From Lichtheimia corymbifera B2541 (Eukaryota > Mucoromycota > Mucoromycetes > Mucorales > Lichtheimiaceae): a stretch of DNA of 64,000 nucleotides. The notes beneath the pieces were generated by a model, which did no database searches, was not told the origin of the DNA, and worked only from the letters and a program-made list of their open reading frames with translations. The translations under genes and the position numbers were made by a program. Numbering within the stretch: position 1 is the first letter of the stretch; each line of letters opens with the position of its first letter. The DNA lies in NCBI GenBank assembly GCA_000697475.1, contig JNEU01000838.1, positions 1 to 64,000 on the forward strand. Direction: 5' to 3'. Shown in pieces: positions 1 to 64,000 of the stretch.

Positions 1-1
1 T

Positions 2-247
2 GTTGATCGTAACCTTGACACGGATATCTACAAGTTGCACAGCATGAATGGTGAAGCATACAAGTCCTGGGTGCACACCGATCGTTTACGTCCCATTCAT
101 ATCAACAAGGCCGATGGTAATCCTGACACATGGTACGATCCCACTGCTACAAGAGCACGTTGGCGCCAGCTCACAAATGCTGCCAATGCTATTGCTTCTG
201 TGTTGGTCGAGGGCGACCAAGATTTTCGGGAGGGGGTATTGTCGTAG
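2..247 (+). mobile_element. 3' end of a Ty3/gypsy pol gene (integrase C-terminus), cut by the window edge
   Basis: The frame is open from the left edge to a TAG at 245-247. It encodes the end of an LTR-retrotransposon polyprotein. The visible motif YKSWVHTDRLRPIHI matches the usual end of Ty3/gypsy integrases (W-V-H-x-D-R-L-x-P), followed by a short polar tail. Integrase inserts the cDNA copy into the host genome. Only the last ~80 residues are present, so reverse transcriptase, RNase H and the catalytic integrase core must lie to the left, outside this window. The reading frame is undisrupted over this stretch. A purine-rich tract (about 228-236) and an LTR follow directly, as expected at the 3' end of such an element. 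The family call is firm; whether the element is active cannot be judged. Confidence 0.75.
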
Positions 248-780
248 GTCATGTGACCACGTGACCTAGCTTTTGCTCGTTCTTTCTAGAAGCCTTTTCC
301 TTTTGATGCTGGCATTTGCTAGAAGCCCTTTACTAGCACCTTCCACATCATTCATAGAATTATAACATTGAACATATATATATCATGAGTATCCTTAGCA
401 ATAAAGATCATCACTTATTACAGCAATATCAAAAGTATTATCATTGGCCACTGATCTAATCAGCCATACGATAACGACAACGTGATCATGGGTCACTTGT
501 CGTCTTTCTTTTTGGATCCACACAGGAATATATAGACCACGAAGGATAGAAGTGCCACACAGGCAAATAGACAATAAAATAGAGAGAACGTAAGATAATT
601 TTTTATTCTATAAGATGGTCCACTATTTATAATTGTTGGATGGGGCTAAGTATATCAAGATGGCTAAGTAATATGGATGTGGCGAAGTAATGATGGAGGG
701 CGCAGCATAAAGAAGATAAGATGACAATGATGTACAAAAAGATAATACCGATCAAGAAGATCCGGTATGTTGCTGCGACA
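240..780 (+). repeat. 3' long terminal repeat of the gypsy element
   Basis: The LTR starts with TGTCGTAG at 240, just after a polypurine tract, and ends with CTGCGACA at 780. The ends form a 5-bp perfect inverted repeat (TGTCG/CGACA), 7 of 8 when extended. The start overlaps the pol stop codon. Inside are a TATA-like stretch near 375-383 and an AATAAAA-type signal near 573. The length is about 541 bp. The matching 5' LTR and left target-site copy lie outside the window, so the duplication cannot be checked; the right flank starts CCCTT. Confidence 0.7.
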
Positions 781-2060
781 CCCTTATATGCTGCACAGAG
801 CATAAACTTACTTTTTGGCGGTGGAAGAGTTCAAAGGTGTCATAATATTAAGTACAATGTATTCAGCGACATCTAGATTCTATTTCATATATAAAAGCGC
901 AGCAGGTTACATATATGAATATGGGAGGAACTAATGATTCAATATCCAACACTAATAGTAAGCTAACAAGGCATCATATCTTAGCACTTGCGAATGCATC
1001 CTAGTTTGATGCGACCGACCACTGGAATGAATGCTACGCATAAATTTAACCCAGCATTGCCAATGATCTCTATTGTACAGCATGCATCCCGCATTGTAGT
1101 ATATGACAAGCACATAATCCTATAATCAAAGTTGAAGAACACAATAGCGTATGTGGATCGCATGGTCCGTCTGGCAAAGAAGATTCCATAAAGACATGTT
1201 TCTATCGATCCTGGATCTACCTTTGGGCTAAACTTATCCCTTGCAAGGGTATGTATGATGCATTGTTATTTAGGTTAATATACCTCCATGTAGGCAAAGC
1301 CCAAAAACCATATCCCAAAAGTATTTCAAGTTGCATTCGACACGTTGCTTATCCATACGAACCATCATGGCAAATAAGAGAGATGGATCATATATAGTGG
1401 TTTGCCACAAGCTAACTTTTAACGATTGTCTTGGTAGACTACAGGTACCACAAAGAGCATTTTGTCAGTGGGGCATTGACTTGTTTGACCCGCTTGTTGG
1501 TTTGGGGCCCCTGCAGGGAGTGTTACGTTGACGACGAAATACATCACAATAACCACAGTTTTTTTGCATGATCCAGCTAAGATATTGGATGGATAATGCT
1601 AGCGGAGTGAATTGAACAGCCATATTCTTTGGCCTTTGTTATTCCCATTCTTTTTAAAACAAAAGCGTGCAAAAAGCATTGGATGATGTTGATGGTTGTT
1701 GAGGAGGTGGAGGAGGGGGAATGAATTGAGCAAACATACCGCCGCTGTTGTTACAGATGAGTCTAAGCTCCCCATGATGGGTACTTTATATTCTCCTTTT
1801 CAAGTAGTCGTGGTGGACCTTGTATTGGTTTAGCTAATCATTTCATTTTCATGCATGTGCTGACTATATGCTTGATGAAAATGAGCTTTTGGAAATGGTG
1901 CTAAATAAATTATCCATACATGGAAATACGTTGTTTTAGTGTTGTGGGGCAAACATGGAAACCTTGGCGTCAAGTAGGTGTAACTACGACAGCAGGGCGG
2001 TCACATTGCGCCCCCCCCACAGCCCCCTGCTGCAGGGCGTGCAGAACAAAATGGATCGTG
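781..2060. other. Gene-free stretch between the LTR and the GDSL esterase
   Basis: No convincing gene is seen. Only short reading frames (up to ~66 codons) without recognisable motifs are present. There is a C-run near 2011 and a GGA-rich patch near 1695-1725. It probably holds the upstream region of the esterase gene. Confidence 0.4.
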
Positions 2061-2069
2061 TATAAATAA
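2061..2069 (+). promoter_or_regulatory. Probable TATA box of the GDSL esterase gene
   Basis: TATAAATAA lies 42-50 bp upstream of the start codon at 2111, on the coding strand. The position and sequence suit a core promoter with a short leader. This is motif evidence only. Confidence 0.45.
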
Positions 2070-2110
2070 GAGGGGATTGATTTCGTTTTCTTCACCTGTG
2101 TAAATACCCA

Positions 2111-3492
2111 ATGTTAGCTATATTCTTTTATCATATCGCTGTTGTCATTACAATGGCTGCCGCTGTCCCCATACGACGCGATCCTAATACCTTTTGCTGG
2201 CAGAAAACAGATACGGTGTATGTATCTCCAATCCATATGGCTCAATCAAATTCTTAACGCAATGTATCAATCAGCTTTGTTTTTGGCGATTCCTATTCTG
2301 CTGTTGGTGGAGAAAAAGGGTCATCGTCAACATGGAGCCTTTTCGAGTCAGATGACGCTGTCAGCAACAATCCAATTATCTTGAACGAGGCAAGTGGATT
2401 TGTAAAGGGCACCCATCAATGCGATCTAACACATTCGTTACAACAGACCACAGCATCAGGTCCTAATTGGAGCGAATACATCACTGGTTGCTACGAGGGG
2501 CGGCCACAGGATTGCTCAATCCATCTTTTCAACCTGGCGTACAATGGTGCCACTGTCAACAGTCAACTTGTGAAACCATGGCGCCCGATCGTTGCGGATT
2601 TTATCCAGCAAGTGAAGCTTTGGAAAGACCATGTTGCATCTTCCGTCCAATCGTCGAATGCAGTATCATTCATTTGGTTTGGGTAAGTTTAGTAATCGGA
2701 GTGCTTTTCTTTATGCGAATCATACTTATCATAGCAACAACATTGGAACATTAGCATCAATGACGTTAGCAAAAGCATAGACAATGTAAGTCTATCTAAG
2801 ACACGGGTAATAGGTATCGAAGAACGATGCTGACATACAATGATGGGAAAAACAGGACGACATTGAGGATCTTTTCGCAAAGGATATTGGTGATTATTTT
2901 GTTCAAATGGTAACTACAATGATAAAGACGAGGAGAATGATCGCTTATGGTTCATTATTTCTTGGCTTGTTAGGAAGCATTGTATCAAAGCAATATCAGA
3001 CGCTTCGTCATGATTAACGTGCCGCCGGTGGATCGCACGCCGAAATTCGCACCTGATAAGGATGTGCTAATTGACCGAATCAGCAAGTACAACACAATGC
3101 TGCACGATAATGCCGAGGATTTTCGAAAGAGGCACACAGATATAGTAATTGTAGAAATTGATGCTCATCAACTCTTTTCCAATTACTTGAGCAATCCTCA
3201 GCAAATTCGGGTCCAAGATACAACCAACTATTACGAAAAGGAAGGCACCGACAGCAAGCTGCCAATCCAGCAGTAAGTATATTAGCCATTACGCAATGAA
3301 GAAATCATACTCAAAGCGCTTCTAGGTACTTTTGGAATGGTGAGACGTCAATCTTGAGTTTAATGTATTATAGAGAGAAGGAAATAAGCTAACATGTCGC
3401 TTCATGTAGATAATCTCCATCCAACGTCCACAGTCCATCAGGCCCTAGCGCAACATATCAAAAGCGAGCTGGAGCGCTCCAGTGCATGCTAG
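2111..3492 (+). CDS. Secreted GDSL/SGNH-family esterase (lipase-like acylhydrolase), 7 exons
   Basis: Exons are 2111-2217, 2275-2682, 2755-2785, 2856-2909, 2974-3272, 3326-3339 and 3410-3492; all introns are GT-AG. The protein starts with a hydrophobic signal peptide (MLAIFFYHIAVVITMAAA). It then shows block I, FVFGDSYSAVG, with the nucleophilic Ser, block III-like FWFGINDV with Gly-Ile-Asn-Asp, and block V, DNLHPTSTVH, with the catalytic His. These define an SGNH hydrolase. The order resembles carbohydrate esterase family 16 acetylesterases, which remove acetyl groups from plant polysaccharides; a lipid esterase is also possible. Block III would be split across an intron, and exon 6 is only 14 nt. 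The signal peptide points to secretion. The substrate is inferred from the family, not shown. Confidence 0.85.
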
Positions 3493-3681
3493 CCAAAACC
3501 ATAAGCACTTCCATCGTATACCCATCCTAGTGATAAAAACCCTCCCAAGGTGTATTATTTACATGCACAAATCAAATGCTTAATCATGAGAAAAAAAATA
3601 TTATCTTTCAACAGCATCTACAATCATCATTTCTATTATGAATATCTATTTTTGAATCTATCGAGAGTGTATATATACAGT

Positions 3682-5013
3682 TCAGCTAGCCGAAGAAAAT
3701 GCAATGTGTCGTCGATCTGCGAAAAAGCGCTTTCCGACTTCATAGCTGGAGATCATGATGGCACAGGATGGAGCCACTTTGAAGACCCGTGGTACGACAC
3801 CTACCATCATCACGACAACAATGAGACCTATCGTCCTCTTTTTCTTTCTTTCAACCTACCTCGGAAGAAACCACGGTATCCTTGTGTTGTTGCAATCATT
3901 TGGATCAATCGTCCAATCCGGGCATCCTGGGCACAGCTTACTTGTCTTTGTGTTTTGATAACGTCAAAGGGATGTGTCAAGACGGCAGCTGTCTGTTGAC
4001 ACGAAATCAGATCTTCACTCCTTTGTCGATCCCATCCACCACCTCACGATAAAAAACTTACCATGCCTGAAGAAGCACCGGCGAGGAAGGCTGTCTGGAA
4101 ATTTGATAGGGTATCATGATGCTTGGTGTTCAAATGGTGTTTGACTTTTTCATACCCCATCCAATACACAGCTGAAAATGGCACATCTCGTAACATTGTC
4201 GGCAACAATCCACGCCACAAGGTAGCTGGTCCTTCTTGCTGAACCATTTGTGTGATCCCCTTCCAAACAGCTATGGAAATAAAAAGCGTCAGCGAGAGGT
4301 TTATAATAGCAAAAACAAGACGTACCAGAAAATCCTTCAGAGCCTTCTGCTGCTTGTATTCTTGTTCTGAAAAGTTCCATGGGCGAGACAAATGCTGCTG
4401 CAACGGCTATCAAATAATGTCAATCAATTGACATTTTATGCTTTTCAAGTTTTACCTACTTCTTGCAACACCACCTGCCCAAAGAGGAGAATAATGATGG
4501 AACACAGTGTCGTTGAACCGAGATTGCTGAATGTGATCACGAATATAGTCATATCCCACAAAGTAGGTCACTGTAGCAGGCACCGACATGACCAACCCTG
4601 CTGATAATCCTCGAAAAAGAGCTGCTGGTCCCTCGTAACGAACAATCTTTGCAAGACCATCCTATAAAGCAGAATAAGCTCATACTCTTCCTTCCTATAC
4701 TGAACCATGCAAAGCCTTCCTTACCAGGGTGCCATCCAAATGTCGTATACCCGATATCTCTTGACTTTGGAGCCGAGTCTTGACGACGTCCAGAGGGGTC
4801 ACTAATAAACAAAAGCAGTTGTTAGGTCGTCTGGGATCTCAAAGCGATGAGAGCGATCGTACTTAATAACGAGGTGACAAGAGCACCGCCACATGCAGCA
4901 ATCATGCGCTCAGTTGAAGAGGCTTGCATTACTCTTCCATGGACGATCCGGGGCTTCTCGTGCGGCAAAGGAGGTGCATTTTCAATGATCTCGAGTTCTG
5001 AAGCATCGGTCAT
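3682..5013 (-). CDS. Mitochondrial carrier of the SLC25A39/40 (yeast Mtm1) type, 323 aa
   Basis: Seven exons: 4863-5013, 4725-4801, 4460-4661, 4326-4406, 4062-4270, 3860-3992 and 3682-3800. Three carrier repeats are present. Repeat 1 has [13 protein letters not shown], repeat 2 has [11 protein letters not shown] and repeat 3 has [11 protein letters not shown], each with the PxD/ExxR/K signature. Repeat 1 begins [17 protein letters not shown], very close to animal SLC25A39/40. That subfamily is now linked to glutathione import into mitochondria; yeast Mtm1 was first tied to manganese/SOD2 and Fe-S balance. The first Met (split A|TG) and the whole frame only work with the splices given. It sits next to a glutaredoxin and a ChaC gene, both also glutathione-related. 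Subfamily placement is by motif; transport activity is inferred. Confidence 0.88.
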
Positions 5014-5446
5014 GGGTTGCTTCGTATATTAGAGAGTGGAAGAAGAAACGCTGTGTGTAAAATGAAATAGATTGATTGATGGGGTTGTGCTCAATCTTTA
5101 CCATAAACGGCCGCCTTGTCTGCATTGTTTCAAGCCAGTAATGTTTGACATCTTTATCACGTCATACTTGTGAGAGCATCCTAAATATCCACCATGACCA
5201 TCATCCCTAATAGAATTCTTTCCCTATGCATCTTATATGTCATTGTATTAAAGAAATATGACATGACTTCATTGTTAAAAGAAAACAACATGCGGTTGAT
5301 CTCCCTCACCTCCCAACCCCTTCTCCCCAATAGTCATCCTGATGGATCATTGTGTCACTCTCCATGCGGTATTGAAATGAATGAAATATAGCATCCGTTA
5401 TTGGAAATAGATGGGGTAATGGTACAAAATGAAATCTATCCACGTC

Positions 5447-5852
5447 TTAAAGCTTGGAGAACTTGATGCCAGCATCCTTGAACAAGCTTTCAAGCTTTCC
5501 TGATCGATATACTGAATCCAAATCACTGTATCCACCAATATGCTTGCTATTAATAAATACGTTGGGCACCGTCTTTTGTCCTGTCATTTCAGCGAGTGCT
5601 TTTTGTATCTCGGATCCATCTTGACGTGTGTCGAGTTCTAGAGTCTTGTAGTTGACGTCAAGATCTTCAAACAAATCCTTAGCACCAGTACAATAGGGAC
5701 AGGTGGTCTTGCTAAACACCTGGTAAAAAAGTAGTAAAAGGTCAATGACCCCTGAGTCGCTAGCATCGCAATGCTCCATAACGTACCATGACGCTGTTGT
5801 CCGCAATGGACTTTTTGACCAACTCTTTGATGCCTTGGGCAATGACTGACAT
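5447..5852 (-). CDS. Class I (CPYC) glutaredoxin with C-terminal SKL, 112 aa
   Basis: Two exons: 5787-5852 and 5447-5719. Exon 1 encodes 22 residues from MSVIAQGIKELV. Exon 2 carries SKTTCPYCTGAKDLF with the dithiol CPYC active site, the TVPNVFI cis-Pro loop and HIGGYSDL for glutathione binding. It reduces protein disulfides and glutathione mixed disulfides. The length is normal for a cytosolic class I glutaredoxin and there is no N-terminal transit peptide. The last three residues are SKL, the canonical peroxisomal targeting signal 1, preceded by KF. This suggests import into peroxisomes, which is unusual for this class. It is divergent from the ChaC gene, with a 664-bp shared upstream region, and lies beside the SLC25A39/40-type carrier. 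Confidence 0.9.
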
Positions 5853-6516
5853 TATGCTGGTATAGTAGGGTAGTGGAGTAAAAAAGGGACGCAGAAAGAT
5901 ACCAAAGAAGAAACGAGAAATTTAGATTGGTTGCTATGGCAATGATGCCACAGAGCGTCAATTTAATTCGTTGTATGAAAAAAAGTAACGCTCCTCCGAG
6001 CATATACATCTAATGTCATGGAGCATCCAAAGCCTACTGAATGCAGGTTTATGGTGACTTTTCAATCTTTTCCTCTTCTTGTCATTAATAGCAAAAGGGC
6101 GACGTACTACTCAATGAGCAAATCTTACTCGTGAAAAAAAGTAAACAACAACAATGATGCCATATCAATGGCGAATGGGGTGATTCCAAATGGGCTAATC
6201 GTTGATATAATAGTCAATCGAGATAGGTGGTGGATTGGGCAACATTTACTCTGCTGTATATGGCTTCATCATCCCACTGCCAAAGTGTGTTCTTTATGCT
6301 GCCCGTTGTTATTAACTGATCATGCCTTATTGTGAATCCACCGAGGAAAACCAAGAGTGATATATAAGACCGCATTTTATCATATCGGTGTAATGGTAGG
6401 TAGCTGATGCATAAAAGCTACCCCTTGGCTTTGTGTTACTGAAATGACATAAAGACAGCTGAAGCGGCTGAATCCGGATTGTTCCTTACTTTTACTTTAT
6501 ACACATATCCTACACT
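5853..6516. promoter_or_regulatory. Divergent intergenic region between glutaredoxin and ChaC genes
   Basis: This 664-bp stretch separates two head-to-head glutathione genes and must hold both promoters. A TATA-like ATATATAAGAC lies near 6360, about 155 bp before the ChaC start. No other strong motif is recognised. A shared regulator is an inference from the arrangement. Confidence 0.4.
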
Positions 6517-7579
6517 ATGGTGGTGCCTGAACATCAAGACAACGATCCTCACAACGTCCTTATTGAAAAAGAAGCTCACTCCGATCAGGTCGATGCTGTA
6601 ATCAAAGAGACAGCCGATCAAAGCATCTGGGTCTTTGGCTATGGTTCACTGATTTGGAAGCCGCCCATTCATTACGAATCAAAGTAACTCTCTCTCTCTT
6701 CTTGTTGGATAGTCCCTCCCTCCCTCCACTGGTTACTTATAATATGCAATAGGGTTATTGGCTATATCAAGAATTACGTTCGTCGATTTTGGCAGGTATG
6801 ACAAGCAAGGCATATATATATATCATTCAAGGGACTCATTTGCTTGCAGCATAGCGAAGATCATCGAGGCACTCCCGAAAAACCAGGACGAGTAGTGACC
6901 CTTATTCCTGTGGATGAGTGGAAAACAATTGAGGATGTGGTAATTTTATTTGAAAAGAGACAGTGAAGGCATTGTGTCTAACAACGACGGATAGCATGGC
7001 CATGATGATGTGACATGGGGTGTCGCTTTCAAGATTCCATCCAGTGATGCAGAAGCTACTCGTGCATATCTTGATCATCGTGAAAAGGTAATCAAAAGAG
7101 AGGAAACGATGATATAAAGCAGAGAATTGACGCAGCATATCATAATAGAATGGATACACAGTGCATACGGTGGATATTTACAGTGCGGAGGATGATCAAA
7201 AGCCCGCTGTGAAGGATGTATGTAATGCTGATTGATAGAGGTGGATGAGATACTCCGGGCTCACATGGGACTTTTTTTTTTCATTTAGGCACTTGTTTAT
7301 ATCGCAACCACAGACAATGAAGCATACGTTGGTCCTGCACCTTTGGAGCAGATTGCAAAACAAGTTTACGAGACTTATGGTAAGTTGATCCTCTACCACC
7401 TTTTTTCCTCTTTTGATACTCATTCTTTCCTTTTAAAAGGTCCTTCTGGATGGAATGCAGAATACTTGTTGAATTTGGCCGAAGCATTACGAGAAATATC
7501 CCCTGAAGCACGTGACGACCACTTGTTTGATTTAGAGCGTTTGGTAAAAGATTTGATCAATAGTAACAAGTCCACATAA
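6517..7579 (+). CDS. ChaC-family glutathione-specific gamma-glutamylcyclotransferase, 230 aa
   Basis: Seven exons: 6517-6683, 6753-6795, 6850-6939, 6995-7087, 7149-7217, 7289-7379 and 7440-7579. The enzyme splits glutathione to 5-oxoproline and Cys-Gly in the cytosol. The conserved start of the domain, [12 protein letters not shown], forms the gamma-glutamyl-binding loop. [20 protein letters not shown] follows, then the LDHREK segment holding the catalytic Glu, and [19 protein letters not shown] near the end. Compared with ChaC2 it has about 40 extra acidic N-terminal residues. The stop codon is 27 bp from the convergent WD40 gene's stop. With the neighbouring glutaredoxin and SLC25A39/40-type carrier it makes three consecutive glutathione genes. 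Identity is clear. Confidence 0.92.
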
Positions 7580-7606
7580 CAACGTTACATAAAAGAATTA
7601 TTGTAT

Positions 7607-10294
7607 TTAGAGTGTATGGATTCTGGAGTCATGTTGAATTGAGTAATCTATCCAGCCTAAATTTCTAGTGGAAGAGGTGGTAACGAGCGTGTTTTGGTTG
7701 GGAACAAAGAGAGATGCCAAGATCCTCGATTGAGAAGTGTTGGGAATATTGAAACTAAAGCATGGTCCTCGATCCACTCCGCTATAACGGATATCCCTGA
7801 AAGAAAAAAAGGGTGTGAGAGAGGGAGTTATATATAAAGAATAAAAGACGTACCAGAAATGCACTTTGGATTCTGTTTGACTTCCACATGCGACCATATA
7901 TCCATTTTGGTGCCAGTCTGGGCGAATATATCGTGATAGGTTCTCCTGCACCTTATATCCGAAATCTAAGACGATCCCTCTCATGCCCGGCATGCGTTGA
8001 TCGTACATATTGAATTGGTTGCTTGTATTGGCCGTCCTATTTCCAAGTTGAATGTTATTCATCTTTTGAGCATATCCCAAACGCACGCACTTACAGCAAC
8101 ATGTATAGATTGGGATCCGCCGCATTACCCAAGATATGATTAATCTAGCAAGTAATTTTTGCATCAGTATGTATGTATGTATCCAATAAACCCCACATGG
8201 TTCTTACCCGACATGATATTTTCATTTCAGTGGACACTCTTTGCGAGAGCATGTCATAGGTAAACATCTTACAATCGGCACCACCCGTGAATAACTTTCG
8301 ATGCGTTGGGTCATAGCAAAAGGTCTGAATATAATTGGTATGGTTGATGTTCAATTTCGAGACGTCGGAAAGTGCAAAGTCTTCATCCGGTGAATCGCGT
8401 ATAATATCCCAGAAATACTAACATAATTGCACAATCAGTATACCTTTTTGGATTGCATCATAGATCACTTACAACAGCCTTATCGCTACCTCCCGTGACA
8501 AAGGTGGCTCGTTCTACGCCTGCTGAACCAGTTGCTCCAAGATCCACAGGTGCAATAGTCACAATAGGTTTTGTATGAGGTGATTCTTCCAAATGTTGTA
8601 ATCGATACTTGACATCAGTCTATAAAAGTCATCATGAGTTTAAATGAAAGCCAAGCAAAAAGGCAGCTTAATTACATTTGAAACGGAATCCACGTGCAGT
8701 AATGATACAGTGGCGTTTTCCTTTTCTGTGGGCGTGCTTGCTCGAACATTGCAGAGAGCGAGCGTTTTCTTGGTTGTCCAGCATATTTCCTCAATCCAAC
8801 TATCAGGATAAATCGACTCTTGACCAATGGTCTTGATCAGCCTAAAGAGGACAAAAAACCATGTTAATACAAAACGAGAACAATTGGCATATCACATCTA
8901 CTTACTTTCGTTTGGACGCGTTCCTATCAACAAAAAGAGCATAAAATTAGTTTTGTTTCCACGAAAACGCATAAACCCATCTCCATTACCATAATTGCAT
9001 GTCTCTATCATTGTAGATGTGAGTTAATACGAGCTCATTCGAAAAGTTTCAGAAAAAAAACTTACCCTTTCAGGCTCGTAGTAACCATCAAATCCTTCAA
9101 TTCTCCTTGTCCATCCGCAATGTTGTATATAAGGCTGCGAGGTTTTTTGCCAAATGCGCCCGAATTCACATCCTGGTTCCTGTGTAAATAAAGATCGCAA
9201 GTGTCACGAGAGCGAAGCTTGATGCCACCTTGTTCCTCGGCAGACGGGGATGATGTCTCTGGCGAGGGTGACAGAGATTCGCTCTTGATGATCCGTCCAT
9301 GACGAGCTGAAGGAACGGTACTTGTTTTCTATATATATATCAATGGCCTTGTTAGATACTCCCTTATTTCGGAGAGGATGTATGCGTACCGGTTGGGTCA
9401 TATCTCTTGATGATCGACGATGTTGTACTTGTCGTTCCTGCTGATAATAATCATTGCGAGGTGCTTTTGGAGCGGGTAATGGTTGCGATCCCCCAGTGCG
9501 TTTGGCTAATTGCGGCCGTTTCCAGGGTGATGCTTGATTCGCTGTGGTTGTTGTCGATGATGATGATGGTGCGGAGGGTGTTAGTAACGCTCGAGGTTCT
9601 TGTTCTTGTTGTTGTTGCTGTGAAACCGTCATTTTATGCTTCAAGGGTCGTGCGCTATCACCATCAGATCATTAGTCCCAGTATATAGAATCCAATCCGG
9701 CCAACTTACTCAGTCCTTAAATATTTGTTACTACTACTACTACTGCTGCTGCCTGGTGGATGATATAGCGACATGCCAGTTAATTCAGCAATTTTGGCAC
9801 TGGTATCTTGCATTTGTCGACTGATCTCTTGCGTCTTCTCAATGTATAACGTTTGCTTAGCTTGTAAGCGAGATAACTGATAAAGAGAAACACGAGTCAA
9901 TACCCCGTCCGTAATAAATCAAAATATAGTATTACATGATGCATCAGTCCTTGCAAGTTGCTCGGTATGGAGGTGTGGTCGTCGTCGTCGTCGTCACTGC
10001 TACCAACAAGGCTCACCGAATCGCCGCTGATATATTGCTCATTCTCGGAATCGATGGTCATTGGCGACTTTGCTGAAGTGCCTGGACGTCGTATCTGAGG
10101 AGGATCGTCATGGGTGGTGGGCCTCCTTGCATATGGCATGTTGCTGCTGTGTGATTCTGTATCTATAAAATAGTGCAATGTCAGTCTCTATCGTCTTCAT
10201 TGAATAAAACACAAATACATTATTGACCTGAGTGACCCTCTGAAGATTGACCATACTTCAATGAAGAAGCAGAAAAGAGCGATCGAGGAAGCAT
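7607..10294 (-). CDS. WD40-repeat protein with coiled coil and disordered N-terminus, 650 aa, function unknown
   Basis: Twelve exons: 10228-10294, 9936-10162, 9710-9876, 9390-9654, 9066-9328, 8906-8923, 8676-8841, 8473-8619, 8208-8417, 8095-8144, 7854-8036 and 7607-7796. The N-terminal third is low complexity, with a SSDDDDDDHT stretch, a predicted helix RLQAKQTLYIEKTQEISRQ that could coil, and Ser/Gln runs. The C-terminal half shows WD-like repeat ends such as FVTGGSDKAVYFWD, KLFTGGADCKMFTYD and VACGSQTESKVHFWDIR, so a beta-propeller scaffold is expected. Exon 6 is an 18-nt microexon that keeps the frame. I do not recognise a named orthologue. Partner and pathway are unknown. Confidence 0.8.
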
Positions 10295-10998
10295 GGTGTC
10301 CCCGAAATGGCAGAAAGAAGTGGTATTAATACAAGAACAGGCCTCCGCGTGAAATTTGATTTATGTCAAAAACGCGTGCGGGCTTTTTTGTTGTCAGTGC
10401 GAAAGATCTCAAGCGATGCGATCGAGGAAAGAGTTCGTGTGAGGCCGATGGGCGGTGGCAGCAGCCTTTTTATTACATGTTGGGCATCATCAATATGTGA
10501 GTACAAAGAGAAAAGAGTGATTAAATATCTGTTCTTGGTGATGATACAGGAATGAGTGATAGATAAAGAAATGCATGAGTACAATGAACACATAGCAACA
10601 TCTTTCCTTTTATATTCATTGTGGGACTATGAATATATCAGTGTTCACAAAGAGTGATAAACAGCTTGGGGCGGTGGCGAGGGTGGGGGTGGGGGAGGCG
10701 GTAACCTCGTGGGTTGTTTCTCAAACAGCCTGCAAAGTGTGATCCATGAGCTGTCAGGTTGCATGATGTTGCGCGTGCTCCAATAAGCACTTGATAGTGG
10801 ATCTGGTAAGGATAATGAAATAGACGCTCATTTCCTGGGACAGGTTGATTTTTCCTTATTGGGGCGGTTGCCATGACAATGAATGCGTACAGCAACATCA
10901 AAGAAACAAGTACCTAATATCATGTACAAAGAAGTTACCTTCCCCTCCCTCAAAATGATTGGCAGGTTGCATGATTATGCTGGTAAAAAGTACAGTTT
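10295..10998. other. Intergenic region with a G-rich tract
   Basis: This holds the upstream region of the WD40 gene and the 3' flank of the rhomboid gene. A G-rich tract at 10668-10700 has several runs of three to five G with short loops, so the + strand could form a G-quadruplex. An 87-codon frame on the - strand spans part of it but has no recognisable motif, and I do not call it a gene. Confidence 0.35.
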
Positions 10999-12739
10999 TT
11001 ATTTCTTTTGTTGGGAGCAAAAGCCATTGATGGGCAAGCATGATATATACTGGCAATAGGTGCAAAACTAACATGGAATCCATTAGTCCACAATAAAAAG
11101 GATATCGTAGCATTTAATAGTAAATACCTCATCAGGACCATTCTCGCCGTAAAAATTATTGAGAAGAACTCCCAACAAGATAAACATAATTATTAAGGTG
11201 ACACCACGAGCAGCCCAAAGCATTAAAAAGGACCGTTTGCTGGTCAATGGTTCTGCAGGCACAGTGGATAACCCCATTGCAAGGCCCGCCAAAAAACCTC
11301 CCATGTTTGAAAAGCTATCCACTCTAGTAGACATAAGTCAGTCTCACGTAGGTTTGATGGTTATGATCATTACTAACCCTGGAAGCAAATCAAGGACCAC
11401 AAATCCGAGAGCTACATGATGAGATGAGTATCCCGGTTTACTTTTTGTTAATACCCACACCACCACCACCTACTTGTATATCCTATTAACTTGATGAAAT
11501 GTCGGAGCGGTTGGTGTACCAGCTTCCACCGAAAAGCAAGATCGATATACAAGCTACCTAAAAGACCAAATAATGCTGGACTACATCCAGAGGAAGCTAT
11601 TATGTATGATGGATTAATGGCTTTATACTTTAGTGTCATTCACACAAACACGTACGTGTAGTAGGAGGAGCAAAGTTAGCCCCAAATACATTGCCAAAGA
11701 TGCCTGTGGAAAAGTACAAGGCTGTTGTTGTACCAAGCATTAGAATGGGTTTTAAGAAGGGATGGCCTCTCTCTCTCTTTTTCCTTACCTATAAACCTCC
11801 AAGAGCCCATCAATCGCTCAAGCTTTATCCCCATCCACATGAGCACAGCCAAATTGACAGCACAATGGAGGAGACCGCTGTGCACAAACAAGGGTGTAAG
11901 GAACCGAAAGGCTTGATCAGGCGTCCGTGGATTGGAAAATCCTCCAAATCCGCATATATCTTGAAGGCTGCATGTGGAGGGTGTGGTCACAAGGGATGTT
12001 GTTTCATTGGGTGGCAAAGCAGGATCAAACAATGAAACCGGCATTGTTTCCATCGCTGCCGCTGTGGTGGCATTGATGCAAATATAACGACGTGTGGGTG
12101 GCATATGGGTTGAATTCAACATGCATGGTGGATAACGTGCCCCCGATTGTACAAGCACCTACATCTCTCTCACTCAAATCAGCATCATCCAAAAAAAAAA
12201 AGCGCTGACACCTTTCCCCTTGGTTACCTGTATGGAAGGCCCAAACATGACATTGAAAGGATCCAATTCCAAAAATTCACCTACAATGATGATGATGATT
12301 AACACAGGTGGTAGTAGTGGATAGTGGTGGGTGACTCACCTGCAGTTTCTTTACTCCAAAGCAATTCTCCAGAAATGGCAACCAGTACCATAATTAGCAG
12401 GATCCAGATGCATACCGCTGGTGATTTTTGTTGTCCCAGGGGTGCTAAACCAGACAAGAGGACGTTGGCCCAAGTTCCATTATTATCATCATGGCTGCCG
12501 CCGCCGCCGTTGCCGTCAGCAGGGTGGTCATTGTAGTGATGCGCCATTAGAAAATGGACATGACGACGTGAAGGGATATCTTCTTTGGTAATATCTTTGT
12601 TTCCAGCTGTGGTATCAATGATGACTGAAATCTCATCATTGTCATTAAAGCCGTGTTTTGTTGTAGTTGATGGATGGTGCTCGTATTTTGTTTGTTGATG
12701 ATGCTTTTGTTCAATTGCTTCTTCTTCAGCTCGATCCAT
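10999..12739 (-). CDS. Rhomboid-family membrane protein with catalytic His replaced by Asn, 436 aa
   Basis: Eight exons: 12340-12739, 12228-12280, 11789-12158, 11656-11721, 11474-11596, 11378-11411, 11128-11323 and 10999-11067. A cytosolic N-terminus leads to a first TM segment (VCIWILLIMVLVAI). The loop motif VLVQSGARYPPCM, the TM2 motif HSGLLHCAVN (about residues 244-253) and the TM4 serine motif SSGCSPALFG (Ser about 302) are all present. The TM6 motif reads VDSFSNMGGFLAG, where active rhomboids have His in place of that Asn (about 355). The cysteine-rich tail CTYCQYISCLPINGFC matches other fungal members. Rhomboids cleave membrane proteins inside the bilayer; loss of His suggests an inactive or altered protein. 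Splices are consistent and the family call is firm. Confidence 0.85.
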
Positions 12740-13553
12740 GGAGGAAGTGATGATGTAGAAGAACCTGGGTAGTAGTAGTAGTAGTGGTAACGAAAATGGG
12801 AATAAGAAATGAAACGACGTACGCTGGATTACCAGGGAACTCCAAAAAAATCATTTTTGTAATGCATGAAAAGCCCTCATTACCATGCACCCAGGTAGCT
12901 CATCAACCGTATCTCCGGGGAATGGTAGTATGCCAAGATGATGGATGTTAAAATGGGAATCAATAACGCATAAACCCAATCAACACTTTACATTATGCCA
13001 CGAGCATGCACGTTACGTAAATGTAATCACCCATCCTCAACCAGGTATTATAAAAAAGCATCTTTATTGCAGTGCGACATTTTTGATGAATCATCCCCCA
13101 GCATCCTACCAAAGTAGCCATAGATCACTCCTTTAGCGAAAAAAATAACGTATCTTTGCCAGCAGACACACGCAAATGTCAAAATGGATTTGACAAGGAT
13201 GCATGATTAGAGTTACACCTTATGCATCAGCGGGAAATTATCGGCATATCCCGTTTGAAAAGCAACGGGTACCCTGCATTACAAAGTAGAGCTCTCGCTT
13301 TTAGGTTATCATCACCCCATTCTTAACAAAGAGAGAAACATTATCGCATGTACGAAATGGATTTAGGCTATCATCATTTGCAACAAGAATCAGAACATGA
13401 TTTTAAACAACAGCGAAAGAACAAAAAGCAGATGTAATCAAAATTCTGGACACAACATTTTACAAGGCAATTAGAAGGAATAATATATAGTACAAATAAA
13501 AGGTGGAGTGTGTGTGTGTGTGTGTATGTGTGTGTATTTCATTGATGTCAATC
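12740..13553. other. Intergenic region with a (GT)n microsatellite
   Basis: It carries the upstream region of the rhomboid gene and the 3' flank of the transcription-factor gene. A GT-repeat runs at about 13508-13537, just 3' of the transcription-factor stop codon. No gene is seen. Confidence 0.45.
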
Positions 13554-16520
13554 CTATTGCTCGAAATCCCATACAGATGGCTCTTGTTGTTGTTGTGGAT
13601 GATATAGATCGTGTTGCGATGTGAGAGGTTGAGACGTACTTTGAGACGTATACAAATGATGTTGTTGATGATGCTGATGTCGAGAATGAGTGGATGGAGG
13701 ATGATGGTCGTTGGGTTGTCGTAAATGGATCATCCCTGTTGCTGTGGGATCATGGCTCATGTTGGTAGCAGATATGATATCAGAAGACGTTGTGGTTGCA
13801 AGGTGATGCTGATGATGTTGTTGATGTTGTTGATGTTGTTGATGGTCTAGCATGAATGGTGGTTGACGATGATGATGGATTGTACTGGTACGTGGTACTG
13901 GTGAAGACGAAGGTGATGATCTAGAAATGATGGTTGGTGCTGTTGGGTTCCAGTCCTGCTGGTTCATGGAAAGCACAACGTATCCGCTATCATCTCCACT
14001 GTAAGGTTCCATCAAGTTGGTGCTGCTGGATGCGGTTGTTGTTGATGTAGGCGGTGGTTGACTGATTGCTTTTGTTGGTATGCTGGATGGTGGTTTATGC
14101 ATATACATACTCCCAAGTGTATGAAGATCATCCGATGATGACATTAAGCCTGACATTGTCAAAGGTGGAGGTGGTGGAGGTGGATGAGACATTGCCACTG
14201 CTGCTGCTGCTGCTGCTGCTGAACATGAACCATCATCGGGTGCTGCAAGAACAGGTGGTAAAGGAGGAGGAGGATGTTCTGAAGACATGGCTGATGTAAG
14301 GATTTCATGTGGCACCTCGTAGCCTTCTACACTGCTTCCAAGATGTTGTAAGAACTTTGCACTGTTGGGAATGGTTGCGTACTTTCGCAGGCGATGAATA
14401 GCAAGAATAGAGCGATCAAACATAGCCCATGCATGACGTGCAATCTCCATATCGCTGTTGTATAAATGCCTCACGTGGACCTTGGTTGCTGAAAGGAGCA
14501 TATGAATCAGGACGTCAAACTTGATGACTGAAGCTGGACGATCACACATGCAATGCACAAGCTGAGTGATACACGTTGCTAGGATACGTCGTTGTAATTG
14601 ATTGTATGAATTATCGGGAGACCGAAAATAGGAATCAAGAAGACCATGAAGCACTTGCAGGTGTAGATGAGCAACAAGGGGTCTTGGTGCTGGTAGTTGC
14701 AGTACTTGCTCAGGCGATGTTGCTGATATGGGTGTCCATTGTAACCCAGGCGGTAACCCACGAAGGATATCCCAATAATGGTTCTGGAAATATTCCACCT
14801 TCTCCTTTTCTGGATGCTTGTTGCTGTTGCTCGCTTCTGAAGACGCACCACGATTGAACGTTGACATGGGTCGATGCGTTGCTACAATGGTCATGGCTTC
14901 CTCTCCTTTACGTGCGTACTTGATCTTTTCTACAAGTCCTTGAACAATGAGCTGCTCCTCTTCGTCGTCTTCTGGCAATGGCCCTGGTAGATCGGTCTGT
15001 GTCATTGTTGTCGATAGCATCCACGGTCGTTCCCATCCTGTGCTGTGTAATTTGTCGAGACAATAGCAAGACCAATACACCCGTTTACGCAGCTCGATCT
15101 CAATGGGTGACAAGTCTCTGGCAACATTATTTTGATTATGCAGACCCAATTCAAGGCACATCCGATAGGCCATTCCGCTGTACATCCATGATCGACAATA
15201 TGGGCTTCCACTACGCTGTGTTGATGATGGCCGTGATTCGTACAAGCTCATGTAGCATAGTGCAACCACTGTACTGACACGAGGAACATCCATGAAATCA
15301 TCCAACAATCGTTTCGCTCGATGGAAAAACACCTCTGACTTTGGCAATTCGTCGTCGCTAGTGATATATCGGCTTGTTTGCGCATAGATAGCATTGAGTA
15401 AGAGTGGTGTAATAAATGGACCTTTGCACTTGAGTTGATCAAAAAAGTAACGCTTGGGAATAATTGGCATCGTCTCGTAATTTTCACTAAAATGGTATTC
15501 AAGCATTTCCATTTGTACTTTGCGGGAAGGCATCTCGATCGATCCTGCATATCGTCCTGGCAACGGTGGCTCCGCAATCCATTTGATAAAGCTACCAAAA
15601 GGTTCAGCATCAGCAAATGCCTTGCCTGTGTGCGTCTCGTATAAGCTGACTTTACGCAACCCCTCGCCAAGTGATGCAAGTGTATTGCTGGTGCGTGATT
15701 CAAGTGGTGGGCCACGTCGTTTGTTTCGAATGTAATTGCTATCCTTGGTATCAGCAAATAAAAAGCATGACTCGTGTGCATCTTCATTGTTGCTATGTTG
15801 ATCGGTGGCGCCAGCACCAGCACCAGTAGAAGCACCAGCACCAGCAGCAGATAAACTGCCTTCTTGTGACCGTGATGCTACATCTTCACCGGCTTCCTGA
15901 TCTGGATCAAACGATCCATCTTTGTAAAACGTGCATGGTCGACCCCGTGCTAAATAAAAAACATTTACATTTATCAGATCCAAAAAAAAACACGTGTCAA
16001 AGATTACAAAGTGTTACCTTTACACTGTGTTAGAGATATTCCCATAGGTGCAAAGAACAAGTATATACGCATGGAAAAGCATGGTTGATCAGACAACACA
16101 AATGCAAACGGTGTCGGTATCTAGATCTACCTGCATACAAGGCCGTAATCCGTCACACTAAAAATCGACAAGCTTATTTTAGCATCCCATCTAATACCCA
16201 TCAACGTCAACGTCTCTCTCTCTCTCTCTCTCTCTAGCTCGCTTCTTGTCGCATTTAGGTACCAGCTCTTTTTATATGATGCATGTTGAAATGAAATCAA
16301 TCGAGTGGGGATAAGCGACAGAAAAAAAAAAAGAAAGGTTGATGATGACGTTTTTTTTAAGCTTTACCTTGATCTTCTTGGCACGACAAGTATAGCATGC
16401 TCTTCCCACTTTGAGACGCTTACTATGTCTTGTATCTTGGGACCCCATTTCAGTTGACCGCTTCTCGTTGGTAGAGTTATTAGATGATGATGATGGTGAT
16501 GACGAGGCTGGTAAAAGCAT
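13554..16520 (-). CDS. Zn2Cys6 fungal-specific transcription factor, 860 aa, with zinc cluster split by a 7-nt exon
   Basis: Exons are 16368-16520, 16131-16157 (27 nt), 16018-16024 (7 nt) and 13554-15949. Joined, they give a complete zinc cluster, CX2CX6CX5CX2CX6C: CYTCRAKKIK, then CDGLRPCMQ, then CK, then ARGRPC. This binds two zinc ions and CGG-type DNA half-sites. The large exon holds a fungal-specific transcription-factor domain (about residues 165-400) with the RMCLELGLH and RKRVYWSCYCLDKLHS blocks. The C-terminal 250 residues are low complexity, with poly-Ala, poly-Pro and His/Gln runs, typical of activation regions. I chose ATG 16520, because the frame further upstream has no ATG before it. 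Target genes are unknown. Confidence 0.88.
16212..16236. repeat. (CT)n microsatellite inside an intron of the Zn2Cys6 gene
   Basis: An uninterrupted CT run lies in the first intron (16158-16367) of the transcription-factor gene. The intron is ~210 nt, longer than most in this window. Confidence 0.8.
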
Positions 16521-19520
16521 CAACACGAAAAATAGGCTGTGCAAGCAACAGGACTATAGGTATATGCAAAAAGAGAGCAGGAATAACAGATAAACCGCTC
16601 ACACATATACGCACTGGGAACGAGAATGGGAGTGAGAGGAAGAGGTGTATTCGTACAAGTCGTTAAAAGTACAAAGAAGTGGAAAAAAGAATGAGAGGAA
16701 AGTGAAAGCTATGCCGCTTTTTTCAGTAGAAACTTCTCAATTAGGGAAGAGAGAGAGAGAGTGAGAGAGAGTTGACATTTATCAGAGCGGGGGGATGAGC
16801 GGTGGCTACGAAATTGATATAACAGCATCATTGGTTTATGCCATCAACTGATGGGAACTCGGGACCACGTTGTTTCGATAGTGCCAGTTGTTGATGGTCC
16901 GTGACCAGAAGCGTTCCTTCATGATGTCTTTTCTAGCGACCTCCATTGGATCATAGAATTGTCCGCGTCAAAACTCCTCCACCCCTATTTACCGTCGTGA
17001 TTAATAATGGACAATCTTTTCATCATCAGCGACATGGCAAACCACCTTATTTTACATACAAGCCGTGCTCTTTGACGGATAATCAAAAAATCCTATTTTT
17101 GATGCATTGACCCTTGTCATTGCCATGTAATCTTTTTTGTGTTGGGTATGCATAATACAAACGAGAAAAAAACATACGTCTTTGTCTCATTGATGATATA
17201 TAAAAGGATGGTGGGGGGTGGGATGTGCGATCGAATGGGAGTTGCAATGATGATGATGGAGAATCCCAGCGGTGACACAAAGTTCAAATTTCGGGAGGTG
17301 ACACTCAAGATTGACTCATGTTCCTTACCTAAACACTGGTGATGAGAGGAGTTGCTGTGAAACTAGCTAAACTATATCAAGCAATATATCTCTGTTCTAA
17401 TGGATGATGATGATGCCATGATACCAACAATAGCAGGGGATTGTACATGGAGGTATCGATAACAACAACAAGCGCTTTCCATTTTGCCAAGAGATGAAGC
17501 CACACGTACACACAAATAAAAAAATAGGCATATGGGAATGAAATGCATCTGAGCTGCACTGTCAAATCTCGCAGCTTCTCCTTTTTGGTTCGACATGTAC
17601 CACGCGGGAAGTTTTCATAAGTTCTGCTTGTTTTTAGGCAATTCTTCCACAATGCCAGTGTGTGTGTGTGTCCCGCCCGCATCGTCCTATAACCGGGTAG
17701 ATGCTCTCTATCTTGATTTCCCACAGTATTCTAATACAGACGTAACGAAAGAAAAGCACATGAAAATGTAGTTGTTCATGTTCCACACTCTACCTTTTTT
17801 TCTTTGTTGCTATCTGAGCAGCAGGAGAGCGTGCTCTTAATATTAACACTCGATAGTTTGATTGTTGTTTGATATCCCATTGTGTCGGACTGTGCTACCA
17901 TTTACCAGCAAGCGGCGACCTCTGAATGCGAACGTATATGCAGACTACTATTAAAAGCGATGAATGGCACCTGCTTGTGTCACGGGGACCATTCTCTGCA
18001 TATCATCATACTCCTATTTCACTGTTTCTTTGTTCTTTTCTGCGTTGGATGGTTCCTCATAATAAAAATAGGATGATGATGATCAACGGGTATGGCCAAT
18101 GGCCTGTATATCCATACTGTGGTACAAAATGACAGCAATTCAAGGAACAAGCTTGGGGCCTGTAAATATGGACCCAAAACAGTGGACAGGATCTAATTTG
18201 CCAGAAATAGCAAATACGATAGTGCAGCGTTATGTATAAATCTCTAGGGCAATGGCGGGAAAGCAGGTAGGGTCATTAGAATGAGGTCTCTTTATTGGTG
18301 GAATGAATGGCTTGGATATTGAATGTGCTGTATATCATATACACAAAGAAAGGGGCATGAACCAAGTGCGATGCATGAATTACTTGTCATCACCACACGT
18401 GTGATTACATAATACAATCCATGGTTGTTGTATAGAGGAGTGCATGGGATATGGTACGAGTAGATGCTGCTGTATTGTTATAGCAGATGTATTTATAGTG
18501 GGCTTTAGTGTGGGCGTATTGAAAAACAACGTTCGTAGGGGACGGTGGAGTAGCGGGATCCTGTTCTTTACCAATTTGCAGCTTTTGCCGCCCCCTCGTT
18601 ATCTTTGTTCTCCTCCATGGCACTTTATGGAACACTAATTCAAGTACATTGACCACTTGCATATGATTAAGCAACGTCAACCGGACACGATGAACCTTGT
18701 TTCACTTTGATCGCACGAACTTGTCACGATCACGTCTATGTATACTGGTGATTGGAAACCCAAGGAGCACACCACACGAAGAACTCTTATACGCACATGG
18801 CCCTCATCACCACCGATCGAAACAGCAGTTGCTAGTCACCACGCTATTATAACCAGCAGTTTCTGCAATGTCGAGTCTGATAGCAGTAGCCGATTTTTTT
18901 TTCGCTAGCAACTTGCATATGAGGACGCACCCACAACGACGAATCATTATACATGCTATCATTGGCCAAACGATTGTATGGGGAATGAAAGCATATCATC
19001 ATCATCAGCCTATATCGTTGGGGAGCAATGGCAACAGTAGTACAAAACGTATCAAGATTGCAACAGATCCGAAAATGCCGTGTGTGTGCTCGACATTGAC
19101 ATGCATGTCATACTTGACACATCCAGAGCAGGAGGAGCGGTGATATCCAATTGTGCAGAGTACCGTATTCAACAACAGCAACAACAACTCGTTGACGATT
19201 GGAGATGTTATCATACAAGGAAGCAGCAATTGAACAACCAGGACATGATGGGCATCATCGATGAGATGGGGATCAGATATCATCTAGAGTTAAAAGCACA
19301 TCTTGTTGTACGGACCGAGGAAGCTTCTGGAGACCATCGTGCACTGATACCTGGCGAGATTTATGCTGTCATGTGCTTGGCGTGTAACCAGCAACTACCC
19401 CAATTGCGGGGATTGATTTGTATCCAAGGATCACTTTTGGGGGAAAGACGACGACCCAGGTATTCCTTTCTTTTCTTTTTCTTGTTCACGCCCAATATAC
19501 CATTGATTCTTACCCAAACC
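16521..19520. other. Three-kilobase stretch without a supported gene
   Basis: This lies between the divergent transcription-factor and PHGDH-like genes. A GA-run at 16749-16771 and G-rich patches near 17206-17220 are visible. Reading frames are short and lack recognisable motifs. From about 19080 the frame of the PHGDH gene is open upstream of its chosen start, with a CAA/CAG-rich stretch near 19168-19190; I treat this as leader. A short unrecognised gene around 18.87-19.47 kb cannot be excluded. Confidence 0.35.
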
Positions 19521-21280
19521 ATGGTCAGCACAACATCCACTAGTATCCAAGACAACAACAACAACATCCCAACACAATCTGACCTATCACCAATACCTTC
19601 AAGGAGACGAGGATCATCATCATTGTCTTCAGCAGCACCAAAAGCTAAAGTGTTACGACCCTTCAATACTTCAGAAATCAAGGTGCTTCTTCTCGAGAAT
19701 ATCAGTCATGTGGCCACACAAGCTTTTGAAGAAGCAGGATACCAGGTATGTAAAAGCACTTCGTTTTGTCTATACATCCTTCATACTCATATGTCGACCT
19801 ACAAAGGTGGAAACGTGTCCTCGTGTATTAGACCCGAACGAGCTCAAGAACAAGATCCGAGATGTGCATATTATTGGTATCCGTTCCAAGACCAAGCTTC
19901 CAAAGGAAATACTCGACGAGGCACAAAACTTGTTGGTGATTGGATGTTTTTGTATTGACACGACGCAAGTGGATTTGGATGCAGCTGCATCCAAGGGCGT
20001 AAGTAACTTTTTGTTGTTGTTGTTGCATGCATGGATACTTATTCTTTTCTATAGATTGCTGTTTTCCACTCTCCTTTCAGCAATTCACGATCTGTGGCAG
20101 AATTAGTGATTGGTGAAATCATATCTCTTGCACGACAACTGGCCGACCGTAATCGAGAAATGCATGGTGGTGTATGGAACAAGGTGTCACGAGGATGCTT
20201 TGAGATCCGTGGAAAGATCCTTGGCATTGTTGGTTATGGCCATGTGGGAGCACAACTCTCTGTCTTGGCGGAATCGCTTGGTATGCAAGTCTTTTTCTAC
20301 GATGTGGTCCAAATTATGCCATTGGGCAGTGCACGCCAGGTGGATACGCTTGATGAATTACTGGGATTGGCTGATTTTGTATCGCTGCATGTACCTGAAT
20401 GCGATGAAACACGGCACATGATGAATGCAGATCGGTTCGCTGCCATGAAACCGGGTGCTTATCTGATCAACAATGCACGAGGTAGTGTGGTGGATATTCC
20501 TGCTCTGGTAAATGCTTTACGCTCAGGCCATCTTGCTGGTGCTGCCATTGATGTTTATCCCGCCATGCCTGTATCCAATGGTCCTTTTCAATTTGACGAG
20601 TATCCCGATCTTTACCAATGTCCCAATTTGATCCTAACGCCCTACATTGGCGGCTCTACCGAAGAAGCACAAAACAAGATTGGTCGTGAAGTGGCTGCTG
20701 CTCTCATCAAGTATGTCAATCAAGGCTCATCCATGGGTGCTGTTAATTTCCCAGAAGTGGCACTCCGCTCCATTGATGAACGTGATAATGGCACTGTACG
20801 CGTCTTGCATGTCCACCAGAACGTTCCTGGCGTTTTAAGGGTGCGTTGATATATATATCGGGCATGGATGGTGGGAAATTGGACAACGAGAGGTAGAGCT
20901 GTGGAAGGAAGGATGGGGAATCCTGTACATGTGCTGCAGCCGTAGTGGATATTAGTAAACTAGAAGAGGGTGAGGAAGGAGAAATGCGGGTGTTTGCTCG
21001 AGTATCATTTGGGAGAAAAAGGAGTGGTTTCATATATCAAAAGTATAAAAGTGACTGATAAATGTATTATATATTCCCATCACACACTATACATGGCTAT
21101 CTATAGGAAATCAATGAAATATTTGCACATCGTAACGTAGAGAAGCAATACTCGGATTCACACGGTAACATTGGATATGTCATGACCGACATTGCCCAAG
21201 TCTCTGAAGAACAGCTGTTGACCCTTCATAATATCATTGTGGCTACCCGTACCAATATTAGAACTCGAATTCTTTATTAA
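19521..21280 (+). CDS. D-3-phosphoglycerate dehydrogenase homologue with altered catalytic residues, 458 aa
   Basis: Four exons: 19521-19745, 19807-19998, 20055-20840 and 21107-21280. It aligns well by eye with yeast Ser3/Ser33-type enzymes, which oxidise 3-phosphoglycerate in the first step of serine synthesis. The Rossmann motif GIVGYGHVGAQLSVLAESLG is intact, as are NNARGSVVD with the catalytic Arg (281) and a C-terminal ACT-like domain from exon 4. Two catalytic positions differ. The Glu of the usual PxEP motif is Met 310 in YPAMPVSNG, and the His of TPHIGGST is Tyr 336 in TPYIGGSTEEAQ. The last intron is 266 nt, unusually long here. The ATG at 19521 gives a Ser/Thr-rich N-terminus like fungal relatives; the same frame is open further upstream. 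Activity is doubtful. Confidence 0.88.
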
Positions 21281-21475
21281 AGTAGTGCTCTATTTGTGAG
21301 ATGATCTAAAGGCCGTGCACCACATCGAGAGAGGGTGAGAGAGAGGGTGAGAGAGAGGGTGTGAGAGAAAAAGAGCCAATCATCGTGTCGGAAGCATTGG
21401 GGGAGAGCGAAATGCTAAAAATTAGGCAGCTCGCAGACCATAGTAAGCCCTCCCTTCTGTACATTTGACTGAAAG

Positions 21476-22174
21476 ATGAAGTACGTACGCCCGCACGAGA
21501 TATCGAATGGCAACACACAAAACGATACATGGATGGATGCATATGCGGATGGATGCATCGATTAAGAAAATGGATGATTGACAGAGACATACAATGAATA
21601 GGCTCGAGATTTGCTCCTTCTCAGGCTACAAGATCTACCCTGCCAAGGGTAAGGTGTTTGTTCGCAGCGACAGCAGGTAAATGATATAGAGAGAGAGAAA
21701 GACATGTATAAATACTCATTGGTATACATTTGCATTATAGAGTAAGCCTTTATTCCATTCGATATATATCTCTATAGCTTTTTGCAGCAGCCAATGACCG
21801 ACAATGTATTTTCTATTGTAGACTTTCCGCTTCATCAACGGTAAGACCGAGTCGTACTTTTTGCAGCGTTTGAGCCCCCGTAAGATCCGATGGACCCAAA
21901 TCTACCGTCGTGTCAACAAGAAGGGTATCTCTGTTGAGGTCCGTGCCAAGCGCACTCGCCGCACTGTCAAGCATGAGCGTGCCGTTGTTGGTGCCTCCTG
22001 GGAAGAAATCCGTGCTAAGCGTACTGAGAAGCCTGAAGCTCGTGCTGCTGCCCGTCAAGCTGCCAAGGACGCTAAGAAGTCTTCCAAGGTAATTACGAAA
22101 AAGTGTATAGGATGGGAAATGAAGTACTTATCATGGGATTATATATATAGCCTGCTCCTGCCAAGAAGGCTTAA
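21476..22174 (+). CDS. rpl24: 60S ribosomal protein eL24, 123 aa, with 5-nt first exon and 1-nt third exon
   Basis: Exons are 21476-21480 (ATGAA), 21602-21676, 21741 alone (A), 21822-22088 and 22151-22174. Joined, the start is MKLEICSFSGYKIYPAKGKV, matching eL24 starts (MKVE-CSFSG). The body carries FRFINGKTESYF, the KIRWTQIYRR motif and KRTRRTVKHERAVVGAS. eL24 sits in the large subunit and bridges it to the small one. Exon 2 ends with AG and exon 4 starts with ACT TTC. One extra base is needed to give the Arg codon AGA and keep the frame. The base at 21741 lies between a good acceptor (tgcattatag) and a good donor (gtaagc). Without it the protein is frameshifted. The family call is certain; the microexon is inferred. 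Confidence 0.9.
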
Positions 22175-22559
22175 GCTTTTCAACTTTTGTGGATGTTCAT
22201 TGTTCCAATAAAACCACATACAATTGGCGTCAAAAGAGTGTTTATATGCATTTGGAAAAAGTGATATGTGGTACAACAACGATTTTTCTTATGGACAAGT
22301 TTAATGGGCAATGATGAAAATAATAAGCTAAGACAGACCACCCGGATGATAAATGGCATAAAGCAAACAAGGTTTATGGCACGGTCGCATCCATTGCTGT
22401 TGATGTAGTCGCTTGTGTGAAGAGAGAATACTCGCCATTTCGAAAGCGAATGTATATGTATAAAAAGCTTGAAAGTCCATGTTCGCGATATCCCTTGATT
22501 CATGTCAATATCTCCCTGCTGTATGCCACTGGAGATAGAATCTGTGGTCTTGTACAGCA

Positions 22560-23960
22560 TGTTCGGGACATCGCCTTTTGACATTTGCAGAGTATTTGAT
22601 AGCGAGTTCTTGTTCTTCCGTGCAGTTCTCGGGATTGATCCTTTGGAAAGCCTCTTTCACCGCATGCAGTGGCTGCTATAGATTCCCATAAAGAAAATAC
22701 GCAGCGAGCTTGTTCGATCCATAAGCAATTGCCGTATAGGCATCAGCAGTTGCAGGTAACTAAATCAATCATCCATCATTAGATGCTATCGACTAATCAT
22801 GTAAAGGAGTGTTCTTGGTCACTTGAAGTCGACATGGCCTCAATTGCATGATGAAAATAAATGTCTGGCGCAAGGAGTACATACCGTTCAAATGCTGGTA
22901 GATTGGGCAACAGCTGGGAATGGGAGGACGCGGATGTATGCTCCTTTACGGAGTGTTCTATCACTTTATCTTCGTTTTTGAAAGCATCCTATAGCTGAAC
23001 ACGTTAATAACAAGATTTAATTGCATCTCCAACATTTCAGCATATGACTACAATGGCCATACATATCATCAAATACGCTAGTATTCATTTGCCAACCATC
23101 ACAGTACGGAGGCCCAGAAGATAATAATTCCATGCTCTTTTGCAACGGTGACGTCCGTTGGCATGACATCGACGTAATGATATCCTCTTCATGAAAATTT
23201 GGATGAACACCTCAGATTTGGGTGTGGAACAATCAACGACATGGAGTATTGAGAGTGTCCTCTGCCTGAACACGATCCACTGATCCTCAAAATGTGCTTG
23301 TTTTGCTTGTTACTCCTTGTAGAGAAGTTGGAGGACATATTATCCAGAACTTAAGAGATCCCCATCACCATAAATGATGCCAAACACCGAATGTGATTCG
23401 CGATTGAAACAACAAGTCAAACCGATGGATCCTTGTTCGCTTTTGTAAGAGCCTGCTTGAGAGAGGTGGCCGATGAATGATTGCTTTGGATGAATAATCC
23501 TTCATCTTGACCAGTATGTCCAATGCCGTCAGCATATCCACCCATGTTCTTGTCCATATAAATTTCTAACAACCAATCCGGTCGTCCTGCTTGGATATAC
23601 ATAGACTTCGCACCTAGTTATTGTATGGCGGATTAGTCTCGATTAGCATACTTTGTTGTAGAGGAAGAAACTCGTACCGCTTGAAACTGAAAGTATTTAA
23701 ATTTCTTCATCAAAGAGTGGAAAAAAGTTCCTTTGATGGTTTGCCTTCATTGGAGTCACCCTCCCGTATCCTGAAGAAATTGTTGTTGACGGATCCATTG
23801 CCAGTCATCATCCGAAGTATGAGACTTTGCTATTGCACCATGTCAAATGCACCATATCAGCACCCGACGTTGACCCGTGGCACCGAAACCAGCTTTGCAG
23901 ATGCTTCACAGGAGATAACTATATCGAAAGTAAAGGGTGATGTGGATGAGTAGTGACTCA
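22560..23960 (-). pseudogene. Decayed coding-like region, unrecognised family
   Basis: The - strand shows several short stretches that read like exons of one protein, but frames change and stop codons interrupt them. Examples are GGYADGIGHTGQDEG near 23.5 kb, GPPYCDGWQMNTS near 23.1 kb, LPNLPAFER near 22.9 kb and HAVKEAFQRINPENC near 22.6 kb. Their composition is protein-like and their order suits one gene running right to left. I could not join them into an intact model and recognise no family. It may be a pseudogene, or a highly intron-split gene that I failed to assemble. Confidence 0.3.
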
Positions 23961-25723
23961 TCAAGAAATATAATGAGGCTTTACTTTACAAAAGGATCAT
24001 CTACTATCACAATGAGGACGACAACGACGAAAACAGCAATGAGAGTAGGATAAAAATGAAGCACTATGAATGACCACAAAGATCAGCGCTTATCCACAAG
24101 GTTTCAAGAAATAACATATGTATTACAAGAAGGTTGGTGATTTGACCTTGTAAGCAATCAAAGAAGTATGACAGTGGAGGAAAGAGATGCGTGGGCGGCG
24201 GCAACATCCTTTTATGTGCATTATGGGCGTGGGTATTTATGTCTGTTGGGATGATTATTGGTGCATGAGCTGATAAAGTGATGGGGCGTATATATCAGGA
24301 TGCTGTCTAGGTGTAATGTTGTCTATGCATACAACGGTCAAAGTAAGGAAGATGATAAAATCTATCAAGGTAATCAATCACTTGTACACCTAATGCACAT
24401 CCTCATTATTATAAAGGTGACTTTCTATCAATATTGGTATGCGTGTTCTTGGTAAGCAGCGAGGATGCTCTGATCTCCTTTGATACCAACAATCAAGCTT
24501 CATCTGGCATTGTGCAAATCGTGGTTTGAATATGTAAAGCATGCACCACGCATTCAGAGTAATAGCATGATCAAGATGACTACGTTAATACCACAAGGTA
24601 TAGCACACAGCAACCCCGCATCCAGATCCTTCCATCCCAAGTATTGTAGTAATTCAATTGTATTGAAAGTAATGAATAAAACGTATGCTGGTATCTACTA
24701 CTAGTCATCTATCGAAAGACTGCAGGGCAAGTTGGTGCGAGTTTGTTCGAGACAAGGCCTGCTGCTGGAATGGACGCTGTTATACTGGGTGGGGGTGTGC
24801 AGTGTCAATGAAGGTTGCTGTTCAGGGCCCTGTGCTTAGCATTCAGCCAGACTGAGGACAATGACACAATGGGACAGAGCAGAGCAATCGTGTGCCCATG
24901 TGAATCGTGCAACAGTTGAGCCGTTGGATGCAATGTTGGAGGGAATGAAATAGCAGCAGCCGCACTGATAAAACGGTGTACCTGGCGAGAGCGGGGTTTT
25001 TACCAAGCTAGGAAGGGGGAGCAACAAGGAGAGAGATACATTTGCCGGGGTTGTTCATGTGTGCCTCTGAGCTGGATTAAGGTTGAGAGAAACAAAGTAA
25101 CTAAATGGGTTGGTTTCAGATTCATTGGTATCTAGCGTGTCAAAAAAAAGATCGACATCAAAGACAGCAGCCCGTTATTCATTCAACGCACAAGCATGTT
25201 TGATATGATTACTAACCATGCAAAAAGAATAAAAAGAAAGAACCATTTCTTGTGTAAGGATGTACCAATAATGCCTGTGTATGTCGATTATCCAAACGCG
25301 TCTCGGTTGCTATGATATAAAATTACCCGCTTCTTTTTTTACTGCGCTCGAAAAAAAAAAAAAGCCAAAATAGCGTGGAAGGGAACTCAACGTGCAACGA
25401 GTTTTCTTCCGCCCTCTCTTTCATTCCCTCTTCTCGCCTTTACAAAGATCCCACTACGCTCCTTGAACGGTTCTTTCTTTTCCCTTTCTTCTTCTTCTTC
25501 CCGTATTAAACTTTCCTTCATTATCATCATCATTCCGAGTATACACGCTTTATTTCAATCATCATCACCGCAGTACCCCTTGTCCTACACTATTCTCAGG
25601 TACAAAGAACTATTACTGCTCTTCATTTAACAATTGCTCATTGTGGCATTGGCATTAGCATACCACCATTGTGTATTCGACTACTACCACCACCACTTTA
25701 CGAGACAACACCTTCTTGCCAAC
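23961..25723. other. Upstream region of the flippase gene, no gene seen
   Basis: Only short frames without motifs are present. The last ~350 bp (25360-25700) are pyrimidine-rich with CTT and TTC runs, common in strong fungal promoters and leaders. The start codon at 25724 follows. Confidence 0.4.
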
Positions 25724-26370
25724 ATGGGGAAGCGACTTGGTCTCCAGGCACTGTTACGCCGTAAAAAACAGGAAATTGATGATGAGGAGCAAGAGGATGC
25801 TATGAGACGACTCGACTCACGGTCCTCGTACATGCAACAACGACGACGTATCTACGTGAATATGGAATTACCTGCATCCGAGTACGATGACAAGGGCAAA
25901 CGCATTAATAACAGCACTGTCAGCAACCGTATCCGCACAGCAAAGTACACGCCTCTCACATTTATACCCAAGAATCTGTTTGAGCAGTTTAGAAATGTGG
26001 CCAACTTGTACTTTTTGTTCTTGGTCATTCTGCAATGCATTCCTATCTTTGGTGTTGTTCAACCTGCTGTCTCTGCTTTGCCATTGATTGCCATTCTTAT
26101 CATCACCGCTATCAAGGACGGCTTCGAGGACTGGAAACGCACCCAAAGTGACAGTCGCGTGAATAATGCCAAGACTTTGACGCTGAACAGCAAATGGTCC
26201 AATGTCAACATCCCCAATGTGAACCACGGCCCCTTTCACTTTTTACATGTTATCCTCGGCTTTTTTCATGTCATGGCAGGTATCGATAGCTCCTATTCGC
26301 AAGCCTATCGTACCTCGAGGCGCAATCACAAGAACAAAAAGCATAGCAAGCCCAAAAGGAAGAAATATTC

Positions 26371-26403
<33 letters not shown>

Positions 26404-29400
26404 CTATCCTCAAGAACGCCGTGGTACAGAAGACAAGTTGCCATTGACTGAGTTACCTGCAGCACATGGATTAGCATCATCCGCATCATCACAGCATGGT
26501 GGTGCTCCAACAGAGCCTCATAAAGCTCACGTGCATCCGTTTTCTTTACGACATGGCACCATCCGCACTGAACTTGGCAGCATCTTTAGAAAGAATCGAG
26601 GTCGTCAACCGCATCCATTTAGTCATCAACGCACCGATTCAGCATCGACACGCCATTCAGTCTTGTATCGTGTACGTACTCAAGAAAGTGGTGCAGCACC
26701 TGTGCCTTTGTTACGACGCTCATCCACCGTTCATCCACCGAGTTTACCACGTGACAAGAAAAATGAACGTCCGCCTCTTGAAGGCAAGCTTGCCGCCAAT
26801 GGCGATGTACGCTGGAAGAGTACCAAATGGAAAGATCTGAATGTGGGCGATTATATTATGATGCGTAGTGATGACGATGTTCCTGCTGATGTGGTCATTC
26901 TTGCTACTTCGGATGATGACAACATTTGCTATATTGAGACTCAAAACCTGGATGGCGAAACCAACCTCAAGGTCAAGAATGCCCTCTCTGCCACCAAAGA
27001 TATTGCATCCGTTGAAGATTGTCAGAATGCCGAATTCTACATTGAAAGCGAACCACCCCATGTCAACTTGTATGCCTACAGCGGTGTCATGAAGTGGCAA
27101 ATCGATGCTGAAGAAGCCGAGGATGGTATCCCTTATGAAAAGACCGAACCTATCACTTATAGCAACATATTGCTTCGTGGATGTGTGGTGCGTAATACCG
27201 ACTGGGTCATTGGTGTCGTCGTCTTTACCGGCAGAGATACCAAGATCATGCTCAATTCCGGTCAGACCCCTTCCAAACGCAGTAAAATGGCCAAGGCAAC
27301 CAATCCTCATGTAAGTGTGTGTGTGATGGACTCAAACTTTTTATTTACCATCATCCACCATTTTTTAGGCGATTGCCAACTTTGTTATCCTTGCTATCAT
27401 TTGTATCATCAGCTCAATCTTTGATAGCGTGCAATATCATTCGGCAGGCTCTATGCGCTTTTTCGATTTCAATATTAGCGGTGATAGTGCAGCCTACAAT
27501 GGCTTTTTAACATTTTGGTAAGCACCACTTTTAATGGGACCCTCATCATGCTAACATGTTATTGTCAAGGGTGACATTGATTTTATATCAAAACATTGTG
27601 CCTATTTCACTTTATATTTCGGTGGAGATTGTAAAGACGCTTGCTGTAAGTAAAAAAAAAAAAGTGGATAGGAGAACAAGAACAACAACAGCTCACATGA
27701 TCATCATGCACATGTAGGCCTACTTCATTTATTCAGACATTGACATGTACCATGCTCCGACGGATACACCATGTATTGCCAAAACTTGGAATATCTCAGA
27801 TGACTTGGGCCAAATCGAATACATCTTTTCCGACAAGACGGGCACATTGACACAGAACGTAATGGAGTATCGCAAATGTACGATCAACAGCGTAAAATAT
27901 GGCCTAGGCATGACCGAAGCATCAATGGGAGCCAAGTTGCGTGAAACAGCTGAGAAACGACAATCCATGCGATCGCTTGGCCAAACTACACATCTTGACA
28001 TGATGGATGATGCAGCAACCACTACCATAGGAGAAGACCCAATGCAAGTGCTTGAAGCAGCCAAAAAAGAAATGTACGACAAGCAAGCCTTGCTCTTTGA
28101 GAACAAGCATGTGGGTGCCAATCCTACCTTTATTGATCCCAAGTTGTATGACCATTTGGGGCAAGATGATGCTCAAGCTGCCTCGATTATGCATTTCTTC
28201 ATGTCCTTGGCTTTGTGTCATACCGTGGTTGCCGAACGACCCGATGAAGAGAACCCAGACCAGATCGAGTATCGTGCCCAATCGCCAGATGAAGCAGCCC
28301 TTGTAGCAGCAGCACGTGATGTTGGCTTTGTGTATTTGGGCCGTGAGGGCAATACGTTGAAGGTGCAAGTGCGTGGTGAACCCATGTCCTTTGAACTCTT
28401 GAATGTGCTCGAATTCAATTCTTCACGCAAACGCATGAGTGTGATTCTACGACCCCATGACAGTAACAAGATCATCCTTTTGTGCAAGGGTGCTGATTCC
28501 ATTATTTACGACCGACTCTGCACCGACTTTGGTAACCAAGCTGAATTGGAAGCAGCCCAAACAGAATTGCGTACAACGACAAGCAGCCATCTTGAAGATT
28601 TTGCCAACGAGGGCTTACGTACCTTGTGTCTTTCCTATCGTTTCATTTCTGAAGAGGAATATGCAGCATGGAATCAACGCTATCAGGAAGCGAGTGCCAG
28701 TTTATATGACCGTGAACAAAAGATCGAGGATGTATCCGAACAAATCGAGTGCAACATGTTGCTCATGGGTGGTACTGCGATTGAAGATCGACTCCAAGAT
28801 GGTGTGCCTGAAACTATTGCCGAGCTTGCCAAATCAGGTATCAAGCTTTGGGTGTTGACAGGTGACAAGACCGAGACTGCTATCAACATTGGCTTTGCAT
28901 GCAACTTGTTGACGACGGATATGGAACTGGTCATTGTCAAGGCACAAACACGCGAGGATACAGCGGCCGAGTTACGTTCAGCCCTCGATCGTACCGATCC
29001 ACAAACGTCGCCTTCCGATATCAAACGCGCTTTGGTGATTGATGGTACCACACTTAAATATGGTCTTGAACCCAAGAACAAAGCCATGGTGCTCGAACTC
29101 GGCATGCGATGTACAAGTGTTCTTTGTTGTCGTGTGAGTCCAAAGCAGAAAGCTGAGGTTGTACGCCTGGTCAAAAAGGGTCTCAAGGTGATGACATTGG
29201 CTATTGGTGATGGTGCCAACGATGTATCCATGATCCAAGAAGCCAATGTCGGGATTGGTATCTCGGGTCTCGAAGGTCGACAAGCGGTGATGGCGTCGGA
29301 CTATGCAATTGCACAGTTCCGGTTCTTGCATAAACTATTGCTGGTGCACGGCCGTTGGTCATACCTACGCACATCCGAAATGATCATGGGCTTCTTTTAC

Positions 29401-30243
29401 AAGAACATTGTTTGGACATTTGTCCTGTTTTGGTATCAAATCTTTTGCCAGTAAGTGTTAGCTTTTATCAACATTTTCATCGTTGTCGTCATGGAAACTA
29501 ACCTTTAGAATAGATTTACTGGATCCATGATGTTCGAGTACTCGCTGGTGACCCTCTACAATTTGATCTTCACGTCAGTACCAATCATCTTTTTGGGTGT
29601 TTGGGATCAAGATTTGGATGCCAAAACATCGCTTCGCTACCCTGAGCTCTATCGTATGGGTTTACGTAACGACGTGTTTACGGTACCACGCTTCTACCTT
29701 ACAGTATTTGATTCGATTTACCAGTCAGTCGTGTGCTTCTTTTTCCCGTACATGCTCCTGGTAGCTGGCAACATTGACATGAATGGATACAGCGTCAATG
29801 GCATTTATGAAATTGGTACGGTGGTCTCAAGTATCGTTGTATGTGTGGCCAACTTTTTCGTGGCTGTGTCATTGTATGCATTCACGTGGATCCAAGTTGG
29901 TATCATTGCCTTGTCGATTCTCGTGTACTATGCATTCGTCGGTATTTATGCACAATTCAATACCTTTGTCTTTGCTGGCCATGTTCGCATGTTTGGATCA
30001 GGATACTATTGGCTCGTGTTCATTCTCACCGTCGTCGCTTGCTTTGTCCCACGCTATGCAGCCCTACATATTCTGAATCAATATCGCCCTTACGACAATG
30101 CCATCATTCGTGAAAAAGAACTCGTGCTATCAAAATCACATTCCTTGGATGCATCCGAAAAAGGCCACCCTCCTTCTTCTTCATCAAGAACCATTGCCAA
30201 CGAAGGCCCCTTTGAAGATATCAAAATGGAAGAGCAACGATAA
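25724..30243 (+). CDS. P4-type ATPase, Dnf1/Dnf2-like phospholipid flippase, 1424 aa
   Basis: Five exons: 25724-27310, 27369-27517, 27570-27645, 27718-29450 and 29514-30243. It moves phospholipids from the outer to the inner leaflet of the plasma or late-secretory membranes, normally with a Cdc50/Lem3 partner. Motifs in order: TM1-2 region FEQFRNVANLYFLFLVILQC, actuator NLDGETNLK, TM4 region VPISLYISVEIVKT, phosphorylation site SDKTGTLTQN with the catalytic Asp, nucleotide-binding KGADS, hinge GDGANDVSMIQEA and TM7-10 in the last exon. A basic insertion of about 200 residues sits between TM2 and the actuator domain, as in Dnf proteins, and contains ten consecutive His codons (26374-26403 region). 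The start is the ATG before GKRLGLQALL. The sequence just upstream is open but has no earlier ATG in frame. Confidence 0.93.
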
Positions 30244-30602
30244 ACACACCTCAAGATCCCTTTTTCTTCCCTTCATAGTAGACAAGTTACTCCACTATTG
30301 TTTTCCATGTACCAGTACCTCTGTTTTCTTCTTATATTGTGTCTCTTTACGATAGATTGTGTGTACCCCACCCTTAGACAAGAGTCGTCTTTTTCTTGCA
30401 CTATCCCCTTTTTTTGTTTTCTATTTAGTGAGATCATCTATCATTATCTCTGTACATAAAACCCGGTTCAAGCGGTGTGCATTGGCCGCCTTTTTGACTC
30501 TTGTCAATCCGCATTTGATATACGTCTCACACACTGAGGGCACTTGTCATTTGAATTTTCTCTCTCTTTCTCTCTCTTCTCCCCCTCCATTTCTTTTCTA
30601 CA

Positions 30603-31519
30603 ATGAACGAAGCAAAGGTGTCCGTGTTGATTCTGGGTTTCGGTTGGAGCGGTCCATTTCTCAAAGAGGTGTTGACACAACAAGCTATTCCTTATTCTGC
30701 TACAACACGCGATGGGCGAGACGACACGATCGCATGGGAGCTTCCATCACAAGACGATCAAGAGGTTGATGTGTCAGCGTTACCAGCAGCAACGACAGTA
30801 TTGGTTACGTTCCCTGTGCGTTCGGCAAAGAGCATGGGAAAGTTGATGGATGCTTATGAAGCTCGGCAAGGTGGTCTACAGCAACAAGTGCAATGGATAT
30901 TACTATCATCAACACGCGTCTATGATGGTGACAAGTGTGATCGACATGGACCTATAAATCTTGACAAGGATAGCTCCGGGAGATCGGAAGGAGAACAAGT
31001 GACACTGGCACGTGGAGGTACTGTGGTTCATCTTGCTGGTTTATGGGGTGCTCAAAGGTGAGAGAAGAGAGAAATGACGCCAAGTAGTTTATAAGCCGAA
31101 ACTCTAATGCTGTGATACCATCATCATGTAGACAACCACGCAACTGGGTTTCTCGATTCTCTACTCCAGAAGCACTACGTGGCAAATTATTACAGCGTCA
31201 ACTGCATTTGATTCATGGTCAAGATGTTGCTCGAGCCTTGGTATTGGGTGTCCATGGACAATTTGCAAAGGCACAGGGACAACGATGGATAGTCACAGAT
31301 GGTGGATGTTACGATTGGGTCAAACTGATTCTAGCGTGGGGAAGCCAAGAACAAGTCGAGACAACCCAGAAATTGATGCCTACAGTGCTTGGCAACACCA
31401 CCACTATTTACAATCTTGTCGATCCTAATAACGGCGTCATCATTCATCCACGGCTGGATTCAACTGAGTTTTGGGATACTTTTGGTTTGAAACCCACGCA
31501 ATTCCTTCAGGTGCCTTGA
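30603..31519 (+). CDS. Rossmann-fold NAD(P)-binding epimerase-like protein, 280 aa
   Basis: Two exons: 30603-31057 and 31132-31519. The N-terminus VSVLILGFGWSGPFL carries the GxGxxG dinucleotide-binding loop. WILLSSTRVYDGD resembles the SSxxVYG segment of extended short-chain dehydrogenases, and LIHGQDVARALVLGV matches the downstream conserved I-H-x-x-D-x-A motif. Bacterial YeeZ-type proteins have this layout. The usual catalytic Tyr-xxx-Lys pair is not clear, so the reaction and substrate are unknown. It is encoded 360 bp downstream of the flippase gene on the same strand, with no sign of functional linkage. Confidence 0.75.
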
Positions 31520-31532
31520 TATGGTCTCGTCA

Positions 31533-31535
<3 letters not shown>

Positions 31536-31570
<35 letters not shown>
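31536..31570. repeat. (CA)n microsatellite
   Basis: About seventeen uninterrupted CA units start 17 bp after the stop codon of the epimerase-like gene, so the repeat is probably in its 3' UTR. Confidence 0.9.
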
Positions 31571-31574
<4 letters not shown>

Positions 31575-32048
31575 CATGCAGCCAAAGTTAGTTTTCTCTC
31601 TCCTCTCATTTACTTGACTTACTATATAAAGGTCCCCTTGTATTGATTTATTTTCTCTCTCTTTTAAGGGAAAAGCAAGCAAGCAAGTATCTATACGCAT
31701 GGCCCATGCTTCAACATGCGCGTATGTGTGTGGGTATGTATTTTGCCCCTTAACCTTATAAGACAACCTTTCTCACTTATACTCTTATAATATATGTTTG
31801 GGTTGATGCAGCCAACAAAGAGATAAATGTCCAATCGAATCGGAGCTTATGGTAAGTGTTTGGGTGAGTGGGGGGAGTGCACACACATACACACTTACAC
31901 ATTTTGGGGGGTGAAAGCGCCCTGTCACGCCGCCCGTAGTGCTGCTGTACTAGAAAAAAGAGGACCCAAAAGCCGCATTCACTTTCTCTTCCACACGTTT
32001 CTTTTTCCCTCTTTTCTTATAGTCGCTCTACTCTTTTTGGGTCCTGTC

Positions 32049-35000
32049 ATGGATTTCCCTTGGATATCGGATGTCTCTGGCAATCGGAAACATGCCGGTT
32101 ATCTGCCAAAGACAACCGGGCCATCTGTAGTTGGGAGGTAATCATTATTGCTGCCACACGCTCCGGGTGGAAAAAGATCATCATTAACATGCTCTTTATT
32201 ATAGAGATTTTAACACTTCAGCAGTACATCATCATCATCATCATCATCCATCCTCCTCCTCTTCTTCTTCTTCAACCACACCTACAACTACAACAACGTC
32301 AACAGCAGCAACAGCACGTCGCCCACGAGCTGGCACTATGCCATCCTCTGTTTTCTCGTACACACCCATGACCACTATGCCACTTTCTTTACCACCTCTT
32401 CATGGTAATCCATCGACGACTCGGCATAGGTCTGGATCGGTGACTTTGGCGTTTGAAAGGAATAACGGAAATGGCGTCGGGGTAGGTGGCACGACAGTGA
32501 GCGGCGGAACCGATCTGCTGGGAGATGGGTCATCGTCATCCTCTATGGCACCACCAGCAACAACAACAACAACAGAAGCAGCAGCTATGAACTATGATAT
32601 ACAACAACCCCATCAAGCGGATAGCACAATAGCCAGTACATTAGCATCGTTGGGTTTAGATGACGATCAACCTGGTTCCTTTACCGGCAACAATGGCACA
32701 AGAGGAGAGGATGACATTGGCATCAACAACAGCAATGGCCGTACCAGAAGCAGAGAATATAGCACATTACCAGCCTTGTCAATCACACCTGAATCATCGA
32801 ATCATCATCATCCTTCAGTGATGACAGCATCATCGTCAGCGGGTCGTACTCGTGCTTACACTGTCGGTCCAGAGCGTCCAAACATCAGCAGGTTATTAGC
32901 CCCGACAGCCACCACAGCTATGCGTTTTGATCCTTTTGAAAATGATGCCGCTGCACCATCATCACCTTTTGCACAACCACCACAACCACCATTGGCATCC
33001 TTTCAAAAACCATCCAACCAACATCATCAATCACTGGTAGCGAATCGACCTCGTGCAGTGAGTCTTGGTGTAGCCAACCATCATGGTCCACCACCACCCT
33101 CAACTCAGGAACTGTTATCGCTTGGTGGACGCCCGTACCACCACCCCCACAATACAAGTACAACATCGACTGCGGGATCTCCTTTACGCAGTTCTCGCAG
33201 CAGCACCAACTTGATGATGATGATGATGACAGCTGATCAGAACGAAGAACAGGTAAATGACCATGGCTTTATATAAGAGAGGATGAGTTATTGATTTGTT
33301 GTTATAGTTGAATGAGCATAGTGGTGGTGCTGGGACAAGCACGTGTTCATCACCCTCATCGGCTGCAGCTCAAATCCCATCACGCGCTCTCTGGTTAGGA
33401 AACATTACGCCATCCCTAAGTGTCGCAGATCTGATGCAGATCTTTTCATGCTATGGTCACGTGGAGAGTGCTCGTATTTTGTCCGACAAGGAATGTGCTT
33501 TTGTCAACTTTACCAATGTTGATTCTGCTGTGGCTGCCAAGAATGATCTTGAAACACGTCTCGATAGTAAATTGCAAGGTGCCACGGTTCGTGTTGGTTA
33601 TGGCAAAGCCGATGTCACTCAAGCCATGGCGAATACCACGGAGGCGGGTCCCAATGCTCAAGGTCCCACACGCGCTCTTTGTAAGTGTGTTTTTTTTTTC
33701 TCAGGAGAAAAAAAAATAGAGTGAAACTGAAACATTGTTGTGTAGGGGTAGGCAACATTCCTGCTAATATGAATCCAAGCATCTTGCAAGCCATTTTTCA
33801 ATCCTTTGGTCCCATCGAGTCGGTGCGTGTCCTGTCACACAAAAACTGCGGATTTGTCAACTTTGAGCAACAACAGGATGCTGTGCTTGCACGTAAGGCA
33901 TTGCAGAATAAGGAGATTCTAGGCCCTGGCACTGGTGCTGTAAGGATTGGATTTGCAAAGGTACCTGAAGAAGGTGATATCAAACCTGGCAACAACAACA
34001 ACAACAACACAACAGCCGCTGCAATGTCATCGCTTGGTAACAACAATAACAATGGTGCTGCTGCCATGGCTCCCATCACATCGCCTGATACCTACCAGGC
34101 TACTCAATGGGCAGCTGCCATGATGATGTCCAGCATGATGAAGGGTCAACATCATCCATTATTAGCACAACAGCAACAGCAACAACAACCCGTCACCAGC
34201 TTGTATGCTGCTATCAAGACTGAACGTCGCTTTATTATGCAGCAACTTGACTCAACCTTGGATCTAGCTGAAGATGGTATAGTGGAATAGATAATTGTAA
34301 TAGGCCATTGATTAATGTCATTCGTTTAGGTGAAACCACCTTGCCAATGACGTACCTGTCATCCATTCCCCTTGTTCCTGAACTTGGCGCTGATCGAAAG
34401 CTCGAGCCATTACGTTTGCGGGATATGCGAAAACGCCTGGATAATGGCAACATGAGCATGCTCGATATTGAAGCCATGGTCTTTGAATGTATGGATGAAA
34501 TTGTCGAACTATGCAATGGTAAGAGCGAGATGAAATAGGAATATAGATAGGATGGTACCTGACATTGTGCTTATAGACTACATTGGCAACACTGTTATCC
34601 AAAAGCTCTATGAATATGGCAACGAGCAGACCAAGCTCATGATGCTTGAGCGTATTGCCCCTTATCTTGCATCGATTGGTGTTCACAAGAATGGTACCTG
34701 GGCAGCACAAAAGATCATTGATCATTCCAACACGCCACCTTTGGTAAGTCGTGGTCGATGGATCATATAAAGATTGCAATGAATAACATGTTGTATTATT
34801 AGATCAAGCTGATTTCAATCCATATTGCACCCTACGTTCCCTTGTTACTGCTTGATCAATATGGCAATTACGTTGTGCAAGGATGCCTTCGCAAGAGCAA
34901 GGGGGTTACTGCCGATGATGACGAGATTAGCAGCGATTACATTATTGATGCCATTGCAGACAAGTGCTGGGAGATTGGACAAGGACGATTTGGAGCACGC

Positions 35001-35807
35001 GCTGTGCGAGCTATTTTGGAGACCACCCCTGTTATTACACATGAGCAGCAATGCTACGTAGCAGCAGCCATTATCCAGAATGCGGTGCTATTGACAACCA
35101 ATGCGAACGGTGTTTTATTACTTGTTTGGCTATTGGATACTTCGGAACTGCCAGGTCGTTACAGCGCCTTATGTCCTCGTTTATTGCCTTATCTGGGCAA
35201 ATTATGCACGCATAAGCTGGGTGCAATGACCATTCTCAAAATCCTCAACCAACGTCATGATGCTGATGCTCGTCAAGTATTGCTCAATGCCATTTTTCAC
35301 GATGCCAATTTGCTCGGTGATGTTTTACGTGATCAAGTCCATGGTCTAGGTCTTGTGCAAAAGGTGCTTGCTATGCCTGATTTGGATCGTCGCGAAGTTA
35401 TTGTGAGACGTGTGCGAGATGCCTTGATGGATCGTGCCCATGTGCAAACATACAAGCGTCTTTTGGATGAACTGGACAACTCATTGCAACAACAGGATAC
35501 CACCCAATCATCATCACCATCATCTCAACAGCAAGAACAGGATAAACAACAACAAACACCTGATGCTTCGGTGAATGATGGAGGAGCAGCAGAGGATGTT
35601 CATGCATGGGCCAAAAATCCACAGGCTGTTGCTATGATGGCCAACATGTATGCAGCTGCCATGGCTACGGCTGCCACCAACTTGCAACAAGAGCAACCAC
35701 AACAGCCATCATCATCGTCATCATCACCATCCAATGTGCCCAATATGCCGGATCTCTCACAATTTGACCAGCTCATCAAGGCCCTATTGCGAAACAATGA
35801 GGCATGA
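32049..35807 (+). CDS. RNA-binding protein with two RRMs and Pumilio repeats (Jsn1/Puf2-like), 1133 aa
   Basis: Seven exons: 32049-32137, 32205-33252, 33308-33680, 33746-34276, 34330-34518, 34577-34743 and 34803-35807. After a ~380-residue disordered part with His, Ser and Thr runs come two RRM domains. Each has an RNP2-like start (RALWLGNITPS; WVGNIPANMN) and RNP1-like ECAFVNF and NCGFVNF. Pumilio repeats follow, for example TVIQKLYEYG, GTWAAQKIID and QYGNYVVQGCLRKS. This order matches fungal Jsn1/Puf1-Puf2 proteins, which bind mRNAs, often for mitochondrial or membrane proteins, and control stability or localisation. The C-terminus is Gln/Ser-rich. An in-frame upstream ATG at 31827, joined by an intron (31852-32021), would add about 17 residues and is an alternative start. 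Confidence 0.88.
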
Positions 35808-36691
35808 ACACGTATCATATATATATACACACACAGTAACAACAACACGTTAACACATTAACTCTATATTCCCTTTTCCCCCCCCCCACCTTTTTTTTAC
35901 TTTGTATAATCGTCCTGTAATGTGGTGCTCTCCTTTTTACACACACTCTCTCTTTACATAGCGGTTTTCTTTTTTGCTTTTTCTTCGCACCCACTTATAC
36001 CTCGCTTGATTAAGTCTAGTAAATATAAACATCTCTTTCCCATGCACGTACCCACCCAGCGCCATATCGTGCTTGTGAACAAGAATTCAAAAACAACCCC
36101 TTCCCCACATACAAAAAGAATAAAACTGTACATTAACGTCTTGAACAATCAACATGTCCACGTGACGTCGATGGTGTCATCGCATGAAGCGTTTGTCAAT
36201 CATAGCTCTCCTTGTTTAACTACATCTACAACATTCACGCTTTGAAACAGCGACTTTTTGAATTGACTGTAAAGGAACAATGCCCCAATTGTTGCATCCG
36301 GAGATATAGCAGTGGGCCGTTGCCATGGGAAAATTTGATCGTGTATACCCCACTTTATATGAAAAAGGGGGTCCGATGTGAAGGGTTACACGGCTAAACA
36401 TTGAACACGATTGGGTCATGCGCACATGTTTACCAAAATTAGGCGGCAAAATGAAAAAAGACGCATAATCGATGCGCACATGTATTTATGGACCAGGATA
36501 AGAAAAGAAGAATATAATATTGCAGACACTCGATGAAGGGTATTTAACACGAGTATGGCAGGTAGTAATGCAAAGAAAACATGAAAAAAGTAAGAGTGTG
36601 AGATATGAGTGCTTGCGTGCGTGTGTGTACATGTGTAATAAATGTGTGTGTGTGTGTGATGGGTTTGAAGGATATGAAAGATGGGGGTTAT
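35808..36691. other. Convergent intergenic region
   Basis: It lies between the convergent Pumilio and serine-dehydratase genes. It contains a C-run at 35879-35888 and a short GT repeat near 36640-36658, but no supported gene. Confidence 0.45.
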
Positions 36692-38838
36692 TTAGCAAAC
36701 AGGGACGTTGACAGCCAAACCGCCCTGGCTAGTTTCCTTGTACTTTGACATCATGTCCAAGCCGGTTTGACGCATGGTTTCAATGACTTGATCCAAAGAG
36801 ACGCGGTGATCGCCTTCACCGTTAAGAGCAAGCTGAGCAGCAGCAATAGCCTTGACAGCAGCCAAAGCGTTACGTTCGATACAGGGGACTTGAACAAGGC
36901 CAGCAATGGGGTCACAAGTCAATCCCAAGTTATGTTCCTGTGTTGTTGAAACACATGTATATAATCAGCCTTTTGATTCCGTTGTCTCAAGATACCGTGT
37001 GTTGCACACGGTATCCCCATTTTCTATCTTACCATGCCAATCTCTGCTGCATTTTCGACCTGATCCACTGTGCCGCCCATCACAGCTGTGAAGCCAGCAG
37101 CAGCCATAGAACAAGCAACACCTACTTCACCTTGGCAACCCACCTCGGCAGCTATAAACATCATGAGTATCACACATTCCACTTGCACATGATATCACAA
37201 ACACACATACCAGAAATGCTTGCACCACGCTTGAAAAGCATACCAATAGCTGATGTGGTGAGCAAAAATTCCATCACATCACGTTCCGGATTCTCCGAGA
37301 TGAATTCAATATAGTACTTTAAGACGGAAGGAATAGTACCAGCAGCACCATTGGTAGGAGCTGTGACGACACGTCCACCACATGCATTTTCTTCATTGAC
37401 GGCAATGGCATAAACAGAGAGGTAATCCAATGCTGTGTATAGATGACCTTTGTTAATAAACCATAGAGGATTTGATGTCCATTTCCTTACCTGGCAAAAA
37501 GAATCTCTTGCGTTGACGCTTGGGCAATACGGATAATGAAAGGGGATAACTTTCGGTGCGATCCAAATCATCACCACGGCTATTAGCAGATCCGGATTCC
37601 GGAGAACCAGTGATACGGGAATCATTGTACATGGTCTTGTTGGGTACAGGGCTGTAGAGACCCTTTAGCAACTTTTTGTACAAGGAAGGTGCACGACGGC
37701 GTACATTGAGAGCACCAGGCAAGCATTCTACATGTATGCATGTGATAAGCATATGCGATACAGATAAATCATGCATGGCATCACTTACCAGTAGGATCAG
37801 CCAAGACACCATTGCGAATACTCTCATCCATGGTATTCCAGATTCTCAACAACTTATCCCGGATCTCAGTAGGCGTGTGCCACTTGAGTTCATTTTCATA
37901 AACGACTTGGGCAATGGTCATGTTTTCACGCTTGCAGACTTGCAACAGCTCTTCCGAGTTGCGGAAAGGCAAACTGACAACAGCGGCATCTTGTTGACGA
38001 CGTTCAGATTCGGCAATGATATCCTTGCTGGAAGTGGACTCTTCCTTATTTTCCTCCTTGTAATACACGTTCTCACCATGATCCAACTGGGTAGCCTCAT
38101 TGACCACAAAGCCACCACCAATAGAAAAGTATTCGTTGGTAGCAATCATGTTGGCATTTTCATCAAAGGCACAAAAACGCAAACCATTGGGATGTTGTGG
38201 CAAGGACTTGAAGTAGTTGAAAATCAAGTGCTTTTCGGGATCAAAATGGATACGATGTGTGCCATCCAAACGAATGGACTTGTTGGTGTGAATGCCTTCG
38301 ACACGTGATTTGATGGTGGATGTTTCCACGAGATCAGGTGTTTCGCCTTCAATACCCATCAAGATAGCATCCGGTGTACCGTGACCTGCACCCGTCAACG
38401 CCAATGATCCAAACATGTCTTTTTTGTACCGCATTAGTGCCAAACAAATGCATCCTTCCCCCACCTTTTTTACTTACCAACACGTAAAGTATGAACACGA
38501 TCAAGCACATCATGGGACTTGAGATCATTGATGAAAATCTTGGCAGCACGCATTGGGCCTACAGTATGCGAAGAGGATGGACCGACACCAATAGAGAATA
38601 AATCAAAAGTGGATACCACAGCGTGATGATCAGAGACTTCTTGTTCTTGTGCATTAGATTCAGTGGCTGCATTTTGTTGTTGCTGCTGTTGGCCTTGAGC
38701 TGCAGAAGAGTAATGCTTCATGGCAGTATTATATCGTTGCTGCATTAACACTGGGACAGCGGTTGCAGTGCGATAACGGATTGAGGGTGTCGCTGCCACT
38801 GTAGCAGCACGTCGCAATGTAGTCTTTAGAGCCCACAT
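36692..38838 (-). CDS. L-serine dehydratase (ammonia-lyase), [4Fe-4S]-dependent, bacterial type, mitochondrial, 604 aa
   Basis: Six exons: 38478-38838, 37789-38418, 37491-37727, 37211-37432, 37033-37151 and 36692-36937. It converts L-serine to pyruvate and ammonia using an iron-sulfur cluster, not PLP. The beta-type part has [20 protein letters not shown] and [15 protein letters not shown]. The alpha-type part has [31 protein letters not shown] and [14 protein letters not shown]. Cysteines near residues 427, 488 and 531 fit the cluster ligands. Both parts are fused in one chain, as in E. coli SdaA. A basic, Ala/Arg/Ser-rich N-terminus ([19 protein letters not shown]) looks like a mitochondrial presequence. 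An insertion of about 40 residues after LLKGLYSP is Ser-rich. The enzyme class is typical of bacteria. Confidence 0.93.
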
Positions 38839-39810
38839 AGTGTATTGAGAGAGAGATAGAGAGAAAGAGAAGGGAGTGCGAAAGAAACGGAAAAATTAGC
38901 AAAAGTGGGGATGGGAGCGGGTTTTGGCAGGTTTATATTTAAAACGGAGTGGCAATGAAGGGAAACAGACAAAGGAACAAGTAAACCAATTTTTTGTTAT
39001 TTTTCACACGCCATGCAGCCAATCATCATGAAGCATGGCTGAAACGTAGCGCAGAGTTCATGGTTTGCGGGAAAGGGGGCTCCGGAACAGTGGGGGTCGG
39101 TGGTAACCATAACAAGTTTGGTGGGAGAGGGACGATAATAGGGAGACCGATAATACAAGCACATTGTGCAATGTGGTAGTGGATATGTGTGTGTGGATTG
39201 ACAATCGGAGAGAATTGGGCTTGAACCCCACTCACGCACGACCACAGCGGGTCTTTGACATTGGGGCAGAGGTTTTGTAGATAAGAACGACAATGTATGT
39301 GTATGTGATCCGATCCATGGATCATTCCCTCTCACCATCACCATCACCCCCCTCCACCCACCCTCTATAAACAAATAGTATCATCTCATTGTATATATGC
39401 CCCATTGTTCTTATTCCTATAATAACGATTCCCGCGTTCCTATATACTGCTTTCCACCGAGTCAGCCACCGAGTCATCCACCGAGTCAAAAAAAAAAGTT
39501 TGGACCTCGCAAAAATGGAAAGTACACTGTACTCGTTTGAAGGCCAGTTTCAGTTTCCCGCGCAATCTATATAGTATCCCTGCTCATGGAGCGATCCAAG
39601 TTCATTACAACATTGACGAAATAGCTATCGGGATGGGGGAGTGTTCTTTTACGACTGATGGCGTCTGTGGGTGTGGTGATGGCAACTGCAATACGACGTA
39701 TCCGGGTGACGACCGAGGTTGCAGCAGCATGAACGCTTTTATATAAATGGATATCAAAGATAGGAATCATTGCATTGGATCAAACCAATAAACAGCATGA
39801 CCCGGTCGTT
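38839..39810. other. Upstream region of the serine dehydratase gene
   Basis: No gene is seen. It holds the tandem TGACTC repeats, a CT/GA-rich leader just upstream of the dehydratase start and several G- and C-rich patches near 39060-39130 and 39335-39362. Confidence 0.4.
39453..39488. promoter_or_regulatory. Three tandem 12-bp repeats containing TGACTC on the - strand
   Basis: The unit (T/G)CCACCGAGTCA occurs three times head to tail with a 12-bp period. The - strand reads TGACTCGGTGG in each, which includes TGACTC, the core of Gcn4/Cpc1 (bZIP) sites. The block lies 615-650 bp upstream of the serine-dehydratase start and could act on it. Function is inferred from the motif only. Confidence 0.4.
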
Positions 39811-41019
39811 TTATGATGGTAGCATTTTGCCGAGTGATGGTGCGAGAGTTGCCAGCTGATCTCTCTGGTTTATATATGTTATTAGCGTGTGATGATGATG
39901 CATATAATTTCCCCCACAAGGAAAGACACTTACCGGGATAGGGCAATCAAATGAAATGGGATGATGAATGGTTGGGATAGGAATATGGATACCAATGATG
40001 CTGACCACTACTGAAATATCAGCATTCACTTGCAATTGTTGGCCAGAGCTACATTTTGTAGAAATATCACGCAACATGGCCAAATTGGTATCAGACGCCT
40101 GATTATAATACATGTGGATGGGATACGTAAAGTTGGTCAACCCATAGTTTTGAATATGAATATCCTCCAGATAGCCAGTTGCTGCTACACGATCGGGTGC
40201 TGTGGGGTAATACGCCTTCCTATACGTGTAAGAAAGGGGCGGATGACATCACTCAAGGATGAATGCTTTGCTTACCTTAGTGCTGACAGAAGCCAGAGTC
40301 AGAGATTCAACATTGGGGTTATTCACGCCAAATTTTAATCCAAGGTTGATGGTGAACGACAAGTCAGCTGCACGTTGAAAAGCTGGTAAGCCATTAGGAT
40401 CCGGTGCAACACCATTCATGTCAATGCTCGGAGGCTTAAATTGTGATGCAAGGACACCCGCTGCGATCGCCAGTGCAACAATGATACAAAGCAAGATACA
40501 GCAAATGTATCGTGTCCACATGGGTAAACAGCAACAACATGGACAGCAAATGTAGTTGGAACATGTGCGTTTACGTTGTGGTGATGCTTTCTCTTGTGCT
40601 GCCGCTGCACCTTCAGGATCGTCAGCTATTATATATCCCGCTTTTTAGCTTCTTATTATTACTCCTCCTTCTTTTATAAAAGAGACGCTACCCATTGGAT
40701 ATGCTGAATCATGACCATAGGCTGGTTGTGGACTATAATATGAACCGTGATCGCCTTGTACTAAAGCTGCTGATGGATGGGGTGAGCCACTGTAGCTGTT
40801 CTTTTCATTGTTGTAATGATAGGGTGACGATGGCCCATGATCACTGCCATTGTTATAACTAGGCGTTCTATAATCTTCATAATAGCCACCACCCATATGT
40901 TGTTGGGAGCTATTATCGTGATGATTAGGTTTTTCAAAAGATGCTGGAGAATGAGGTGGATCTACGTGCTGACTGTTGTTGAGCGTCGGTCGATAATACT
41001 GATCGTTGGAATAACTCAT
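39811..41019 (-). CDS. Single-pass membrane protein with LEA_2/WHy-like domain, 337 aa
   Basis: Four exons: 40692-41019, 40276-40625, 39934-40215 and 39811-39864. The first ~120 residues are disordered and rich in Tyr, Ser, His and Pro. A Cys-rich patch (YICCPCCCCLP) sits before one transmembrane segment (ICCILLCIIVALAIAAGVLA) and may be palmitoylated. The extracytosolic part has NLGLKFGVNNPNVESL and NFTYPIHMYYNQ, matching the LEA_2 domain, including its N-P-N-hydrophobic pattern. Fungal proteins of this layout are uncharacterised; plant relatives act in stress or at membranes. The acceptor for exon 3 (ending AAG) was chosen because it preserves the frame. Confidence 0.8.
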
Positions 41020-41451
41020 GTTGGTTGGTGTATATATGTATATATATGTGCAGTAGTAATAGAAAAAAGTCGGCAACAAGATGAAAAAGAAAAGCAAATT
41101 GAAATTGCCTTCCTGTGGGGTTCTTATAGTACCTGCAAGTTGGATACTAAAAACAGGTACAGTATGTATGAAAGATGTGCGGGATGCAATTACTTTCTCT
41201 TCAACCCCCCTTTGCTCCTTGTTTTTTTGGTGTATGTTTTTGCAGATCACTGAATATTTTGCAGTTCTCGTAACATCAAGCCATACACAATAATGCACAC
41301 ATCAACCAGGCTTGCATCCCCAGTTGTTTATTCTTTTTATATCGTTGTCTGGTCTAACTTGATACGATCCCAATACCGAATCGGCTTTGTAAAGTGAGTG
41401 TATATGGTTGACAGAGTCAAGTAAAGTTGGCCTGTTCTCCAAGAAGCAAGA

Positions 41452-43300
41452 TCATTTCTCACTAGCATTCTTGACGTCGAGCTCTGGTTCAGGGATTTTC
41501 ATGCCTCCAGCTTTGGCCTTACTAACCACCTTGTCAGCCCACTTGACAACAGGCATGTCGATCCTAGTAGGTAGCCAGCAAAAAGAGAGTCAGCAGATGT
41601 CTTTAGCACTACAAGCAATATACTTACATCTTGCCATCCAATTGAAAAGCACCAACACCTTTGGCCGTATAGTGCTCAAAACCTTGTAAGATTTTTACAG
41701 CTCTCTCAAGATCTATCATTATCGATAAGGTCAATAAAGTCAAAAGGCTTTCTTCGTTGATGATGGGTGACCTTACCTTTTGGATCAGGCAAAAACATCT
41801 CTTGGATAGTATCAATCTGCGCTGGGTGGATAGCTTGTTTGCCACTAAAGCCGAATTCGCGACCTTCTTTGCATTCATCCTTGAGCACTTCAGGATCTTT
41901 GAAATCCACACATACCTATTTGAGATAAGGAGGAATGGTGGTGCCTGAGTATAAAAAGAAGCTCTTGTACACTGCATATATGTATACAAACTTGTTGGGG
42001 GCCGATCATCATCACGACGCGCGCGCGTGTGTATACCACATTCTTTGTTTTCCCCCATCCTCCTTTTTTTGTGATGAAAAATTGTGCAACTTACCAAATC
42101 TAACGATTGCAAACCGTAAGCAGATGCTGCATTGACAATCATTTGTCGTGCAAACAACATCTCTTTACGTGACCTAGTCCGGATCAAGCCTATTTGTTTG
42201 TCCACGATCAGCATACATGAGATGTGAGGGTCAACCGATTCAACCACTCACCCAAATCAGCACAATAATCTTCAGCGGCAAACTATGTACGTGGAGGGGT
42301 CGGGTATGAGCAGCCATATCATCATCACACACGTGTCATACATACGATCAATGCATCCATCCTGGGATCAGCTGTGGCAATTTCTTGAATGTTCATGATA
42401 CCAAGGGCACTTTCCACTGAAGCAATCAATCGAATCTTTTCTCGCCTATATCATAGGAGAGAGGACGCTATTAGATGAATTCATGCAGCGGTCGTCGTCA
42501 TACATACCGTGATTCGAGTGCGACTGCATCAATCATGTGAGCAACAAAATAGACATCGTTGGCACTTTGTACTTTGGGTATAACGATGGCTTCAAGTTGT
42601 TTGGAGCTTAACTATAAAGTCACCCATGCATGAGCGCAACTTGACACGATAAATCTAACGTGCAACTCACAATGGCATTCAGATCATCCAGTTCAAGACC
42701 TATATGACAATATCAATCTCAAAGTGAATCAAAATGTCGTTACACGCACACACGCGTACCTGTTCCAACTGCATTGATCCGCACTGCTTTTTCAGAATTT
42801 TCCATTTTTGAATCCTAACATTGTCACGTGTGTCAACATCCACCACCCCGATTATGGCATGCTTTTTACCTCGAGTGCATCATAAACCATGTAGCGTGCA
42901 GTGCCCTTTTTGTTGAGAGAGACACTATCTTCAAGATCGAATACCACGCAATCAGCACCCACCGATTGGGATTTCTTGAGTTTACGTTCATCACTGCCAG
43001 GAACTGGATTGTTTGTGGGGTGAGCGTCGTATTCTCTATGCCGTCATCATGTCCACATGTGCTACCATACCGTAAAATAATGCTCGACGTGACCGAGAAA
43101 CGATTGCATTGGGTGTCAAAGAAGCGATACCACGACGTGCTGTTGTCATCCATGTTGCTGTTATTGTGATGAATGTGAGGAGGGGCATTTATCGTCGTAA
43201 TAGGATGATCCTTACGTGGGACTACTGCTGTTGTTGTAATATGATGACGAGGAGGAAATGATGATCGAGCCGCTAAAACGGGAGAGATAATAAAACGCAT
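41452..43300 (-). CDS. Citrate-lyase beta-subunit-like protein, CLYBL type (HpcH/HpaI fold), 351 aa
   Basis: Twelve exons: 43216-43300, 43071-43157, 42870-43003, 42760-42814, 42671-42699, 42508-42611, 42346-42445, 42252-42282, 42095-42189, 41777-41915, 41628-41712 and 41452-41563. Key motifs are RRALFYVPGSDERK, ADCVVFDLEDSV, AVRINAVGTG, VIPKVQSANDV, SVESALGIMN, FAAEDYCADLG and GFSGKQAIHPAQI. These are the CoA-, Mg- and substrate-binding segments of the malyl/citramalyl-CoA lyase family. CLYBL acts on citramalyl-CoA in mitochondria and protects vitamin B12 metabolism in animals. The N-terminus has Arg/His/Ser residues and few acids, compatible with mitochondrial import. It lies at the right edge of the gene-rich block. 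Confidence 0.9.
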
Positions 43301-43403
43301 TGAAAAGTGAAAGAAAGAGGTTGCAATAATACTGCTATCCCAATCATGATGATATCAATCACGCGTAGTTTCACACGATGGTGGGTCAACAGTAACCAGA
43401 AAT

Positions 43404-43525
43404 GCAAAACTTTATTCCGAATCAAGCGAAAATAGTGACATGAGAACCCAAGCCTATCTTATTGCATTATTGATAGACGCCTTCCGTCACATTGAGCGAA
43501 GTGCTGCAGTTCGTCGATGCATAAT
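43404..43525 (-). pseudogene. 3'-end relic of an F-box gene
   Basis: This stretch matches the 3' end of the F-box gene at 59.08 kb. Both contain ACTTTAT-C-GATCAAG-GAAAATAGTGACATGAG in the same orientation and a shared CATTGAGC/AGATTGAGC block 50-80 bp away. Read on the - strand it gives the equivalent of the last ~35 codons, but with a frameshift and an in-frame stop. No other part of the gene is present. Confidence 0.5.
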
Positions 43526-43689
43526 ATATCAGCCGTATAATACGCGTATCTATTGGGTTATCCCAAACGCAACTGCGCGTTTGTAACCGCCACGTGCCAT
43601 TTCACTCAGCTCATCATGTTGCAAACAGCCCCAACACGCTTACTGCACTATAGATAAAACATAAAGTACCTGTTTCTCGACATCTTCAT

Positions 43690-44670
43690 AATGAAGCGTG
43701 GAGGCTTTATTAGGACGAAATTGATCAGCGTGCCCAAGATCACCTTATGTCAAAGTTTCAAAACAACGACGTGCAATATCGGGGGTCATGGACCATCCAT
43801 TCATCGTCTCTTCTATATGTGGACCGTCCGATTCATAAAAACATCATGATGAAACGTGCGATTTTTATATGAATAGAGTTGATCAGCATGCCTCAGAGAA
43901 CCTTCTGACAAATTTTCAAGTTTTAGGGGGCAATCTCAAGGTTATTCATAATAAACGGCATTTCATGAATCCGGACGGGTACGAATTTTCCGTCGATCAT
44001 AGTAAACCCCACATTATACCCTCCCATTCCAAATTCTTAAATGAAGCATGATGTCTTTATTAAGACAAAGTTGATCAGCAAGTCCAAGAGCATCTTGTGT
44101 GAAAGTTTCAGGTTTGTGAGAGGCAATCTCGAGGTCATGGGCCGTTCCCCCTATATATAATACGTCGGTTCATCGTCGGACGCTCCCATTTTATTTCTCA
44201 CAATGAGGCATATGATTTTTATTTGAATGGAGTTGATCAGCATGTCGAAGCCCACCGTCTGACCAAGTTTCACGATGGAGGTGGGCAACCGTGGGGTGTG
44301 CACTACTTGCCTTCCGTCCGACCATCGTTTCTCCTAAATTTGGAGCGCCGGATTAGGCAAACATCATAATGAAACCTATGGTTTTTAAATGAATGGAGTT
44401 GATCAGCATGAACCAGAGAACTTGCTTACCAAGTTTCGTGTTCAAGTAGACAATCCCAAGATAATTCATACTAAATGACATTTCAATGAATCCGGACGGA
44501 CACGGAGTTTCCGTCCGTCATAGTAAACCCTACATTATACCCTCCCATTCAAAATTTGTAAATGAAGCATGGGTTCTTTATGAATACAAAGTTGATCATC
44601 ATGTTCAAAAGCGTCTTGTGTGCAAGTTTGAGGTTCGAATGAGCAATCTCAAGATGATGGATCAATTCAC
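43690..44670. repeat. Degenerate tandem array of ~160-190-bp units
   Basis: Six head-to-tail units are anchored by TTGATCA(G/T)C at 43721, 43879, 44071, 44233, 44399 and 44592. Spacings are 158, 192, 162, 166 and 193 bp, so short and long units tend to alternate. Each unit reads roughly as AATGAAGC-TG---TCTTTAT, then the anchor, then a GTGTGCAAGTTTC-like block. Units are diverged. The same unit recurs at 57.82-58.30 kb and matches the arms of the inverted repeat at 54.66 kb. Confidence 0.75.
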
Positions 44671-44689
44671 AGTGTGCATGGATTTGCAG

Positions 44690-45200
44690 GACAGTGCCTG
44701 ACCAATTTAATTTCCACTTCTTCCTCTCCCAGCTGCTTCCTCTTTCTTCCCATTCTCAACTGTTGCCCCATTCAACTAGTACTTCCACCTGCAAACGATT
44801 GTCTTGCTTCAACCCATCATGTCAACCCGACACTTGCATTGATCCGACTCTCTTTGACTGAATGGCAAGTCCATGGCATGGGCACCCCACGGCAATACTC
44901 GCGTTTCTTGACACCACATCTTTCTCTTGTACAATCCTCCACCACAATCAAACGTAACGCGTTATTGCAGCAATTGCTATTCGCTTCATTGTGTCAAACA
45001 GTGTTCACAACCTCGTCATTCTACAACAACACACGTTCTCTTGCATGACCAAACGTATCAGCAACAGCTGCTACTATCAAGAGCTTTGTTTCATTGTCTC
45101 GAACGGCGTTCTTTGCGTACAGCATCCTGCCTTGCAGCGTCTCTTGATATGACAGCAGATAGAATCCGCGTATTTACGTACAGCAACTTGCTTTGATACA
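44690..45200 (+). repeat. Dispersed repeat B, copy 1
   Basis: Roughly 500 bp, similar over its length to 58330-58830 (+) and to the reverse complement of 56000-56460. Shared landmarks are CATTCTCAACTGTTGCC, AACCCATCATGTCAA, GCAAGTCCATGGC and AATCAAACGTAAC. It directly follows the tandem array, as does copy 3. It has no intact long frame. Its origin may be a decayed host gene family. Confidence 0.65.
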
Positions 45201-45279
45201 TACGGATCCTATGGATGGGTGCCATATTATCTATCAAGTACGCCGCAATATTAGCAATCTTCGCCTGGTTGAGCTGCGA

Positions 45280-45870
45280 TGGATGATCATCAAGAAAGAG
45301 ATGGGTCAACAGCAGGATGGAAAAGGGGGTATATCAGCAGCGACCACATGGCTCTTTCCAACCAACATAATGGATTTGATGGATGCAATCAAATGCAGTG
45401 GCGGGAATCTTACTCTGTTGCTTTGATACTTGGCGCGTCGTCGGCAGGAACGATGGATCATGCCACATGGATACGGCTGAGGATAGCGATGGGTTGGATG
45501 GCATTGCTGAGAAGGCTTATATATTCGATCAAAGGCAGTGTGAAGGTGTCGGTGCCATTGGAATGCTTGGTCTTTTTTCGGATATCGATGCAGAGACGTT
45601 GTACGAGCTTATGGTTGGAAGCACTTGGCGGCATAGAATTGATCGTATCTTCTTATCCACAAGAGCCATCGGTACAAGCACGAATACACAAGGGGCACCA
45701 ACATTGATATTACCTGAAGCTGCTTATCCTGGATGACATGGAGGATCCTACATACAATGGAAGGAGATGAACGGAAGGATGAGACATACCTTCATGGTCA
45801 TTGGATATTGCCTTGGCTACATGGGACTGAAATGGATCTGCCGGACGTGATGCTTCGTTGGTGGTGATTA
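45280..45870 (+). pseudogene. Relic of an unrecognised gene family (copy 1)
   Basis: Two overlapping frames carry SDGLDGIAEKAYIFDQ and CHMDTAEDSDG, similar to the - strand peptide DEDGLDGIDEMAYIFEEG at 55.7-55.9 kb. The shared order and different frames suggest two decayed copies of one gene. No domain is recognised. Confidence 0.4.
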
Positions 45871-45919
45871 GTTAGATGATTCCAACATTATAGCTAGTGA
45901 AAGTTGACGTTTTTATAAA

Positions 45920-46110
45920 ATACATATACTACTGTGAACTATGAACCATGACCCATAAGGCTAATTGATGACAATACATCATACAAACAAATAAGAGAGG
46001 AATGGATTATCAGGTACAGTGGTGAACGCGCTTGGACAGGGACTGGCAGAGGATGACAGAAGAACGCTACTACTAGAAAGCGCGCCTGGATCTGCGAATA
46101 GAATACAAAG
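45920..46110 (+). repeat. Dispersed repeat C, copy 1
   Basis: Similar to 53636-53825: both contain ACTACTGTGAA-TATGAA-CATGACC, ATTGATGACAATA, GAGGAATGGA and GGTACAGTG in order. No coding role is seen. Confidence 0.55.
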
Positions 46111-46269
46111 AGCATACAACATCGAGAGGGCCTTGTTCAGGGATATCCGTGCGCAACGACGACTAATATCAACACGCCCCCCTCCTACATCTAAATGTGA
46201 TATGGAACCATTACTGTCATACATAGCATATACCTTGACACACCATATGATGTGCTGTTTATTTCCGTA

Positions 46270-48170
46270 CATACCTTCCTAAAGGCAATCATCGTCATCA
46301 TCCATTTGTCCAACAAACGGTCAACACCACGATCCACTTCCTCGGTTCTCCCTCTTCCCGTTAATGCAGCCCACACCATCCACTACTAGAAAGCAACTCC
46401 ATCCCGCTTACAGCATATGTAAAACATAACGATGCCTGTATCTCTAAACTTTACAATGAAGCGTGGGGTCTTTCATAGAACAAAGTTGCTCGTCGGGGTC
46501 GAGCGCAGATTTTGTGTGCAAGTTTCACGATCAAGCTCGCCGATGCCAGATCCCTGCCCAAACACACCATCATCAGCCATCCCAATGAAGCAAGACCTTT
46601 GGTGATACACTCTACAAGGGTAAGTGAATGAATGTATTATGACTATTATCAATCCAATTCTTTGGCAACATTCCATTTCTGTTCTTCTTATTGGTGCTTC
46701 TTTTATCCGCTTCCTTTCCTTGCTATCCCCATTTATCATTTGTATTCCCCTTTCTTTGTAAACTACTCTATTACTTCTCTTCGTTTCCATATTGTTGAAT
46801 ATTTATTATTGTAATTATAAAAATACGATGATACTAATAAAGCGTAACGTTGGTGCTGACTATAAAGTATGAATGATGTCAAAGTGATCAGTTCCAGCTG
46901 GCAAGTGACATCCCTTGACGATTTAGTCTCCATAGTTACCTTGACTCCCTTTCCATTGCACGACAATGATCAAATGCACCGCTTAAACGAATACAAGTGA
47001 CGATGATGTGATGATAGGGCCAATATGTGCTGCTGGTTCAAGCGTGGTCTAACAGTACTGGTGTTTTTGTTGCTAACGGCTGATATGGGCCTAAGATACG
47101 CGTTTGAAGATATATTTCTGCGTGATACATCATACTTGACTGACCTGATACTCCAAATAAGATATCTTCCAGATGCAGATGAAGCGAGCAAATAAGGGGG
47201 GACTCAAGCGGGGCATTCGATGCGCGGCATTGAGGACACGCCTTGTCTTGTGCAGACGAATAGGACTGGATGTACCAGCCAAATTGGTGCGTACACAGGC
47301 TACACTTCACTGGCAAGTAAGGGGGGACTCAAGCGGGGCATTCGATGCGCGGCATTGAGGACGCGCCTTGTCTTGTGCAGACGAACAAGACTGGATGTAC
47401 CAGCCACGTTGGTGCGTACACAGGCCAGCATTCTGCATGAGGAAGAACGGTTTTCAAATAGCTTCGCTTCGCTAATTTCTTTTATGACGACGTCACGGAG
47501 AATTTCCGAGCGCTCTTCGAAAGTTGCACCCTTCAAGTCAAGCTTGCGCTGTGTTTCCATGACAACAACCGCGTCTCTTACACCACACTCTTTTGCACTT
47601 GTCAGTCACATACAAACGTAACGACGTTCTTCATGAGCAAGACCTTTGCTCTGCTGTTAGGCAGTCGTTCTTTTGAAGATCAAATAACTCCTTTGTAAAT
47701 ATCTTTATTTAATGTAGCAACTTGTTGCTTTAATAAAACGTTTGAATTTCAGAAACTATACAGTATGAAGAATGCATTTTGTGAGAGCAGGTACATAACA
47801 ACGCTTGAAAATGGTGTCACGCAGCATATGTTTGGTGGTTGTACGCATGAAAAGGTTAGGAGTGCTGTGGCGCTTTCTAATGTATCCAGTCAAGAAAATA
47901 GAACGACCATCATGATTTGCTTGAATATTAGCCGGTAGCAGCGATCAATACATAGTGATATGCGTTTGAAAATACAGAATTGGCCACAACAATTGTGAAA
48001 CTTGCACACATGATACTTTCGGCTCTGACAAGCAACTTTGTTCTATGAAAGAGCCCACGCTTCATCGTAAGTTTAGAGATACAGGCGCCTTTATTTTTTA
48101 CATAAACCCTGTAAGCGTGATGCTATATCTATATGTTAGGTGACCTTTGTTCCTTGTCAATTTGTAGTAT
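46270..48170. mobile_element. Candidate DNA element flanked by inverted arms (46403-46532 and 47979-48120)
   Basis: The left arm (AAACTTTACAATGAAGCGTGGGG...GTGTGCAAGTTTCACG) and the reverse-complementary right arm at 47979-48120 bracket about 1.45 kb. Shared flanks extend outward on both sides to match those around the foldback repeat at 54.66 kb. The interior has a - strand frame at 47300-47560 (METQRKLDLKGATFEERSE...) and a CxxC-bearing frame (KCSLCTHQFG, CPQCRASN), plus the 125-bp duplication. No transposase is recognised, so the element is either decayed or non-autonomous. The arm match is seen directly; calling it a transposon is inference. Confidence 0.45.
47188..47426. repeat. Tandem duplication, period 125 bp
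   Basis: Copies at 47188-47301 and 47313-47426 are nearly identical over ~114 bp, differing at only a few bases (for example ACACGCC/ACGCGCC). On the - strand each encodes a CPQCRASNAPLESP-like peptide. Because 125 is not a multiple of three, the duplication shifts the frame. Confidence 0.9.
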
Positions 48171-48256
48171 TTTATTATCTTCCGCGTCAAAGTAGACGCA
48201 TTTAATGTGTTATAAAAATGATATATATATATAAATCTCAAGGCACCAAAGAAAGA

Positions 48257-49428
48257 CTATGTGCCACCCATACATGTATCACTAGAAGTGCTCTTTGTAT
48301 CAATATCGGTATGTGGTTCTAGAGACGGGGAACGATGTTCTTTTGGACCAGCATCGTCGGTGGATGATGAAGTGGTCTCCGGTGGACCAGAGGAAGATGA
48401 GATGTTCATTTGGTCATCACTGGGTGGTGAGGAAGGTTTCAAGGGCGGAAAATGCTTACTGGAAAGCGGAGAATCAGGGCTGGGTACAGGAGAAATGGAA
48501 GTAGGAGTGACAGTACGTTGACGTTTGTAGGATTGATTTGACATGACCGCGTGAGTTTCCTTGGGGTTGGTTGCATGAACAGAGTACTTGGCAGGGCAGT
48601 TTTTACGGAGATGTCCGAGGGCTTGGCAGTGATGGCATCTTGGTTGCGGTTTGTTGTGACAAGTTAATCGAGTATGACCGGGCAGATGGCAATATCGGCA
48701 GAAGAGAGGCATGTGCGACCACGTAGCGTACATCTTGTGTATCCATTCTTGTTCCGACGTCTTGAGGCTGATGTTAATAGTGTGTTCAAGAGGTAGCGGC
48801 GGGGATTTAGTTGCAGAAGGTTCTAGAGGGGCATTGTTGGAAGCACGGTTGAGGTAGACATATCCGGAGCCAGTAAACCATCCATGTTCATGTATATTCC
48901 ACATTCTAAGATGTGTCCGTATTGACTTGTTGACTGCTTGATTGCTTCGGTTAAGGTGTGACGAGGTATGAGAGGCATGTTGGTAAGGTGAATCTTCACG
49001 ACTTCCCAATCATCAGGGATAGGGAGGTTACCGGTGCAGGTGCGGTTGTCAGGTAGTTGGACAGGTGTGTCAGAATATCTTTTTCGATACTTTGCAGAGA
49101 TGAAGACTACCTCAGCAAGGAGCTTTCGGTTAACTTTGCGAAAAATCATACCACAGGTATGTTTTGCTGGATATGCTTGGCGAGCAGCTGCAAGGAAAGT
49201 TGTTTCAGATATCTTCAGTTGGGTCAGGTCAAATAATAAAGCATTTTGGTTAATTGCTCGACACCAAGGCTGTGGGTCATGTCTACTGAAGGAGATTAGC
49301 CGTTCAATGTCACGCGATGAGTTGACAGCATTTGCATAGGAAGTAGGTTTATCAGGTGGCAATCCACCCTTTGGCGAGTGAGGAGAATCGGGAAGAGCCA
49401 TGAGTTCCTTGTCAATCGTCTCGCTCAT
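48257..49428 (-). pseudogene. Frameshifted gag/ORF1-like gene with two CCHC zinc knuckles
   Basis: The 5' part (49428 down to about 48890) begins MSETIDKELMALP and reads like an RRM/ORF1 domain. The 3' part, in another frame, ends at 48257. It carries two zinc knuckles, CRYCHLPGHTRLTC and CHHCQALGHLRKNC, then a Ser/Pro-rich tail. Near 48890 the two frames overlap in the same peptide context (NMDG then FTGSGYVYLNR), so one base has been lost in the GG before TTTACTGG. This is typical of ORF1 from a non-LTR or other retroelement. No reverse transcriptase is found nearby. It is either a decayed element or a decayed domesticated gene. Confidence 0.7.
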
Positions 49429-49899
49429 ATTAGAGCCAAAGATGCCGAGGGGATGCTTGTGTAACGGAGGTACAGTTAAAGGTCAACCTAATTGGTAGAG
49501 AGATGCATAATAGCGATCCATCTCCTAGACGGAGGAAGGTCCGCCTATGATAGCCTGTATGAACGGGTAAGGGTGAGGCCATCCCTATATAACTTTTTGG
49601 GTAGCATCAGTCTGGTAGAATGCTTATTGGATATGTTGTCTCTTGTATATATTACATTTTCCATTATTTCCTTTACATCCATATCGACTACATTTGCTAA
49701 AAACGTCTACCTCGTTTATTAATAGGGATACCATCAAGGATGTTACTAGTCATGGCTGTATGTTGGGGAAGGTTGTTTCTAAGAACGCTACGACGTAAAA
49801 CTTGTGGTGGTGCGGTAGTATGATAGGTTTTGGTGCTAAAGTTTCATGTATCATGCCACATGCTGGGAGCTGCAATGATAGATGGTGCTGGTAAACGTT

Positions 49900-50760
49900 G
49901 TTGAATACGAGGAGGTAGCGTTGGTGGGTGATTGAGTTGTTGTTGTTGTTGTCATGGTGAACGAGTTATTGTATCGCATAATGTTGAGCTTATAGTACGA
50001 TAGGCGATGTTTGCGATTGAATTGCACGTGATAGTGATTGTGGTCTTGGATGAAGTGCTAATGGCGTTTGCACATGCTGGTCAACCGAAGCTATTACACC
50101 CCCATTGCTGATCCGCGTAAATGTAGCATTGTTCGATCCTTCCGCACAGCGTATCGTGAACGTAAACATCAACCATCAGCGTAACGTGACCGCAGTTGCC
50201 TTGCCAACACGCTCCAAGTAACCTGGAAAGTGTTTCATTAGTGTGAGTGGTATCCAAATGAATATATGTCGCAAATACAGTGTAACTGGATCAAGCTTTC
50301 TACGCATGACAAAGAAAGCATCGTGAGGGTAAAGACTTGTTGTATCGGCGCCATCACATCACCAACCACTTGCTTGCAACTTGAGCAGATATCCATGTGC
50401 ATGGCCTTGTCCTTGAACAATTCTTCGATAACTTCCTTGTTGGTCCATGGCGCCATCATCATTGATCATAGTGATTGAACGAGCTCGATATCCACAAGCA
50501 AACCAGATAGCGATACACCTGGCCACTCAGCTTCAAGTTCTCCAGTGGGTTGGTCATTGGTGTTGTCATTCGACCTGAGGACAAGGGGTGTAGGTGGTGG
50601 AGAAGACAAGTCTGAATCGCGGGACGTTGCTGGTTGGAAAGGAAGGCAATGTCAATCGTGTACCGGATCCCTTCGTTCATGGCCGACGAACGCCCCATTA
50701 GCTCACTAGTTGCAGAAGTGAAAAATAAAGAAGTCGACTTTAATAACACACAACGCATTT
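49900..50760 (-). pseudogene. Coding-like but broken - strand region
   Basis: Short - strand frames such as NEGIRYTIDIAFLSNQQRP (50.6-50.7 kb), APWTNKEVIEELFKDKA with CSSCKQVVGD (50.3-50.46 kb) and NGGVIASVDQHVQTPLALH (50.05-50.13 kb) look protein-like but lie in different frames with stops between. No family is recognised. It lies head-to-head with the intact gene at 50918 and so also holds that gene's promoter. Confidence 0.25.
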
Positions 50761-50917
50761 GTGCCTGTCCTTATGCGTTTCATGCAGCAACAGCGAGGCA
50801 CCAGCTGCTGGTTACTATTCCCCCGTTCTCATTGGCCAGAATTTTTACTATTCAGCATTCTTATTCGTGTATTTCTCCAAACCTAAATCGCTGCACCTCT
50901 TCACTCTCTACGCAGCA

Positions 50918-52815
50918 ATGACTTGGTGCCAGGCTGCCGTCAACACCTACTTGAAAAATGTATCAGCCGATCGCATATCATACCACCATTTCTTGCACCA
51001 TTCTATAGCCATGATCCGACAACACCTCACCTCAGACACAGAATGGCAGCTTATAGACAGGCAATTGTTTTCATGTTTCAAGGCTTCGCTTCCTGAGGGT
51101 GCACCTAGCAACGCACTGCGACGTTCGCGCGTAGAACGCTTTTGGCTCGATATCATGCCCGATCCAGTTGCTTCAGCATCAACAGCCTATGAAAACACTG
51201 CATTAAGACTTCTGGACCAAGCACGCCAAAAGAAGGAAAAGGAGATAAGCGCAAGGTTGCAGGGATCAGCAACTTTACAAGCATCAAGCTCAACGACTCC
51301 ATATAAAAGACGCCACGAACCATCCACAGCAACGGACGAGTATGAATTGCAAGACTCATTTGATGATTTAACTGTTGAAGATCGCGTCCGCTCGCTTATA
51401 TCCAAATATCGTAATGAAGCAAATCATGTACCGACACTGCACAAGCAGGAGTATGTATTGGTGACAACAAACGTATCCAGCTTGTAGGACTAACATGCAG
51501 CATAAGCCTTTTGTTTTATGGAATCATCGACTTGGTGCCCTCATCATCTACATCTGTGTGTGATATCATCAGTGAAGCAGACTTGAAGGAAGTGATCCGC
51601 CACACAGTGCATCAAAGTCCACATGGGAGGAACGGGCCAAACTACATTCATGTCAGCCAAGTAAAAGATTATTCATCCGCAATCATGGAGTCTGTGGTAA
51701 GTATCTGAAGTAAACATCGTTATCCATCCTGGTCTGACATGGCCGATAGAATGATCATACTATGTTACGACAAGCGCTGAAAACGGCTCGCCAACATCTT
51801 CGCAGTACCCAAGACCGAGCAAAATGGAAGCGCGACACAATCAAATTGATGAAACACATGTAAGTAAAGCTTATACAATCTTATACGTTCCATACAAACT
51901 AATCCCTACTTCTTCAAAGCCGAGATCAATACTCGTCAGAAGGTGTATGTGCCTTAGTTCAACCACAAGGAGAAATGCATTATATTGCCACCTATCTTGC
52001 ACCACTATTCAAAATCTTGTTGAACAAATGCGATGACATATCATTACAATGGTAAGATAGGGCCCAGTTGATGCTTACGACGTGTATTAATTGCTTATCC
52101 ATATAGGGGTGATCAGAGCTTGCCAGCCACCAAAGAAGAGGAACAAAGGGCACAACGAGACCATGATCGCCGGAGTAAAGGGAATTCTCCAGACGCTATC
52201 CTCAGCATTTCACAGTATGATATTACTTTCTCTTTGATCGAAGTCACCGGTCCTCCAAACGCCAATGATCACAGCCACTTTGTTGGCGACAAGGTCAAAT
52301 TGGCAAAGAATATGAAAACCATGTTGAAGAAGATTCGGCGGCATAGTCGTGGTGGGGATGAAGACATATATGCAAGCATCAAACTTTATGGCATTCAGAC
52401 TTATTGTAAGTATCGAGCTTGGACACAATAATTACGTCACATACTAATTGATGTAATTACAGTGAATCATATGTATATCTACTCTCTATGTGAGCCCACA
52501 AGAGGGATTTACGTCTTTGATCTTGTTTTCAGTTTCGATGTCAAATGCCCAAGTGGTATGCTTCCCATGTTTATCCCAAAGTTCATCAAACATATTTGGA
52601 AATTGAAGGTGCGCATATACAGCTATCTTTATTGAATTGAATTGATTTGCTAATATCGTTGTTAGAATCTTATGTTGCGCAGTACCCAGACCATCATGGA
52701 TTTTGTCAATAGTGATACCTTGTCCGACACTTCTGATGCAAGCTCAGATTCAAGAGACACAGTGTATATATCACCCAAGAAACGTAGAACATCTAGAGCG
52801 CAGGACATACAATAG
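50918..52815 (+). CDS. Intact lineage-specific protein of unknown function, 521 aa
   Basis: Seven exons: 50918-51450, 51501-51696, 51750-51859, 51920-52051, 52107-52405, 52463-52608 and 52666-52815, all GT-AG and in frame. I chose MTWCQAAVNTYL as start because a decayed paralogue at 56.98 kb keeps homology around this point. The N-terminal ~170 residues are helical, then Gln/Lys-rich. The middle carries FYGIIDLVPSSSTS and EADLKEVIRHTV. The C-terminal part has SQYDITFSLIEVTGPPNAND, DKVKLAKNMK and IKLYGIQTYLNHMYIYSLCE, then a Ser/Asp-rich tail ending PKKRRTSRAQ, a possible nuclear signal. The D..E..K spacing loosely recalls PD-(D/E)XK nucleases, but key residues are not convincing. It appears to belong to a family repeated in Mucorales genomes. 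Confidence 0.8.
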
Positions 52816-53635
52816 CACCATACCATGATATTATTCCCATTTTCACACGTCGTATAAAAGAACGCTGTACATGTATATCATTAGCTGGAGAATAATGCAA
52901 ACTAGGACATGCAAATGATGCTTGCTGCGATCATTGGGTTGGAATATTGGCTGTTAAGGATGCTAATCATGTAAATCACGAGGACCTTGTGAAATAAAAA
53001 AGGTGTCGAGACGATGGCACATGCTTCAAAATAAATACGTTGCTAGGATGACATTGAGATGGATACTCTATCAGCTGCATACACTATGGAGGATAATAGC
53101 AAATCGTGAGGGCGTCATAGCGTCAATGGTGGACATGATTCAGCGTCTGTGTGTAACACGTCCCTTTTTTCTACCGAAATCACCCCGATAGCATTTATCA
53201 CAGCACAGAACCAACACTCTTATTAAAATCACTCTAATCCATCATTCAATATGATCAAATGAGTTGCAATACATGGTAAAGCATGGTATGTTGTTCATAT
53301 GAAGCCAGTTGTACTAAGCTACTAAGTGATTTATTTTGTGTTGTTGATTCGAATGCAGAATATATGCTGGTGTAGGCTTATCCTCTGGTGGCACTCAATA
53401 AAAAAGGGACGATTAATATGACGTTTGGCTCCTTTCCAGCGTGCAATCATTGTTGCTTACCAAGCTTATCATGCTGCAGTTGCATTTGCATATAAATGTT
53501 GATCCTGATCAAAAGGCAACACCAACAGATGGTTGTTGCTAACCTGCATGTGAAAAAAAGCTTGCTGATGAATAATCTAGTCTAATCGATCTTGCTGGTG
53601 GCAATGTCATGCGTATCTTGGAGAAATGGTGCTGT
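52816..53635. other. Gene-free stretch after the lineage-specific gene
   Basis: AT-rich, with only short frames and no motif. I see no gene, RNA or clear repeat here. Confidence 0.4.
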
Positions 53636-53825
53636 TGACATACTACTGTGAAGTATGAATCATGACCTATATGACTTATTGATGACAATAAAATACGAAG
53701 AAAGAAGGGAGGAATGGACCATCAGGTACAGTGATGGATGCGCTTGGATAAGAACAGGCACAAACATGAAAGTGAGGACGAGAGAAGAGCGCTACTACTG
53801 GATCTGCGGATACGCTACAAGGGTC
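53636..53825 (+). repeat. Dispersed repeat C, copy 2
   Basis: Matches 45920-46110 through shared blocks including TACTACTGTGAAGTATGAA, ATTGATGACAATA and GGAGGAATGGA. Similarity between the two neighbourhoods resumes further right, at 54515-54660 versus 46265-46400. Confidence 0.55.
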
Positions 53826-54662
53826 ATCCGACAATCGAGCGGGGAGATTGCATTAGTGTCGGTTAGTTAAAACGCTATAATCAATGTCTGCATGTGAGAT
53901 AGGTCATCAGAGTCGTTTTATTAATACAAGTAGCAGCTAATGGTATCTATGCTGCGTTCACATCAAGGTGATGCATGCTAGCCAGAGACATGTGCCAAGG
54001 TGATATCGGTATATATGATATTTATCGCGAGCAGGAGCAGAAACGAAAAGAGGTACACTACAAGACACATGGCAACCATGTCAGATTTGCTAATTGATAT
54101 CTTTTACTATAGAGACGATGATGGCGATTATAAATAGAGTAATGGCGAGATGATTATGAACGATGAAAACGACAATGACAAAGTAGCTAGAAACATTCAT
54201 TGTTTAGCATCACCGCATCCACATTTATTTAGCTAGTTTATTTCCCTTCTTGCTCCCAAATGAGATAAACAAGTTGGATCCGATATCAGGCTTATACGAA
54301 ATATGAGGCAACAAAGCGTGGGTGGACCTTAAAAGAAAAGAATTTCAGCAAAGAGTGACCCCAACACCTATACTATTCTGTGGCGGATAAGGGACATCAG
54401 GCTTCTGTTCGAATCAACTTTGACTATTGGTTTATGCAACACGGTAATGCGATGTGGACATTATTGTCATACTCATACCTTGATGCACCTGCATTGCTGG
54501 ATATTGTTTACGTGCGTACCTTCCTAACGCCAATCCTCATCATTCATTTAAGCAGCAACCTGCCCATGACGCGTGTGTGTAACCACCACGTGCCATTTCA
54601 CTCAGCTCTCCATCTTTCTGCTAATGCAGTCGACACCATCCACTAGGAGAAAGCAACTCCAT

Positions 54663-55046
54663 CACGCTTACAGCATATGTAAACATAAAGGTGCCTGTAT
54701 CTTTAAACTTTACAATGAAGCTTGGGATCTTTCATAGAACAAAGTTGCTCGTCAGGGCCGAAAGTATCATGTGTGCAAGTTTCACGATTGTCGTGGCCAA
54801 TCCTAGATTTCGCAATGTCGCCACCAGCCAAAGTCGAAAAAAAAAATTCAAGAGGTCAACCTCAGATCCACTTTGGCAGGTGGTGACATTGCGAAATCTA
54901 GGATTGGCCACGACAAACGTGAAACTTGCACACATGATACTTTCGGCCTTGACGAGCAACTTTGTTCTACGAAAGAGCCCACGCTACATTGTAAAGTTTA
55001 GTGATACAAGCACCTTTCTGTTTTACATTAAGTGCTGTAAGTGTGA
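54663..55046. repeat. Long inverted (foldback) repeat, ~175-bp arms with ~31-nt loop
   Basis: The left arm (54663-54836) and the reverse complement of the right arm (54868-55046) agree at roughly nine of ten positions. Long identical stretches include AAAGTATCATGTGTGCAAG and GTGGCCAATCCTAGATTTCG. The 31-nt centre is A-rich at its start. RNA from either strand would fold into one long hairpin. Reading frames on both strands here are mirror images of each other and are not genes. Single arms of the same sequence occur at 46403-46532 and 47979-48120. Confidence 0.88.
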
Positions 55047-55071
55047 AGATGCTATATGTTAGGTGATCTTT

Positions 55072-55240
55072 GTTCCTTGTCAATCGCCTCGCTCATATTA
55101 GAGCCAAAGATGCCGAGGGGATGCTTGTGTAACAGAGGTACAGTTAAAGGTCAATCTAATTGGTAGAGAGATGCATAATAGCGATCCGTCCCCTAGCCGT
55201 AGGAAGGTCCGCCTATGATAGCCCTGTATGAAACGGTTCG
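55072..55240 (-). pseudogene. 5'-end fragment of the zinc-knuckle ORF1 element
   Basis: Nearly identical to 49412-49575: start-codon region GTCAATCG-CTCGCTCATATTAGAGCC, then CGAGGGGATGCTTGTGTAAC and GGTAGAGAGATGCATAATAGC. Only the leader and the first eight codons remain. The break at about 55072 coincides with the sequence GTTCCTTGTCAAT, which also ends the foldback flank at 48150. Confidence 0.75.
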
Positions 55241-55659
55241 TTCTTATATAAGGTTGCATAAGATAACGTTAGCTGAAGATCGTTTTGGATAAGCATGGTA
55301 TATTCGTGTCATATTATTATCACAGTTACAAAAGAACAAAAGCATCTCGATACAGACGATAATGTCAATGACCCAATCTCGCTTTCCGACCTTGAAGTTC
55401 CTATTCCCCTTTCAATCCAAGTGGTCCACACCTCGCACATATAGGCTAATAGCATGGCACCCTTCTAGAAATTATTGATCCCAATTTTCATTCAATGTCA
55501 AAGTCAAGAATAGCACATGGTAGTGTGGATGTTTATCAAGTAAATATGTTGAAGGAACAGCACTGGAAATTGGACAAGGTAGAGGGAAAATCACATAGTG
55601 GGAACAGGGATACAGTAATCGTGTCATTGTATTATGATTGTTGCTATCATAAACGTCCT

Positions 55660-55985
55660 TCATCCATGACTGGAGACAGTTGTCGCGTGATGTGATTTGA
55701 GCATTCCAAGATCATCCATGGTTGTAAAAACACCTTCCTCAAATATATAAGCCATTTCGTCAATTCCATCCAATCCATCTTCATCATCCTCAGCCGGCAT
55801 CCACGTGATATGATCCGTCGTCCTTGCTAACTGCGTCCCATGTAACCAAGTAACATTCCATGGCTTCTCAGCATCACTGCGCTTGATTGCATCCATCCAT
55901 CCATAAGCAAAATGTTGGTTGAAAGAGCCATGTGATCGCTTCCTTCTCCATCCGGCTGCTGGTCTATCGCTTCCTCGGCCATTTT
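55660..55985 (-). pseudogene. Relic of an unrecognised gene family (copy 2)
   Basis: The - strand frame contains DAIKRSDAEKPWNVTW and EDDEDGLDGIDEMAYIFEEG, matching the + strand relic at 45.3-45.6 kb. The nucleotide match also covers CACATGGCTCTTTC-AACCAACAT. It is truncated on both sides. Confidence 0.4.
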
Positions 55986-55999
55986 CTAACGCGGTTCAT

Positions 56000-56460
56000 C
56001 CAGGTGTTGTATTGCGGTATACTTTGATGGCTGGTACAGCATCATGTATAGTAGGGATCCATATATATTTTGAAGCAAGTTGCTGCAAGTAACTTGAGAC
56101 AACTGAGTAAAGGACTTGCTAACAGTAACTGCTGATACGCATGGTCGAGGCAGAGAAATGTGCAAGGGTGGCAAGGTTGTGAACACTGTTTGATACAATG
56201 GAGTCAAGAACTTGCTAATGGCGATTGCTGTTACGTTTAATGGTGATAGCGAAGTGTGCAGGACGTGTGCAGTATGAAGAAAGGCATCTGTTGTAGAAGA
56301 GTGACAAGTAGGCTGTGTGCACGCCATGGACTTGCCATCCAGTCAAGGACAATCAGAACAAGGTAGTTGTTGTATTGACATGATGGGATGAAGCAGAGAT
56401 AATCGTTTGCAGGTGGTCGTTGTAGTTGAATGGGGCAACAGTTGAAAATGGGTGGGAAGA
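56000..56460 (-). repeat. Dispersed repeat B, copy 2 (inverted)
   Basis: The reverse complement matches copies at 44.69 and 58.33 kb (GTTGCCCCATTCAACTACA, CATCCCATCATGTCAA, GGCAAGTCCATGGCGTG, AAACGTAACAGC). It is preceded on the same strand by the gene relic at 55.7 kb, whereas copy 1 is followed by its matching relic at 45.3 kb; both keep the order B then relic. Confidence 0.6.
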
Positions 56461-56919
56461 GACACTACGGACATACTTATGACACCTACGAGAAATTACC
56501 TTCCAAGTGGCAAGTTCATTTATCAGCAGCTGGCCTTCCATCACTCCAACACAGTTCTCCAAGATGCTTGACCACTTTATCAGTTTGATCAATCCATCAT
56601 GACAACAATTCCCACGCCCACTCACATATAAAGAAGGCTGTGGTCACCAACACTATTCCACACTCTTTCTTTCTACTTGTGTTCATACCATCATCAATGG
56701 CCTCAGGTAAGTCTCAAGGATGGTCTTTATGCGGTCCCCAAAATGAGGGTACTCATGCATTCATCTATGTAGCTCACTTCTTCATTGATCATTGGTGCTT
56801 AATGACACTTGGCTGTGCTCCTTGATGGATCCTTCGTGGTAGGTATAGCTATCATTTATAGGTAAAAGGCAACCTCAGCCTGATGGGACTCTTTTGTAGG
56901 TGGCATAAGTACACGCCAG

Positions 56920-57745
56920 ACACTACCCCCAATTGGTGTATTTCCCCAAACGCAATCACTGCACCTCTTGACTCTCAACGCGCGAGCAATGACTTGGTGC
57001 TAGACTGTCGTCAACACGTACTTCAAAAATGTACCAACAAATCGCATATCATACCACCACTTCTTGAACCACTCAGCAGCCATGATCCAACAACACATCA
57101 CAGCAGACACCGAATGGCAGCATATGGACTCGCAATTGTTCAAGTGTTTCAAGGTGTCGTATTTCAAGTGTCAATACATCCCCAAATACAAGAGGACACC
57201 GTATACATATATATACTCAAGGTTCATTACACAACGTGCCCCTTCATCTCGTGTATCCCCAACATGTTCATATGTAAACGCCATCTCTATATAGCATCGT
57301 CACACAACCATCCCAGAAACCTAAAGACATGTTGTAGTTGTAGCTGGTAACAGCAGATCTTTAACTTGAAATAATATATATTGATTCTCAACGTACTTTC
57401 TATCCTTCTATCTATCCTTTCTATATCGTAATATCTCACAAGGTTCGCTTCCTGAAGATGCTTCAAGCAATGCACTGCGACGTTCGTGCAGAAGCGCTAT
57501 GGGTTCGATCTCATGCCAGATCCAGTTGCTTCAGCCATCCACAGGCTATGAAAACACAGCACTGCGTGGTCAGGCACGACGAAAGAAGGAAGAGGAGATA
57601 AGCGCAATGTTGCATGGATCAGCAACTTCACAAGCATGAAGCTCAACAACTCCATATAAAAGACCCCATGAATCATCCACAGCAACAGACGAATATGACA
57701 TGAAAGACTCCTTTGCGGATTTGTCAGCTGGAGATCGCGTGTACA
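56920..57745 (+). pseudogene. Decayed paralogue of the gene at 50.9 kb, split by a solo LTR
   Basis: 56930-57154 and 57439-57745 align with exon 1 of the intact gene (50870-51380). They share ACTTGGTGC, TCGCATATCATACCACCA, CGAATGGCAGC, TTCAAGG, CACTGCGACGTTCG and AACTCCATATAAAAGA. The copy has several small insertions, deletions and stop codons. Exons 2-7 are missing. Confidence 0.85.
57155..57438 (+). mobile_element. Solo LTR (284 bp) with 5-bp target-site duplication
   Basis: It begins TGTCGTATTTC and ends AATATCTCA, so it has TG...CA ends. It is flanked by CAAGG at 57150-57154 and CAAGG at 57439-57443. The intact paralogue at 51.08 kb has a single TTTCAAGG-TTCGCTTCC-like site with nothing inserted, which acts as an empty-site control. 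A TATATATA box lies near 57210. It starts with the same TGTCGTA as the LTR at 240 but differs afterwards. Strand is nominal. Confidence 0.82.
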
Positions 57746-57814
57746 ATAAACCATCGATCCTTCGAATGTCCCCCTCCCTCCATACATCGGCGGACGCTCC
57801 CATTTAAATTTCCA

Positions 57815-58305
57815 CAATGAATCATGTGATTTTTGTTTGAATGGAGTTGATCAGCATGTCGAAGCCCACCGTCTGACCAAGTTTCACAGTGGAGGTCGAC
57901 AATCGCGGGGGGTGTGCACTATGCACCCTACTTGCGTTCCGTCCGCCCATTGTCTCCTCTATATTTGGACCGTCCGATTCATTGTAACATCATAATGGAG
58001 CATACGGTTTTTTTAAATGAATAGAGTTGATCAGCATGACTCAGAGAACCTTCTGACCAAGTTTCAAGTTCGAGGTGGGGAATCCCAAGGTAATTCATAC
58101 TATATGACATTTCATGAATCCGGCCGGTTGCGGAATTTCCATCCATCATAATAAACCCCACATTATATCCTCCCATTCAAAATTTGTAAACGAAGCATGG
58201 GTTCTTTATTAATACAAAGTTGCTCAGAATACCCAAGAGCATGTTGTGTGCAAGTTTCAGGTTCGAAAGAGGCAATCCAGGTCATGGATCAATTTATAAT
58301 GTTCA
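57815..58305. repeat. Second copy of the ~180-bp tandem array (three units)
   Basis: Anchors TTGATCAGCATG at 57847 and 58027 and TTGCTCAG at about 58219 are spaced 180 and ~192 bp apart. The order of sequence, including CACCGTCTGACCAAGTTTCAC and GACATTTCATGAATCCGG, matches 44.2-44.66 kb, so a larger block was duplicated. Confidence 0.75.
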
Positions 58306-58329
58306 TGAATTTGGCCTGAGAGTCTGACA

Positions 58330-58830
58330 ACTCAGCCTACTTTAATTTCCACAGCTCTTCCACTTACACTTTGTTCTCCTTCACCCCCATTCTCAACTGT
58401 TGCCTCATTCAAGTACGACTACCACCTGCGAGCGATTGTCCTGCTGCTTCAACCCATCATGTCAATTCTACAGCTATCTTGATCCGATCGCCTTTGACTA
58501 AATGGGCAAGTCCATGGCGTGTGCACCCCACTACAACACCCGCGTTTCTTGACACACCACCTTCTTCTCTTGTACAATCCTCAACCACAATCAAACGTAA
58601 CAGCATTCGTTCCAGCAGCTGCCATTAGCCAGGTCTTCACCCCATTGTCTCAAACAGCGTTCACAATCTTGTCACTCTACTACAACACACGTTCTTGCAC
58701 CCTCCTCTACACGACCAAACATACCAGCAGTTGCTATCAGCAAGGTCTTTACTCCATTGTCTCGAACAGCGTTCTTTTCTTGCAGGCTTTGTTACGTATA
58801 CAGCAGATAGCCGTTATATAGAAGCAGCTT
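58330..58830 (+). repeat. Dispersed repeat B, copy 3
   Basis: Follows the tandem array exactly as copy 1 does at 44.69 kb. The array-plus-B block therefore exists twice (43.7-45.2 and 57.8-58.8 kb) in the same orientation. Confidence 0.65.
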
Positions 58831-59074
58831 TATTTACGCGTAGCAACTTGTTTCAATATATACAACTCGTTATGGATATGGATATGGATCTGATTGTTGG
58901 TTTGGTATATGGGATGGAGGGATTTGGGTATATTGGCCTGGTTGGTTCATTTGGTCCATTTAAGGACGTGAGATGACACCACATGGCATATTGATTGGGA
59001 AGAAGATTTTATTCGATGAGTATGGATTATGGATAATGTAAGGAGATGGATGGAAATGGAAACTTTATTTCGGA

Positions 59075-60746
59075 TCAAGAGAAAATAGTGACATGAGGTC
59101 CTAAACGTTGATGAGCATATCTTATTGTTTTTTTGGTGATGCCTGTGCACTCCGTTAGATTGAGCCAAGTGAGTGCTGCTTGTGTTTGATGCATGCTAGT
59201 AGTAGCAACAATCTTGTCAGTGAACCTGCGAAGGGCATCATCGGTAACAAGGTGTGCACGCTCAATATCAAAGACAATGAGATCTTGGGCCATACGATCG
59301 GTGATAGCACCAAGGACTTGGTTGGTGATAGCTTGTGAGAGACCTGGTAAATGGAGTTGCTGCATAGAAGTAAAACGGCCATGGCGTGCCCAACGAATAA
59401 GGCTATCCGGTGACAATAGCTCACAGTGATTGCCGCCTTGCAAGTTGAGTGAGCGTAAATGTACAAGTTGGGCTAGGGTATCAAACAGGGCATCATTGAC
59501 AAGGCGACTGCTTTGCTCTGAGACACAAAAACGGATCGACTCGAGTTGTTGTGCGTTGCCGATCATTCGAACCAAATCCTGGTTTCCATCATAGTTGTTA
59601 TAGGTATCCCACATGAAGTTCATGCGCAGATCACGTAGATTTGGATAGGGTGCGCTCGCCAAGCATTGCATGATTGACTTTGGTGATGGTCGTCGTCGTT
59701 GTTGTGATGTCGGTATTGATGATGATGTAGAAGAGGAATAGGATGATCGGGTATGTAGTACTTGCAAGGTAGTGTGATGATGGAGGATCAACGGCACAAC
59801 ATGCTTATCATGCAATCCTTCAGCCGTTTCAATGCTAAGTTCGCATAAGCCGCTCGTGGATGTCTTTGCAAAGGAAGTAAATGTGGATCGGGTTCCAGTG
59901 CCGCCTAGTTGGATGTTTTTCATACGAGGGCAATGGGAATTCATAACGTCGAGGATCAAGCCAACGTCATCAAAAACAACACCATCACCCTCTCGTCGTG
60001 TATTGCAAATATGAAGACGGATTCTTTCGAGATTGGGCATCAATGTCACTAGGGTAGCTGCGTCGGATAAATAGATGGTGGCATCCAATACAAATTCAGC
60101 AAGATGATGGTGATGCATGATTTGTAATTGTGGCTGTGTATGTATTGATTGAAGATTGATGGATGACTGTGAATAGCTATTCCTGCTGGTAAATCGATGA
60201 TGATATCGAAAGGTGTGCAGTTTTGGGCATGTTGCCATGACAGTCGGGATGAGGCATTCATCAATGATACATCGCATTGTCAGGTCGACGAGCGTGTTTC
60301 TCGAGAGATTGATAAGGGCTTTCACATCAGGTATCATCATGTTGTCATGACATGGAATATCCACTGTCCAAATAGAGAGAGAGTTATCAGCTTCCAACCT
60401 GTACGTGGGAGGACGATAAGCATTACGTACATATCTTGATGCTTGAACAGCCACTCTTGGCAAAAAAGGACGCAGCAGCCATTTGTCGTTCGATGTTGCT
60501 ATACTCGGTCAAGTGTACACGCTTTACATGCTGTGCTTTGAAGAATGTTGAATACGGTGCCAAGTTCAAGACAAGGTCGCAATGCATGTCGGAAATGTCT
60601 TGCCATAAGAGATGCGGACTCGATTGTAGCCAAGCACGCCAATGCTGTGATAAGCTCATGCACCGAATGCGTTCACGGAATGTCAACCTCTCGAAGATAG
60701 CACCGAGGATTTCTTGTGGAAGACAGTAAAGAATATCATAAGTCAT
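59075..60746 (-). CDS. F-box protein with LRR-like repeats, 534 aa
   Basis: Two exons: 60431-60746 and 59075-60363. The start MTYDILYCLPQEILGAIFERL leads into an F-box (LPQEILGAIFERLTFRERIR, then WRAWLQSSPHLLWQDI), which recruits Skp1 in SCF ubiquitin ligases. Leucine-rich segments follow, such as LPNLERIRL-like MPNLERIRLHI, YPNLRDLRMNF, LVHLRSLNLQG and ALTWLNLTECTGIT, typical of substrate-binding LRR arrays. The intron (60364-60430) uses an acceptor after CTCTCTCTATTTGGACAG, which restores the frame IKILDIPCHDN. An ATG 22 codons further up is an alternative start. A relic of its 3' end lies at 43.4 kb. Substrates are unknown. Confidence 0.85.
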
Positions 60747-61081
60747 GCAGGTATGCGAAAAAGACAAGTAAGAAAAAGGGGCGGCCTGAACCCATTGTGT
60801 GCCAGGGTGCATTTTCTTTAGGCACGCACACGCACGTTGGTGTTACACAAACAATGCAAACAGGAGAACGATTGGTGTTCTTCTTTTCTTTGGTCACATG
60901 CAGCTTTCTCCAACTATAGATATCCCATCGTGAGAATACATGAAACAAAAAGACATTCCTTTTATCCAATTATTCATATGTTTAATTAAATACTCGTACT
61001 TTTCTTCTATGTAATGATGGTATACAAATCAAGTGATATTTAGATCTTGTACCACTTGATAGATAATAAAAAGCGTCTATT

Positions 61082-62904
61082 TTATAATTCGGATGGCTGC
61101 ATCAAGCCGTAATGACGTCTGATACGTGGACCATAAAACTTGACAATGGCCAGCAATGCCATGGATGCAAATGCCAAAACTGCCAGAATGACCATGGTGT
61201 AACCAGGGCCGATTGCACTGACGAGCGGATTGACCACGAGGGTAAGCACACATGCAACGACCATACGTACAAGGTTGGCAGCTGCTGTGATGGAAGCACC
61301 TTCACCTGGAACAGCATCGACAAGATAAGCACTTGTAGCTGTCATGATCTGATTCATGCCGAAATTGTGTACGCCGAAACCAACAATGCCTGTCCAATAG
61401 CTGAGACGTCGTTCAATGCCCCATCCAAAGAGAAGCAACCCAAATGGCATGAACACAAATCCACACGACCAAAGATTGGCTGTCAATCTGTCTTCGGCAA
61501 GAGGTTTGCCACCACGTTTGGCTCGTGCACGCATCAACAATCGATCCGATAAAAAGCCATTGATAATGGCGCCACATGTATTACCAACACCGGCACCAAG
61601 GAAACTCAAACCTAAAATTATGTGAGTACATAACCTGTCACCCACATGTATGTTTGTCACTACGTACCTGTTTGCCATGCGACAAAATTGTAATTGGATT
61701 CGAACAAATCAGGCAACACCGTCTCAACAGCAAACATGCTACCAAAAGCAACACTGGCAACAAGCGAAGTAAGCATGACATGTGGATGACGAAGCATAAA
61801 AAAGGGTCGAATAGGATTGATGTGTTTCTTTTTGACAGGTGTCACTTGCACTGGAGGATCTTGCTGTTTTTCGACATCATTCTTTTCATTTTGCTGATAC
61901 GTGGTGTTGGTCGTTTCGCCACTGGTACCTGCTGGTATCGGGATGGAAAGAGTTGTTGATTCTGAGCTGGCATCGTTATTATCACCACGAGCATCTGGTG
62001 TTGTTGCTGTTGTTTTTTGCTCTTCTGGTGCATCAAACTTTGCATCGATACGATAAGTTTCAGGATACACGGCTAGGATCGCGATGGCCACAAGAATTCC
62101 AAAGACGAAACAAAACCAAAACGTGGCTCGCCATGTTTGATCGCTCATTATCAAGAAACCACCTGCATTGGATCATCATCATGAGTTTTTCTTTAAGCTC
62201 TCTTATGTATATATATGTATTCTTACCAAGAATCGGACCGACGAGGGGACCAATAAAGAACCCAAGAAAGAACTTTCCAAAGGCAGCACCACGCCGTTCA
62301 ATTTCATACGTATCGGCTATAACACCAGCGCCGACGGCTTGACCGCAACTTGCACCCACACTTTGTACGCAACGCAAGACTACCATGCCCCAAATATTTG
62401 TCATCAATGCATTACCCAGCGATGCAATGGCGAAAATGATCATGGATAGAAAGAGCAAGAATCGTCGGATTTGGTAGTAATCAGAAAGGGCAGCCCTGGT
62501 AACACTTTGGTTAGTATATACCTATGTTCGGGCATGATGATGAAGAACCTACCAGATCACTGGTGATATTCCCATAAATAGAATAAAAAGTGCAGCAGTC
62601 AGCGTGGTCGCCATCGGAGGTGCATGAAAATCTTCAGTAATCATGGGCATGCCTATGGGATGATGATATTCGCTTGTTTAGTCTTTGAGTCTTTTTATCT
62701 TTTATATATATATAGCTGTGTACCTGGAAAGTAGATTGTGCTAGAAAAACCCGCAGTGGTAGCTGCAAGAGAAATGATCACAAGAATGAGAGCTTTCCAG
62801 CCTCTACTTAAAAGTCGAGGATCGCTATCAACGGGGGGTCGTATGCGTAGCTGTGATTTAAGGTATCGTTTCATCTTGGATTCTTCATCCTTTGAGCAAG
62901 TCAT
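61082..62904 (-). CDS. MFS transporter, DHA1 (drug:H+ antiporter-1) type, 524 aa
   Basis: Five exons: 62724-62904, 62553-62652, 62227-62495, 61668-62162 and 61082-61611. About twelve TM segments are expected. The N-terminus is basic and TM1 starts at WKALILVIISLAATTAGFSS. The TM2-TM3 loop has LSDYYQIRRFLLF, close to the MFS motif A (G-x-x-x-D-R/Y-x-G-R-R). TM4-5 has CVQSVGASCGQAVGAGVIAD and GFFIGPLVGPILGG, the DHA1-specific motif C (G-P-x-x-G-P). The central loop of ~90 residues is Thr/Ser/Glu-rich. Such fungal proteins export polyamines, azoles or other small molecules. The substrate cannot be told from sequence. Confidence 0.88.
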
Positions 62905-64000
62905 GATGATGCAGTTGAGAGTGGTATATAAGAAGAAAAAGAAAAGAAAAGAATCCGACAGCAAAAACGCTATCGTTTCGCGGTTTATATAAATTGTCTG
63001 ACAACAACAAGAGCGGATCAGAGATCGCCGGGATTTCCCCGCTCTCCCCGCCCATACTACATCAGCCCAACAACGATACATACACAAATCATGTACATTA
63101 TCGCAACCTTATCACGTATGCATAATGGATCTTTAGCGTATACATGAAAGGGTTTGTTTTGACAAGCATGTGGAAGGGTGCATTGGTTTGCAAGGGTAAT
63201 TTTGTTAAAGGGCGGTCATTCGATGAGTGGTAGACAATGTCCATGTCGCAGATTACTCTGTACAGCATGACAATATCTCCTTCATCCCCGCGACATTTTG
63301 CCGTTCATCCTCTCTTTTTCTTGATCCCGGTGCGCGTGTTGGTGTTATCAGATTCATATGCACATGAGACACAGCCCCATCTTCCCACAGTAGCATATCC
63401 TCTAGGTATCAGCATGCAAAGTGCTGCATCTATGTACAACCCGCTTATGCATATGGATGATCAAGGCTAATCGTATACCTGAATCATTGACTTGAACCTA
63501 TCAAAGATGCTCGATGATATTAATAATAATATCATTACGGCTGCTCACATCCTAAAACGGACATGACAGCAAAATCATTTTCGGAGCCATCAACTTGAGT
63601 CCCGTAAATATTCCAGTGTCCCATTTCGTATGTACTTTTATGCGTGATCCAAATAACCCTGCATGCATGGTTATGCCGGTGACACCTTGTACGGCCCTTT
63701 TTATTACAAATCCGAGAATCGACGTGTTGTAATCTTGATATAGAATGATCAAAACATTGTTGATTCACATCGTACCAACTATCATAGTACATCATGAGTG
63801 AGATTGATGGTATACGGTGTTCGCAAATATGTAAATGTTAGTATCAGTCAGCCATGCATGCCCTCTTTCTACTCTGATAGCTTACATAAATGAAACATCG
63901 TCATTTGATGTGATCTATGACACAATGCTCCATCATTGTTGCACTCCCCACACCATAATTCATTCATTGTATTCTCCAATTGGAAGGCCTATCCCCCTTT
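62905..64000. other. Right-end stretch, possible exon on the - strand at 63535-63795
   Basis: Two overlapping - strand frames at 63535-63795 both look somewhat protein-like: one ends FAVMSVLGCEQP, the other contains GLFGSRIKVHTKWDTGIFTG. Either could be the last exon of a gene continuing beyond the window. No family is recognised and no start is seen. The rest (62905-63530) holds the MFS promoter and nothing else I can support. Confidence 0.25.

Follow-up and report, generated by a model that had tools for sequence, protein, structure and literature searches.

The eL24 ribosomal protein gene in the window (the whole stretch of 64,000 nucleotides that was analysed) raised the question of how an intact protein is obtained from two coding exons that do not join in frame. 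The gene spans positions 21476 to 22174 on the forward strand of contig C223, in a genome of 34.98 Mb and 432 contigs. In the spliced model, coding exon 1 (ATGAA, 21476-21480) contributes five coding nucleotides and is followed by intron 1 of 121 nt (GTACGT...TAG, 21481-21601) and by exon 2 of 75 nt (21602-21676), which ends in GAC AGC AG. Exon 3 of 267 nt (21822-22088), placed by genome search and the spliced model, starts with ACT TTC CGC and is followed by intron 4 of 62 nt (22089-22150) and by exon 4, which includes the stop codon TAA (22151-22174). An earlier note on this DNA had pointed out that direct joining of exon 2 to exon 3 breaks the frame. This was confirmed, as exon 3 then reads RLSASSTVRPSRTFCSV and translation stops at a TGA at 21871-21873. 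The same note had proposed that the A at 21741 is an exon of one nucleotide, and its coordinates proved exact: the base lies between an intron 2 of 64 nt (GTAAAT...TTATAG, 21677-21740) and an intron 3 of 80 nt (GTAAGC...TTGTAG, 21742-21821) and supplies the third base of the Arg27 codon, AG/A. With this base, the coding sequence measured 372 nt including the stop codon, as had been claimed, and encoded a protein of 123 aa in which the Ribosomal_L24e domain (PF01246) was recognised with 101.8 bits against a cut-off of 27. Its closest relatives among the matches listed were Lichtheimia eL24 models, so that the DNA probably comes from a Lichtheimia (Mucorales, Lichtheimiaceae). The gap-free alignment to other eL24 proteins that had been asserted was borne out at the joint. 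Both alignments shown to solved ribosomes, for which the query was the L. ramosa model P0001, crossed it uninterrupted; residues 1-118 of 9axt chain Bi aligned to residues 1-118 of P0001 without a gap.

A search of the same assembly showed two further eL24 genes, on contigs C427 and C110. All three copies shared the exon lengths 5/75/1/267/24 and the 372-nt coding sequence, with introns of 64 and 80 nt (C223), 73 and 75 nt (C427) and 60 and 78 nt (C110) on the two sides of the one-base exon. Any two of the three coding sequences had 11 to 24 differences over 372 positions, and all but 1 or 2 of these fell on third codon positions. Every copy was exactly one base short between GA[CT]AGCAG and AC[CT]TTCCG and carried TT[AG]TAG/A/GTAAG[CT] in the middle of the intron (3/3 for both). 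The longest word common to the three intron interiors was the 9-mer TAGAGTAAG (TAG/A/GTAAG), while a shared word of length 9 was found in 1 of 5000 dinucleotide-shuffled triples. The pattern YAGNGTRAG was present at four sites on both strands of the 64-kb window, one of them at 21741 (a rate of about 0.005 per 150 nt), and once in each homologous eL24 intron in all three copies. When the remaining three sites of the window were inspected by eye, none lay at a gene joint comparable to this one. The weaker pattern AGNGT alone is not rare, with an expectation of about 0.44 per 150 nt. Outside the splice sites, four of the six pairwise comparisons of intron interiors gave scores that many shuffles also reached (35 to 150 of 200). 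Similarity above shuffles was seen for intron 2 between C427 and C110 (0/200) and for intron 3 between C223 and C427 (2/200), and because of these two comparisons the shared sites could be partly owed to shared descent. Since the paralogs are related, the three-copy comparison tests retention, not independent origin.

Two features of the paralogs concern other parts of the gene. Coding exon 1 consisted of only five coding bases (ATGAA) in each copy, and the first introns were unequal in length (121, 64 and 108 nt). In addition, the stretch between exons 2 and 3 of the C427 paralog had a second site, AG/T/GTATT, which corresponds to an alternative one-base exon T and would turn residue 27 from Arg into Ser; the other two copies showed no second one-base exon of this type.

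Splice models were listed from the YKIYP codons of exon 2 to the start of exon 3, comprising all in-frame one-intron models (GT/GC-AG) and two-intron models (GT-AG) for a minimum intron length of 40 nt. Among the canonical models listed, only that with the one-nucleotide exon A reproduced the conserved protein exactly in each of the three copies, which supported the proposal of the earlier note. The frame needs exactly one base, AG and GT directly flank the A, both introns are of viable length, and the arrangement is conserved at the DNA level in the three paralogs, with other species represented by protein models. The best one-intron model common to the three copies lost the residues VRSDSR, and a GC donor model available in C427 alone inserted one Tyr. 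A longer cryptic exon was rejected, as with a single internal exon and the same minimum intron length the exact protein was restored by no exon length except 1.

The joint in other species was read from deposited protein models, not from genomic DNA. Three protein searches (best 120 of 304, 597 and 1175 hits each) gave 222 distinct proteins, which were grouped by hand from their displayed names and called intact at the joint by a regular expression match. Forty unnamed or doubtful proteins were excluded from the comparison; 38 of them had the intact pattern, and those that did not were a fragment (P0114) and a protein with a joint of normal length (P0163). Among the matches listed, the joint was broken in 49 of 68 Mucorales and Umbelopsis models (43/62 and 6/6, respectively) compared to 0 of 114 models of other named fungi (0/16 Mortierellomycota, 0/5 Glomeromycotina and 0/93 others). 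The Fisher value of 4.6e-29 for this contrast is descriptive only, because models of one pipeline or clade are not independent. At least one of four traces fitting a missing base was carried by 23 of the 49 broken models among the matches listed. A skip of six residues was present in 11 of the 68 Mucorales and Umbelopsis models listed and may come from a gene finder that takes the Val codon GTN as the intron start. Among the models listed, eight had Arg followed by Val (RVSIW in L. ornata or RVSA in Rhizomucor, for instance), as expected from splicing at the acceptor that precedes the one base, with read-through across A/GTN. A frameshifted exon 3 peptide was found in three of the models listed from Rhizopus and Mucor (P0121, P0127 and P0147). 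P0121 also belonged to the eight Arg-Val models, and SRLSVS in Rhizopus arrhizus P0127 and Mucor hiemalis P0147 is the kind of peptide produced by direct joining without the base. Finally, two of the models listed ran through the exon 2 donor (AGG TAY). The remaining broken models had exon 2 in the wrong frame, were partial or were fusions (P0101 and P0113), and gave little information on a missing base.

The two Lichtheimia annotations differed at the joint. The L. corymbifera model P0004, which comes from an AUGUSTUS annotation with RNA-seq (data under PRJEB3978) as described in the part of the source consulted (PMC4133162), contains VLNPFRLYCR, and this peptide results when the C427-type intron is translated between an upstream AG and precisely the donor A/GTAAGC. 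The L. ramosa model P0001 has the expected joint SDSRTFRF and differs from the window protein in the last residue only; the consulted part of its source describes an EVidenceModeler/PASA annotation that drew on 454 transcripts as well as on ab initio models and aligned proteins (PMC4161746). P0001 would thereby lend indirect support to the presence of the base in mature mRNA. A point against the one-base exon is that 19 of the 62 Mucorales models among the matches listed, P0001 among them, were intact when judged from the protein alone. From the traces we infer that AG/A/GT would be present in each of the species concerned and that the one-base exon would be at least as old as the Mucorales, and its age probably reaches Mucorales plus Umbelopsidales.

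Overall, base 21741 can be read, with a probability of about 0.93, as a genuine and obligatory single-nucleotide exon of eL24 whose two short introns would be removed stepwise by intron definition. The frame, the splice sites, the listed models and the three gene copies were observed directly, and from them we infer the inclusion of the base in the mRNA and the stepwise removal. The spliceosome would take out two ordinary short introns in succession, because with one base between them the complexes at acceptor and donor would clash, or could hardly both be in place at once. Removal of intron 2 first would add the A to exon 2, and the donor would read CAGA/GTAAGC, while removal of intron 3 first would give an acceptor reading TTATAG/AACTTT. 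Exon 2 and intron 2 both end in AG, which leaves the donor context AGA/GTAAG unchanged by removal of intron 2, so that either order would work. Both orders would result in AGC AG/A/ACT, that is Ser-Arg-Thr, and in full-length eL24, and the spliced joint in the three copies would be GACAGCAG/A/AC[CT]TTCCG. A ratchet point of recursive splicing is a zero-length exon (AG/GT) that regenerates the 5' site, and such points are located in long introns. The eL24 site is of another kind, with one base between AG and GT and a combined stretch of 139-149 nt.

Without the one-nucleotide exon, the reading frame ended early in all three copies. In the window copy, the last junction (exon 3/4) follows this stop at a distance of 215 nt, and the skipped form would likely be a target of nonsense-mediated decay. 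A speculative extension of the obligatory exon, which we regard as doubtful, is that the one-base exon is older than the split of Mucorales and Umbelopsidales and has been kept since as a frame switch. Inclusion would then give eL24 and skipping a decay-prone mRNA, and the order or efficiency of the splicing steps would set the eL24 supply. It is also unlikely that a real one-base exon is subject to regulated inclusion, with skipping leading to the premature stop and the level of eL24 being tuned through nonsense-mediated decay. The early stop of the skipped form in all three copies would agree with such regulation; however, most frame-breaking skips would act likewise, and this reading is drawn from the sequence.

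Explanations that dispense with the exon fared worse. One intron of 145 nt with an end moved to a non-canonical site (GT...TA or TA...AG) would supply AG/G and leave Arg unchanged, and both one-base shifts yielded the exact protein in 3/3 copies, codon 27 being the sole difference (AGA with the one-base exon, AGG with the shifted end). However, each of the three copies would have to use a non-AG or non-GT end with a perfect AG or GT just one base off, and the conserved splice sites in the middle of the intron would have no role, which makes this reading very unlikely. We consider it most improbable that a canonical intron starts at GTTCGC inside exon 2 and gives a protein without the six residues VRSDSR, even though this intron is in-frame and GT-AG in 3/3 copies and the six-residue skip in the Mucorales and Umbelopsis models is of the same type. 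The equivalent residues were present by pattern in 114/114 models of other named fungi among the matches listed, and also in the two alignments shown to solved eL24 structures. Moreover, the six codons were identical across the three copies except for one synonymous GAC/GAT change and end at CAG/GTA, and GTTCGC is a poor donor.

The earlier note had named a one-base error near 21676 or 21822 as one of two findings that would overturn its proposal, and one-base indels are common in draft assemblies. Such an error, with a base missing from the assembly and one ordinary intron, was practically excluded because the two further eL24 copies are without the same base, and the identical gap therefore stands at three separate loci on different contigs. 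The frameshifted exon 3 peptides of Rhizopus and Mucor suggest the gap in other genera, and the conserved 9-mer within the intron would be left unexplained. Ribosomal frameshifting was also considered and would likewise leave the conserved mid-intron splice sites unexplained.

The surroundings of the gene were also scanned. Genes downstream of eL24 (window 25822-29995) were colinear with C427:161742-165920 in four pieces of 69-74% DNA identity, and C427 (198.7 kb) carries both this block and an eL24 paralog. The colinear block may be an old segmental duplication. A stretch of approximately 700 nt (23823-24532) had at least 39 further matches, full or partial, scattered over many contigs on both strands at 68-85% identity. 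It contained no long open frame, two peptides taken from it were without a Pfam match, and it is possibly a decayed dispersed element. The window gave no hits with Rfam at gathering thresholds or in a tRNA scan. A scan of viral contigs showed no relative, and that of the genome contigs collection showed one archaeal L24e match only.

Ribosomal protein genes are a heavily transcribed class, and eL24 is a notable host for a one-base exon. If confirmed, single-nucleotide exons would not be a curiosity of rarely used genes, and the spliceosome would be able to handle a one-base exon with good efficiency in a gene on which every ribosome depends. Since RNA-seq of Mucorales should contain abundant eL24 reads, this is readily testable. 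Confirmation would also mean that most of the Mucorales and Umbelopsis eL24 models listed (49/68) are wrong at the joint, which would provide a benchmark for gene finders. The many species and paralogs with a fixed joint would in turn permit a comparative study of how a one-base exon originates and is kept.

The comparisons with known single-nucleotide exons are based on the consulted parts of the papers cited. In Arabidopsis APC11, a single-nucleotide exon was proven by cDNA and reporter constructs, which included mutation of the base, and its authors, Guo and Liu, suggest intron definition and stepwise removal (PMC4674806). The earlier note was right to take APC11 as a precedent but overstated the rarity of such exons, since those of VPS55 (PMC8831610) and Fusarium CYP621A (PMC12940212) are in print. 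Nuclear genes reported to have one are few. APC11 and eL24 both have a single A between AG and GT that is needed for the reading frame; the APC11 exon is constitutive in a plant cell-cycle gene (PMC4674806), and its host intron is 422 nt compared to 139-149 nt in the eL24 copies. The 1-nt microexons of plant APC11 and VPS55 have RNA-seq and RT-PCR support in land plants (PMC8831610). They are conserved, absent from reference annotations and followed by a well conserved donor (GTRAGT in VPS55), and the term "ribosomal protein" is absent from the consulted main text of that paper. Mitochondrial examples are the 1-bp exon of placozoan cox1 and the one-nucleotide exon of Ophiostoma rnl (PMC5436844, PMC12308204), where one base is likewise left between two introns; these are group I or group II introns with another splicing mechanism. 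The consulted openly licensed PMC literature on one-nucleotide exons and microexons gave no earlier report of the eL24 case.

A further likeness is with Fusarium CYP621A, whose one-nucleotide exon is according to its authors the first for a fungal gene (PMC12940212). Both are fungal nuclear genes with tandem short introns in which the exon was found through a gap in the frame, and the combined introns measure 139 nt in F. graminearum CYP621A and 139-149 nt in eL24. The CYP621A exon, AG/G/GT, is conserved in orthologs and supported by SRA reads (PMC12940212). CYP621A is an Ascomycete P450 gene with the base G that is rarely expressed according to its authors, whereas eL24 is a ribosomal protein gene of Mucoromycota with the base A and three paralogs, known here from its sequence. 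Spliceosomal one-nucleotide exons are thus already known, and what is unusual here is the gene and the copy number, and the probable age.
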